Origin: Clostridia bacterium
Lineage (GTDB): Bacteria; Bacillota; Clostridia; Christensenellales; CAG-138
Direction: 5' to 3'
Assembly: GCA_017514685.1 (NCBI GenBank)
Contig: JAFWJN010000006.1
Span: 1 to 40,668 of the forward strand
Length of the DNA: 40,668 nt
The notes beneath the pieces are model-generated. The model was not told the origin of the DNA. It saw only the letters and a list, made by a program, of their open reading frames with translations, and did not search any database. The position numbers were made by a program, and so were the translations under genes. Positions 1 through 40,668 of the stretch are shown piece after piece; within the stretch, counting starts at the first letter, position 1, and every line of letters begins with the position of its first letter.

Positions 1-156
1 ACTGAAAAAGATCAGTTCCTGAGAGACCATAAGAAACGTAGGGCCGGGCGAGCCCGAACGGAAACGCCTGTGGAGACCGTGTAAGACTTCCCTTGGGAAG
101 CAGTGATCTATGAAGCAGGAATCCCCCATCTTCTGTAAGTGAAGGGAGAACGTCAA
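1..156 (+). mobile_element. IS200/IS605-family element, right end with degenerate tnpB 3' end
   Basis: The stretch carries remnants of the C-terminal end of a TnpB (OrfB) protein: a basic segment RDHKKRRAGRART at about 25-60, then a segment readable as NACGDRVR in another frame (68-91). The family-like reading therefore needs a 2-nt shift, and stops interrupt every frame, so this copy looks broken, although the window edge hides the rest. Next comes the typical 3' terminus of such elements: GAAGCAGGAATCCC at 115-128, an imperfect CCC..CTTC / GAAG.GGG hairpin and a terminal GTCAA at 152-156. In this family that segment is the 3' end of the omega RNA and the right-end substrate of TnpA. Chromosomal coding sequence resumes immediately afterwards. 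No tnpA is visible. Family assignment is by recalled motifs. Confidence 0.6.
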
Positions 157-300
157 GAGGATAATCCGCTGCTAACCGCACCGAATTGCATCATTACCCC
201 TCATATTTTCTGGGCGGCGAAAGAAAGCTGCGGCAGAATTATGGATATCATTTCAGATAACATCCGGTCTTTTCTTAACGGAAATCAGAAAAAGTTGTAA
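157..300 (+). pseudogene. D-isomer-specific 2-hydroxyacid dehydrogenase, C-terminal remnant (48 codons with stop)
   Basis: The 157-300 frame encodes EDNPLLTAPN, then CIITPHIFWAAKES, and ends in an alpha-helical tail with a TAA at 298-300. This is the end of a D-2-hydroxyacid dehydrogenase (glycerate/lactate dehydrogenase type), an NAD(P)-dependent cytosolic enzyme. The TPHIFWA segment holds the catalytic histidine of the family. The open frame has no start codon or ribosome site. It begins exactly where the IS right end stops, so the gene appears split by the insertion, and its N-terminal 85 percent would lie upstream of the window, beyond the element. Loss of function is inferred. The remnant abuts the next gene (22 bp), which may have been its operon partner. 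Confidence 0.65.
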
Positions 301-321
301 ATCGGTAGGAGGAAACTCTCT

Positions 322-1122
322 ATGAAAATTACTTTGCTCGGAACGGGAAACGCTCAGGTAACAGAATGCTATAATACATGCTTTGTATTGGAGGGAGACA
401 GTGGATCGATTCTGGTAGATGGCGGAGGCGGAAACACGCTGCTCCGACAGCTGAAGAAGGCGGGATTCAAATGGCAGGATATGCGGGACATCATTGTTAC
501 GCATAAACACATTGATCACCTGCTCGGCATTATCTGGATGCTTCGCATGATTCTGCAGGGAATGAGCAGAAAGCAATATGAAGGAGAAGCGCGCATCTAT
601 GCGCATGATGAAGTAATCGGGCTGCTAACGCAATTAGCAGATATGCTTCTGCTGCCGAAAGAGACCGCGTTTATCGGAAAGCGGCTGCATTTCATAACGG
701 TTGCAGACGGAGAGAAAAAGATCATCGCAGGACATGAAGTGACGTTTTTTGATATTCATTCCACCAAAGCAAAGCAATTCGGGTTCTGCCTTAGACTGTC
801 TGACGGAAGAAAGATTACTTGCTGCGGAGATGAGCCATATTGCGAAGAGGAACGTGGATATGCGGAAGGCAGTACACTTCTGATGCATGAAGCATTCTGT
901 CTTTATTCACAGGCGGATATCTTCGACCCATACAAGAAAAACCATTCCACGGTTAAGGACGCATGTGAATTGGCAGAGCAGCTGGGGGTTCCCAACCTGT
1001 TGCTGTATCATACAGAAGACAGGAACTATTCAAATAGGAAGGAACTGTATTTGGCGGAAGGAAAGCAGTATTATCACGGAAACCTTCTGATTCCGTACGA
1101 TCTAGAGTCCGTTGAAATCTGA
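322..1122 (+). CDS. RNase Z-like metallo-beta-lactamase-fold hydrolase
   Basis: The 266-aa soluble protein starts with MKITLLGTGNAQ, the first strand of RNase Z/arylsulfatase-like MBL proteins, followed by a glycine-rich VDGGGGNTLL turn. The metal site THKHIDH (HxHxDH) lies near residues 60-66. Further candidate ligands are the Asp of CCGDEP near 174, the His of MHEAF near 190 and the His of LLYHTED near 230. The family hydrolyses phosphodiester or ester bonds with two zinc ions. The length (about 270 aa) is shorter than tRNase Z and no clear exosite arm is seen, so tRNA 3' processing is not assured. The start is set by TAGGAGGAAAC 8 nt upstream of the ATG. It sits just downstream of the broken dehydrogenase, and a further broken gene follows at 1144. 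Confidence 0.82.
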   Translation: MKITLLGTGNAQVTECYNTCFVLEGDSGSILVDGGGGNTLLRQLKKAGFKWQDMRDIIVTHKHIDHLLGIIWMLRMILQGMSRKQYEGEARIYAHDEVIGLLTQLADMLLLPKETAFIGKRLHFITVADGEKKIIAGHEVTFFDIHSTKAKQFGFCLRLSDGRKITCCGDEPYCEEERGYAEGSTLLMHEAFCLYSQADIFDPYKKNHSTVKDACELAEQLGVPNLLLYHTEDRNYSNRKELYLAEGKQYYHGNLLIPYDLESVEI

Positions 1123-1143
1123 TCTGAAACAGGAGAAAACAGC

Positions 1144-1166
1144 ATGAACCCGTTATTTGAAGATGG
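1144..1166 (+). pseudogene. First codons of an unknown gene cut by an IS insertion
   Basis: An ATG at 1144 has a good AGGAG (1131-1135) 8 nt upstream and encodes MNPLFED before the sequence becomes identical to the IS left end at 1167. The rest of the gene is absent from the window. It probably followed the hydrolase in one operon. Product unknown; the call rests on the ribosome site and on the breakpoint defined by comparison with the copy at 40527. Confidence 0.35.
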
Positions 1167-1490
1167 CTTTATCACCGTTCCAGGAAGAACACTCCCGTTT
1201 CTTCAAGCGGCGAGATGAATTCTGGAGAAGAATCGGTTGCTGATTATAATCATTATCTCAAAACTTTTCCCTGACGGGCCAGGCTGAATATGATATCATA
1301 TGGCCGTCAGAAGAGAGCCAAACTGACAGATGAAGCGGGAAAAAAAGAACCGAAAAGAGAATACGATCGATATGGCCTTCAAAGGGATCCTGTATCCGGA
1401 TGAGAAACAGCGGGAGCTGATCGAAAAGACATTCGGATGTTGTCGGTATGTCTATAACCGGTTTCTGAACGAACGGATCCTTGCGTATTT
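1167..1490 (+). mobile_element. IS200/IS605-family element, left end with truncated tnpB (5' part only)
   Basis: Positions 1167-1300 match 40527-40660 nearly base for base, starting at CTTTATCACCG in both places. Each copy carries a hairpin with CTTC loop (CCGTTT/AAGCGG here, G.U pairs allowed). A reading frame follows with AFKGILYPDEKQRELIEKTF and CCRYVYNRFLNERI (about 1373-1482). This is the recognisable start of TnpB, the RNA-guided nuclease of IS605-type elements. Homology stops near 1485-1490, and the stop of the oppositely oriented lipoprotein gene lies at 1497, so about 90 percent of tnpB and the whole right end are gone. Only a dead remnant is left. The deletion also removed the gene begun at 1144. 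Confidence 0.72.
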
Positions 1491-1496
1491 GACTTG

Positions 1497-3083
1497 CTAC
1501 TCTTCGTATACGGGACGTGTTTCTTCTGTATAAGTAAGAATGCTGGACCCGTAACAAAATTGTTTGCTCAAAAGTTCATACCGATCGCATTTGATGAGGT
1601 CGCGTTCTGACAACCACCGCCAGCCTTCTCCGGTTGGGTTCTGGGTGGTTGTATTAATTTCGGTATCCGGAAGAAGACGGCGTATTTCTTCTATCTGAGC
1701 TTTGGGGATCGTGTTCCGGGAGATCCACAGACGTTTCAGCTTTTTCAAACCGTATAGCGGGGTAATATCGCTGATGAGATTATAGGAAACGTTCAGATGC
1801 TCAAGGTTCGGACAGGATGCAAGGGGTGACAGGTCTTTGATCCTTCCGGAAAGGAACTCGCAGTATTCCAGCTTTTCATGATTTGCGATACCGGAAATAT
1901 CATTCATATAGCCTACCGCAATAATAACCACTTCCAGATCCGGCATGTAGGAAAGGAAATCCATTTTCTGAATATGATTATGACCGAGATCCAGATAACG
2001 GATTTCGGTACAGTAACGAAGGACCTTTGTATCGGCGTCTGTCAAAGTTTTGGCCGGCAGGTTACTGCTGAAGCGGATCATGATTGCGTCTGTACGGCAG
2101 GAATAGGTTCCAACGGATACGCGCCAAACAATTTTCGGATGAGGGAATTCTTCTCGAAGCTTTGCCATGTCGGCATTGGAGATTCCGCAGGATTCCATAT
2201 CAAGACGCTTTACGTTTCTGAGATAGGGAAGAAGGATTCTGAGATCGTCTATGTGATGTTTCAGTTGGATATTGTTAAAGCTTACGATTTCGTCCGCAAG
2301 CGAAAATGATGTTCCAAAGACCGAAATACGATAGTCGACCAAAAGATTTTGCCTGGCTTTCTGAAAAGCATCCGCCTGATCGAGCGTCCAACCGGACTCG
2401 CCTTCCAGGGGAGACAGAATGATCTTTTTCAACAACGGAAGTGCGGGGATAGCCTCCAGTATCTCATCGCAGAAGCTTGGAGAAACAGAACTCAGATCGA
2501 GGATTTCCGTATCGGAAGCAATGATCAGACTGGCGGCTTCGATGGAATACCGGAGAGACAGATCGTCGCGGACAGCGGTCAATGCCAGGGCATCGGCGGA
2601 AGACATGGGCTCGGTTACAGTCAATGAGCGGAGATTCGGAAGATAGAGAAGAGAAGAGGAATCCGATAATACAGACAGAGATACGGTTTGATCTTCATTG
2701 CCGACCATCTGATCTCCGAGCGGAACCGTATAATGAACCGAGAGGCGGGGATGCTCTTTCTGGAATGAAAGGATCTGCTCATAACAAGTGCTTCCGGAAA
2801 AATCAACAGAAGACAAAGAGGGAAAAAGATCCAGAAGAAAGAACTCATCTGCATTGATGATAAGTGCGACATCTGTTTCATTTCCGCTGAAGCGGGCTCC
2901 GCTTTGAAAGGAGATTCCCGCAGGAGCAGAGTCCGGAACGGAGGTCGGAGGGGACGTCTGAATCGCAGAGTCTTTTGCAGGCACAGAAGAAGATTCCGGC
3001 ACTGCGGAATCAGACCTGCAGCCGGAGGACAGAAGTGTCAGAAGAATTATGAAAGATATGAACAGAAGAGACCGTTTACGCAT
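1497..3083 (-). CDS. Leucine-rich-repeat lipoprotein
   Basis: The 528-aa protein has a lipoprotein signal peptide (MRKRSLLFISFIILLTLLSS followed by GCRSD, lipobox LSSGC with Cys at about 22), so it should be anchored to the outer face of the membrane. A Ser/Pro-rich spacer follows to about residue 60. The middle carries several L-x-x-L-x-L segments resembling degenerate LRRs. The clearest repeats are near residues 360-470: EIRYLDLGHNHI, DLEVVIIAVG, KLEYCEFLSG, NLEHLNVSYNLI and KLKRLWISRNTI, spaced 22-23 residues. These resemble internalin-type LRRs used for protein binding. Ligand unknown. The 3' end lies against the IS remnant, so the last dozen residues could have been altered. An extended -10 lies upstream at 3128-3136. 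Confidence 0.78.
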   Translation of the reverse strand: MRKRSLLFISFIILLTLLSSGCRSDSAVPESSSVPAKDSAIQTSPPTSVPDSAPAGISFQSGARFSGNETDVALIINADEFFLLDLFPSLSSVDFSGSTCYEQILSFQKEHPRLSVHYTVPLGDQMVGNEDQTVSLSVLSDSSSLLYLPNLRSLTVTEPMSSADALALTAVRDDLSLRYSIEAASLIIASDTEILDLSSVSPSFCDEILEAIPALPLLKKIILSPLEGESGWTLDQADAFQKARQNLLVDYRISVFGTSFSLADEIVSFNNIQLKHHIDDLRILLPYLRNVKRLDMESCGISNADMAKLREEFPHPKIVWRVSVGTYSCRTDAIMIRFSSNLPAKTLTDADTKVLRYCTEIRYLDLGHNHIQKMDFLSYMPDLEVVIIAVGYMNDISGIANHEKLEYCEFLSGRIKDLSPLASCPNLEHLNVSYNLISDITPLYGLKKLKRLWISRNTIPKAQIEEIRRLLPDTEINTTTQNPTGEGWRWLSERDLIKCDRYELLSKQFCYGSSILTYTEETRPVYEE

Positions 3084-3127
3084 GAACTGGGCTCCAGATA
3101 AGAATCAGAAAAAGAATCTGTATGCTG

Positions 3128-3136
3128 ATTATAGCA
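3128..3136 (-). promoter_or_regulatory. Extended -10 promoter for the LRR lipoprotein
   Basis: On the minus strand the sequence is TGCTATAAT, a perfect TGnTATAAT extended -10, about 45 nt before the ATG at 3083. No good -35 is seen 17 nt further up, as is usual for extended -10 promoters. Confidence 0.5.
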
Positions 3137-3203
3137 TAGGAAACAAGGAAAGAGAAGCAGACACACGAAGAAAGAATCTGTCCGGATTGATTGCAGGCAG
3201 CAG

Positions 3204-4220
3204 TTATCTAATCAGCGGAGCTAAAAAATTATAATAGATCAGCGCAAGGAGAAGAACCCCAATCAGAACACCCCGGAAAACCCGGCTTGCTTTTTTTTCG
3301 GTTTGGTTTTCGGACTCGAATACAGGCTGTGGTTTTGAAGCGGCGGATTTTCCGCATTGGGAAATGTGTTTGCCGTTCCAGGATATCGCATGGGCAGGGC
3401 ATACACCGCGGCACTCTCCGCAATGAATGCATTCGTGATCGCCTACATGACGGACGTCCATTTTGCAATGATTGACACATGCACCGCAGTGAGTGCATTT
3501 TTGCTCATCAACTTTGAGACCGATTATGGCAAGACGGCAGAAGATACCGTAGATAGCGCCAAGCGGACATAAAAAACGGCAGAAAGATCGGAAGCAAAAG
3601 ATGCATGCAAGTCCGATAATTGCCAGAATAACAAATTTGTTGGTGAAAAGTGAACCGAGAAGGGGGAACAGTCCGGAGTTGTTGCTGCTCATAAGCAAAG
3701 GACCCGCACCTTCCAGTGTCCCCGCAGGGCAAATGTACTTGCAGAAAGCCGGAAGAGGCATTTTTTTCAGACCGGCCCAAAGCGGGATCATGATGACAAA
3801 GAGGATCAGTATTACATGCTTCAGGTAAGACAGCACCCGCGTAACCCGGCTCTTCGAAATCTTTGGAACCGGTATTTTATAAAGAAGCTCCTGAAGCATT
3901 CCGAATGGGCAGAGCCATCCGCAGACGGTTCGGCCGAGTATGATGCCGAACAACATCAGAATGCCGATTACATAGGTTCCCGCGCGGGCACCTGAAGATG
4001 CAACTGCATTCTGAAGCGCACCAAGAGGACATGCGCCGACCGCTCCCGGACAGGAATAGCAATTCAGACCGGGTACGCAGACAGCTTTTGATGGTCCGCT
4101 GTAAATCGTACCATTCATAAACCCCTTGATATTGGCGTTGTAAAGGATGGCGCAGTAGAGCTGTGCCAGACGGCGTTTAGACGGACGAATCGCCGCCCAC
4201 CATTTTTTGATCTTATCCAA
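3204..4220 (-). CDS. NapH-like polytopic membrane 4Fe-4S ferredoxin protein
   Basis: The 338-aa protein has about five hydrophobic spans and four cysteine groups: CVPGLNCYSCPGAVGACPLG near 50, CGWLCPFGMLQE and CRFLCPLGAIYG between spans, and two classic 4Fe-4S clusters (CTHCGACVNHCKMD and CIHCGECRGVCPAH) near 240-285. This matches the NapH/YccM/CcoG-like membrane electron-transfer family. The electron donor and acceptor are unknown. I chose the TTG at 4220, which overlaps the upstream stop (TTGGATAA) and has CGGAGTG before it; the product then begins MDKIKKWW. An in-frame upstream start at 4265 would add 15 residues but overlaps the preceding gene by 53 nt. It is translationally coupled to the CXXC protein at 4213-4962, a pairing that suggests a redox role. 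Confidence 0.82.
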   Translation of the reverse strand: MDKIKKWWAAIRPSKRRLAQLYCAILYNANIKGFMNGTIYSGPSKAVCVPGLNCYSCPGAVGACPLGALQNAVASSGARAGTYVIGILMLFGIILGRTVCGWLCPFGMLQELLYKIPVPKISKSRVTRVLSYLKHVILILFVIMIPLWAGLKKMPLPAFCKYICPAGTLEGAGPLLMSSNNSGLFPLLGSLFTNKFVILAIIGLACIFCFRSFCRFLCPLGAIYGIFCRLAIIGLKVDEQKCTHCGACVNHCKMDVRHVGDHECIHCGECRGVCPAHAISWNGKHISQCGKSAASKPQPVFESENQTEKKASRVFRGVLIGVLLLALIYYNFLAPLIR

Positions 4221-4962
4221 GGCCGATACACTCCGCACAGATTCTGATTGCTTTATGGAATACATCCGTGATACTGCCGTTGAAAAATCCCGCCGCGATC
4301 AGGACAACGGCAAGGCAGATCAATCCAACCCGAATACCGGTCACGATCTTTTTGCGGTTTCCCGGCGAGGATTCAACGGAAGGATTTGACGCGTTGCATG
4401 ACTTACAGTCTGTTTTTTCGGTTAGGATGCGGGATTCACGCTGAATGCTCTTTTCTCTCAATAATTCGGTAACGGTCAAAGAAGAGAAAGCGAGGATAAC
4501 CCATGGAAGAACAAATAAAAGCATTCTGAATAAGGATTCTTCCGTAAAAGGATCTTTGCCGATGAGGTTTCTGCCCAGATAAATAAGGACCGGGATCACG
4601 CATACACCTGCAGAAACAAGACCAAACCAGCGATACTTTTTCTGGAGGGATTCTTCCCGTAAGGCTTCCTCGGAAAAAGAATCTGCTAAAAGCTTTAAAT
4701 TATCCCGCCGGAATTCAGCATCGTTTTTCGAGGTTCCATCGATCCTGATATTCAAAGCAAGGCATAGAACCGTCATAACAGCCGCGCCGATGAAGAGAGG
4801 AAGGGTTCTGCGGAAAATGCTCCGGAAGATGTCAGCGGTATAGACGGGATCGGAGGTCTGCTCTGTATGTTCTATAAGAACACGGACGACAGAAAGGGAA
4901 AGGACGATACATAAAGCAATGCAGAGGATCGCCTGAATCCATAAAAAGAACTTCTTGTTCAA
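4213..4962 (-). CDS. Membrane protein with C-terminal CD1871A-like CXXC domain
   Basis: The 249-aa protein has a hydrophobic N-terminal span (residues 7-27), a second near 55-70, two near 115-160 and one near 210-228. Its last 30 residues read FFNGSITDVFHKAIRICAEC then IGLG, with C242-x-x-C245. That tail resembles the tiny CD1871A-type CXXC proteins of Clostridioides, which I recall as stand-alone ORFs of about 50 aa; here it appears as the C-terminus of a longer protein. The body is not recognised. A cytosolic linker holds four charged Glu/Lys-rich stretches. The start is TTG at 4962, supported by AAGGAGGA 10 nt upstream. It lies first in a two-gene operon with the NapH-like protein, which suggests a shared membrane electron path. 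Confidence 0.7.
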   Translation of the reverse strand: MNKKFFLWIQAILCIALCIVLSLSVVRVLIEHTEQTSDPVYTADIFRSIFRRTLPLFIGAAVMTVLCLALNIRIDGTSKNDAEFRRDNLKLLADSFSEEALREESLQKKYRWFGLVSAGVCVIPVLIYLGRNLIGKDPFTEESLFRMLLFVLPWVILAFSSLTVTELLREKSIQRESRILTEKTDCKSCNASNPSVESSPGNRKKIVTGIRVGLICLAVVLIAAGFFNGSITDVFHKAIRICAECIGLG

Positions 4963-5011
4963 GAGACTCTGATCCTCCTTTCTGTCCCGGATTCAACGAA
5001 AAACTATTTTT

Positions 5012-5040
5012 AGAATAGAGGATTTGCCATCAGAAATCAA
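5012..5040 (-). promoter_or_regulatory. Promoter for the CXXC/NapH-like operon
   Basis: The minus strand holds TTGATT (5035-5040), a 17-nt spacer and TATTCT (5012-5017). The TTG start of the first gene is about 50 nt downstream. Confidence 0.55.
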
Positions 5041-5110
5041 GACTTCCCAGGAAAAAGGTTTAGTCATAGAAACCCCGATGACAGAAAGATCAAAAGAGCA
5101 TCCGGAGAGA

Positions 5111-5139
5111 TTGTTTTCCTGAAGAGCAGATGATAAAAT
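5111..5139 (+). promoter_or_regulatory. Promoter for the small lipoprotein operon
   Basis: TTGTTT (5111-5116), 17-nt spacer, TAAAAT (5134-5139) preceded by TGA, giving an extended -10. Transcription would start near 5146, 34 nt before the ATG. It diverges from the promoter at 5012-5040. Confidence 0.55.
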
Positions 5140-5179
5140 AACAATACGATTGAAACATCTATAAGGGGATAAGCGCAAG

Positions 5180-5521
5180 ATGGAAAAGATTAAAAAACCG
5201 GTTAAAGTAACGATCATCCTTTTTCTGTCTGTGATTATGGTGCTGAGTATGATTGGATGTGCAAAAAAATATCAAGTGGATTATGACGGTGAGAAAGAAC
5301 TATGGAGTGGAGCAAAAGACTCTTATCGGGCGGGAAGCACGGTCACAATCTATTATACACTGATTATTTCGGATGCGGATCTGACTTTCCGGATAGACGG
5401 AGAGAAGGTGAGTGCACTGTGGAAGGAAGGAAAAGGATACCGGCTCCGGTTTGTCATGCCGGAGCATGATGTGAAAATAACGACGGAAGTCGTTGAGTCC
5501 ATGATGTATATGGGAGAATAA
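5180..5521 (+). CDS. Small lipoprotein of unknown function
   Basis: The 113-aa product has a basic N-terminus (MEKIKKPVK), a hydrophobic core and lipobox SMIGC at about 23-27, so it should be a membrane-anchored lipoprotein. The mature part is a single beta-rich unit ending in GYRLRFVMPEHDVKITTEV. That ending resembles the closing strand of bacterial repeat modules of the InlB B-repeat or Bacterial-repeat type (the FxMPxxDVxI pattern). A ligand-binding or adhesive role is possible but not shown. The start is supported by AAGGGGAT 9-10 nt before the ATG. The next gene begins 31 nt downstream without a terminator, and a small CGGC-taa-GCCG dyad (5525-5535) lies between them. Confidence 0.7.
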   Translation: MEKIKKPVKVTIILFLSVIMVLSMIGCAKKYQVDYDGEKELWSGAKDSYRAGSTVTIYYTLIISDADLTFRIDGEKVSALWKEGKGYRLRFVMPEHDVKITTEVVESMMYMGE

Positions 5522-5552
5522 AAACGGCTAAGCCGGAAACAGAGAAATAAAG

Positions 5553-6347
5553 ATGAAAATCGATGTAGCGTTTTCAGAGGTTCCGGCCATCTACGGGCCG
5601 GTACATCTGATCATTTTAGCGGTCATTGTGATAGGCGCGGTGATAAGCTTCTTTCTTCTTCGAAAGATGAGAGACAGAAGCCTTCTTGTGCTTCTTTCGG
5701 CCTTGGGATTTTTGATGATAGCGGCAGAAATCTTCAAGCAATGGTTCGTATCCCGTTATGTTTATCCCGACTTTCCTTCTGCGTGGTTTTTTCCCTGGCA
5801 GTTTTGCAGCATGGCAATGTACTGTTCGGCGGTGGTACTCTTCCTGAAAGGAAAAGCGCAGGATACCGTTCTGGTGTTTTTATCCTCCTTTTCTTTGCTG
5901 GCGGCTCTGTTTGCACTGGGATGGCCGGGGGATATGATGCGCCCCCAGATTCTGCTGTTTGTTCACAGCTTCGCATATCATGCAATTATGATCATAGAGA
6001 GCATTGCCGCAATGCTGATCCTTACCAGAAAGAAAAAAGTTCCGTTTTATCCGGCGGTGATCTTGTTCTGCTGCATGGCAGGGATAGCAGAGATTGTCAA
6101 CATCATCAGTCATTACGCGATTGGAGCGAACGGACTGGAATCCAACATGTTTAATATCACTCCATTCTATCAGCCTAATATGCCGGTTTTTTCCTGGATT
6201 GCGAAGAAAGTGGGAGTCATTCCTGAAATTCTGATTTATCTTGCCATGATCGTGCTTGGAAGCTGGCTTTTGTACCTGGCAGAATATGCGCTTTTAAATA
6301 ATGGAAAGGAACCTAAGAAAAATGACAGAACTGGAAGCCTTGAATAA
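5553..6347 (+). CDS. YwaF/TIGR02206-family integral membrane protein
   Basis: The 264-aa protein shows seven hydrophobic segments from about residue 17 to 250. Family-type signatures are the WFFPWQFCSMAMY segment near 75, RPQILLFVHSFAYH near 130 and the MFNITPFYQPNMPVFSW loop near 200. The YwaF/TIGR02206 family (related to eukaryotic TMEM164) has conserved His and Cys in these positions; a lipid acyltransferase role is known for TMEM164 but not established for bacterial members. Only a weak ribosome site (CAGAGAAAT) precedes the ATG, so translation may depend on the upstream gene. The 3' end overlaps the nitroreductase gene by 26 nt. Confidence 0.75.
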   Translation: MKIDVAFSEVPAIYGPVHLIILAVIVIGAVISFFLLRKMRDRSLLVLLSALGFLMIAAEIFKQWFVSRYVYPDFPSAWFFPWQFCSMAMYCSAVVLFLKGKAQDTVLVFLSSFSLLAALFALGWPGDMMRPQILLFVHSFAYHAIMIIESIAAMLILTRKKKVPFYPAVILFCCMAGIAEIVNIISHYAIGANGLESNMFNITPFYQPNMPVFSWIAKKVGVIPEILIYLAMIVLGSWLLYLAEYALLNNGKEPKKNDRTGSLE

Positions 6348-6996
6348 TCGTCACTCCGTGCGCAGTTACAGGAACCGGCGGATTGAACGGGAAACCCTTG
6401 ACCGGCTGAAAGCTTTTCTGGAAGAATGCAATCAAAAAGGAAGCATCCGCCTGGAACTTGCGGAAGATGCCGGCGCAACTTTCAGCCGCTTTTTCCACAA
6501 GGGAAACGGTCTTTCGACTGCTCCGAGTGCAATCATTTGCATCGGACCCGACGATGAAACGCTGGAGGAAAGAATCGGCTACTATGGAGAAAAAGCAGTT
6601 CTGTTTGCACAGCAGCTTGGCCTTAATACTTGCTGGGTCGGAATGTTTCAGGCAAAGGGGGTACCTGTCGCAGTACGCAATGGGGAGCGTCTCGTACTGG
6701 TGATAGCGCTTGGATATGGAAACGATTCCGGTAGATCCCGCAAATCAAAAACCGCGGAGCAGGTCAGCTGTTCCGATACGGATGCGCCCGAATGGTTCCG
6801 TTACGGTGTGGAGCTTGCCCTGAAAGCTCCGACGGCGATGAATCAGCAGAAATTTGAATTCCGGTATCTTTCAGACGGAACTGTTTCCGCAAAAGCATTT
6901 TTCGGTCCTTTCAGTAAAGTTGATCTTGGGATTGTGAAGTATCATTTTGATTTGGGAAGAGCAGCCTTCGGACAAAAAGAATCGTTTTTCTCCTGA
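6322..6996 (+). CDS. Nitroreductase-family protein (TM1586-like)
   Basis: The 224-aa protein begins with the flavin-binding signature RHSVRSYRNRRI at about 10-21, and later has LSTAPSAIICIG, GYYGEKAVLFAQQLGLNTCW and LALKAPTAMNQQKFEF. This is the putative TM nitroreductase type, in which two half-repeats form an FMN pocket; the Arg/Ser/Arg residues of the first motif contact the FMN phosphate. Substrate unknown. I used the ATG at 6322, 10 nt after AGGAA, rather than an ATG at 6301 that would add seven residues before the conserved start. It overlaps the end of the YwaF-like gene by 26 nt, so the two are translationally coupled. A terminator-like hairpin follows at 7033. Confidence 0.82.
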   Translation: MTELEALNNRHSVRSYRNRRIERETLDRLKAFLEECNQKGSIRLELAEDAGATFSRFFHKGNGLSTAPSAIICIGPDDETLEERIGYYGEKAVLFAQQLGLNTCWVGMFQAKGVPVAVRNGERLVLVIALGYGNDSGRSRKSKTAEQVSCSDTDAPEWFRYGVELALKAPTAMNQQKFEFRYLSDGTVSAKAFFGPFSKVDLGIVKYHFDLGRAAFGQKESFFS

Positions 6997-7032
6997 TAAG
7001 TCTGTTGCCATTTTTTAGAACAAGCAGAAATT

Positions 7033-7066
7033 CAGCCCTGATGCTCCGCAAGGAGTCTCAGGGCTG
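7033..7066. terminator. Intergenic hairpin between convergent genes
   Basis: CAGCCCTGA (7033-7041) pairs perfectly with TCAGGGCTG (7058-7066), with an inner CTCC/GGAG stem. It lies between the nitroreductase (plus) and M23 peptidase (minus) stops. T-rich tracts follow on both strands but neither is a clean run, so bidirectional termination is likely but imperfect. Confidence 0.6.
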
Positions 7067-7084
7067 TTCTGATGATATCTTTGA

Positions 7085-8245
7085 TTATTGGGAAGAGGAT
7101 TGCTGCAGATAAGGAAGCGGATTGTATGGAATCCCGTTGATAATCAATTCATAGTGAAGATGCGGATTATCGTTGTTCTCTTCCAGAGCCAGAACGGCAA
7201 TAGGATCTCCCTTATAAACATGCTGCTCCAAGTCAACTGCAGGAGAAGCACAGTGCGTCAGACGGGAAACAAATCCGCCCGGATGACGGATATCGATGAC
7301 AAGTCCGTAGTCCCGACGCTCTCCGATAAAGATAACGGTACCGCTTTCAGGTGCGGAGATTGTATCGCCGGGAAGCAGCGCGTAATCAATGCCGGAATGA
7401 AGGACACCGTTATGAAGTCCGAAGTAGGAACTGATCGTTCCTTTGCATGGTGCGATCAGTTTTAAATCACCTGCGGACGGACCGGTAGGACCTTCATGAT
7501 CGGAATCAGGCTCCGCTTCAGTATAGACATACGAACCGTTCTCCACAGAAGCCGGAACCGGATCACTTCCCACCCGGGTCAGAGGATGCGTTTGGGAAGC
7601 AGATACAGCAATACCGCTCTTATACAGCGTTTCTGACAGACCGAACTGATGTTCCGCTTTTCCGAGAGACCGGAAGATTCGGGAACCTTTGGGAAGAGAT
7701 GGCTGCGTGCCTGTAGAAGTTTCAACCGTACCGACACTGAATTCGGCACGTTCCACAGAACGGACTACAGGAATCAGCGTGCGGTTCTCCAGCAATTTTG
7801 CTTTTGCGTCTTCGTAAGAATAATACTCCACAGTACCGTCGACCGGAACGACAGAAAGATTCGCATCGATATATGCGCGGATCAGATGTTCTGCTTCGGA
7901 CAGATTTTCATATGCGCAGATAGACAGGTATTCTTTCATCAACTGGTCAGCAGCATCTTTATTGGAAAGAGCCATCAGCGGCGTTCCGTTGATCAGAAGA
8001 TTGACGGCGTTGACGGGATAAGCTGCGGGCGTCGGAGATGGGGTCGGAGATGCTTCAGGTGTTGGAGACGGGGAAAAAGAGACGATCAGGGAAATCGACT
8101 GAGGTTCAGGAGTAATCGGCTCTTTCGGTTGGATCAATGACATCGTAGGATGCAGAACGCCTACCGCAAGCAGTATAAAAAGACCGATGATCACAACACC
8201 GGCGACGCTTACGAGCATGATCCAGGACAGATGCTTCTGCTGCAT
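7085..8245 (-). CDS. Membrane-anchored M23 (LytM-type) metallopeptidase
   Basis: The 386-aa protein has a short cytosolic N-terminus, one transmembrane span (residues 9-32), a Pro/Thr/Ser-rich linker (SPTPEASPTPSPTP, about 60-75) and a central region of unknown fold. The C-terminal LytM domain carries H283-x3-D287 (HSGID) and H362-L-H364 (NPHLHYE), the zinc ligands and catalytic His of M23 endopeptidases such as the SpoIIQ/LytM group. Cell-wall peptide cleavage outside the membrane is expected. Several M23 proteins in spore-formers act in engulfment but nothing here shows that. The start is the ATG at 8245, after GAAAGGAG; the longer frame upstream overlaps the promoter. It is monocistronic, with a promoter at 8278-8306. 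Confidence 0.88.
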   Translation of the reverse strand: MQQKHLSWIMLVSVAGVVIIGLFILLAVGVLHPTMSLIQPKEPITPEPQSISLIVSFSPSPTPEASPTPSPTPAAYPVNAVNLLINGTPLMALSNKDAADQLMKEYLSICAYENLSEAEHLIRAYIDANLSVVPVDGTVEYYSYEDAKAKLLENRTLIPVVRSVERAEFSVGTVETSTGTQPSLPKGSRIFRSLGKAEHQFGLSETLYKSGIAVSASQTHPLTRVGSDPVPASVENGSYVYTEAEPDSDHEGPTGPSAGDLKLIAPCKGTISSYFGLHNGVLHSGIDYALLPGDTISAPESGTVIFIGERRDYGLVIDIRHPGGFVSRLTHCASPAVDLEQHVYKGDPIAVLALEENNDNPHLHYELIINGIPYNPLPYLQQSSSQ

Positions 8246-8277
8246 GCCGATACTCCTTTCACTCGAAATCATAGCAT

Positions 8278-8306
8278 AATATACCATAAACCTAACATCT
8301 GTGCAA
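8278..8306 (-). promoter_or_regulatory. Promoter for the M23 peptidase gene
   Basis: The minus strand reads TTGCAC (8301-8306), 17 nt, TATATT (8278-8283), about 33 nt upstream of the ATG. It has a standard vegetative shape. Confidence 0.6.
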
Positions 8307-8339
8307 GTGTTCGTAGAATCGAACAACTCCTTTACAAAG

Positions 8340-8366
8340 CAAAACCCGCCCTAAGACAGAGCGGGA
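8340..8366 (-). terminator. Terminator of the mrnC-rlmB-sigH operon
   Basis: On the minus strand CCCGC and GCGGG (8361-8365 and 8345-8349) enclose 11 nt and are followed by TTTTGC. It lies 27 nt beyond the stop of the thioredoxin-like lipoprotein, the last gene of the operon. Confidence 0.6.
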
Positions 8367-8392
8367 AAAATGCATCGGAAAGACAGAAATCA

Positions 8393-8935
8393 TCAGGGAA
8401 GATAAGAATCGACCAGAGCGGACCACTTTTGCAGATTGTTGGAACCGACAACAGGTTCTCCCAGAATGCGGCCGTCTTTTGAAAGAAAGTAGGTGGTCGG
8501 AATATATTGGCATTTGTCACTTAAATACGCAAGACCGCCTTTCGGATACAGAACAGGATAAGTGATTCCGGATTCTTCAACGGCTGAACGGACGGATTCC
8601 AAATCGCTGTTATCAACAGAAACACCCAAAAGCAGCAGATTCGGATACGCCTGATGGAGCTCCTCCAATTCGGGAAGTTCCATTATACAGGGACCGCACC
8701 AATACGCCCAGAAGTTCAGCATCACCAGGTCGTAATCGGCAAAGCAATCCTGATCAAACGGATTCCCGTCAATGTCAGTCGTGGAAAAAGGGAAATTGTC
8801 CTTGGCAGTCTTTTCTCCTTCAGCCTGTTCACTGGCAGGTTCCTCTGTCTCGATGACTTCTGCTTCGGGAGAAGAAGATGTGGTGCAGGCAATCAGGAAA
8901 AAGACACAAAGAATCAAAGCAAAAAAGCGTTTCAT
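8393..8935 (-). CDS. TlpA/ResA-like thioredoxin-fold lipoprotein
   Basis: The 180-aa protein has a lipoprotein signal ending in FLIAC (Cys17), a Ser/Glu-rich spacer to about 45 and a thioredoxin fold with WAYWCGPC (C80-G-P-C83). The cis-Pro segment is near IPTTY (about 157). TlpA/ResA-type proteins reduce or pass electrons to extracytoplasmic disulfides. The partner is unknown: no CcdA gene is next to it. I use the ATG at 8935, where the signal peptide begins MKRFF; an in-frame TTG at 8953 directly follows the upstream stop and cannot be ruled out. It is the last gene of the operon, 18 nt after the membrane protein gene. Confidence 0.82.
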   Translation of the reverse strand: MKRFFALILCVFFLIACTTSSSPEAEVIETEEPASEQAEGEKTAKDNFPFSTTDIDGNPFDQDCFADYDLVMLNFWAYWCGPCIMELPELEELHQAYPNLLLLGVSVDNSDLESVRSAVEESGITYPVLYPKGGLAYLSDKCQYIPTTYFLSKDGRILGEPVVGSNNLQKWSALVDSYLP

Positions 8936-8953
8936 TTTGGGCAACCTGAGCAA

Positions 8954-9349
8954 TTAATGGAATAGAAAGTGAAATGCGGAGATCATTCCGCCTCGCAGAG
9001 ATTCACCGAGCCCCTGAAAGTATTCTTCGAAAATACCAAGGCTGCCGGAAGATATGGAAGTAAACAGAGCAGTGAGAAAACCGCCGAATTTGATCAGACT
9101 CCATACGACTGAGCAAGCGCTGAAAACAATTCCGATGATGCCGAGAATGCGTCCGACGGTAGCCCGCTTATCCACGATAAGTCCGTTGTTCTGGGCAAGA
9201 CGCAGATAGTCATTTCCAAAGACTACTGCCAAGATCCCGAGAACGAGACCGATGATGTGATGAAGGACTACGGAAAGAATACCGAAAACAAGGGAAAACA
9301 CCGCCTTTTTGGCAAAGGACGGAGGATTGCTGTTCCAATTGGATTCCAT
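8954..9349 (-). CDS. DUF4190-like small membrane protein
   Basis: The 131-aa protein begins with a polar Asn/Pro-rich head (MESNWNSNPPSFAKK), followed by two closely spaced hydrophobic segments (about 17-43), a short basic loop (DKRATVGRILG) and a third span (about 68-95). The Gly-rich repeats LGILAVVFG and GRILGIIGIVFS are typical of DUF4190-type proteins. The C-terminal 35 residues are amphipathic. Function unknown. The ATG has a good AAGGAGGTT at 9355-9363. It is 20 nt downstream of sigH and upstream of the thioredoxin lipoprotein, so it is probably cotranscribed. Confidence 0.7.
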   Translation of the reverse strand: MESNWNSNPPSFAKKAVFSLVFGILSVVLHHIIGLVLGILAVVFGNDYLRLAQNNGLIVDKRATVGRILGIIGIVFSACSVVWSLIKFGGFLTALFTSISSGSLGIFEEYFQGLGESLRGGMISAFHFLFH

Positions 9350-9369
9350 AATGAACCTCCTTGATCTGA

Positions 9370-9969
9370 TTATGATTTACGCTGTTCGAGTTTGTGCTTG
9401 ATGCGCTGGATGGCGTTGTCAATGGATTTCGGGCTGCGGTTCAGCTTCTGTGCAATCTGCTGATAAGAATAACCGTTCAGATACAGACCGATTACGGTTT
9501 TTTCCAGGGAAGAAAGATTCTCGTTCAGAAAAGTGATGATCTGCTCGTATTCTTCCTCTCCGATCAGATGTTCCTCCGGATCAACGATCCGCAGATTCTG
9601 GACCGTATCAAAAAGGGCTTCGATGCCGCCCTTTTCAAACTTCGGTTGATCCACGGATACATAGTTGTTTAACGGAGAATGTTTTTTCCGGGTCGCGCTT
9701 TTGATTGCGGTCAGCATCTGCCGGGTAATGCAAAGATCAGCAAAACCGTGAAAGGAAGAAGCTTTTTCCGGATCATATTCTTTGATTGCCTTAAACAGCC
9801 CGATCATGCCTTCCTGTTCAAGATCGTTACATTCCGCTCCGATCAAAAAATAGGAACGGGCACGCACGTTGATCAGCCGTTTATAACGCTCATACAGCTG
9901 TTCTTCCGCATCTCTGTCGCCTTCGCGAAGACTCTTGAGCAGCTGTTCATCGGTTTTTGTTGATTCCAT
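9370..9969 (-). CDS. sigH: RNA polymerase sigma factor SigH (sigma-30 type)
   Basis: The 199-aa protein has region 2 (DLEQEGMIGLFKAIKEYDPE, then SSFHGFADLCITRQMLTAIK) at about 50-100 and region 4 (LEKTVIGLYLNGYSYQQIAQ with KLNRSPKSIDNAIQRIKHKL) at the C-terminus; region 3 is missing or short. This matches the stationary-phase sigma-H of Bacillus and Clostridia, which directs early sporulation and competence genes. The identification is strengthened by the neighbouring rlmB and mrnC genes, the usual context. I take the ATG at 9969 after GAAAGGACG; a longer in-frame start would overlap rlmB. The rlmB stop lies 23 nt upstream. The yacP (rae1) gene that commonly sits between rlmB and sigH is not there. 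Confidence 0.9.
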   Translation of the reverse strand: MESTKTDEQLLKSLREGDRDAEEQLYERYKRLINVRARSYFLIGAECNDLEQEGMIGLFKAIKEYDPEKASSFHGFADLCITRQMLTAIKSATRKKHSPLNNYVSVDQPKFEKGGIEALFDTVQNLRIVDPEEHLIGEEEYEQIITFLNENLSSLEKTVIGLYLNGYSYQQIAQKLNRSPKSIDNAIQRIKHKLEQRKS

Positions 9970-9992
9970 TTCGTATCGTCCTTTCCTACCGG

Positions 9993-10997
9993 TCACTTAC
10001 GATCCTGACGGCATTTTTCATACATCAGAATGGCCGCTGCTACGCCGGCGTTCAGGGAATCAATATGGCCTTTCATGGGAATCGATACCAAAAGGTCACA
10101 GCTTTCCCGCACCAGTTTGGAAAGGCCGTCACCTTCACTGCCGATGACCAGAGCCAAAGGACCGGAAAGATTCTGTTCCCCCATCGGAGAACCGTGCATA
10201 TCGGCGCCGGCGATCCATACGCCGGCCTTTTTCAGTTCGTCGACAGCACTCCGGATATTAACGACCCGGGCGATTTTCATATATTCCGCGGCACCGGCGC
10301 TGGCTTTGACAGCGGCTGACGTGACAGACGCGCTTCTGCGCTTACCGATGACCACGCCGTGGGCACCAACGCATTCCGCACTGCGGATGATGGAACCCAG
10401 ATTGTGAGGATCTTCAATACCGTCCAGCACGATGACGAACGGCTGTTCACCGCGGACTTTTGCTTCCTCCAGAATATCCTGAACAGTACAATATTCGACG
10501 CCGGCGGCATAGGCAACAATCCCCTGGTGGTTTGCAGTTTTTCCTCCGTGCCCGAACGGCATGCATAACTCATCCAGCTTTTTGCGGTCAACTTCCCGGA
10601 TAATCAGTTTGGAATCCCTCGCCATGCCGAGAATCTCTTTTAGACTGCCGTCGGTTTCCGTGCTGACCAGAATTTTATCGATGCTTCTGCCTGCCCGGAT
10701 CGCTTCCCGGACAGCATTGCGGCCGATCAGAAGATAAGGCAGTTCATCCGTTTCCGGCTGCACCGCGGGAATGGATTCCTGAGGAGCGGGTTTCTGATCA
10801 TTGGATTTCGAGCGGAATCCAGGTTTTTCAGGTCTGCTATAAGAATCCTCGTTCTTTTTTGGACCCCGGTAAGCATTTTCTTTTTTCCTGTAAGAGTCCG
10901 GCTCTCTCTTGAAAGTGTTTTTTTCGCGAGCGCCTTCTTCCGATTTTTTGTTAAAGTCAGTCCTGTGCGGTCTGTCTGTTTTCACTCTGTACGCCAT
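9993..10997 (-). CDS. rlmB: 23S rRNA (guanosine-2'-O-)-methyltransferase RlmB
   Basis: The 334-aa SpoU/TrmH-class enzyme has a long charged N-terminal extension (about 1-85) rich in Lys, Arg, Glu and Ser, probably disordered. A substrate-binding domain (LLIGRNAVREAI, about 90-155) follows, then the knotted methyltransferase fold with motif 1 (NLGSIIRSAECVGAHGVVIG), motif 2 (LALVIGSEGDGL) and motif 3 (SLNAGVAAAILMYE). The family methylates G2251 of 23S rRNA at the 2'-OH using SAM. The N-terminal tail is longer than in E. coli or B. subtilis RlmB. The ATG overlaps the end of mrnC by 41 nt and has GGAGGAGAA before it. Confidence 0.92.
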   Translation of the reverse strand: MAYRVKTDRPHRTDFNKKSEEGAREKNTFKREPDSYRKKENAYRGPKKNEDSYSRPEKPGFRSKSNDQKPAPQESIPAVQPETDELPYLLIGRNAVREAIRAGRSIDKILVSTETDGSLKEILGMARDSKLIIREVDRKKLDELCMPFGHGGKTANHQGIVAYAAGVEYCTVQDILEEAKVRGEQPFVIVLDGIEDPHNLGSIIRSAECVGAHGVVIGKRRSASVTSAAVKASAGAAEYMKIARVVNIRSAVDELKKAGVWIAGADMHGSPMGEQNLSGPLALVIGSEGDGLSKLVRESCDLLVSIPMKGHIDSLNAGVAAAILMYEKCRQDRK

Positions 10998-11424
10998 CTG
11001 ACAGATTCTCCTCCACTAAAGCAATTTTCATCAGCTCACCGATTCTCTCATCCCGGCCAAGGCAGTATAAATACCCAAGCAAGGATTCAAAACCGGTCGC
11101 AGTCCGATAATCCTGCACATTCGCATTCTTTGGGACTGTGCCGCTGTGTGCATTTCTGCCACGAAGAAATGCACCGTTTTCTTCTTCCGATAAATATGGC
11201 CTGACACGAAAAAAGGCTTCTGCCTGACCCTTTGCGCAGACAAGTTTTGTGCATTTCATATGAAGAGAATGAACCGTACCGTCTGTCGTGAAAGAAAGAT
11301 ACGTTCTGGCATATAAGTCATAGATCGTATCGCCTAGATAAGCAAGAGTCAGGGCTGGAAGCTGTTTCGGATCTTTGCTGCCGGTGCAGCTTAAAACGTC
11401 TGCAATTTGTTTTTTGATGCTCAT
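10957..11424 (-). CDS. mrnC: Mini-ribonuclease III (MrnC)
   Basis: The 155-aa protein has the Mini-III signature LALTLAYLGDTIYDLYARTY-type block (here PALTLAYLGDTIYDLYART, about 21-39) with the catalytic Asp/Glu, and later NAHSGTVPKNANVQDYRTAT and GFESLLGYLY. There is no dsRNA-binding domain, as expected. Mini-III trims 23S rRNA precursor ends as a dimer with Mg ions. The first ATG that fits the family is at 11424 and it has no Shine-Dalgarno; a promoter -10 ends 7 nt before it, so the mRNA may be leaderless. It heads the operon with rlmB and sigH. Confidence 0.9.
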   Translation of the reverse strand: MSIKKQIADVLSCTGSKDPKQLPALTLAYLGDTIYDLYARTYLSFTTDGTVHSLHMKCTKLVCAKGQAEAFFRVRPYLSEEENGAFLRGRNAHSGTVPKNANVQDYRTATGFESLLGYLYCLGRDERIGELMKIALVEENLSDGVQSENRQTAQD

Positions 11425-11431
11425 ACATGTA

Positions 11432-11460
11432 AATATATATGCTTTTGAGGTTGAAAGCAA
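11432..11460 (-). promoter_or_regulatory. Promoter of the mrnC-rlmB-sigH operon
   Basis: Minus strand: TTGCTT (11455-11460), 17 nt, TATATT (11432-11437). The expected start point is near 11425, one base before the mrnC ATG. A GTATT-TTCG-AATAC dyad (11461-11474) abuts the -35. Confidence 0.6.
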
Positions 11461-11571
11461 GTATTTTCGAATACTATTTCCGGAGACCGTTTTATCTAAC
11501 ACCAATTTGTCTAAGTTCGGTCTTTCTATTTGCAAACTGTGATAAAAATTTAATATGAATAACACAATTTA

Positions 11572-11597
11572 TTGACATTTATATGTTAAAATATACA
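11572..11597 (+). promoter_or_regulatory. Probable promoter of the M15 peptidase operon
   Basis: A perfect TTGACA (11572-11577) is followed in AT-rich sequence by TATACA (11592-11597). The 14-nt spacer is shorter than ideal, so the exact -10 is uncertain. Confidence 0.4.
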
Positions 11598-11665
11598 AAA
11601 ATCGAGAATTCTGCGCATGTGTTCATAAGCAAATGATACAAAATCAGAAAACGGAGAAAACAAAC

Positions 11666-13159
11666 GTGCAATTACAATCGTGGAGCAAGAAAAGGATCTT
11701 TATTATCTGCGCCCTGGGTCTGGTAGCGGTGGCAGGTCTTTTTCTCGTATTCGGATTGGCACAGAGCGGAAGCATAATTCCCTTGGCGGCAGCGGAATCG
11801 GCTCAGGCAGATGCGACTCCCGCCGTGGTGAAACCCGATACCTGGACGGTTTCCCTGAATTATGTGCCCAATACGATGGCACCGGAGCCGGTTATGATAT
11901 TCCGTCAGGACGAAGAACATCCTTTTCCGGAAGACGGATACATTCATACACTGGGAGAGGCTTTCAACCTGAGCGGAACGATCTATTCCAACCGGAAACT
12001 AACTGCGGTTACAGTCAGCATCACCTGCGCACATAATGCGCAGCAGCCGTATCCTTATAAGAAAACTGTTCAGCTGAGTGATACCAATACAGGGTCTTAC
12101 AGCCTGAATGATCCCAATACCGACAGCCACCGTTCGCTGAATGAACTTGTCCGTTTCGGAGATTTGAAAACCGGAGTTCATACGCTGAGACTATATGCCT
12201 CTTGTGAAGGAAAAAGATCGGTGGAGCTTTTCCGCTGGAAATTTTATGTAGCTTCTGAGGAATGGCTTACGATCAGCAGAGAAAATTTCCCGGATTCCTA
12301 CTCGGAAGCATTGGCGTTCTTCGGGAAAGACAAAGATAAATTCCTTTACCGCTATCAGTGGGTTAACGGCAGGTATATTATGGCTGATCCGGCTTGGGAG
12401 AATCAGTATATCACCAGTATTCCCGCTTACCCCAAAGGAGAACCGTGGCTGATGCATGTGGATGCGGTAAGCTATTTTCAGGATGCATTTCACTATCTTG
12501 AAACAAGTTTCCTTAGAGTTCACGGAGCAAACGGCGATACCGGCATTCTTCGCGCCAGCAGTCTGATTACGGAATACAACGGATGCTATGTTTCCAGATT
12601 TACGTCCAGCCTGCAATCCATCAGTCATCATACGTTCGGTACGGCTGTTGATGTGAATGCTTCCATGAATCCGAATAAAAATTCTATGGAAAATAAGGCT
12701 GTAATCGATGACGATGTAAAAGGTCATCTGACCTATAACGGGCTGGTAACTGAGAACGGAATCACCTACTATGACTTCTTCTATGACGGAGAATATGAAA
12801 CGGATCCCAACGGAGTCCCTCAGACTTGTGTCAATTATCTCCTGTATGAGCTCGGATTCAGCCGGGCAGGCTTCCAGTGGGCGCATTACTACAAATCTAC
12901 AAGCGATGGCATGCATTTCTGCCTGTCGGAGTTTGTAACCTATAAGCATGACGGTGTCTTTGGACTAAAGAAAGTCAAACAATACGCCGAACCGCAGGAG
13001 ATTACCAGCGAGCAATTAAAGAAGTCGCAGCCGGAGCCGATTCCGTATATCACACCGTCACCCGATCCGAACGTATCAATGAACCCGGCTTCCGGTAATA
13101 ACGTGACACCGTCTCCGGCATCCGATAAGAATAAGCCACCGAGAAATAAAAACAATTAA
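11666..13159 (+). CDS. Membrane-anchored M15-family (VanY-like) D,D-carboxypeptidase or endopeptidase
   Basis: The 497-aa protein has an N-terminal signal anchor (about 10-30), a 260-residue beta-rich region of unknown fold and a C-terminal M15 peptidase domain. The zinc motif SHHTFGTAVD (S320, H322, D329; SxHxxGxAxD) is intact, and the third ligand sits in DGMHF, preceded by GFQWAHYY. A Pro/Ser/Asn-rich tail (PYITPSPDPNVS and on) follows from about 460. Such enzymes cleave peptidoglycan stem peptides. The GTG at 11666 is preferred because GGAG lies 9 nt before it; the ATG at 11633 has no ribosome site. It heads a plus-strand series with the genes at 13178 and 14050. Confidence 0.83.
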   Translation: MQLQSWSKKRIFIICALGLVAVAGLFLVFGLAQSGSIIPLAAAESAQADATPAVVKPDTWTVSLNYVPNTMAPEPVMIFRQDEEHPFPEDGYIHTLGEAFNLSGTIYSNRKLTAVTVSITCAHNAQQPYPYKKTVQLSDTNTGSYSLNDPNTDSHRSLNELVRFGDLKTGVHTLRLYASCEGKRSVELFRWKFYVASEEWLTISRENFPDSYSEALAFFGKDKDKFLYRYQWVNGRYIMADPAWENQYITSIPAYPKGEPWLMHVDAVSYFQDAFHYLETSFLRVHGANGDTGILRASSLITEYNGCYVSRFTSSLQSISHHTFGTAVDVNASMNPNKNSMENKAVIDDDVKGHLTYNGLVTENGITYYDFFYDGEYETDPNGVPQTCVNYLLYELGFSRAGFQWAHYYKSTSDGMHFCLSEFVTYKHDGVFGLKKVKQYAEPQEITSEQLKKSQPEPIPYITPSPDPNVSMNPASGNNVTPSPASDKNKPPRNKNN

Positions 13160-13177
13160 TTAAAAAAAGTGAATCAT

Positions 13178-14005
13178 ATGGATAATCTTTATGATCAGCT
13201 GATCAGTCTTTCTCATCTTCCGAATGCATATGAAGAATGGACCGAATACCGTTCCGCACTGACCGCGTTTATCATTTCTTCAACGATAGGCGGAGGGACG
13301 GCACTGATTGTCGGCGCGGGAGAAAGCAATGATTTGGATCTTGCACGGCTTGCCGTGCATTTTTCTTCCATAACGCTTCTCGACTGCGATTTGCAGGCAA
13401 TGGAGCGGGCGCTGATACGGTATAGAACCCAGAAAGCCCAAATCCGTTGCGTCAGAACGGATCTGCTCGGAATTTCCCCGGAAAGTTATCGGCTGACCGC
13501 GGACGTGATCCTGGATGGACTGAAAACCGGGAAAAAAGGAACAGAGCTGGAAGGGCTGTTTCTCGGACAAATCGAACATGGTTACAAGACAAGAAAACCG
13601 GATCCGCTTCCGGAGCCGTACCGATGGGATAATGTGATATGCTGCGGCGTTCATTCGCAGCTTCTGAGCATGTACATGAGAATGGCATGCGTCTACGCCC
13701 GATACGCTGCGATTGATCTGAGCAGAATCGAAAAGAAACTGCAGGAATATAACCGGGAGCTGATCCCCATTGTGAACGAGTCTTTGATCAAAGCGGCAGG
13801 GCACAGGTTTGTAATCGGCGCAGAAAACGGACGCATAGGCGAAACCGGGGGCATAGAAGGTGCGCTGCAGGCGCTTTGCGATCCTCAACTGGAACGTCTG
13901 CCGCTTCTTGACCGCATCGGGCTGGTCTGGAATCTGGATCCGGCGCAGAACAAACTTTATAAAATGGAAATCAGAGCGTATCAGACAGATTGCAAAACCC
14001 GTTGA
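13178..14005 (+). CDS. Methyltransferase-like protein (SAM-binding fold), function unknown
   Basis: The 275-aa protein shows a Rossmann-type glycine motif ALIVGAGESNDLDLARL (about 45-60) and an acidic second strand TLLDCDLQAMERAL (about 75-85), the usual motifs I and II of class I methyltransferases. A mid-region VICCGVHSQLLSMYMRMA could be motif IV-VI, but no catalytic signature was recognised. The C-terminal part contains GHRFVIGAENGRIGETGG. Substrate unknown. The start is uncertain: ATG at 13178 and GTG at 13169 are three codons apart, and only a weak AAAGTG precedes the former. It lies 18 nt after the M15 gene. Confidence 0.55.
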   Translation: MDNLYDQLISLSHLPNAYEEWTEYRSALTAFIISSTIGGGTALIVGAGESNDLDLARLAVHFSSITLLDCDLQAMERALIRYRTQKAQIRCVRTDLLGISPESYRLTADVILDGLKTGKKGTELEGLFLGQIEHGYKTRKPDPLPEPYRWDNVICCGVHSQLLSMYMRMACVYARYAAIDLSRIEKKLQEYNRELIPIVNESLIKAAGHRFVIGAENGRIGETGGIEGALQALCDPQLERLPLLDRIGLVWNLDPAQNKLYKMEIRAYQTDCKTR

Positions 14006-14049
14006 CGGGCGGTATACTACCATTATCATTCAGAAAGAAAAGTTTTAAA

Positions 14050-15318
14050 ATGGATTATATTAGAATTCTCGGACTGATACTGGATATTGGCGAAGAAATG
14101 ATTCGCAGCGGAGCGGAAACGCATCGTGTTGAGGATAGTCTGTATCGTCTCTGTGCGGCTTATCGGTTCGAAAAATGCAATATATGGGTAGTTCCAAGCA
14201 ATATCCAGGCAACGGCGACGACCCCGAACGGGGATACTCATACACAGATCCGCCATATCCGTTCAGCCGGGATGGATTTTGAATGTCTGGACAGGCTGAA
14301 TGCACTGTCGCGCAGAACCTGTGCGGACACGCCGGATGCGGACGCATTGGAACGCAGACTGAAAACAGTTCTGGATGAGAAGCCGTTACCCGGCTGGGTG
14401 CTTTATCTTGCGGGCTTGCTTGCGGGAACCGGATTCGGCGTCTTTTTTAATTGTGATTTTATGGACGTGCTGGTTGCAGCAGGTGCATCGCTTCTAGTGA
14501 CACTGATGGTCCGGACGATCGGTAAGCTCGAACCTAATCCGCTGATTTTTAATTTTCTGACTTCGTTTGCAGCGGAGCTGTTCATTCTTCTGGCGGTGCA
14601 CTTTGGAATAGGACATCATTCCGGATATATTACTATCGGAGTGATTATGCTCCTGATCAGCGGACTGGGTGCGACAAACGGAGTCCGGGATCTTGCCCAC
14701 CTGGATACTTTATCCGGCGTTATGAATATTTCCGTTGCCTTAATGGGAGCCATCGGAATAGCGCTTGGAATCGCTCTGCCAATGGTGATTCTGCGTGGCT
14801 GGGACAGCGGTGAGATCATGGTGCTGAATTCCAATGTTATCATCAGCCTGATGGCATCTGCTGTGGCAGGAGTCGGTTTCGCACTCTGGTTTCGTGTACG
14901 CGGAAAGAAAATTATATTCTGTGCAATCGGTTCCCTTTTAACCTGGGCGTGCTATCTGGGAATCTTCCATCTTTATCCGGGAACATTTGTTGCAACGCTG
15001 GCGGCATCCGTTGCAGGAGCATTCTACGCTCAGATTATGGCGCGGGTTCATAAGGCGCCTGCGACCATTTTTCAGACGGTATCGGTTATCCCGCTGATTC
15101 CCGGCGCGACGCTTTATTACATGATGAGCGGATTCGTGACAGGTCGGATGGACTTTGCGCTGAATCAGGGTGGAACATTCATCATGACATGTATGGGCAT
15201 TGTGCTCGGCTTTATGGCTGTTGAAGTAATCGGAAAGTACATTTTTCCGCATCCTCATCCCGCTGCGGTCATTCAACCTGACAGGAAAGAATCTGAGGAT
15301 TCGGTGAAAAAGGAATAA
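14050..15318 (+). CDS. ThrE-family threonine/serine exporter (fused two-domain form)
   Basis: The 422-aa protein has the N-terminal ThrE domain (ILGLILDIGEEMIRSGAETH, then RVEDSLYRLCAAY) with the cytosolic half to about 110, and ten hydrophobic spans from about 115 to 400. The loop GLGATNGVRDLAHLDTLSGV in the first membrane half is a family hallmark. The second half (LMASAVAGVGFALWFRVRGK to VIPLIPGATLYYMMSGFVTG) corresponds to the DUF3815-type partner that many Bacillota encode as a separate gene; here both are in one chain. It should export small amino acids. The ATG at 14050 starts MDYIRI; only weak AGAAAG precedes it. It overlaps no gene and is 4 nt upstream of the next. Confidence 0.85.
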   Translation: MDYIRILGLILDIGEEMIRSGAETHRVEDSLYRLCAAYRFEKCNIWVVPSNIQATATTPNGDTHTQIRHIRSAGMDFECLDRLNALSRRTCADTPDADALERRLKTVLDEKPLPGWVLYLAGLLAGTGFGVFFNCDFMDVLVAAGASLLVTLMVRTIGKLEPNPLIFNFLTSFAAELFILLAVHFGIGHHSGYITIGVIMLLISGLGATNGVRDLAHLDTLSGVMNISVALMGAIGIALGIALPMVILRGWDSGEIMVLNSNVIISLMASAVAGVGFALWFRVRGKKIIFCAIGSLLTWACYLGIFHLYPGTFVATLAASVAGAFYAQIMARVHKAPATIFQTVSVIPLIPGATLYYMMSGFVTGRMDFALNQGGTFIMTCMGIVLGFMAVEVIGKYIFPHPHPAAVIQPDRKESEDSVKKE

Positions 15319-15322
15319 GATA

Positions 15323-15994
15323 ATGGATATCTATTTGGCAGATACAGACCCGTTAAAAGATCAGGACAGGTTTGAAAGATTGCTTCTGCAAATGCCGGAG
15401 AACAGAAAAAAGAAGATTCTTCGAATGGCGGATCCCGCCAACAGACGGCTGAGCCTCGGTGCCGGCATTCTGCTTTCAAAGGTTCTTTCAGCACATGGAA
15501 AAACAGAGGATCAGACAGAGACAGAACCGCAAGGAAAGCTGTACCTTCCGGGAGAAGAACACTTCTTCTTCAATCTTTCTCATTCCGGCAGCCGTGTTAT
15601 GTGTGTAGCAGCGGATGTTCCCGTCGGCTGCGATGTTCAGCAGTGCTACGATATTTCGGAATATCGGAAGATAGCCAGGCGCTTTTTTTCTCAGGATGAG
15701 ACCGCAGCAATGGACAATGTTCCGGAAGAGGAAGCGAAACAGCTTTTTTTCCGTTACTGGGTGCTGAAAGAGAGCTATATCAAAGCGTCGGGGAAAGGAT
15801 TTTCCACTCCGCTGAACAGCTTCGGCATTCACTTTTCCGAGAACGGAGTCCCGGTGCTATGCGGCGATTCCGATGAAAAGACGGCGTTTTTGGAACTGAA
15901 ACTGAATGACGGATACTTTTATGCATGCTGTCTGCTGGGAAAAACATTCATTGAGCAATTCAGGACCGAATGGATAGATTTTTTTAGGCTTTGA
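15323..15994 (+). CDS. Sfp-type 4'-phosphopantetheinyl transferase
   Basis: The 223-aa protein carries the Sfp-type core: NLSHSGSRVMCVAA near 85, VGCDVQ (D104) and FRYWVLKESYIKASGKG (W146, K149, E150). These correspond to the magnesium and CoA sites of enzymes that load phosphopantetheine onto carrier proteins of fatty acid, NRPS or PKS systems. The second motif has Cys instead of the usual Ile/Val in GxDV. No carrier protein or NRPS lies nearby, so its target is unknown. The start is 4 nt after the ThrE stop, with GGAATAAGATA overlapping the end of the upstream gene as its ribosome site. A bidirectional terminator follows at 16016. Confidence 0.85.
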   Translation: MDIYLADTDPLKDQDRFERLLLQMPENRKKKILRMADPANRRLSLGAGILLSKVLSAHGKTEDQTETEPQGKLYLPGEEHFFFNLSHSGSRVMCVAADVPVGCDVQQCYDISEYRKIARRFFSQDETAAMDNVPEEEAKQLFFRYWVLKESYIKASGKGFSTPLNSFGIHFSENGVPVLCGDSDEKTAFLELKLNDGYFYACCLLGKTFIEQFRTEWIDFFRL

Positions 15995-16015
15995 GCACTG
16001 TATATATAAAAATGT

Positions 16016-16044
16016 GGCAGGGGAGGAATCATTCCTCCTCTGCC
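16016..16044. terminator. Bidirectional terminator between convergent genes
   Basis: GGCAGGGGAGGAAT (16016-16029) pairs with ATTCCTCCTCTGCC (16031-16044), 14 bp with one G.T wobble. The minus strand is followed by ACATTTTTATA and the plus strand by TGTTTCATTC. It serves the stops at 15994 (plus) and 16087 (minus). Confidence 0.75.
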
Positions 16045-16086
16045 TGTTTCATTCTATATTTAGGATGAGATGGTAAGGAATAAAAT

Positions 16087-18225
16087 CTATCGTCTTCCTC
16101 CGAAGCCGCCTCTTCCACCGAATCCTCCCCGGTTTGAATTGCCGACTGAAGAACCTTCGGATGCGGAGGATTGCGTCCATGAAAGCACAGGGGAGCCATC
16201 TTTTGAAAGCGTATAGGAACCATTCAACCGGAACGCATCGGAAGCGATCCATACCGAAGTATACGTTGATGGGAGCGAAAACTCAAAAATCGTGTTGCCG
16301 TCGGAATCGCTTAGGATGTAAGAACCTGCAGAGAAGGAAGTTCCGCTGGAGATATAGAGATTAACGGAATTGCCGGATGGAACCGAGCAGATGCCGCCGA
16401 ACGCAACGAGCGTTCCTCCCGTGACGGTAACAGAACCATCCACATCGATGGAACCGGCCATCATGCCGGAGGAATTTCCGCTGCGAACGAGAAGTGTCCC
16501 TCCTGACATCTGGAAGCTGCCGTTGGAGTCGACTGCGTCGGTATCTCCTGAAGGAGTCGTTACTTCAATGGCTCCTCCCATAATCCGAATCAGAGGTGAG
16601 GAAGAACCGGAGCATGCGTTCAGACCGTCGTCGTCGGCATACACGGAGATGGTTCCGCCGGTAAGATCCATTTGATTTGCTTCAAGTCCCTCATGCGAGT
16701 CAACCACTGAGACAGTTCCCCCGGAAATCAGAAGCTTGTTATCCGCATGGATACCGTCATCCGAAGAAGTAATTTCAAGAACCCCGCCAGAAACAGTAAT
16801 ATCTCCGACTCCGTAGGAACCGTTGTCAAGCGGATCTCCTGCGTTTGCGTGAATGCCGTCATCTCCGGAATAAATGCTGATTTGCCCGCCGCTGATCAGA
16901 ACTTCATTTTCTGCTTTGATGCCCTTTGAAGAATAGGTCGTTTTGCCGGATCCACCGGATCCGCTGGAAAGCTGAACCCAGTCACCGGAGGCGGAAGAAC
17001 CGTCAATTCCGGTAATCAGATATCCGTTCATTGTATTGTTTCTGGTATCTCCGCCTGTGCTGGCGGTATGATTGGAACCGTCAGGGATTGTACCGGCCGG
17101 AATCAGAGCAAACAGAATATTCTGATAGGAAGAAGAAGCATGATAGACAAGACCGTAATAAACGGAGTTCCGTCCGCTGTATACCATGGTTTCATAGGTG
17201 CATTTGACCCATTGTCCGGAAGTATCATCGTCATTATAGAGATATGCGTAATAGTCATAATTCTCGGAATAGAGAGAGGAAGGAATAATCAGATACTGTT
17301 CGGAAACGGAGGATGCTTCATTGGAAAAAGATGAAGTGTAGATATTGACGATACAGGAATCTTCTTCCGAGATTTCAACATTATAGGCTGCACTGATTCC
17401 GTCGCATGCAGCGTAAATGTCAACCTGACCTCCCAGGATCGAAACCGTACCACGCTGATTTCCTTTGGAAGAAACATCTGAATTGACTGTTTTGATTCCA
17501 TCGGATTCTGTAGAGATCAGAAGCAGTTCTCCGGACTGGATCTCAACGGAATCATTTCCTTTCAGCGCATTTCCCGAAGCGGTGACTTTCAGGGTCACTT
17601 TTTTGATGGAAAGATCATCTTTGGACTTGATGCCATTATCATAAGTTGATGAAACAATCAAAGTTCCGTTTCCGTTGATCTTCAGATCGCACGAGGAATA
17701 GATGGCCGCATCATAATTTTCATCACTGTCTTCCAGAGCGGAGGCGTCACCGGTTCTCAGGTCGGTAACCGTATTGTAGGTGCCGGTATCAGCTTTTATG
17801 GAAACATCGGAAGCGCTCAGAATCAGGACAGGAGCTCCGAAGGAGCAGGAAATTGACACATCGCTGAAAATCAGTTTGACGTCGTCCTCCTCTCCGGCAT
17901 TGACGATGATCTGTCCGTCTTCCAATGCACCCGTTATGGTATATTCGCCTGCTGTCCGGATCGTATAGACAGAACCATCCTGCTCAGCAACCGCATCATC
18001 GCTGCTGCCGGTGATGATAAAAGGGGAGGTGCTTTCTTTATCGGGATCAGCTGGATCTGACAGATTGGGAGCGTCCTCTCTGGACAGATCGGAAGAAGCG
18101 GAAACAGCGGACGCCGTTTCGCTTTTAGAGAAAGCGGAGGCGTTTTCTGCAGTGCTGACAGGAGCGCAGGCAAACAACAGAGCAGATGCCAGAACAGACG
18201 ACATGAATGAATATAAAAGTTTCAT
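16087..18225 (-). CDS. Carbohydrate-binding (DUF4353-like) beta-helical surface lipoprotein
   Basis: The 712-aa protein has a lipoprotein signal (LLFACAP, Cys at about 20), a Ser/Ala-rich spacer (to about 70) and a long right-handed beta-helix-like region. The latter has recurrent ISGGxxxxxxxDDGI and LTGGTISVYADDDGLNA-type turns from about 100 to 640, typical of the DUF4353/carbohydrate-binding domain family seen in gut Clostridia. Most turns carry an SxDGI or DDGIHA loop. The C-terminal tail GNSNRGGFGGRGGFGGRR is Gly/Arg-rich and positively charged. Function unknown; glycan binding at the cell surface is inferred. Start ATG at 18225, with AAAGGAATT upstream. Two small hairpins lie in its leader (18245-18284). 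Confidence 0.72.
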   Translation of the reverse strand: MKLLYSFMSSVLASALLFACAPVSTAENASAFSKSETASAVSASSDLSREDAPNLSDPADPDKESTSPFIITGSSDDAVAEQDGSVYTIRTAGEYTITGALEDGQIIVNAGEEDDVKLIFSDVSISCSFGAPVLILSASDVSIKADTGTYNTVTDLRTGDASALEDSDENYDAAIYSSCDLKINGNGTLIVSSTYDNGIKSKDDLSIKKVTLKVTASGNALKGNDSVEIQSGELLLISTESDGIKTVNSDVSSKGNQRGTVSILGGQVDIYAACDGISAAYNVEISEEDSCIVNIYTSSFSNEASSVSEQYLIIPSSLYSENYDYYAYLYNDDDTSGQWVKCTYETMVYSGRNSVYYGLVYHASSSYQNILFALIPAGTIPDGSNHTASTGGDTRNNTMNGYLITGIDGSSASGDWVQLSSGSGGSGKTTYSSKGIKAENEVLISGGQISIYSGDDGIHANAGDPLDNGSYGVGDITVSGGVLEITSSDDGIHADNKLLISGGTVSVVDSHEGLEANQMDLTGGTISVYADDDGLNACSGSSSPLIRIMGGAIEVTTPSGDTDAVDSNGSFQMSGGTLLVRSGNSSGMMAGSIDVDGSVTVTGGTLVAFGGICSVPSGNSVNLYISSGTSFSAGSYILSDSDGNTIFEFSLPSTYTSVWIASDAFRLNGSYTLSKDGSPVLSWTQSSASEGSSVGNSNRGGFGGRGGFGGRR

Positions 18226-18244
18226 TGCTAAATTCCTTTCTGCA

Positions 18245-18284
18245 TGTTCCTTTGCCGGAACACGTCGGTCCGCAGAGAGCGGAC
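18245..18284 (-). other. Two hairpins in the leader of the beta-helical lipoprotein gene
   Basis: TGTTCC/GGAACA (18245-18250 and 18257-18262) and GTCCGC/GCGGAC (18268-18273 and 18279-18284) are perfect 6-bp stems with 6- and 5-nt loops, 20-60 nt before the ATG. No T-run follows, so they are not simple terminators. They may stabilise the mRNA. Confidence 0.4.
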
Positions 18285-18347
18285 GATCTTGATGATGCTG
18301 ATTCTATCGCCTGTTCTTAAAACAAACCTTAAAGGGAAAAAATTTTT

Positions 18348-19103
18348 TCAGAAGTTAGGACGACAAACGACGGTTTTTGCCCGTTGCTTCAGGGACCGGA
18401 TGCAGTTTCGCTGCGCCCTGTATTGGGCTGAAACACGTACGGAACTTCTTTGGGAAAGAGACAGAGGGTTATGGATACGGTAGGTGTACAGAGGCCGGGA
18501 GCAAAAGACTGCCTTTTCAGCAAGGCAGAAAGCTGCATAGTTGAATTTCATATCTTCCCCATAACTGAGTGACTCGTCGAATTGCAGCGTGCCGCGGCGA
18601 AACAGGGAAGCGGAAAAAAGACGGCCGGTGACTCCGCGCATCGCTTTCCGGTAAGGAAACAGATGACTGGCAAGAGATTGAATCGTTCCTGAAAAATCAG
18701 GGAATCTGTCACATCGGATCCGGTTTCTGAGCTGATCCCATCGGCGCTTTGCACAGACGCAGATCTCCGCGTCTTTGATTTCTGATGTTAACCGTTCTAA
18801 AAAAATGGGATCCACAAAATCATCTGCGTCAATAAAGCAAAGGAAAGGATTTTTAGCAAGCGATATTCCGAGATTGCGTGCTTTCGAGACCCCTCCGTTC
18901 GTTGTCCGGATAATGCGGATACGGCTGTCCTCCGACGCATAACGGGAGGCGATCAAACTGCTCCGGTCGGTTGATCCGTCATCGATCAGGATGATTTCAA
19001 AATACGGGTAAGACTGGAAACAGACAGAATGGAGACATTCCTCCAGATAGGATTCCGCATTAAATACAGGTATGATAATGGAAACACTTTTAGAATCATC
19101 CAT
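18348..19103 (-). CDS. Family 2 glycosyltransferase
   Basis: The 251-aa cytosolic protein opens with the GT-A fold signature SVSIIIPVFNAESYLEECL, has IDDGSTD (41-47) and the metal-binding FIDADDF (D92-A-D94-D95), and the acceptor-side NGGVSKARNLGI. These are hallmarks of GT2 enzymes that transfer a sugar from a nucleotide donor to cell-surface glycans. The length (about 250 aa) is at the short end of the family, and no membrane helix follows. The start is the ATG at 19103 with GAGG 8 nt upstream. It stands apart from other glycan genes; the beta-helical lipoprotein gene follows on the same strand after 122 nt. Confidence 0.87.
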   Translation of the reverse strand: MDDSKSVSIIIPVFNAESYLEECLHSVCFQSYPYFEIILIDDGSTDRSSLIASRYASEDSRIRIIRTTNGGVSKARNLGISLAKNPFLCFIDADDFVDPIFLERLTSEIKDAEICVCAKRRWDQLRNRIRCDRFPDFSGTIQSLASHLFPYRKAMRGVTGRLFSASLFRRGTLQFDESLSYGEDMKFNYAAFCLAEKAVFCSRPLYTYRIHNPLSLSQRSSVRVSAQYRAQRNCIRSLKQRAKTVVCRPNF

Positions 19104-19194
19104 ACAGGAAACCTCAAATGCAAAAATCAAGCATTAACTATTTTATCCGATAGAGGGAGGAATTGCAACCGATCGGAACTTATAGCGATAGTGA

Positions 19195-19223
19195 TTGACG
19201 AGTGTTCTTAACGAAAGTATAAT
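19195..19223 (+). promoter_or_regulatory. Strong promoter for the M16 protease gene
   Basis: TTGACG (19195-19200), 17-nt spacer, TATAAT (19218-19223). The leader contains GAACAG-atttgg-CTGTTC (19241-19258), just before GGAAAGGAAACG and the ATG at 19275. Confidence 0.75.
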
Positions 19224-19274
19224 ACATCTAACACGCTGACGAACAGATTTGGCTGTTCGGGAAAGGAAACGAAA

Positions 19275-22157
19275 ATGAAGGTACAGGATCAACTGTACGG
19301 GTTCACAGTCATGCGCTCTCGCCGTGTCGAAGAACTCGATGCAACCCTATGGGAACTGAAGCACGATAAAACCGGCGCGAATCTTGTGTGGCTGGATAAT
19401 GCAGAAGAGAATAAACTGTTTGCAATCGCTTTCAAGACTCTGCCGAGCGATGATACCGGGGTTTTCCATATTCTGGAGCACTCTGTGCTGTGCGGATCTG
19501 AAAAATATCCGGTAAAAGAGCCGTTTCTGGATCTGATCAAAGGATCCATGAATACTTTTTTAAACGCATTCACTTCTTCAGACTGGACAGCGTATCCGGT
19601 ATCCAGTAAAAACCGGAAAGATTTTCTGAATTTGACCGAAGTATATCTTGATGCTGTTTTCTGCCCGATGATTTACCGGAATCCTTTGATTTTCCGTCAG
19701 GAGGGATGGCGTTATTCGCTGCATGAAGGGGAAGAATCCCCAACCTATAACGGAGTCGTCTTCAATGAGATGAAAGGATCCTTCTCATCCGTTGACACCC
19801 AGGTAATGAATCATCTGAACCGGATGCTGTTTCCGGACAGTCCGTATGGCTTTGTATCCGGAGGTGATCCTGAAAAGATACCGGACCTGACTTACGAGCA
19901 TTTTCTGGATATGCACAGGGAATTTTATCATCCGACGAATTCCAGAATCTATCTGGACGGGCAGATTCCGCTGGAAGAAACGCTCTCCCTGATCGATTCC
20001 TATCTTTCCCGTTACGAAAAGAGTGATAAACGGCATGAGATCATCCCCCAGAAACCGGTTGAGTCTCTGACCAGGGAATATCCGTATGCAATCGGAGCAG
20101 AGGAAGATCCCAAGCAGAGGACACAAATCGCAATCGGAAAGATTCTGTGTGACTGGAGTGACAGGAAAAAGCAGACTGCAGTGTCGATTCTGGCTTTTTA
20201 TCTGATGGGTTCCAATGATGCGCCGCTCAAAAAAGCGATACTGGAACGCGGACTGGCACAGGATGTATCATTTGATGTAATGGATGGAATTGCCCAGCCT
20301 TATACGATTCTTCAATTCCAGAATACCGAAAAAGAAGCGCTGGAACCGCTGAAGGCGACAATCAAGGCAACGGTCTCAGAACTGCTGGAGAAGGGCATTG
20401 ATAAGGATGAACTGTCTGCAGTGATCGATCACCTCGCTTTTTCCATGAAATCAGCAGAAGAGCCGCGGGGAATTTATCGGATCATGCGCATCGTAAACTC
20501 CTGGATCTATGACGGCGATCCGCTGATGTATCTGACCAGTGATGATCTGATTGCTGAATTGCGGGAAGCGTTGGAAGGAAACTATTTTGAGCTTCTGATG
20601 GAAGAATGTTTCCTGGATGATGCGCATAAAGCCGAACTGGTGATGATTCCTTCCCGGACAAAAACAGCGGAAGACAGCGTAAAAGAGGCGGAACGCCTTA
20701 AAAATGAGACAGCGGAGTGGAGTGAGGAAGACCGTAAGGCAACCATCGAGATGAATGAACGTCTGGATGCATGGCAGCAGACCCCCGATTCGGAGGAGCT
20801 GAAGGCGACGCTCCCGAAACTGGAATTATCGGATATCGACGATGAGATCTCCTGGACCGAAACGGAAGTCACAAAAGAGAAGGATGTTACCAAACTGATT
20901 CACTCTCTTCAGACTGACGGAATTGCAAATGCAGGGTTGTATTTCTCGATCTGTGATATTCCGATGGAAGATATTCCCAAGCTTTCTTTAGCCTTGTCAT
21001 TCCTGGGGGATCTTCCGACCGCCAGTCATTCCGTCCGGGAACTGCAGAAAGAAATGAAGCGCAGTGTCGGAAAGAGGAGCATTACGATTCTGCCCATCCG
21101 TGATCCGGAAGGAGCCGATAAATGCAGGCTCTATATCGCAGTGACATTCAGCGCGCTGGAAGAGCGTTTCTATGACGCGGTAAAATTGATCAGAGAAATT
21201 CTGCTTGAGACGAGATTCGACGATGACGAACTGATCAAAGCGCTGCTGAAGCAGGAAGTGGAAGGCATGTACCAGTCAATCATCGGCAGGGGCAATTCCT
21301 TCGCGATGACGCGTGCAGGGCGTTACTTCTCCGCTTCCGGTGCGATTTCGGAACTGGCAAACGGATTCAGCGAGTATCGTTATATTTCGAATCTCTCCAA
21401 TCAGTATGAGACAGAGAGCCGGAAGTTTATAACATTCGCAGAGAACATGAAATCGCTCTTCACTGAGAGAAGGCTTCTTTTAAGCGAAACAGGGAGTATA
21501 ACGCATGATCTGCTGTCTGCCTTTGATCTACCGAAAGGGGACGACACCGAGATCAAGAGAACACTTCAGACTGAGCTGGAACCGGCAGGCGTTCCCGAGG
21601 CAATTCTGATCCCCGCGCCTGTTTCATATGCAGCAGCCTGCAGTTCTCTGAACCAGTTTGGGAAACGATATAACGGAAGGTTCAACATCCTGTCGTCGAT
21701 TCTCTCATACGGATATCTTTGGAGTGAGATCCGGGTGCGCGGAGGCGCGTACGGATGTGGATTCTTTGCCTCGGAAGGCGGAAGCTTGGGGTTCTATTCA
21801 TACCGGGATCCGTCCCCGCTGCGCTCCGTTGAAGTATATCGCAACACAGCACAGTTCCTGAAGGAATACGTCGAAAGTGACGAACCGGTAGACAGTTATA
21901 TTATCAGCAGCGTCGGGCAGTATGAAAAACTCCGGACACCGCGTCAAAAAGGAATCGATGCCGATCTCGCGTGGATGATAGGAAAGTCCAAAGAGGATGT
22001 GGTACAGATTCGGAAAGAAATGCTGAATCTGAAAAAAGAAGACCTGCTGGAAGATTGCGAACTGTTCGGAGATGCGTTCGACCGCTATGCAATCTGCGTT
22101 GTATGCGGGGAAGAACAGCTTTCAAATCAGGAAGGATGGAAAGTCGAGCGGCTGTAA
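19275..22157 (+). CDS. M16C (PreP-like) insulinase-family zinc metallopeptidase
   Basis: The 960-aa protein has the inverted zinc motif HILEH (H65-x-x-E68-H69) and the downstream Glu region NGVVFNEMKGSFS (about 165-178). The surrounding FHILEHSVLCGSEKYPVKEPF and GSMNTFLNAFTSSDWTAYP blocks are typical of the PreP/CYM1 group. The second, inactive half ends with a conserved GxYGCGFFAS substrate-binding block (about 835). Such enzymes form a closed chamber and degrade short peptides. There is no signal peptide, so it is cytosolic. The ATG follows GAAAGGAAACGAA. The gene is transcribed alone from a near-consensus promoter and ends at a strong bidirectional terminator. Confidence 0.9.
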   Translation: MKVQDQLYGFTVMRSRRVEELDATLWELKHDKTGANLVWLDNAEENKLFAIAFKTLPSDDTGVFHILEHSVLCGSEKYPVKEPFLDLIKGSMNTFLNAFTSSDWTAYPVSSKNRKDFLNLTEVYLDAVFCPMIYRNPLIFRQEGWRYSLHEGEESPTYNGVVFNEMKGSFSSVDTQVMNHLNRMLFPDSPYGFVSGGDPEKIPDLTYEHFLDMHREFYHPTNSRIYLDGQIPLEETLSLIDSYLSRYEKSDKRHEIIPQKPVESLTREYPYAIGAEEDPKQRTQIAIGKILCDWSDRKKQTAVSILAFYLMGSNDAPLKKAILERGLAQDVSFDVMDGIAQPYTILQFQNTEKEALEPLKATIKATVSELLEKGIDKDELSAVIDHLAFSMKSAEEPRGIYRIMRIVNSWIYDGDPLMYLTSDDLIAELREALEGNYFELLMEECFLDDAHKAELVMIPSRTKTAEDSVKEAERLKNETAEWSEEDRKATIEMNERLDAWQQTPDSEELKATLPKLELSDIDDEISWTETEVTKEKDVTKLIHSLQTDGIANAGLYFSICDIPMEDIPKLSLALSFLGDLPTASHSVRELQKEMKRSVGKRSITILPIRDPEGADKCRLYIAVTFSALEERFYDAVKLIREILLETRFDDDELIKALLKQEVEGMYQSIIGRGNSFAMTRAGRYFSASGAISELANGFSEYRYISNLSNQYETESRKFITFAENMKSLFTERRLLLSETGSITHDLLSAFDLPKGDDTEIKRTLQTELEPAGVPEAILIPAPVSYAAACSSLNQFGKRYNGRFNILSSILSYGYLWSEIRVRGGAYGCGFFASEGGSLGFYSYRDPSPLRSVEVYRNTAQFLKEYVESDEPVDSYIISSVGQYEKLRTPRQKGIDADLAWMIGKSKEDVVQIRKEMLNLKKEDLLEDCELFGDAFDRYAICVVCGEEQLSNQEGWKVERL

Positions 22158-22170
22158 TTTTCAGGACAGA

Positions 22171-22208
22171 AAAACTCTCCCGGGTGAACAGAATCCGGGA
22201 GAGTTTTT
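22171..22208. terminator. Bidirectional rho-independent terminator
   Basis: AAAACTCTCCCGG (22171-22183) pairs with CCGGGAGAGTTTT (22195-22207), 13 bp, with T-runs on both strands. It lies between the M16 protease (plus) and MFS (minus) stops. Confidence 0.85.
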
Positions 22209-22225
22209 GATAAACAGAGGCAGGA

Positions 22226-23641
22226 TCAGTTTTCTTCTTCTCCGACCTTGGAGAGATCGGTTCCCTTGGTTTCTTTGACCTTGAGTTTGAGAAAGAGAAT
22301 ACTGAACAGAATGATCGGAACAAAGAAGCAAAGCTGGAACACACCGATCTTTGCGGAGCCGATGTACGGATAAAAGATTCCGATCAGCATGGATACGATC
22401 AGATTCGAGATATATGCATACGAAATAACAGCCATTACAGTCGCACGGATGTGGGTAGGAGCTGATTCTCCCGGGAGCACCAGGAAGAGCAGATCGGATA
22501 AAGACCACAGACCTCCGTACATGATGCCGTTGGCGACAGCGAGCGCGACCGGCCCGATTCCGATTTTCGCGCCGAAAACGAAAACAGTCTGACCTAGAAT
22601 AGCAAGGATGCCGAAGAGAACACCGGAATTTTTCCGCCCGAGCGCATCTGTGGCAAAACCGCTGAAGAACGCACAGACTGCATATACAAGCGGTTCAATG
22701 ATGTAGAACAGGTTCATATCGCTGTCAGTCATATGACCGCCTGCTAAAAGGACTTCCGCAACATAACCGGACAGAGCGACTGCAATCGAAAAGATAAACA
22801 GAACGAGCGCAACCATCCGGAGCTGGCGGCTGTGGAAGATATACCTGACGGCTTCTTTGATACTGCCGTTTCCCTGGGATGCTCTGGCTGCCTCTTCCGC
22901 ACGCTGCTCATCCGTTTTTTGCAGATAGTCAATGCGCTTTTTCAAAAATACGGGTGTTTCTTTGGTGAAGATCATCGCAATGAACGCGATAATGACAGCA
23001 ATGAGGACAGGGATGAGATAGACCATGCGCCACGAAGGCAGATTGTTCGGGTCATAGAAGATGGTCCGGAAGACACCGATCAGGGAAACGGACATCAGCC
23101 CGATACCTTTTGTGATACTGCACAGTTTGGCGCGATGCTGGATGGGGGCCGTTTCCATCAGGTAAATCACCTGCATATCATTCGGCGTGAAAAAGCCGGT
23201 AATGCAGGAACCCACGATGAAAATATAAACGTTTGGAGCGAACATACTGATCAGCAAGCCGATTCCCATGCCAAGCGTGTTGATGACCAGGAAGATCTTT
23301 CTGCCGAACCGATCGGCAAGAGTCCTGTAAAGCGGATTAATAGCGGTGGTGATATAGGTCGGGATGGTTGCGACCGCCATGACGCTGATGGCAGAGCCGT
23401 ATATTTCGGAAGAAGCGTCGGAATTCGGAACATGAAACAGGTCAAAAATCATATACGGTTTCATGACGGTGTTGACGTTTGAACTGATTTCATCTGCAAT
23501 ATAGATAATGGTCAATACAATCAGCAGAAACCAGAAGCCGTGGACTAAGGCCGGTCTGGCGGCACTTTTCTGAAGCCTTGTCAGCTCGCGGACTTCTTTC
23601 ATGTGCCGCCTTGCTTCCTGTGCAGGCGTTTCTTTTCTCAT
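22226..23641 (-). CDS. MFS-family transporter (sugar-transporter-like)
   Basis: The 471-aa protein has twelve predicted membrane spans with a large cytoplasmic loop near 240-270 (ETPVFLKKRIDYLQKTDEQR). The loop-2/3 motif LADRFGRKIFLV and its second-half counterpart ATDALGRKNSGVLFG are the classic MFS A-motifs. The N-terminal 35 residues are basic and cytosolic. Substrate unknown: no sugar or drug enzyme lies beside it. The ATG at 23641 has GGAGG 8 nt upstream. A minus-strand TATAAT at 23676-23681 may be its -10. Confidence 0.82.
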   Translation of the reverse strand: MRKETPAQEARRHMKEVRELTRLQKSAARPALVHGFWFLLIVLTIIYIADEISSNVNTVMKPYMIFDLFHVPNSDASSEIYGSAISVMAVATIPTYITTAINPLYRTLADRFGRKIFLVINTLGMGIGLLISMFAPNVYIFIVGSCITGFFTPNDMQVIYLMETAPIQHRAKLCSITKGIGLMSVSLIGVFRTIFYDPNNLPSWRMVYLIPVLIAVIIAFIAMIFTKETPVFLKKRIDYLQKTDEQRAEEAARASQGNGSIKEAVRYIFHSRQLRMVALVLFIFSIAVALSGYVAEVLLAGGHMTDSDMNLFYIIEPLVYAVCAFFSGFATDALGRKNSGVLFGILAILGQTVFVFGAKIGIGPVALAVANGIMYGGLWSLSDLLFLVLPGESAPTHIRATVMAVISYAYISNLIVSMLIGIFYPYIGSAKIGVFQLCFFVPIILFSILFLKLKVKETKGTDLSKVGEEEN

Positions 23642-23675
23642 GTATAATCCTCCGGTGACTTTTCTATTCCCTTTA

Positions 23676-23681
23676 TTATAA
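23676..23681 (-). promoter_or_regulatory. -10 element upstream of the MFS gene
   Basis: The minus strand reads TATAAT, about 35 nt before the ATG. The best -35 at 16-17 nt is weak (TTCATT/CTTCAT). Confidence 0.35.
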
Positions 23682-23759
23682 CGCTATTTTCCAAAGAATG
23701 AAGCATATTTCGAAAAAAGTATTTGTTCTGAATGTGTAATTGCTCTATTCGGAAACAAG

Positions 23760-23825
23760 TTTGCAAAACAGCTCAATCGCATAGGACCCCACAGGGGGAC
23801 TGTGGGCATGGGCTGATGTTGCAAA
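23760..23825. promoter_or_regulatory. Long nested inverted repeat upstream of the MBOAT operon
   Basis: Outer arms TTTGCAA (23760-23766) and TTGCAAA (23819-23825) are exact reverse complements, followed inward by AACAGC and GCTGATGTT. An inner perfect stem CCCACAG / CTGTGGG (23788-23794, 23800-23806) encloses GGGGA. The right arm includes the -35 (TTGCAA) of the promoter. An operator or supercoil-sensitive site is the simplest reading; there is no T-run for a terminator. Confidence 0.6.
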
Positions 23826-23847
23826 TTCAGCTTATTAATGGTATAAT
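23819..23847 (+). promoter_or_regulatory. Promoter of the MBOAT/DHHW/TPR-RCC1 operon
   Basis: TTGCAA (23819-23824), 17 nt, TATAAT (23842-23847). The leader to the ATG at 23880 is about 26 nt and contains AAAGGAT. Confidence 0.75.
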
Positions 23848-23879
23848 TTTAATTCAATGAAAAGAACAAAGGATTGGGC

Positions 23880-25313
23880 ATGGTCTTTTCAAGTACGACA
23901 TTCCTGTTTTTGTTTCTTCCACTGTTGTTCCTGCTGTATTTTATTCGGAAGGATATTCGCTGGCGCAACGGTGTTCTTTTAGTATTCTCTTTACTTTTTT
24001 ACAGCGTGGGTGAGCCTGTCTGGGTGGTCGGAATGATCGTCGTCACGCTTGCAAACTGGGCGCTTTCCCTTGCAATTCACAGGGAACGGCAGGATTCCGT
24101 CAAAAAAATGATGCTTGCCCTCGCCGTTGTCATTTCCCTGGTCCTTCTGATCTGGTTCAAATATTCCGCTTTTCTTGTCAACACGGTTGCTGCGCTTGCC
24201 GGATCGCAATACCGGATGGCGGAGCAGCATCTGCCCATCGGAATCTCATTTTATACATTTCAGGTGTTGACCTATACGGTCGATGTATACCGCAAAAAAG
24301 CGGCTCCGCAGAAAAGTTTTTTCAGAACGCTTCTCTATATCTCCTGTTTCCCGCAGCTGATCGCGGGGCCGATCGTACAATATGCTGATATCGCGGACGC
24401 TCTGTCGGAAAGAAAGTCGACTCCTGTTGCGTTCTATAAGGGAATGAGAAGATTTGTGATCGGGCTTTCCAAAAAAGTACTTTTGGCAAACCTCTGCGGT
24501 CAGATACTGGAAACAACGCAACTGGCCGGAAGCGGTGCGGATATGAGCTTTTTCGGAGCCTGGTTTTCCGCACTCCTGTATGCGATGCAGCTGTATTTTG
24601 ATTTTTCCGCCTATTCCGACATGGCAATCGGGCTGGGAAAAATCTTCGGTTTCAAATATAAAGAGAATTTCAACTATCCCTACATCTCTGCCTCCATCAC
24701 GGAATTCTGGCGCAGATGGCATATGTCCCTCTCGGGGTTTTTCCGTGACTATGTTTACATTCCGCTCGGGGGAAACCGGAAAGGGACCGGGAGAACGATT
24801 CTGAATATGGCAATCGTCTGGTCTCTGACCGGCCTGTGGCACGGGGCAAGCTGGAACTTCGTTCTCTGGGGAGTCTATTATTTTATCCTCCTGGTGGTGG
24901 AAAGATTCGTGCTGGGCAAAGCGCTGGAACGAATTCCTGCTGTGATCAGACATGCTGTGACCATTCTGTTTGTTCTGATCGGATGGGTCATTTTCTATTA
25001 TACTGATTTTGCCGCCTTGACAGAGCATTTCCTTGCTTTGTTCGGGATGAGCCGGCAAAATGGCCTGCATCTGATTCCCCTCTGGAATGAGAAACTGATT
25101 TTTGCTCTGAAGCAGTATACGGTTCTGCCGCTGTTAATGGCAGAAGCCTGCCTGCCTGTTCTTCCGAAACTGCAGGAATGGTTCTCAAAAAGCGAAAAGC
25201 GGGAAAGAATCGGGAATGTCCTTGCCTCTGTGGCTGCAACAGGACTTCTGATCCTTTCGGTTGTGTTCCTGCTGGGACAAACTTATAATCCGTTTATTTA
25301 TTTCCGGTTCTGA
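23880..25313 (+). CDS. MBOAT-family O-acyltransferase (AlgI-like)
   Basis: The 477-aa polytopic membrane protein has the MBOAT signature: QLYFDFSAYSDMAIGLGKIFGF, NYPYISASITEFWRRWHMSL and the catalytic-His segment TGLWHGASWNFVLWG (His321). It is of AlgI/DltB type, taking an acyl (probably acetyl) group across the membrane for transfer to an extracellular glycan. The start at ATG 23880 has AAAGGAT 6 nt upstream; a TTG two codons earlier is less likely. A DHHW (AlgJ/AlgX-like) protein gene follows 13 nt later, as in other polysaccharide O-acetylation systems, but no polymerase or glycosyltransferase gene adjoins, so the acceptor glycan is unknown. Confidence 0.88.
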   Translation: MVFSSTTFLFLFLPLLFLLYFIRKDIRWRNGVLLVFSLLFYSVGEPVWVVGMIVVTLANWALSLAIHRERQDSVKKMMLALAVVISLVLLIWFKYSAFLVNTVAALAGSQYRMAEQHLPIGISFYTFQVLTYTVDVYRKKAAPQKSFFRTLLYISCFPQLIAGPIVQYADIADALSERKSTPVAFYKGMRRFVIGLSKKVLLANLCGQILETTQLAGSGADMSFFGAWFSALLYAMQLYFDFSAYSDMAIGLGKIFGFKYKENFNYPYISASITEFWRRWHMSLSGFFRDYVYIPLGGNRKGTGRTILNMAIVWSLTGLWHGASWNFVLWGVYYFILLVVERFVLGKALERIPAVIRHAVTILFVLIGWVIFYYTDFAALTEHFLALFGMSRQNGLHLIPLWNEKLIFALKQYTVLPLLMAEACLPVLPKLQEWFSKSEKRERIGNVLASVAATGLLILSVVFLLGQTYNPFIYFRF

Positions 25314-25326
25314 CGAGGAGAAACCG

Positions 25327-26784
25327 ATGGATCGAAAGGTATCATTCATTCTCTCATATTGGTGGTGCATGCTCCTGCTTGTTCTGGGGCTTCTTCCGGT
25401 ATGCCTCGGAAGCAAGGAAGGAACTGTCTCTGAAAAAGAAAACAGAACCTTGCAGGGCCGTCCGCAGTTCTCCGTTGCAGCATGGTTTGACGGTTCTTTT
25501 ATGAGCGAACTGGAGTCTTTTCTGTCTGATCAGATGATCGAAAGAGACAGTATTCTGTCAGCTTCTCAGAACATTCTCGGAATATTTGATGCAACCACGG
25601 AAGAGGAAAGAATCCTGAATAACCGGATGGATGAACAACTGGACCAGATTGCGGGTGCAGACCCGGAAGGTTCAGACGTGTCTGAAGATGACCCGGAGCA
25701 CGGGACCGAAGAAAAACAGGGAGGAATTTCAGTAGAGATCGTACTGGATCATCAGGAAGCAGAGACGACTGCCGCTGCTCCGACACTGCCCCCGACTCCG
25801 GAACCGAGTGCCGCACCGGAAAACACGCCGCAAACATGCGCGGTTTCACCTGCGCCTACCCCGGTCGATCCGGCAGTCAAAAATCTCTCAACCACACGCA
25901 GGTTTGAACTGAAACGTGCCGATGGATCCACTTCGCTGCTGTTTCAGTTCGGAGAAAGCGCGATGACAAAGACCATTGCATCGCTGGAAGCCTATAAAGC
26001 GGCCGTTCCGGAAACAGGGAGAATTATATTTACTTACGTTCCTTATTCCTATGACGCCAATAAATGGCTGTTTGAGCAGGGAAAATATGTCGGCTGGCAA
26101 AGCAGCGCCGAGGCTACGCTTCAGGCGAATGTCTCCGACCGGATCTATATCTATTCCACGGTCAATGAACTGGAACCGTATATGCAGGCGGGAGAGCAGT
26201 GCTTCTATAAGACCGATCATCATTGGTCGGGTCTCGGGGCGTTCTATATGCAGAGGCTTATGATGAAATCATGGGGCATTCCCTCTGTTTCATACAATGA
26301 TTTCACTTATACGATCCATGAAGAGTTCCGCGGATCGATTTCTTCGGAGGTGGGTTCCAGACTGTATGACCGGCTTGAGGTACCGGATGCGCTTGCGCCC
26401 GCGCATGCGTATGAATACAAGAAACTGAATGTCCTGGTCCGGGAAGTACGGTATATGGAACCGGAACGCTCCAGCTACAGCGCGTTCCTCGGAGGAACAC
26501 ACGGACCGTTCTATGTTGCGGAAACGGGATTCCATACGGGGCATTCCGCGCTTGTGATCTGCGACTCGTTCGGCAACGCGTTTGTTCCGTATATTGCGCC
26601 GTACTATGACCGTGTCTGCCTTGCCGATTTGAGAGAGAATAACAACAAATTCGTAAACGGCGGAGGAGCAAAACTCCGGGAATATATCAAGCAGTACGGC
26701 ATAGATGACGTGTATTTTATTGTTTCGCGCGGCACGGGAATCAATTCTTCCTATATGCAAAGCGTTGTCAGAAAGTATCTGTAA
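25327..26784 (+). CDS. DHHW-motif SGNH-like protein, partner of the MBOAT enzyme
   Basis: The 485-aa protein has one N-terminal membrane anchor (about 8-26), a KENRTLQGRPQF segment, a Pro/Ala/Thr-rich linker (TPPTPEPSAAP, about 155-180) and a C-terminal extracellular domain. It contains the DHHW motif (D297-H-H-W300) in CFYKTDHHWSGLGAFYM and a later ALVICDSFGNAF block that corresponds to the nucleophile Ser (GDSxxR-like). These are typical of the AlgJ/AlgX/DHHW family that moves acyl groups from an MBOAT to a polysaccharide. The ATG has GAGGAG 8 nt upstream. The next gene starts 12 nt after the stop. Confidence 0.85.
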   Translation: MDRKVSFILSYWWCMLLLVLGLLPVCLGSKEGTVSEKENRTLQGRPQFSVAAWFDGSFMSELESFLSDQMIERDSILSASQNILGIFDATTEEERILNNRMDEQLDQIAGADPEGSDVSEDDPEHGTEEKQGGISVEIVLDHQEAETTAAAPTLPPTPEPSAAPENTPQTCAVSPAPTPVDPAVKNLSTTRRFELKRADGSTSLLFQFGESAMTKTIASLEAYKAAVPETGRIIFTYVPYSYDANKWLFEQGKYVGWQSSAEATLQANVSDRIYIYSTVNELEPYMQAGEQCFYKTDHHWSGLGAFYMQRLMMKSWGIPSVSYNDFTYTIHEEFRGSISSEVGSRLYDRLEVPDALAPAHAYEYKKLNVLVREVRYMEPERSSYSAFLGGTHGPFYVAETGFHTGHSALVICDSFGNAFVPYIAPYYDRVCLADLRENNNKFVNGGGAKLREYIKQYGIDDVYFIVSRGTGINSSYMQSVVRKYL

Positions 26785-26796
26785 GGCGGTGTAGCG

Positions 26797-28263
26797 GTGA
26801 AAAAGAAAAACGGATTAACGAAAAAATTTGTCCGGCGAGCCGTCTGGATCTCCACGCTGTTGATGATTGCTTTTGTGATCGCGGGGATGATATTGTATTC
26901 CAACCGGGCATCGATTCTGAAAAACCGGGCGGAAAAAGCCGTAAAGAGCGGAGAATACCAGCAGGCGGTCAATCTTCTGGAACAGATGGAAGCCGGGGAT
27001 GAACGGGACGAACTTCTGGAAGAAACCCGGTATAAGGCAGCGGAAAAACTTCTGGAAAACGGCAGATATGAAGAAGCTCTGACAGCATTCTCAAAACTGG
27101 GCGCATATGCGGACGCACAGGAAAAGATCCTTGCGTGCAAATACGGGATAGCAGATCAATTATTTGAAAAGAAAGAATATGAAAAAGCAAAAGATGCCTT
27201 TTTCTCTCTGGCCGGTTATTCCGATGCTCTTGAAAGATACAGCGAATGCAGATATGCCATAGCGCTTGATCTGGAAGCGAAAGACCCAGAGGCGGCATTT
27301 CAAGCACTGTATGAGCTGGGCTCTTTTTCAGATGCGAGAGCGCATGCGGAGCAAATAGCAGTATCCTTTACCGGAATACAGGATGCCGATGCGGCAATTT
27401 TGAGAATGCTGGGCGCAGAAGGTGCAGTCGAGGATCTTTACGGGGAGATCCGGAGCAAACTTCCGGGGCAGGTTCTTGCAGTCGGATTTTATCACACAGC
27501 AGGGCTGCGGTCGGATGGCACTGCGGTGGCATGCGGTAAAAATGATGACGGGCAGTGCAACGTGTCCGGATGGAGCGGACTCATAGCGATTGATTGCGGC
27601 GCTTACCATACGGTCGGACTGAAAAAAGATGGGACTGTAATTGCCACAGGCAGAAACGATTCGGGTCAATGCAACGTATCAGGATGGACGGATATCGTGG
27701 CGATTGCCTGTACGGATTATGACACACTTGGACTGAAAAGCAACGGTACCGTTGTTCACACCGGTTATCACGCCTATCCTGAGCTGTCCGGATGGAGTGA
27801 TATCACAGTCATCGGAGGAGGCTCTTATATTGCCGCTGCAATGAACCGTGCCGGCATCTTTTATTCCAGCCACGATTCCGCACGGAGTGAGACTATGAAA
27901 GGGTCTGTCGCAATTGACGTGTCCACCGGTTACGCACTCGGACTGAGACCCGACGGGACCGTGATCAATACTGCTGTCGAAAATGAATGGAAAGATATCA
28001 TAGCCATTTCAGCCGGAAGCACCGGTTTTATGGGGCTGGATGTAAACGGGCAGATCTTTGCACACTGGTTCTCTGAACGTGACACGATTGATTTTACAGA
28101 TGTTTCCAAAGCCGTTGCTGTTGCAGTTGGAGGAACTCACAGCGCGGTGCTGCTCGAAGACGGAACAGTAATTGCGCGCGGAGAAAATGAAAATGGGGAG
28201 TGCAGTACTCAGGAGTGGAAACTCGGAACATGGACCATTTACGCAATGACGCAGGAAGAATAG
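26797..28263 (+). CDS. Membrane-anchored TPR plus RCC1-repeat protein
   Basis: The 488-aa product has a membrane span (about 15-37), then four TPR-like helix pairs (about 45-185: KSGEYQQAVNLLEQM, ENGRYEEALTAFSKLGAYAD, EKKEYEKAKDAFFSLAGYSD, AKDPEAAFQALYELGSFSDA). A C-terminal set of about five RCC1-type blades begins LAVGFYHTAGLRSDGTAVAC, with three near-identical GQCNVSGW turns spaced 39 residues. RCC1 propellers are protein- or ligand-binding. The domains are expected to lie outside the cell. Start is GTG at 26797 with AAGGCGG upstream; the third gene of the MBOAT/DHHW operon. Its role is unknown; a scaffold for the O-acylation complex is a guess. A terminator follows at 28342. Confidence 0.75.
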   Translation: MKKKNGLTKKFVRRAVWISTLLMIAFVIAGMILYSNRASILKNRAEKAVKSGEYQQAVNLLEQMEAGDERDELLEETRYKAAEKLLENGRYEEALTAFSKLGAYADAQEKILACKYGIADQLFEKKEYEKAKDAFFSLAGYSDALERYSECRYAIALDLEAKDPEAAFQALYELGSFSDARAHAEQIAVSFTGIQDADAAILRMLGAEGAVEDLYGEIRSKLPGQVLAVGFYHTAGLRSDGTAVACGKNDDGQCNVSGWSGLIAIDCGAYHTVGLKKDGTVIATGRNDSGQCNVSGWTDIVAIACTDYDTLGLKSNGTVVHTGYHAYPELSGWSDITVIGGGSYIAAAMNRAGIFYSSHDSARSETMKGSVAIDVSTGYALGLRPDGTVINTAVENEWKDIIAISAGSTGFMGLDVNGQIFAHWFSERDTIDFTDVSKAVAVAVGGTHSAVLLEDGTVIARGENENGECSTQEWKLGTWTIYAMTQEE

Positions 28264-28341
28264 AAGAAAGAACAGATTTCGGCAGTATGGGAATAGGATA
28301 GCAGTTGAACGGATAAGCCGTCAGCGACGAAAATGAGAAAT

Positions 28342-28377
28342 AAAAGCCTTGAAAACAAAGCGTTTTTGAGGCTTTTT
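28342..28377 (+). terminator. Terminator of the MBOAT operon
   Basis: AAAAGCCT (28342-28349) pairs with AGGCTTTT (28369-28376), with an inner AAAA/TTTT extension, then TTTT and ACATC. It sits 79 nt after the TPR-RCC1 stop. Confidence 0.8.
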
Positions 28378-28461
28378 ACATCAGATGACGGCTGTCGTAT
28401 AAATCTTTTTTATACAATTGTATTAATTATCGCATATAGGAACTTTGGAATAAGGACTCTA

Positions 28462-28510
28462 ATTCTGTTTTCACATATAACTATCGAAAAACAGAATCTT
28501 GGCATATAAT
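28462..28510 (+). promoter_or_regulatory. Inverted repeat and -10 of the GTPase-nuclease operon
   Basis: ATTCTGTTTT (28462-28471) and AAAACAGAAT (28488-28497) are perfect 10-nt inverted arms separated by 16 nt. A TATAAT (28505-28510) follows 7 nt later, so the right arm occupies the -35 to spacer region. No good -35 hexamer is visible, which fits a promoter that needs an activator or is controlled by a repressor. No T-run follows, arguing against a terminator. The segment 28378-28461 is AT-rich with nothing else recognised. Confidence 0.55.
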
Positions 28511-28561
28511 ATATTTAGCATAATTTGTGGTGCTCTAAAGAATATTACGTAATTCATCAAT

Positions 28562-28591
28562 ATGTATGGGACCATAACCGAAACAGAGTGA
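28562..28591 (+). CDS. Possible 9-codon leader peptide
   Basis: ATG at 28562 opens a frame MYGTITETE ending TGA at 28589-28591, only 5 nt before the ATG at 28597. Ribosome protection genes of the tet(M) class often carry a short leader. Here there is no strong Shine-Dalgarno before either ATG, so coupling of the two frames is plausible but unproven. Confidence 0.3.
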   Translation: MYGTITETE

Positions 28592-28596
28592 TTCAA

Positions 28597-31146
28597 ATGG
28601 ACAGTATCAAGGCAATCAAAAAAATAACAGCGGGAATTCTTGCACATGTGGATGCGGGAAAGACCACTTTGTCTGAAGCACTTTTATATCGGGCCGGAAT
28701 GCTTCGCAAACTGGGACGTGTCGATCATAGAGACACGTTCCTAGATACCCATGCTCTGGAAAGAGACAGGGGCATTACCATTTTTTCAAAGCAGGCACGC
28801 ATACATACGGATGAGCTTGATCTGACATTGCTAGATACACCCGGGCATGCAGATCTTTCGGGAGAAACAGAGCGTGCGATTGCGGCGATGGATATCGCCA
28901 TACTGGTAATCAGCGGAACGGATGGTGTGCAGGCACATACGGAGACTCTGTGGTCTCTGCTTTTAAGATCCAGGATACCGACCTGGATTTTTGTGACAAA
29001 GATGGATGCCGCAAAACAGACGAAAGATGAGCTTTTGGAAGACCTTCAGAACAGTTTTGGAGACGGCTGCATGGAACTTCCTGCAACAGATCCGGAATCC
29101 ATTGCCATGCTGAGCGAATCTTCTTTGGAAATGTATATGGAAACAGGAACCGTATCCGACGAAGAAATCACCCGGCTGATTCGGACCAGAAAGCTGTTTC
29201 CGGTCAGTTTCGGATCCGGTCTGCGATTGGACGGGGTGGATGATTTCCTGTCTCTTTTGACAAAGTATGCGCCGGAGCCGGAGAGAACGCCGGCTTTCGG
29301 TGCAAGGATCTATAAGATCGGCAGAGACGCTCAGGCAGGACGGCTGTCCTATATGAAAATCACAGGAGGAGCATTGTCTGTCCGGGATACGTTAAGTTAC
29401 CGGGGCTTCAACGGTAAAGTGCTGGAAGAAAAAGCAGCGCAGTTAAGACTGTACTCGGGGCCTAAATATGATACGGTTCAGACGGCTTTTGCCGGGGATG
29501 TGGTTGCTGTAACAGGCCTCTCCGAAACGCGTCCGGGACAGGGACTTGGCATTGAACCGGATTCTGAGACGCCGTTGCTGGTTCCTGCACTGGGGTATCG
29601 GATCGGATTACCGCAAGACACAGACCCGAGGACTGTACTTCCAAAGCTCAGACAGCTGGAAGAGGAAGAACCTCTGCTGCATATTGTATGGCAGCAGAGC
29701 CTGGGGGAAATTCAGGTTCAGCTGATGGGCCCTTTACAGACGGATGTGATCGCAGCTCTGATACGGGAACGGTTTAATCTGGAGGTGAACATCGGGACCG
29801 GACGAATCTTGTACCGGGAAACGATAGCCGCACCTGTGGAAGGCATAGGACATTTTGAACCGCTGCGGCATTATGCAGAAGTGCATTTGCTGCTGGAACC
29901 CGGTGAACCCGGGAGCGGGCTGCAGTTTGCATCCGCAGTCAGTGAGGATGATCTCAATCTGAACTGGCAGAGGCTTATCCTGACCCATCTTGCAGAGAAA
30001 GAACATGTCGGTGTACTTACCGGCTCACCGCTGACAGATGTGAAGATCACATTGATCGCAGGGCGTGCTCATTTGAAACATACAGAGGGAGGAGATTTCA
30101 GACAGGCCACATACCGCGCAGTCCGTCAAGGGCTTATGCGTGCGGAAAGTATTTTGCTGGAGCCGTATTATCATTTCCGGCTGGAAGTACCGTTTGCGGA
30201 AGTTGGACGCGCAATCAGTGACATCCAGACTATGGGCGGAATCCACGATGCACCGGAAGAGGCAGGCGGCAGGATGGTGCTGACAGGTTCTGCGCCGGTG
30301 TCCGCTATGGCAGAGTATGCGACCGAAGTAGCAGCTTATACCCGCGGTCATGGAAGACTATCCTGTTATGTGGAAGGATACCGTCCATGCAAAAATGCAG
30401 AGTCGGTCATTGCAGAGCGGCAGTATGATCCTGAGGCAGACATTGAGAACACTCCTGACAGTGTGTTCTGCGCGCACGGAGCGGGATTTATTGTAAAATG
30501 GAATCATGTAGAAGAGTATATGCATCTTGATACAGGCTTCGGAAAAGAAGAGCCTTCCGCTGCACCCCGGCTGAAACAGGGGAATCTGAATATTGATGAG
30601 AAAGAACTGGAAGCGATTATGGTACGGGAATTCGGCCCTATCCGCCGGAGCATTTATTCAGCTCCGAAGAAAATCGTTACAGCAGATCATCAGATATCTT
30701 CACCGAAAGCTCCGGAGCATATTATTGTGGACGGATACAATGTCATTTTTGCCTGGGAGGAACTCAAGGTGCTGGCAGAAAAGGATCTGGAGTCCGCGCG
30801 TTCGCAATTGATCGAAATGCTCATCAACTATCAGAGTTACACCGCATCGGAACTGGTGCTTGTATTTGATGCTTATCAGGTATCTGCAGGCACAGGGGCA
30901 AAGTACAGTGAGGGACCGATGCATATTGTGTTTACAAAAGAAAATGAGACTGCAGATATGTATATTGAGCGTTTGGTAAACGAAATAGGAAAAAACGAGA
31001 CAGTCAGGGTAGTGACTTCGGATTCGCTGATCAGACTCGGAGCTCTTCGCTCAGGCGTGCTTCGTATGTCTTCTGCTGAGTTTATTGATGAGGTGAAACG
31101 AATCCTGGGGAAAATCGCGGAAATGATTCAGAGGGATAACCGATAA
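28597..31146 (+). CDS. TetM/EF-G-like ribosomal GTPase fused to a YacP/Rae1-type NYN endonuclease
   Basis: The 849-aa protein starts with a GTPase domain: AHVDAGKT (16-23), RGITI (58-62), DTPGH (80-84), and G4 as TKMD (134-137) where TetM has NKxD. EF-G-like domains II to V follow to about 640, ending with a PDSVFCAHGAGFIVKW block. After a charged linker (650-705), residues 709-849 match YacP/Rae1: IIVDGYNVIFAWEELK (D712), LINYQSYTA, LVFDAYQ (D758), FTKENETAD (D787) and VVTSD (D809). These four aspartates are the usual PIN/NYN metal site. Prediction: a GTPase that binds the ribosomal A site and cuts mRNA there. Length exceeds TetM (639 aa) by the NYN part. Tetracycline resistance is not implied. 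No Shine-Dalgarno is seen; the start is set by the conserved N-terminus. ylmH follows at 1 nt. Confidence 0.88.
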   Translation: MDSIKAIKKITAGILAHVDAGKTTLSEALLYRAGMLRKLGRVDHRDTFLDTHALERDRGITIFSKQARIHTDELDLTLLDTPGHADLSGETERAIAAMDIAILVISGTDGVQAHTETLWSLLLRSRIPTWIFVTKMDAAKQTKDELLEDLQNSFGDGCMELPATDPESIAMLSESSLEMYMETGTVSDEEITRLIRTRKLFPVSFGSGLRLDGVDDFLSLLTKYAPEPERTPAFGARIYKIGRDAQAGRLSYMKITGGALSVRDTLSYRGFNGKVLEEKAAQLRLYSGPKYDTVQTAFAGDVVAVTGLSETRPGQGLGIEPDSETPLLVPALGYRIGLPQDTDPRTVLPKLRQLEEEEPLLHIVWQQSLGEIQVQLMGPLQTDVIAALIRERFNLEVNIGTGRILYRETIAAPVEGIGHFEPLRHYAEVHLLLEPGEPGSGLQFASAVSEDDLNLNWQRLILTHLAEKEHVGVLTGSPLTDVKITLIAGRAHLKHTEGGDFRQATYRAVRQGLMRAESILLEPYYHFRLEVPFAEVGRAISDIQTMGGIHDAPEEAGGRMVLTGSAPVSAMAEYATEVAAYTRGHGRLSCYVEGYRPCKNAESVIAERQYDPEADIENTPDSVFCAHGAGFIVKWNHVEEYMHLDTGFGKEEPSAAPRLKQGNLNIDEKELEAIMVREFGPIRRSIYSAPKKIVTADHQISSPKAPEHIIVDGYNVIFAWEELKVLAEKDLESARSQLIEMLINYQSYTASELVLVFDAYQVSAGTGAKYSEGPMHIVFTKENETADMYIERLVNEIGKNETVRVVTSDSLIRLGALRSGVLRMSSAEFIDEVKRILGKIAEMIQRDNR

Positions 31147-31147
31147 G

Positions 31148-31888
31148 ATGGATGCAAATGAGTTTCTGAGACGCGTTGATGACCTTGCTGACCGCGCTGA
31201 GAGAAGAGGCATTGTTACCCGGACAGGCTTTCTGACTCCCGCGGAGCAGTATATGCTCAGGCAATACTATAAGGATGATAATCTGGTGCTTACCGGAGGG
31301 CAGCCGGATTGCGAACGGCAGGCAGCATTCTTTCTTCCGGATTTTCTGGATCCGGAACAGTTTGATCCTGCTGAGTTCCTCTGCGCCGTGAAGATCGAAG
31401 CACATTTCGGTTCGCCCGGGCATCGGGACTATCTTGGCGCGGTTCTCGGACTTGGAATTGTACGGGAGGCCGTTGGCGATATCCGGATTTTTGGCGAGAC
31501 GGCATATCTGTTTTGTCTGCCCACGGTTGAGACGGTGCTGATTGAAGAATTGAAAAAAGTCGGGCATATCAGCGTGACCGCCGCTCATTACATCCTGGAG
31601 GATGTACCGGCGGCGGCCATTAAAGTCAGGAAGATTTCATTTACGGTAAAAAGTCTGCGCCTGGATGCAGTGGCAGGGCCAATGTTCGGTATGAGCCGCA
31701 CGGCGGCGGCTGATCTGATCCGTATGGGTGCAGCAAGCCTGAATTATGCTCTTTGCGAGCGAACGGATGCACCGGTGAAGGAAGGGGATATCATCTCTCT
31801 TCGGGGTCACGGAAAAGGCTGCTTAAAGACTGTGGGCGGAAGGTCCAGAAAAGACCGCCTGTTTGTTGAAGCGGAAGTATATCTGTAA
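31148..31888 (+). CDS. ylmH: YlmH-family S4-domain RNA-binding protein
   Basis: The 246-aa protein matches YlmH of Bacillota: an N-terminal alpha/beta part with FLTPAEQYMLRQYY and AVKIEAHFGSPGHRDYLGAV, then GLGIVREAVGDIRIF, and a C-terminal S4 domain (about 165-230: LRLDAVAGPMFGMSRTAAAD, then LIRMGAASLNY and GDIISLRGHGK). YlmH binds the ribosome/tRNA region and is a paralogue of RqcP in ribosome-associated quality control. The ATG lies one base after the GTPase stop (TAAGATG), with AGAGGG inside the upstream gene as ribosome site, so the two genes are translationally coupled. In many Bacillota ylmH sits in a divIVA/ileS cluster instead. The downstream gene is convergent after 3 nt. Confidence 0.88.
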   Translation: MDANEFLRRVDDLADRAERRGIVTRTGFLTPAEQYMLRQYYKDDNLVLTGGQPDCERQAAFFLPDFLDPEQFDPAEFLCAVKIEAHFGSPGHRDYLGAVLGLGIVREAVGDIRIFGETAYLFCLPTVETVLIEELKKVGHISVTAAHYILEDVPAAAIKVRKISFTVKSLRLDAVAGPMFGMSRTAAADLIRMGAASLNYALCERTDAPVKEGDIISLRGHGKGCLKTVGGRSRKDRLFVEAEVYL

Positions 31889-31891
31889 TGG

Positions 31892-33037
31892 TCAGAAGCC
31901 GAAGAGTTCAGCTGCTTTGGTCATCCGGTCCGCAATTCCTACACCGAACGGACATCTTTCTTCGCAGCTTCCGCAGCCGAGACAGGCGGAAGCGGTGATA
32001 TCCAGAGCTCTGTAGTGTTCGGAGACGCTTTCCGGAACTGAAGGCTGCGCTGCTGCAAGATCATAGAGCTTGTTAACCATGGCGATATCGATATTGACAA
32101 GACATGGCTTGCAGTGCCCGCAATACGTGCATTGCCCGGAATACGCATGCAGCGGTGCGGCAGCGATTACCGAGGCATAATCTTTCTCATCGTCAGAAGC
32201 ACTTTCATACGCGATTGCCGCGTCCACCTGTTCTTTGGTGTCATATCCGCAGAGAATCGAAGCAACGCCCGGGCGGGTCAGAGCATAATGAATCAGCTGT
32301 GACGGAGTAAAGGCGACTCCGAACGGCGATTGTTCAGCGTTGAACAGCCTTCCGCCAAAGAATCCTTTCATAACGGTAAGACCGACATTGTTTTCTTCGC
32401 AAAGACGGTAGAATTCAGCACGGTCCGGATCAATTCCGGAAAACGAGGTGTTATCATATCCTGCGAACATGGAATCCAGATCATCCGTGGCGGGACGCAT
32501 GTCAAACGCAGGATTGATGCTGAACAGAATCATTTCGATAAAGCCGGTTTTTACTGCCAGTTTTCCGATGACCGGGTTGTGAGTGCTCAGCCCGATGTGA
32601 CGGATGATACCCTTCTGATGCAGCTCATGCACATATTCGATATACGGACTTTCCATAACGCTGTTCCATTCCTCGAGGGAATCGATATAGTGGATCATAC
32701 CCAGATCGATATAGTCTGTACGGAGCCTGTTCAGCAGATCCTCAAAGGCCGGTTTCACATATTGTAGGTCCCTGGAGCGTACATACTGCCCATCCTGATA
32801 AGTGGAGCCGATATGCCCCTGCACATACCAGGAATCCCTGCATCCTTCCATTGCTTTTCCGATGATATCACGGGACTTCGGGTCCGGCATCCAGCAGTCC
32901 ACGATATTAATTCCTTTCTCGTGGGCATATTTCAGCAAGGCGACGGATTCTTCTTCGGGATGGCGTTCCAGCCACTCACCGCCAAAGCCGATTTCACTGA
33001 CTTTAAGACCGGTTTTTCCAAGGATTCTGTAAATCAT
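31892..33037 (-). CDS. Aldo/keto reductase with C-terminal 4Fe-4S domain
   Basis: The 381-aa protein has the TIM-barrel start MIYRILGKTGLKVSEIGFGG, TDYIDLGMIHYID near 110-120, IRHIGLSTHNP and a GVASILCGYDTKEQVD block, all aldo/keto-reductase features. The C-terminal 90 residues carry CTYCGHCKPC and CLGCGSCEERCPFGVG, typical of a two-cluster ferredoxin-like domain seen in clostridial aldo/keto reductases. Reductase activity on an unknown carbonyl with ferredoxin-type electrons is inferred. Tyr and His positions of the canonical tetrad were not all checked. The ATG at 33037 has GGAGG 9 nt upstream. Its 3' end meets ylmH head-on with a 3-nt gap and no visible terminator. Confidence 0.85.
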   Translation of the reverse strand: MIYRILGKTGLKVSEIGFGGEWLERHPEEESVALLKYAHEKGINIVDCWMPDPKSRDIIGKAMEGCRDSWYVQGHIGSTYQDGQYVRSRDLQYVKPAFEDLLNRLRTDYIDLGMIHYIDSLEEWNSVMESPYIEYVHELHQKGIIRHIGLSTHNPVIGKLAVKTGFIEMILFSINPAFDMRPATDDLDSMFAGYDNTSFSGIDPDRAEFYRLCEENNVGLTVMKGFFGGRLFNAEQSPFGVAFTPSQLIHYALTRPGVASILCGYDTKEQVDAAIAYESASDDEKDYASVIAAAPLHAYSGQCTYCGHCKPCLVNIDIAMVNKLYDLAAAQPSVPESVSEHYRALDITASACLGCGSCEERCPFGVGIADRMTKAAELFGF

Positions 33038-33231
33038 ATCATTTTCCTCCAGTCAATCATATTGAGCATCCAAGTGAGTCATTAATGGTCATTAATATAG
33101 TATCCTAAAAACTGCCGGCGGACAAGACGGAACGCAAAATATACTCTTCAGATCGAACGGGAAGATTCCGGGAATCTTCACACCTGAATAACGATTCAAG
33201 CGAAAGAGGCGAAAAACGTAAATCAAACAAA

Positions 33232-33252
33232 ATTTATTGTAATACAATAAAT
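33232..33252. promoter_or_regulatory. Perfect palindrome (putative operator) before the DUF4173-like gene
   Basis: ATTTATTGT (33232-33240), AAT, ACAATAAAT (33244-33252): a perfect 9+9 inverted repeat ending 5 nt before the -35. A second AATAAAT/ATTTATT dyad brackets the -35. The shape resembles TetR- or GntR-type operators, but the protein is unknown. Confidence 0.55.
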
Positions 33253-33257
33253 AAATG

Positions 33258-33285
33258 TTGACAAACGATTTATTTATGATAGAAT
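33258..33285 (+). promoter_or_regulatory. Promoter of the DUF4173-like gene
   Basis: TTGACA (33258-33263), 16 nt, TAGAAT (33280-33285) with a TGA just upstream (extended -10). Between 33038 and 33231 only AT-rich sequence without a gene is seen. Confidence 0.7.
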
Positions 33286-33366
33286 GTGAAACAAGGAGAC
33301 TCCTTTGGCAATTCACGACTATTATTCTGATACGGACGGAGCAACATCCGCCAGGAGGAAATCAAT

Positions 33367-34923
33367 ATGGAACAACAGATGATTGAAATACAACCCGATC
33401 CGCCGATGGACTGGGATAAAACACGGATCCGGTCCCTGATCCGGGCTGTTTTTACGATTGTGACCGCATACGGGCTGATCTCAGTATTGCAGAAGATGTT
33501 CCGGGATGAGCATTTTGCGCTTCCGATGATGATCTCGGTTACCGTGCTCTTTGCGGGCACGCTCGTTTTTGCTCTCGTATGCGGAGCGAAGATCCGCTTC
33601 ACATCCGCTGCTGCCTTTATCATCGGCATTTCGGCAGGGGCGTATGCCTGGCTGAATGACGAGCTGTTTTTCCAGGTGTTTATCGCAGTGCATGTGATTG
33701 TTCTGTCTTACGCATTTTTCATTCTTTCCCTGTTCGGGAACACGAACCAAAGACTCTCCGGAGGAACGTTTTTACTGGATATTATCAAAGCAACGTTCGT
33801 TTATCCGTTCCTTTCGGTCCGGTCCTTTTTTTCCTCGGTGTTCAAACGGAAAACAGCGGAAAAGAAATCAAAGCATGCGTTCCTGTTCGTTCTGATCGGC
33901 ATCGCTGCGGCAATTGTTCTCGGAATCATCACCGTCTCGCTTCTTTCATTCGATTCTGATTTTGAAAAAATGTTCCGCTTTGAATGGAATTGGACATTCT
34001 TTTCCGATTTGATCGGAAAACTGATTTTCTGCATTCCGCTGACGATCCTTCTGTTCAGCATGTTTACCTCTTCCGAAAAAAGAAAACTTCCCAATATGTC
34101 CACTCCGGAGACCGCTTCCAGGATCGGGACACGCATGAAAAAAGTACCGGCAGTCGTTTTTCTGATTCCGGCGGCAGCATTGTTCGTCATATACGGACTG
34201 TTCTTTTTCACGCAAAGATCCGTTTATCTGAGCGCATTTCTGGGGATCGTGCCGGATTCTTTTACAGCGGCGGAATACGCCCGCAGCGGTTTCTTTGAAC
34301 TATGTGCTGTGGCTGCGATCAACGCTGTGGTAGGGGTTCTGATGTCGTTGTTCATGAATGAATCATCTCATGCGGTTGTAATCCTCAAAAAAATCACGAA
34401 TACGATCCTTGCATTTATGACGCTGATCCTGATTGCGACTGCTCTTTCCAAAATGATACTGTATATTCAGCGGTTTGATCTGACGGTATTGCGTTTGTTC
34501 TCTTCGGCAGTTCTGGTTTTGATTGCGATTGGCTTCTTCGTTTCAGTCCTGGCACAGTGGATCAAACCTGTAAAGACCGCTCCGGTTCTCATTATCATCG
34601 CGTTGTTGCTGCTGCTGGTAACACCGTTCCTGAATGTAAACGGCCTGGTCGCGAAATACAACGTTGACGCATATCTTCAGAGAGAGATGGAAAACGTTCC
34701 GGAAAACAGCATTGATACTTCATATCTGATTGATGATCTCGGTGATGCAGCAATTCCGGAAGCGATCCGGCTGCTAAAATCCGGAACTCTCCCGGAAGAA
34801 GAAACCTTATGGTTGAATCAACGGCTTAAGAACCGTTATGACGCGCTCAGTCAGCTCGATTTTTCAGAACAGACCATCACAGGATGCCGCGCGCTGCAGG
34901 CAATGGAGCAATCGCTGTTCTGA
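33367..34923 (+). CDS. DUF4173-like polytopic membrane protein
   Basis: The 518-aa protein has about twelve hydrophobic segments, with large loops near 165 (KRKTAEKKSKHA) and 235-255 (SSEKRKLPNMSTPETASRIG). The block QRSVYLSAFLGIVPDSFTAAEYARSGFFELC (about 288-318) is the DUF4173 hallmark. The C-terminal 85 residues after the last span (from about 430) are cytosolic or external and contain YNVDAYLQREME and LLKSGTLPEEE. Function unknown; the family is often near envelope-stress or regulator genes. ATG at 33367 has CAGGAGGAAA 6 nt upstream. A possible overlapping 25-codon frame from TTG 33305, with AAGGAG 6 nt before it, covers the start and may modulate translation. Confidence 0.75.
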   Translation: MEQQMIEIQPDPPMDWDKTRIRSLIRAVFTIVTAYGLISVLQKMFRDEHFALPMMISVTVLFAGTLVFALVCGAKIRFTSAAAFIIGISAGAYAWLNDELFFQVFIAVHVIVLSYAFFILSLFGNTNQRLSGGTFLLDIIKATFVYPFLSVRSFFSSVFKRKTAEKKSKHAFLFVLIGIAAAIVLGIITVSLLSFDSDFEKMFRFEWNWTFFSDLIGKLIFCIPLTILLFSMFTSSEKRKLPNMSTPETASRIGTRMKKVPAVVFLIPAAALFVIYGLFFFTQRSVYLSAFLGIVPDSFTAAEYARSGFFELCAVAAINAVVGVLMSLFMNESSHAVVILKKITNTILAFMTLILIATALSKMILYIQRFDLTVLRLFSSAVLVLIAIGFFVSVLAQWIKPVKTAPVLIIIALLLLLVTPFLNVNGLVAKYNVDAYLQREMENVPENSIDTSYLIDDLGDAAIPEAIRLLKSGTLPEEETLWLNQRLKNRYDALSQLDFSEQTITGCRALQAMEQSLF

Positions 34924-34961
34924 TCTTGCTTGCCTGATAACTGAAAAACTGATTATTTAAT

Positions 34962-34992
34962 AAGCCCTGAAACATCCCGTTTTCAGGGCTTT
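34962..34992 (+). terminator. Terminator after the DUF4173-like gene
   Basis: AAGCCCTGAAA (34962-34972) pairs with TTTCAGGGCTT (34981-34991), with TTTG after. The interval 34993-35170 holds a TATAAT at 34997-35002 without a good -35, and no gene. Confidence 0.75.
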
Positions 34993-35170
34993 GTAGTATA
35001 ATGGGTTCTCGTCGCAAAAACGTCTGAACCTGCGGCAACGAAAGAAAAGGATGATTTACGAGAGACAGATTGCTGATTCTGCCGCGAGCATGAAAAAGCA
35101 TCAGTTTGCTATTGCAAGCTGCGGCGCAAATCAATAAAATAATAGAAAAAGATTGTTTCGGGAGGCCGGT

Positions 35171-35773
35171 ATGTGCGGCAGATACTATCTGGATGAGGAA
35201 ATCAAGAACGAAAGGCTCATAGAGCAGATTCGGCAGGCGATGCGCGTTTCGGTCAAACTGTGCGCCAATATGAAAATTTCCGGAGAAATACGGCCGACGG
35301 ACACCGTCCCGGCGCTTGCTCCAAGTGCAATCCGGCGGAACATCGGGGCTTTTCCCATGCAATGGGGATTCATGCATCCGAAGCACAAAGTGCTGGTTTT
35401 CAATACCAGAAGTGAGAGAGCCGAGGAGCAGGATATGTTCTGCGCAAGCGTGGATGACCGCAGATGCCTGATTCCGGCTTCCGGATATTATGAGTGGAAG
35501 AAAGGGGAGAACGGAAAGAAAGACCGGTACGCATTCTTTGATCCGGAAGAAGAGCCGCTGTATCTGGCGGGGCTGTATATTCGTTCATCAGAGCAGAAAG
35601 TACCCTGTTTTTCCATTCTGACGCAGGATGCGGTCCCCGGAATCAAGGAGATTCACCTGAGAATGCCTGTCCTTGTCCCGTATGACAGGGCGGAAGAATG
35701 GCTTTCCCCGGACACGGATTTCAAATCCATGATCAAATCCCTGCAGCCGGCCATAACGGCGGAGAAACGATAA
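35171..35773 (+). CDS. SRAP-domain protein (HMCES/YedK family)
   Basis: The 200-aa protein begins MCGRYYLDEE, so Cys2 is exposed after Met removal. Other catalytic positions are NTRSE (N78), YYEWK (E108) and IHLRMPV (H162). These equal the YedK residues C2, N75, E105 and H160 with small shifts. SRAP proteins form thiazolidine crosslinks with abasic sites in single-stranded DNA and shield them during replication. The family length (about 200-220 aa) fits. The ATG at 35171 has GGGAGG 6 nt upstream; a TTG six codons earlier is excluded because Cys2 is essential. The SbcD gene starts 26 nt later, which places an abasic-site guard in an operon with DNA end-processing enzymes. Confidence 0.92.
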   Translation: MCGRYYLDEEIKNERLIEQIRQAMRVSVKLCANMKISGEIRPTDTVPALAPSAIRRNIGAFPMQWGFMHPKHKVLVFNTRSERAEEQDMFCASVDDRRCLIPASGYYEWKKGENGKKDRYAFFDPEEEPLYLAGLYIRSSEQKVPCFSILTQDAVPGIKEIHLRMPVLVPYDRAEEWLSPDTDFKSMIKSLQPAITAEKR

Positions 35774-35799
35774 GAGAAAACATCAATCGGAGAAACATG

Positions 35800-36939
35800 A
35801 TGAAACTGATACATTTATCGGACCTGCATCTCGGAAAACGGATCAGCGACTATTCCATGATCGAGGACCAGGAGTATATCCTGAAGGAGATCATAAAGAT
35901 CGTCGATACGGAAAAGCCGGACGGTATCATCCTGGCGGGAGATATCTACGATAAACCGGTTCCTTCCGCGGAAGCGGTGGAATTGTTTGACTCTTTTTTG
36001 GTCAGGCTGGCAAAAAGAAAGCTCGCTGTATTCATCATCAGCGGGAACCATGATTCGCCGGAGAGGATTGCTTTCGGCGGGCGGATTATGAAAGACAGCA
36101 GGATCTTCCTCTCCCCGGTATATGAAGGAAAGACCGAGCCGATCGAACTCATGGATGGATACGGCCCTGTCCGTTTTTACCTGCTCCCGTTTATCAAACC
36201 CGTACATGTCAGAAGATATCATCCGGAAGATGAGATCACTTCCTATACCGATGCGATCCGGACAGCGATCAAAGATATGGAGATCGATCCGGGCGTCCGG
36301 AACGTTTTAGTCACGCATCAGTTCGTGACGGGGGCGTCCCGCAGCGATTCCGAGGAGATTTCCGTAGGCGGTTCTGAAAATGTCGATGCTTCTGTGTTCG
36401 AGCCTTTTGACTATGTTGCGCTCGGGCATCTGCATGCACCGCAGAACTGCGGAAGCGAACGGATCCGATACTGCGGCACCCCGCTGAAATATTCATTTTC
36501 AGAAGTCAACGATCATAAATCTGTGACAATTGTGGAACTCGGGAAAAAGGAAAGCATCCGGATTCGGACCGTTCCGCTGAAGCCGCGCCGGGACTGGGCG
36601 GACCTTCGCGGAACATATGAGGAACTGACGCTCCGTTCTTTCTATGAATCCACAACCTACCGGGATGACTATGTCAGGATCACCCTGACGGATGAGGAAG
36701 ACATCATGGACGCGATCGGAAAGCTCCGGATGATCTACCATAATCTCATAAACCTTAACTATGACAATACGCGGACCCGGATGAGCAGGGAGATCGAAAA
36801 GGCGGAGGAGATCGAGCATAAAACGCCGCTGGAGCTGTTCGGGGATTTCTATGCTCTCCAGAATAATCAGAAGATGAGTGAAGAGCAGGAACAGTACATG
36901 ACGGACCTGATCGAGAAAATGACGGAGGGCGAAAGATGA
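35800..36939 (+). CDS. sbcD: SbcD nuclease subunit (Mre11 homologue)
   Basis: The 379-aa protein has the Mre11/SbcD phosphoesterase motifs: MKLIHLSDLHLGK (D8, H10), ILAGDIYDKP, SGNHDSPERI, VTHQF and the final GHLHAP. The capping region includes the GTPLKYSFSE strand. SbcCD opens hairpins and trims DNA ends with Mn and ATP. The start is the second of two ATGs (35797, 35800); the latter has better spacing (7 nt) to GGAG at 35789. Its stop overlaps the SbcC start by 4 nt (ATGA), so the two subunits are coupled. Confidence 0.95.
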   Translation: MKLIHLSDLHLGKRISDYSMIEDQEYILKEIIKIVDTEKPDGIILAGDIYDKPVPSAEAVELFDSFLVRLAKRKLAVFIISGNHDSPERIAFGGRIMKDSRIFLSPVYEGKTEPIELMDGYGPVRFYLLPFIKPVHVRRYHPEDEITSYTDAIRTAIKDMEIDPGVRNVLVTHQFVTGASRSDSEEISVGGSENVDASVFEPFDYVALGHLHAPQNCGSERIRYCGTPLKYSFSEVNDHKSVTIVELGKKESIRIRTVPLKPRRDWADLRGTYEELTLRSFYESTTYRDDYVRITLTDEEDIMDAIGKLRMIYHNLINLNYDNTRTRMSREIEKAEEIEHKTPLELFGDFYALQNNQKMSEEQEQYMTDLIEKMTEGER

Positions 36940-39704
36940 GACCGATCCAACTGACAATGTCCGCTTTCGGACCATATGCCGGTACGACCGTGCTGGATCT
37001 CGATTCCCTGGGAACGGAAGGACTGTATCTGATTACCGGGGACACAGGCGCCGGAAAAACGACGATCTTCGACGGCATCGTATACGCGCTGTACGGGCGC
37101 GCAAGCAGCGAAAACCGGGACAGCGGCATGCTTCGCTCCAAATATGCCGGGGAAGAGACACCTACGGAAGTGGAACTGGTATTCTCCTGCAGGAACCAGA
37201 CATATACGATCAGGCGCAATCCGGAGTACGAGAGGGCGAAGACGAGAGGAGCCGGAAAGACAAAGCAGGCGGCAGCTGTCGAGCTGAAGCTTCCGGATGG
37301 GAAGGTCCTGACAAAACGGAACGAGGTCGACGCAAAGATCCAAGAGATCATCGGAATCGACCGCAGTCAGTTTTTGCAGATCGCTATGATCGCGCAGGGG
37401 GATTTTCTGAAACTGCTCCTTGCCACGACTGATGACCGGAAAAAGATCTTCCGGCAGATATTCCGGACGGAACTGTACCAGAAACTCCAGGACAGACTGA
37501 AAGCTGAGGCTATCGTACTGAAGAACGAGTGCGACCGCGTAAACGATGCGCTTTCCAGAACGGTCAAGGATATCCGCTGCGAAGAGGATGACGTTCTGAT
37601 AACCGAAGTGGAGGAAGCGCAAAACCTTAAGATACCGGTCAATGAGATTCTCTCATTGCTGGAACAGCTGACCGAAAAGGAACAGGATCGCTGTAAAACA
37701 CTGGAAAAACAGGCAGAGGAACTGAACCGGAAGATCGGAACGATCAATGTCCGGCTCGGCAAGATCGAGCAGAACGAAAAAGCGAAAGCGAGCCTGAAAA
37801 CTTCACAGCAGAATCTTCTGCAGGAAACAGAGAGAGCCGCAGCGCTCGAGGAAGCATATACCGCCGTACAGGCAAAGGTCCCGGAACGGGAAAGAATGGA
37901 AAAGGAATCGTTCCGGATCAAGGAGGACCGCGTCCGATATCAGCGGATCGATGATCTGGAAAAGGAGATCAGCCTCCAGGATCAGAACAAAGAAAAAGCA
38001 GAAGCAGAGATCAAAAAGGCGGAGCAGATCATTTCTCAGAAGGAAACGGAGGCAGCTGCTCTGAAAAAGGAGATCGAAGAACTGTCCCTTGCCGGCGAAA
38101 AGAAAGAGAAGCTGAAAGCCGAAAAGCGGACGATAGAGCTCCGGAACGAAAAACTGGACAGCTTGAATGAAGCGATTCGGATTCATGCAAGCGCCATACA
38201 GAACTACCGCACCCAGCAGGAACGCTATCTGAAAGCATCGGAAGAGGAAAAAAGCTGTTCCGATGAATATGACCGGAAGAACCGCGCTTTTTTGGACGAG
38301 CAGGCCGGGATCATGGCGGAAACGCTCCGTGATGGCATTCCGTGCCCTGTCTGCGGTTCCCTGGAGCATCCGCATCCGGCCGGAAAATCCGAACAGGCTC
38401 CGACGGAAGCGGAGCTGAAAGCCGCTAAAGAACGATCGGAAAGGGCAAAAAAGACGGTCAGGGAAGAAAGTGAACGCGCAAAAGAACTCGGGGCTGTCGT
38501 TTCGGAACGCAAAAACGAGATCGAAAAGCAGTGCGCTTCGGTCTTTGCATGTTCGTATTCGGAGGAGATCCCGATGCGGATCGCAGAAGAAAAGGAGACA
38601 GTTTTACGATTGGTCAATGAATTGAAAAAGCAGATTCTTGAGGAGGAGCAGAAGGCTGCGTTCAGAGAACGCAAGATCCGTCAGCAGCAGGAAACGGAAA
38701 AAGCGCTTACGGATGCCAATCAAAAACTGGCGAAGGAGAAGGAGGCATATGTCTCCGCAATCAGTGCAAATCAGGCAAACCGTTCCGCGTTGGAAGCGTC
38801 AAAAAAAGAACTTCGGTTTGCTTCATTAAAGGAAGCGGAAGCGGAGATCGAACGGCTGGATCATCGCATTCTGGAAATGAGGAAGGAAGAAGAGAAGACG
38901 CAGAAAGAAAAGGAAGCGTCTCAGAGAACCGTCACTTCTCTGGAAGCGGCGATCCGTCAGCTGAAAAGTCAGCTTTTGGGAACCGAAGAATATGATAAGA
39001 CAAAGGAAGAGGAAGAAAAAAACAGCTTAGAGATGCAAAGAGCCGGGACCGAGAAGAATATCCGGGAGCTGACAACCCTGATCCGGACCAACCGCACCGT
39101 CTATGAAAAACTTCAAAGGGATTCGGGAGACTTGGCTGAAAAGGAAAAGCGGAGATCCTGGCTTGAAGCGCTTTCCAATACTGCAAACGGTCAGCTCACC
39201 GGGAAGGAAAAGATCACGCTGGAAACTTATATCCAGATGACCTATTTCGACCGGATCATCCGGAGAGCAAATCTGAGACTTCTGGAAATGACCCAGCAGC
39301 AGTACGAACTGAAGCGAAGTACCGAGGCGGAGAATCTCAGAAGCCAGAGCGGACTGGAACTGGACGTCATCGACCACTATAACGGCAGCATCCGAAGCGT
39401 TAAGACCCTTTCAGGCGGTGAATCCTTCAAGGCATCTCTGTGCCTCGCACTCGGACTTTCGGATGAGATCCAGTCGGCATCGGGCGGCGTCAAGCTGGAC
39501 ACGATGTTTGTGGATGAGGGTTTCGGCTCGCTGGATGAGGAATCCCTGAGCCAGGCGATCCATACGCTGAAAGGCCTGACGGAGGGAAACCGGCTGGTCG
39601 GAATCATCTCTCATGTCGGGGAACTCAAGCGGCGGATCGACCGTCAGATTCTTGTGACCAAAGAACGTGAAGGCGGAAGCAAAGCAGAGATTATACTTTC
39701 ATAA
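36936..39704 (+). CDS. sbcC: SbcC ATPase subunit (Rad50 homologue)
   Basis: The 922-aa protein has Walker A GDTGAGKTT (35-43), the Q-loop region near QIAMIAQGDFLKL (about 145-157), coiled coils on either side of a zinc hook CPVCG (C470, C473), the ABC signature VKTLSGGESFKASL (about 822-835) and Walker B TMFVDEGFGSLDEE. The coiled arms are Lys/Glu-rich and shorter than E. coli SbcC (1048 aa). It forms the SbcCD complex with the upstream gene product. The ATG overlaps the SbcD stop. The HD-domain gene begins 20 nt after. Confidence 0.95.
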   Translation: MRPIQLTMSAFGPYAGTTVLDLDSLGTEGLYLITGDTGAGKTTIFDGIVYALYGRASSENRDSGMLRSKYAGEETPTEVELVFSCRNQTYTIRRNPEYERAKTRGAGKTKQAAAVELKLPDGKVLTKRNEVDAKIQEIIGIDRSQFLQIAMIAQGDFLKLLLATTDDRKKIFRQIFRTELYQKLQDRLKAEAIVLKNECDRVNDALSRTVKDIRCEEDDVLITEVEEAQNLKIPVNEILSLLEQLTEKEQDRCKTLEKQAEELNRKIGTINVRLGKIEQNEKAKASLKTSQQNLLQETERAAALEEAYTAVQAKVPERERMEKESFRIKEDRVRYQRIDDLEKEISLQDQNKEKAEAEIKKAEQIISQKETEAAALKKEIEELSLAGEKKEKLKAEKRTIELRNEKLDSLNEAIRIHASAIQNYRTQQERYLKASEEEKSCSDEYDRKNRAFLDEQAGIMAETLRDGIPCPVCGSLEHPHPAGKSEQAPTEAELKAAKERSERAKKTVREESERAKELGAVVSERKNEIEKQCASVFACSYSEEIPMRIAEEKETVLRLVNELKKQILEEEQKAAFRERKIRQQQETEKALTDANQKLAKEKEAYVSAISANQANRSALEASKKELRFASLKEAEAEIERLDHRILEMRKEEEKTQKEKEASQRTVTSLEAAIRQLKSQLLGTEEYDKTKEEEEKNSLEMQRAGTEKNIRELTTLIRTNRTVYEKLQRDSGDLAEKEKRRSWLEALSNTANGQLTGKEKITLETYIQMTYFDRIIRRANLRLLEMTQQQYELKRSTEAENLRSQSGLELDVIDHYNGSIRSVKTLSGGESFKASLCLALGLSDEIQSASGGVKLDTMFVDEGFGSLDEESLSQAIHTLKGLTEGNRLVGIISHVGELKRRIDRQILVTKEREGGSKAEIILS

Positions 39705-39724
39705 ATAAGAGAAGAGGAACGAAC

Positions 39725-40297
39725 ATGGAAAAACTGACACTCGAAAAAGCAAAGGAACTGAATGCGAAAACAGTGCACGAGGAGCATCTGCTGCTGCATG
39801 CGGCGAACGTTTCCGCCGCGATGGGCGCTATGGCGGATTATTTCGGAGAAGATAAAGAGCAGTGGGAGGCAGTCGGCTGGCTGCACGACTATGACTATGA
39901 ACTGTATCCGGAAGAGCATCTGAAGCATACGGAGGAACCGTTAAGAGAAGAGGGCGTTCCGGAGGAGGATATCCGCGCGATCCTGTCGCACGGCTATGGA
40001 ATCTGCACCGATGTGGAACCGCTGAACAATCTGGAAAAGAGTCTGTTTACGGTAGACGAGCTTACCGGAATCGTGCAGGCGGCAGCCAGAATGCGTCCGA
40101 TGGGAATCACGGATATGGAGCTGAAGAGCTTTATGAAAAAATGGAAGGACAAGAAATTTGCCGCAGGGTGCAACCGTGACCTGATCCTGAAAGGCTGTGA
40201 GATGCTCGGCATGGATATTAGAGAGGTAGCGGATATTGTAATCAAAGGCATGAAGGAGCATGCCGGGGAACTGCAGCTCACGGGCGACGCTCAGTAA
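39725..40297 (+). CDS. HD-domain protein
   Basis: The 190-aa protein resembles HDIG-type phosphohydrolases: EEHLLLHAANVSAAM at about 19-33 (first His), GWLHDYDYELYPEEH near 59-73 (the HD doublet), AILSHGYG and a C-terminal helix bundle. The nucleotide substrate is unknown. Members with this LHDYDYELYP-type signature are common beside unrelated genes in Clostridia. The ATG has AGAGGAACG 7-10 nt upstream. It follows SbcC by 20 nt, so is probably cotranscribed. Its stop (40295-40297) overlaps the stop of the convergent small-protein gene (40291-40293). Confidence 0.8.
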   Translation: MEKLTLEKAKELNAKTVHEEHLLLHAANVSAAMGAMADYFGEDKEQWEAVGWLHDYDYELYPEEHLKHTEEPLREEGVPEEDIRAILSHGYGICTDVEPLNNLEKSLFTVDELTGIVQAAARMRPMGITDMELKSFMKKWKDKKFAAGCNRDLILKGCEMLGMDIREVADIVIKGMKEHAGELQLTGDAQ

Positions 40298-40488
40298 AAT
40301 ACAGGAATCAGAAAGATCCCGGAATCGAAGTTGTCATCGATGATCCGGGATCTTTTTTTGCGGTTATACAGTTTTGCGCTTTCCGTCTTCTTTGTGACGG
40401 GATTGACTGTCCAGAGAGTACGTCTTTGAGCATCCAGCTTTTTCCGGAGCTTCTTGCTCATCTTCTCCTTTGGAACGAACTTTTCCAT
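40291..40488 (-). CDS. Small basic protein of unknown function (65 aa)
   Basis: From the ATG at 40488 the product is 65 aa, beginning MEKFVPKEKMSKKLRKKLD and containing RTLWTVNPVTKKTESAKLY, then NRKKRSR and a short acidic end. The mass of Lys/Arg and the W-x-x-NPVTKK and YNRKK pattern recall small clostridial proteins of unknown role. The start is chosen for AAAGGAGGA 8 nt upstream; a longer frame reaches into the IS left end and is unlikely. An IS left end begins about 40 bp upstream, so the native promoter may be displaced. The last 20 codons contain the terminator of the convergent HD gene. Confidence 0.72.
   Translation of the reverse strand: MEKFVPKEKMSKKLRKKLDAQRRTLWTVNPVTKKTESAKLYNRKKRSRIIDDNFDSGIFLIPVFY
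40312..40359 (+). terminator. Terminator for the SRAP-SbcCD-HD operon, inside the convergent CDS
   Basis: AAAGATCCCGG (40312-40322) and CCGGGATCTTT (40345-40355) are perfect 11-bp arms; the loop adds an ATCGA/TCGAT stem, and seven T residues end the plus-strand hairpin at 40353-40359. It begins 14 nt after the HD stop. On the minus strand the same bases encode the C-terminus of the 65-aa protein. Confidence 0.85.
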
Positions 40489-40526
40489 GGTTGAGTCCTC
40501 CTTTGCTTTTTTGTTGTACGGCAGTA

Positions 40527-40668
40527 CTTTATCACCGTTCCAGGAAGAACACTCCCGCTTCTTCAAGCGGTGAGATGAATTCCGGAGAAGGGACGGTTGT
40601 TGATTAAAATCATCATTATATCAAAACTTTTCCGTGACGGGTCAGGCTGAATGTGATATAATACGATC
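40527..40668 (+). mobile_element. IS200/IS605-family element, left end (cut by window edge)
   Basis: The sequence is a near copy of 1167-1300 and in the same orientation, beginning CTTTATCACCG. It has a perfect CCGCTT-CTTC-AAGCGG hairpin at 40556-40571. The 1167 copy has a tnpB start about 70 nt beyond this point, so a tnpB is expected just outside the window, but this was not seen. Sequence differences from the first copy, and the intact hairpin here, suggest this copy is the younger. Confidence 0.65.

Follow-up and report, generated by a model that had tools for sequence, protein, structure and literature searches.

A Rae1-type endonuclease domain on the tail of an EF-G-like GTPase appears to have replaced free Rae1 in many Clostridia

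Results and Discussion

Many Clostridia appear to carry Rae1 no longer at its former gene position but attached to the tail of a ribosome-type GTPase that has been little studied. This suggests that the cutting of mRNA was taken into a GTP-driven translation factor. The window, which is the 40,668-nt stretch of a Clostridia bacterium genome that we analyzed, encodes one of these fusion proteins. Judging from sequence comparisons, the fusion is probably (at roughly 57%) a single-copy translation factor of the chromosome to which the ribosome-dependent mRNA cleavage of Rae1 has passed, rather than a drug-resistance gene. The domain make-up of the protein, the key residues kept in both halves, the replacement of free Rae1, and an unfused sister of the GTPase are the basis for this proposal; from these we infer that the nuclease is delivered to the A site. 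Few endonucleases are known to cut ribosome-bound mRNA; PMC12320835 names the RelE family and Rae1. With a Rae1 domain joined to a GTPase that acts at the A site by homology, the trigger of ribosome-bound mRNA cleavage becomes testable.

The earlier note on this DNA overstated the novelty of the fusion, which has been in print since 2015. Atkinson 2015 (PMC4342817) reported it in ten species of clostridiales and assigned it to the Tet subfamily. The window's protein is of the same type (an EF2-family GTPase with a C-terminal YacP-like NYN domain in Clostridiales), and with the same architecture in the same taxon, these are very likely the same proteins. The sections of PMC4342817 available to us do not mention Rae1 activity, the loss of free yacP, the unfused sister, or ylmH. 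What is new here is that free Rae1 is replaced, that the rae1 slot is emptied, that the GTPase is not TetM, that it has an unfused sister, and that the adjacency to ylmH is local.

Domain content of the fusion

The fusion gene lies at 28597..31146 on the forward strand (ATG at 28597, stop ending at 31146), as do all of its features below. An in-frame TTG at 28525 would lengthen the protein from 849 to 873 amino acids. We placed the domains with Pfam and with an alignment of 53 fusions, including the window's. The G domain (aa 11-226; 28627..29274; GTP_EFTU, 158.8 bits) keeps the P-loop, the RGITI of switch I, and DTPGH; residues G21, K22, T23, and T24, R58-I62, and D80-H84 are invariant in the alignment. 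It is followed by EF-G domains II and III (EF-G_D2 at aa 236-311 and EFG_III, which is under its cut-off, at aa 339-400; 29302..29796), domain IV (aa 402-516; 29800..30144; EFG_IV, 65.3 bits), and domain V (aa 520-600; 30154..30396; EFG_C, 57.9 bits). A C-terminal extension, DSVFC.HGAG..VKW...MHL (aa 608-645; 30418..30531), is common to the fusion and the unfused GTPase, and the latter terminates at this extension or shortly past it. In the fusion, a linker (aa 646-706; 30532..30714) comes next. It was modelled with low confidence (pLDDT below 50 at 651-667 and 680-703), with one predicted helix (668-679) inside a conserved stretch.

The C-terminal YacP/Rae1-like NYN domain that the earlier note had read from this 849-aa frame (aa 709-847; 30721..31137) was borne out: its match to NYN_YacP scores 141.2 bits against a cut-off of 24.6, and the segment by itself matches the structures of YacP/Rae1 from Bacillus subtilis (5mq8 and 5mq9) with E = 9e-24. 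The five further matches have E values of at least 0.39. Structure searches with the full-length model (Foldseek and VIA) gave EF-G-like chains only among the best 50 matches listed for each, so we folded residues 599-849 alone; 5mq9 and 5mq8 were then the sole Foldseek matches below E = 0.001. The full-length model has a pTM of 0.56, and its placement of the NYN domain is unreliable.

The four aspartates that had been singled out beforehand also held up. D712 (30730..30732), D758 (30868..30870), D787 (30955..30957), and D809 (31021..31023) align with D7, D53, D81, and D104 of Rae1, and all four are invariant (53/53 fusions). From the match to Rae1, they probably cluster in space. We take D7 and D81 of Rae1 to be catalytic. 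The known targets of Rae1 are yrzI/S1025 and bmrCD. The window's domain covers positions 1-141 of the 166 in the NYN_YacP profile, while some other fusions extend to 163-166. Missing from the window's domain is the C-terminal tail of Rae1, a stretch of ~25 residues to which R166 belongs; R166P is one of the loss-of-function suppressors in Rae1 described in PMC6613710. So, although the NYN fold and the active-site aspartates are present and Rae1 is the best match by sequence and by structure, the free, full-length form with its tail is not. Because the domain sits within an 849-aa protein and its profile match ends at 141/166, we file it, from its sequence, as a Rae1-type domain rather than as Rae1.

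Replacement of free Rae1

We searched 393 genomes from the class for NYN_YacP and found it in 250. Almost all of these (245/250) have one match each, and among the matches listed, it is either in a short free frame or in a long fused frame. This classification covers the genomes listed among the best matches, of which 64 with short frames were tested for the unfused GTPase and another 80, whose frames are long or truncated, were also examined; the listed genomes G172, G156, G141, G092, and G235 are in neither follow-up set. The fused form is found in genomes under 20 family labels. One genome (G284) carries both the fusion and free Rae1. The activity is dispensable, given that NYN_YacP has no match in the other 143 of the 393 genomes. 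The domain is absent in any form from all 20 order-mates of the window genome that were listed, so the gene is patchy within its own order.

Free rae1 has rlmB as its upstream neighbor and sigH on the other side in 22 of the 27 clostridial loci, a position unlike that of the window's fusion. In the window, rlmB (9993..10997, reverse strand; 222.9 bits to TIGR00186, above its cut-off, with Pfam SpoU domains) and a sigH-like sigma factor (9370..9996, reverse strand; Sigma70_r2 and Sigma70_r4_2) overlap by 4 nt, and the rae1 slot between them is empty, on the same contig as the fusion. Upstream of rlmB is an mrnC-like gene with a ribonuclease III domain (10957..11565, reverse strand; Ribonuclease_3, 74.1 bits). 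Locus L146, which holds sigH, rlmB, and mrnC, had no rae1 match, and one relative retains a decayed rae1 between rlmB and sigH. An empty slot is less informative at the 16 of 31 rlmB loci where sigH no longer turns up.

The unfused GTPase and the history of the fusion

An unfused GTPase of the same kind was found in 18 of the 64 free-Rae1 genomes tested; 13 of these 18 co-occurrences are in one family (f42). It is also present in 6 of 96 genomes that lack the NYN domain (16 listed order-mates and 80 others absent from the list of matches), and its function therefore cannot depend on Rae1 alone. The Fisher test used in this analysis took no account of phylogeny.

On a tree of the GTPases, the fusion label requires two changes because a gene from L. 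salivarius (L142), which has no NYN domain, sits within the fusion clade. A tree of the NYN domains (57 fused and 27 free) requires three changes. We consider a single fusion event likely from these trees. The fusion is present as a single copy in the window genome; in genome G062, another GTPase body, which is incomplete and scores 783 bits, lies at the end of a contig.

Proposed function

We propose that an EF-G-like GTPase of its own subfamily acquired the endonuclease domain of Rae1 at its C-terminus, in a single event or in very few, and that rae1 would afterward have been lost from its old place between the two genes rlmB and sigH. The GTPase would bind at the factor site when the A site of the ribosome is vacant or blocked, and the KHTEGGDFR tip of domain IV (aa 494-502; 30076..30102) may then probe or clear the decoding site. 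Following GTP hydrolysis or withdrawal, a linker of ~60 residues would let the NYN domain cut the mRNA at or beside the A site, and the truncated complex would be left over for trans-translation or ribosome-associated quality control (RQC). By our reasoning, the domain IV tip and the NYN domain should clash if both were in the decoding site. This speaks against the simplest picture, so cleavage would follow the withdrawal of domain IV or take place beside it.

A more specific version is a tentative one that we would bet against: the EF-G-like subfamily (with HTxGGDFR at the tip and S[VI]FC..G near the C-terminus) would sense the blocked or empty A site, and GTP hydrolysis would license the tethered nuclease. 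If so, the GTPase and Rae1 would be separate partners in the clostridia with free Rae1. We know of no other endonuclease for which a translational GTPase is the driver.

It is unlikely that the NYN domain, tethered to the ribosome by the GTPase, acts in the maturation of rRNA or tRNA or in ribosome turnover instead of cleaving mRNA. Maturation is an older proposal for the YacP-like NYN domain, cited in PMC4342817. The old neighbor rlmB encodes an rRNA methyltransferase, and PMC6613710 places the loss of yacO (rlmB) and the loss of rae1 in one pathway in B. subtilis. But for Rae1, the closest characterized relative, endonucleolytic cleavage of mRNA in the A site has been described (PMC6613710, PMC12320835).

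Rather improbable, too, is a loose fusion, in which an EF-G/BipA-like helper and a Rae1 in its old job work independently and are joined for co-expression or for proximity to the ribosome. This would fit the linker, which is the least constrained part of the protein (mean dN 0.33, dN/dS 0.31) and is mostly of low confidence, as well as the occurrence of the unfused GTPase without Rae1. However, the fused state is found under all of those 20 family labels, and L142 is the only gene within the fusion clade that lacks the NYN domain.

Comparison with Tet proteins and EF-G

The earlier note had described the GTPase half as TetM/EF-G-like, which is right for the fold, a five-domain EF-G-like body as in TetM and TetO, and fails at the curated cut-offs of the Tet and EF-G models listed. 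The best match in NCBIfam is tet_protect (362.1 bits against a cut-off of 775). TetM_W (233.8 vs. 1100), OtrA (269 vs. 900), TetQ (218.4 vs. 1425), and TetM (195.4 vs. 1420) are missed as well, and so is the EF-G (fusA) model TIGR00484 (231 vs. 659.4). The presumed EF-G of the window genome is a separate 722-aa frame (G000:C28). TetM is not among the best 50 VIA matches listed for the full-length model, an absence that carries no weight here.

The tip loop aligns with PVSTPADFR of TetO (509-517), and K494 aligns with P509. (We treated TetM and TetO numbering as equal, as both have 639 aa.) According to PMC8161019, Pro-509 lies in the drug site. Across the 53 fusions, this column has lysine in 51, alanine in one, and serine in one; the remaining tip residues, H495-R502, are invariant (53/53). 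Identity to Tet genes is 28-30% among the ten phage matches listed. The GTPase body also forms its own clade, apart from Tet, on a tree that was built by a quick method and that has long branches (L142, L119, and EF-G) and unequal composition. Together with the C-terminal extension, these comparisons place the GTPase, as far as sequence can, in an EF-G-like subfamily of its own and not with TetM.

According to the proposal in PMC4342817, the fusion is a ribosome protection protein of the tetracycline type, and the RNase added to it alters the mode of resistance; the family assignment in that paper, the best match to tet_protect, and the TetM/TetW/TetO/TetS names of one of the two full-length fusions on plasmids and of most of the listed unfused copies from L. 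salivarius favor this idea, but with the missed cut-offs, the missing Pro-509, the low identity, the separate clade, and a fusion that stands in for a housekeeping gene, it is very improbable, and we rejected it as the leading reading. The suggestion of a chromosomal gene that does not confer drug resistance thus fared well: the fusion is in single copy, and the ancestral rae1 slot is empty on the same contig. Some relatives of the fusion bear a tetracycline-resistance annotation, so they may be counted in surveys of resistance genes.

Of 1,242 plasmid records with a match, 2 cover at least 80% of the query (252 and 518 kb, from Clostridia); of 97 phage records with a match, 2 do so, both of them unannotated faecal contigs. 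This is atypical of a mobile gene, yet the fusion is not confined to chromosomes.

The ylmH neighborhood

As the earlier note had it, ylmH (246 aa; 31148..31888, forward strand) begins 1 nt after the fusion, with the fusion's stop ending at 31146 and the ATG of ylmH at 31148. A general link between the two genes did not survive a survey of the loci: ylmH adjoins the fusion in 15 of 61 fusion loci (13/50 among loci with at least 2 kb downstream), and all 15 of these fusions are at least 56% identical to the window's protein. Thus, ylmH is not a defining partner in general, and the arrangement is found only in the window's relatives. Nor is there a conserved operon elsewhere, as no cluster of neighbors is shared by more than 9 loci; the tally is a rough one and an underestimate, since 4 of the 61 loci dropped out (L040, L063, L072, and L082) and it found ylmH beside the fusion in 5 loci, versus 12 by another count.

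The fusion and ylmH probably share a transcript in the window's clade, where ylmH may supply the RQC step on the freed 50S subunit. Terminator-like sites in the window exceed the shuffled level (7 vs. 3.0, sd 1.5), and none of the 7 is between the fusion and ylmH; promoter-like sites are about as frequent as after shuffling (5 vs. 4.2). Rfam at the gathering threshold gave no RNA element in the window. The best candidate for tmRNA in the window genome, whose assembly is 82.6% complete, scores 21.3 bits against a cut-off of 47.

The ylmH product is its own sole match in the window genome at E = 0.001. It passes the Pfam cut-off for YlmH_RBD and aligns to the RQC factor YlmH from B. subtilis (8s1p; E = 1e-28). 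It retains both of the arginines that contact H69, R182 and R195, which were found to be essential in PMC11317155.

Domains and active-site residues of the fusion

The fusion (28597-31146 on the + strand) has 849 amino acids. Pfam identified the series GTP_EFTU, domain II, domain III (weak), domain IV, and domain V up to residue 600, followed by NYN_YacP at residues 709-847 (141.2 bits versus a cut-off of 24.6). The earlier note had described the C-terminal part as a YacP/Rae1-like NYN domain, and its observations are confirmed. By itself, the last 143 residues matched YacP/Rae1 from Bacillus subtilis (5mq8 and 5mq9, E = 9e-24), and the remaining five matches were chance-like (E = 0.39 or worse). 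When residues 599-849 were folded alone, the predicted structure had a mean pLDDT of 77 (mostly above 90 in the NYN core), and its only Foldseek hits with E < 0.001 were 5mq9_B, 5mq8_A, and 5mq9_A (TM-scores to the target of 0.68-0.75).

In the sequence alignment, the aspartates that the note had listed (D712, D758, D787, and D809) correspond to D7, D53, D81, and D104 of Rae1, and they are unchanged in all 53 fusions that we aligned. We take D7 and D81 to be the catalytic residues of Rae1. Within the GTPase body, the P-loop, switch I (RGITI), and DTPGH, including H84, are all invariant in the alignment of fusions; the NKxD motif is TKMD in the window's fusion, and K135 and D137 are invariant. 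Because the Rae1 aspartates and the GTPase motifs are invariant, both halves of the fusion look active, as judged from sequence. The gene 5' of the fusion (26797-28263) encodes RCC1 repeats and has a weak TPR match; a link to the fusion is not evident.

The GTPase body is distinct from TetM

The body had been described as TetM/EF-G-like. The EF-G-like series of domains bears this out, but the curated cut-offs for Tet proteins and EF-G are missed: the top NCBIfam model, tet_protect, gives 362 bits versus a cut-off of 775, and the fusion is also below the cut-offs for TetM/W, TetM, OtrA, TetQ, and EF-G. Three unfused relatives (GTPases of the same subfamily without the NYN domain) score 411-458 bits on tet_protect, again under the cut-off. 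According to PMC8161019, the tetracycline site includes Pro-509 of TetM. Aligned with TetO, this position corresponds to K494 of the window's fusion; across the 53 fusions the column holds K (51), A (1), or S (1), and HTEGGDFR follows in every one. TetM-like proteins from two clostridial genomes (L129 and L131, with SPVSTPADFR) are 28-30% identical to the fusion body, as are the Tet(W), Tet(M), and Tet(O) genes among the phage matches listed. In a 95-row tree, which was built with a quick method and has long branches, fusions and unfused GTPases form one group (SH-aLRT 100, branch 1.4) and the TetM-like rows stand outside it. The missed Tet cut-offs, the Pro-509 column, and the separate group set the GTPase apart from TetM.

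Besides PMC4342817 (2015), which presents the fusion under Tet, we found no further paper on a GTPase-NYN fusion among the matches listed for literature on Rae1/YacP, TetM, EF-G, and Clostridia.

Distribution of fused and free NYN_YacP

NYN_YacP is present in 250 of 393 genomes of the class (one match in 245, two in 4, and three in 1). Among the matches listed, the frames are either short (169-216 aa) or long, mostly 820-950 aa, and some long frames are shortened by contig ends. We followed up 64 short-frame genomes and 80 others whose frames are long or truncated. A row-by-row comparison placed the GTPase body directly before the NYN domain, on the same contig, in all 80. Additional body matches in G041 and G135 (269-387 bits) are at the level of other GTPases, and the sole body is split in two pieces in G295 and G371. 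G062 may have a second copy of the GTPase, as a partial body lies at a contig end (C32, 3-1406, - strand; model positions 1-470, 783 bits, one stop in the match). NYN matched more than once in five genomes. Only G284 among these has both a genuine fusion and a complete free Rae1 (loci L181 and L182); the second matches in G120, G174, and G208 are under the cut-off, and the additional matches in G370 are fragments.

NYN_YacP is absent from all 20 of the listed order-mates of the window's genome, despite fusions in named relatives with 76-80% identity to the window protein, which disfavors a simple vertical history.

The fusion and the loss of free rae1

Free rae1 usually lies between rlmB and sigH: across 27 loci, we found rlmB-rae1-sigH in 22, rae1-sigH in 4, and neither neighbor in 1. 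(The identities of rlmB and sigH were checked with Pfam on L006 and L093.) In the window, mrnC-like, rlmB, and sigH-like genes are at 11565-9370 (- strand), with the rlmB-sigH slot about 18.6 kb from the fusion; rlmB overlaps sigH by 4 nt and rae1 is gone. The rlmB family was found in 40/40 fusion genomes searched. We surveyed 30 fetched loci from fusion genomes plus the window's locus: none of the 31 has an intact rae1 at rlmB, and sigH still adjoins rlmB in 15.

In G370, which has an intact fusion at another site, rlmB and sigH are 744 nt apart (L153, 2218-2961), and this interval contains two separated pieces of rae1, one with an in-frame stop. This decayed gene is likely a relic of the replacement of Rae1. 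Ten gaps were tested for such remnants, and two more (L164 and L172) hold 16-residue vestiges. The slots without intact rae1, together with these remnants, give good support to the view that the fusion superseded free rae1. The evolutionary case for joining Rae1 to a translational GTPase is clearer here than in the print account that we found.

How the fusion might work

With the parts of the fusion, their conservation, and the replacement of Rae1 established, homology suggests how it might work: it would bind the ribosome, as EF-G-like factors do, and its NYN domain would cleave mRNA, as Rae1 does. The note's interpretation is supported in part; in it, the GTPase would deliver the nuclease to the A site of stalled ribosomes. 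In TetM, the domain IV tip reaches into the decoding site. By our reasoning, a Rae1 domain occupying the A site should collide with such a tip, so the delivery model needs one amendment. The linker is about 60 residues, with mostly low pLDDT and one helix in the predicted model; its mean dN/dS is 0.31 (11 of 15 pairs, with dS near saturation). It could allow the NYN domain to enter once domain IV withdraws, or to work from the side where the mRNA enters. Perhaps the Rae1 domain is controlled by its GTPase partner.

PMC6613710 and PMC12320835 describe Rae1 as cutting mRNA in the A site. Unlike Rae1, the window's NYN domain lacks the C-terminal tail (profile positions 1-141 of 166), which some other fusions keep. 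R166P, in the tail of B. subtilis Rae1, was one suppressor, and the authors conclude that the suppressors disrupt YacO or Rae1 (PMC6613710). In the lineages without the tail, the GTPase may have taken over docking on the ribosome.

Association with ylmH

As the earlier note had claimed, ylmH directly follows the window's fusion: a 1-nt gap separates it from the fusion, and a convergent ORF lies 3 nt past its end. Of 61 fusion loci, 15 also contain ylmH (12 immediately downstream of the fusion and 3 at a distance of 0.9-1.9 kb), and all 15 have at least 56% identity to the window protein, so adjacency to ylmH is not a defining trait of the fusion. The window's ylmH is the only one found in its genome, which also encodes an RqcH-type NFACT protein. 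YlmH acts in ribosome quality control in B. subtilis (PMC11317155). A three-part system of GTPase, nuclease, and YlmH may exist in the window's clade. We found no tmRNA over the cut-off in this genome's assembly, which is 82.6% complete and might have a gap there. A second GTPase-ylmH neighborhood is L126, from a genome without Rae1, where an unfused GTPase (1498-3462, -) and a divergent ylmH (3803-4537, +) are about 340 nt apart.

Unfused relatives of the GTPase

We searched for the GTPase with a profile built from 26 bodies. In the window's genome, the fusion body scores 1068 bits and the presumed EF-G is matched in two pieces, at 210 and 152 bits. Unfused GTPases are found in 18 of the 64 genomes with free Rae1 (685-832 bits; the one in G146 is a partial match at 532 bits). 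These 18 share the fusion's domain IV tip and its S[VI]FC..G motif near the C terminus; G376 encodes a protein with a comparable tip that lacks the extension (L119, 536 bits), and it was excluded from the count. Among class genomes without NYN_YacP, 5/80 have an unfused GTPase and one more (G203) has a split copy; it is found in none of the 16 order-mates without the NYN domain. The difference (18/64 versus 6/96, Fisher p = 2e-4, ignoring phylogeny, with 13 of the 18 from one family) points to a partnership between Rae1 and the unfused GTPase. Where Rae1 is absent, the unfused GTPase must have another role; this favors its being an independent translation factor.

Unfused GTPases also occur on megaplasmids of Ligilactobacillus salivarius and, within the plasmid set, on a Paenibacillus record of 2.7 Mb. 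The copy on pMP118 of L. salivarius UCC118 (L142, 3995-5929) lies beside an rpsN gene and is annotated as tetracycline resistance. Because the tree places it inside the fusion clade, it is possibly a transferred copy whose nuclease was lost.
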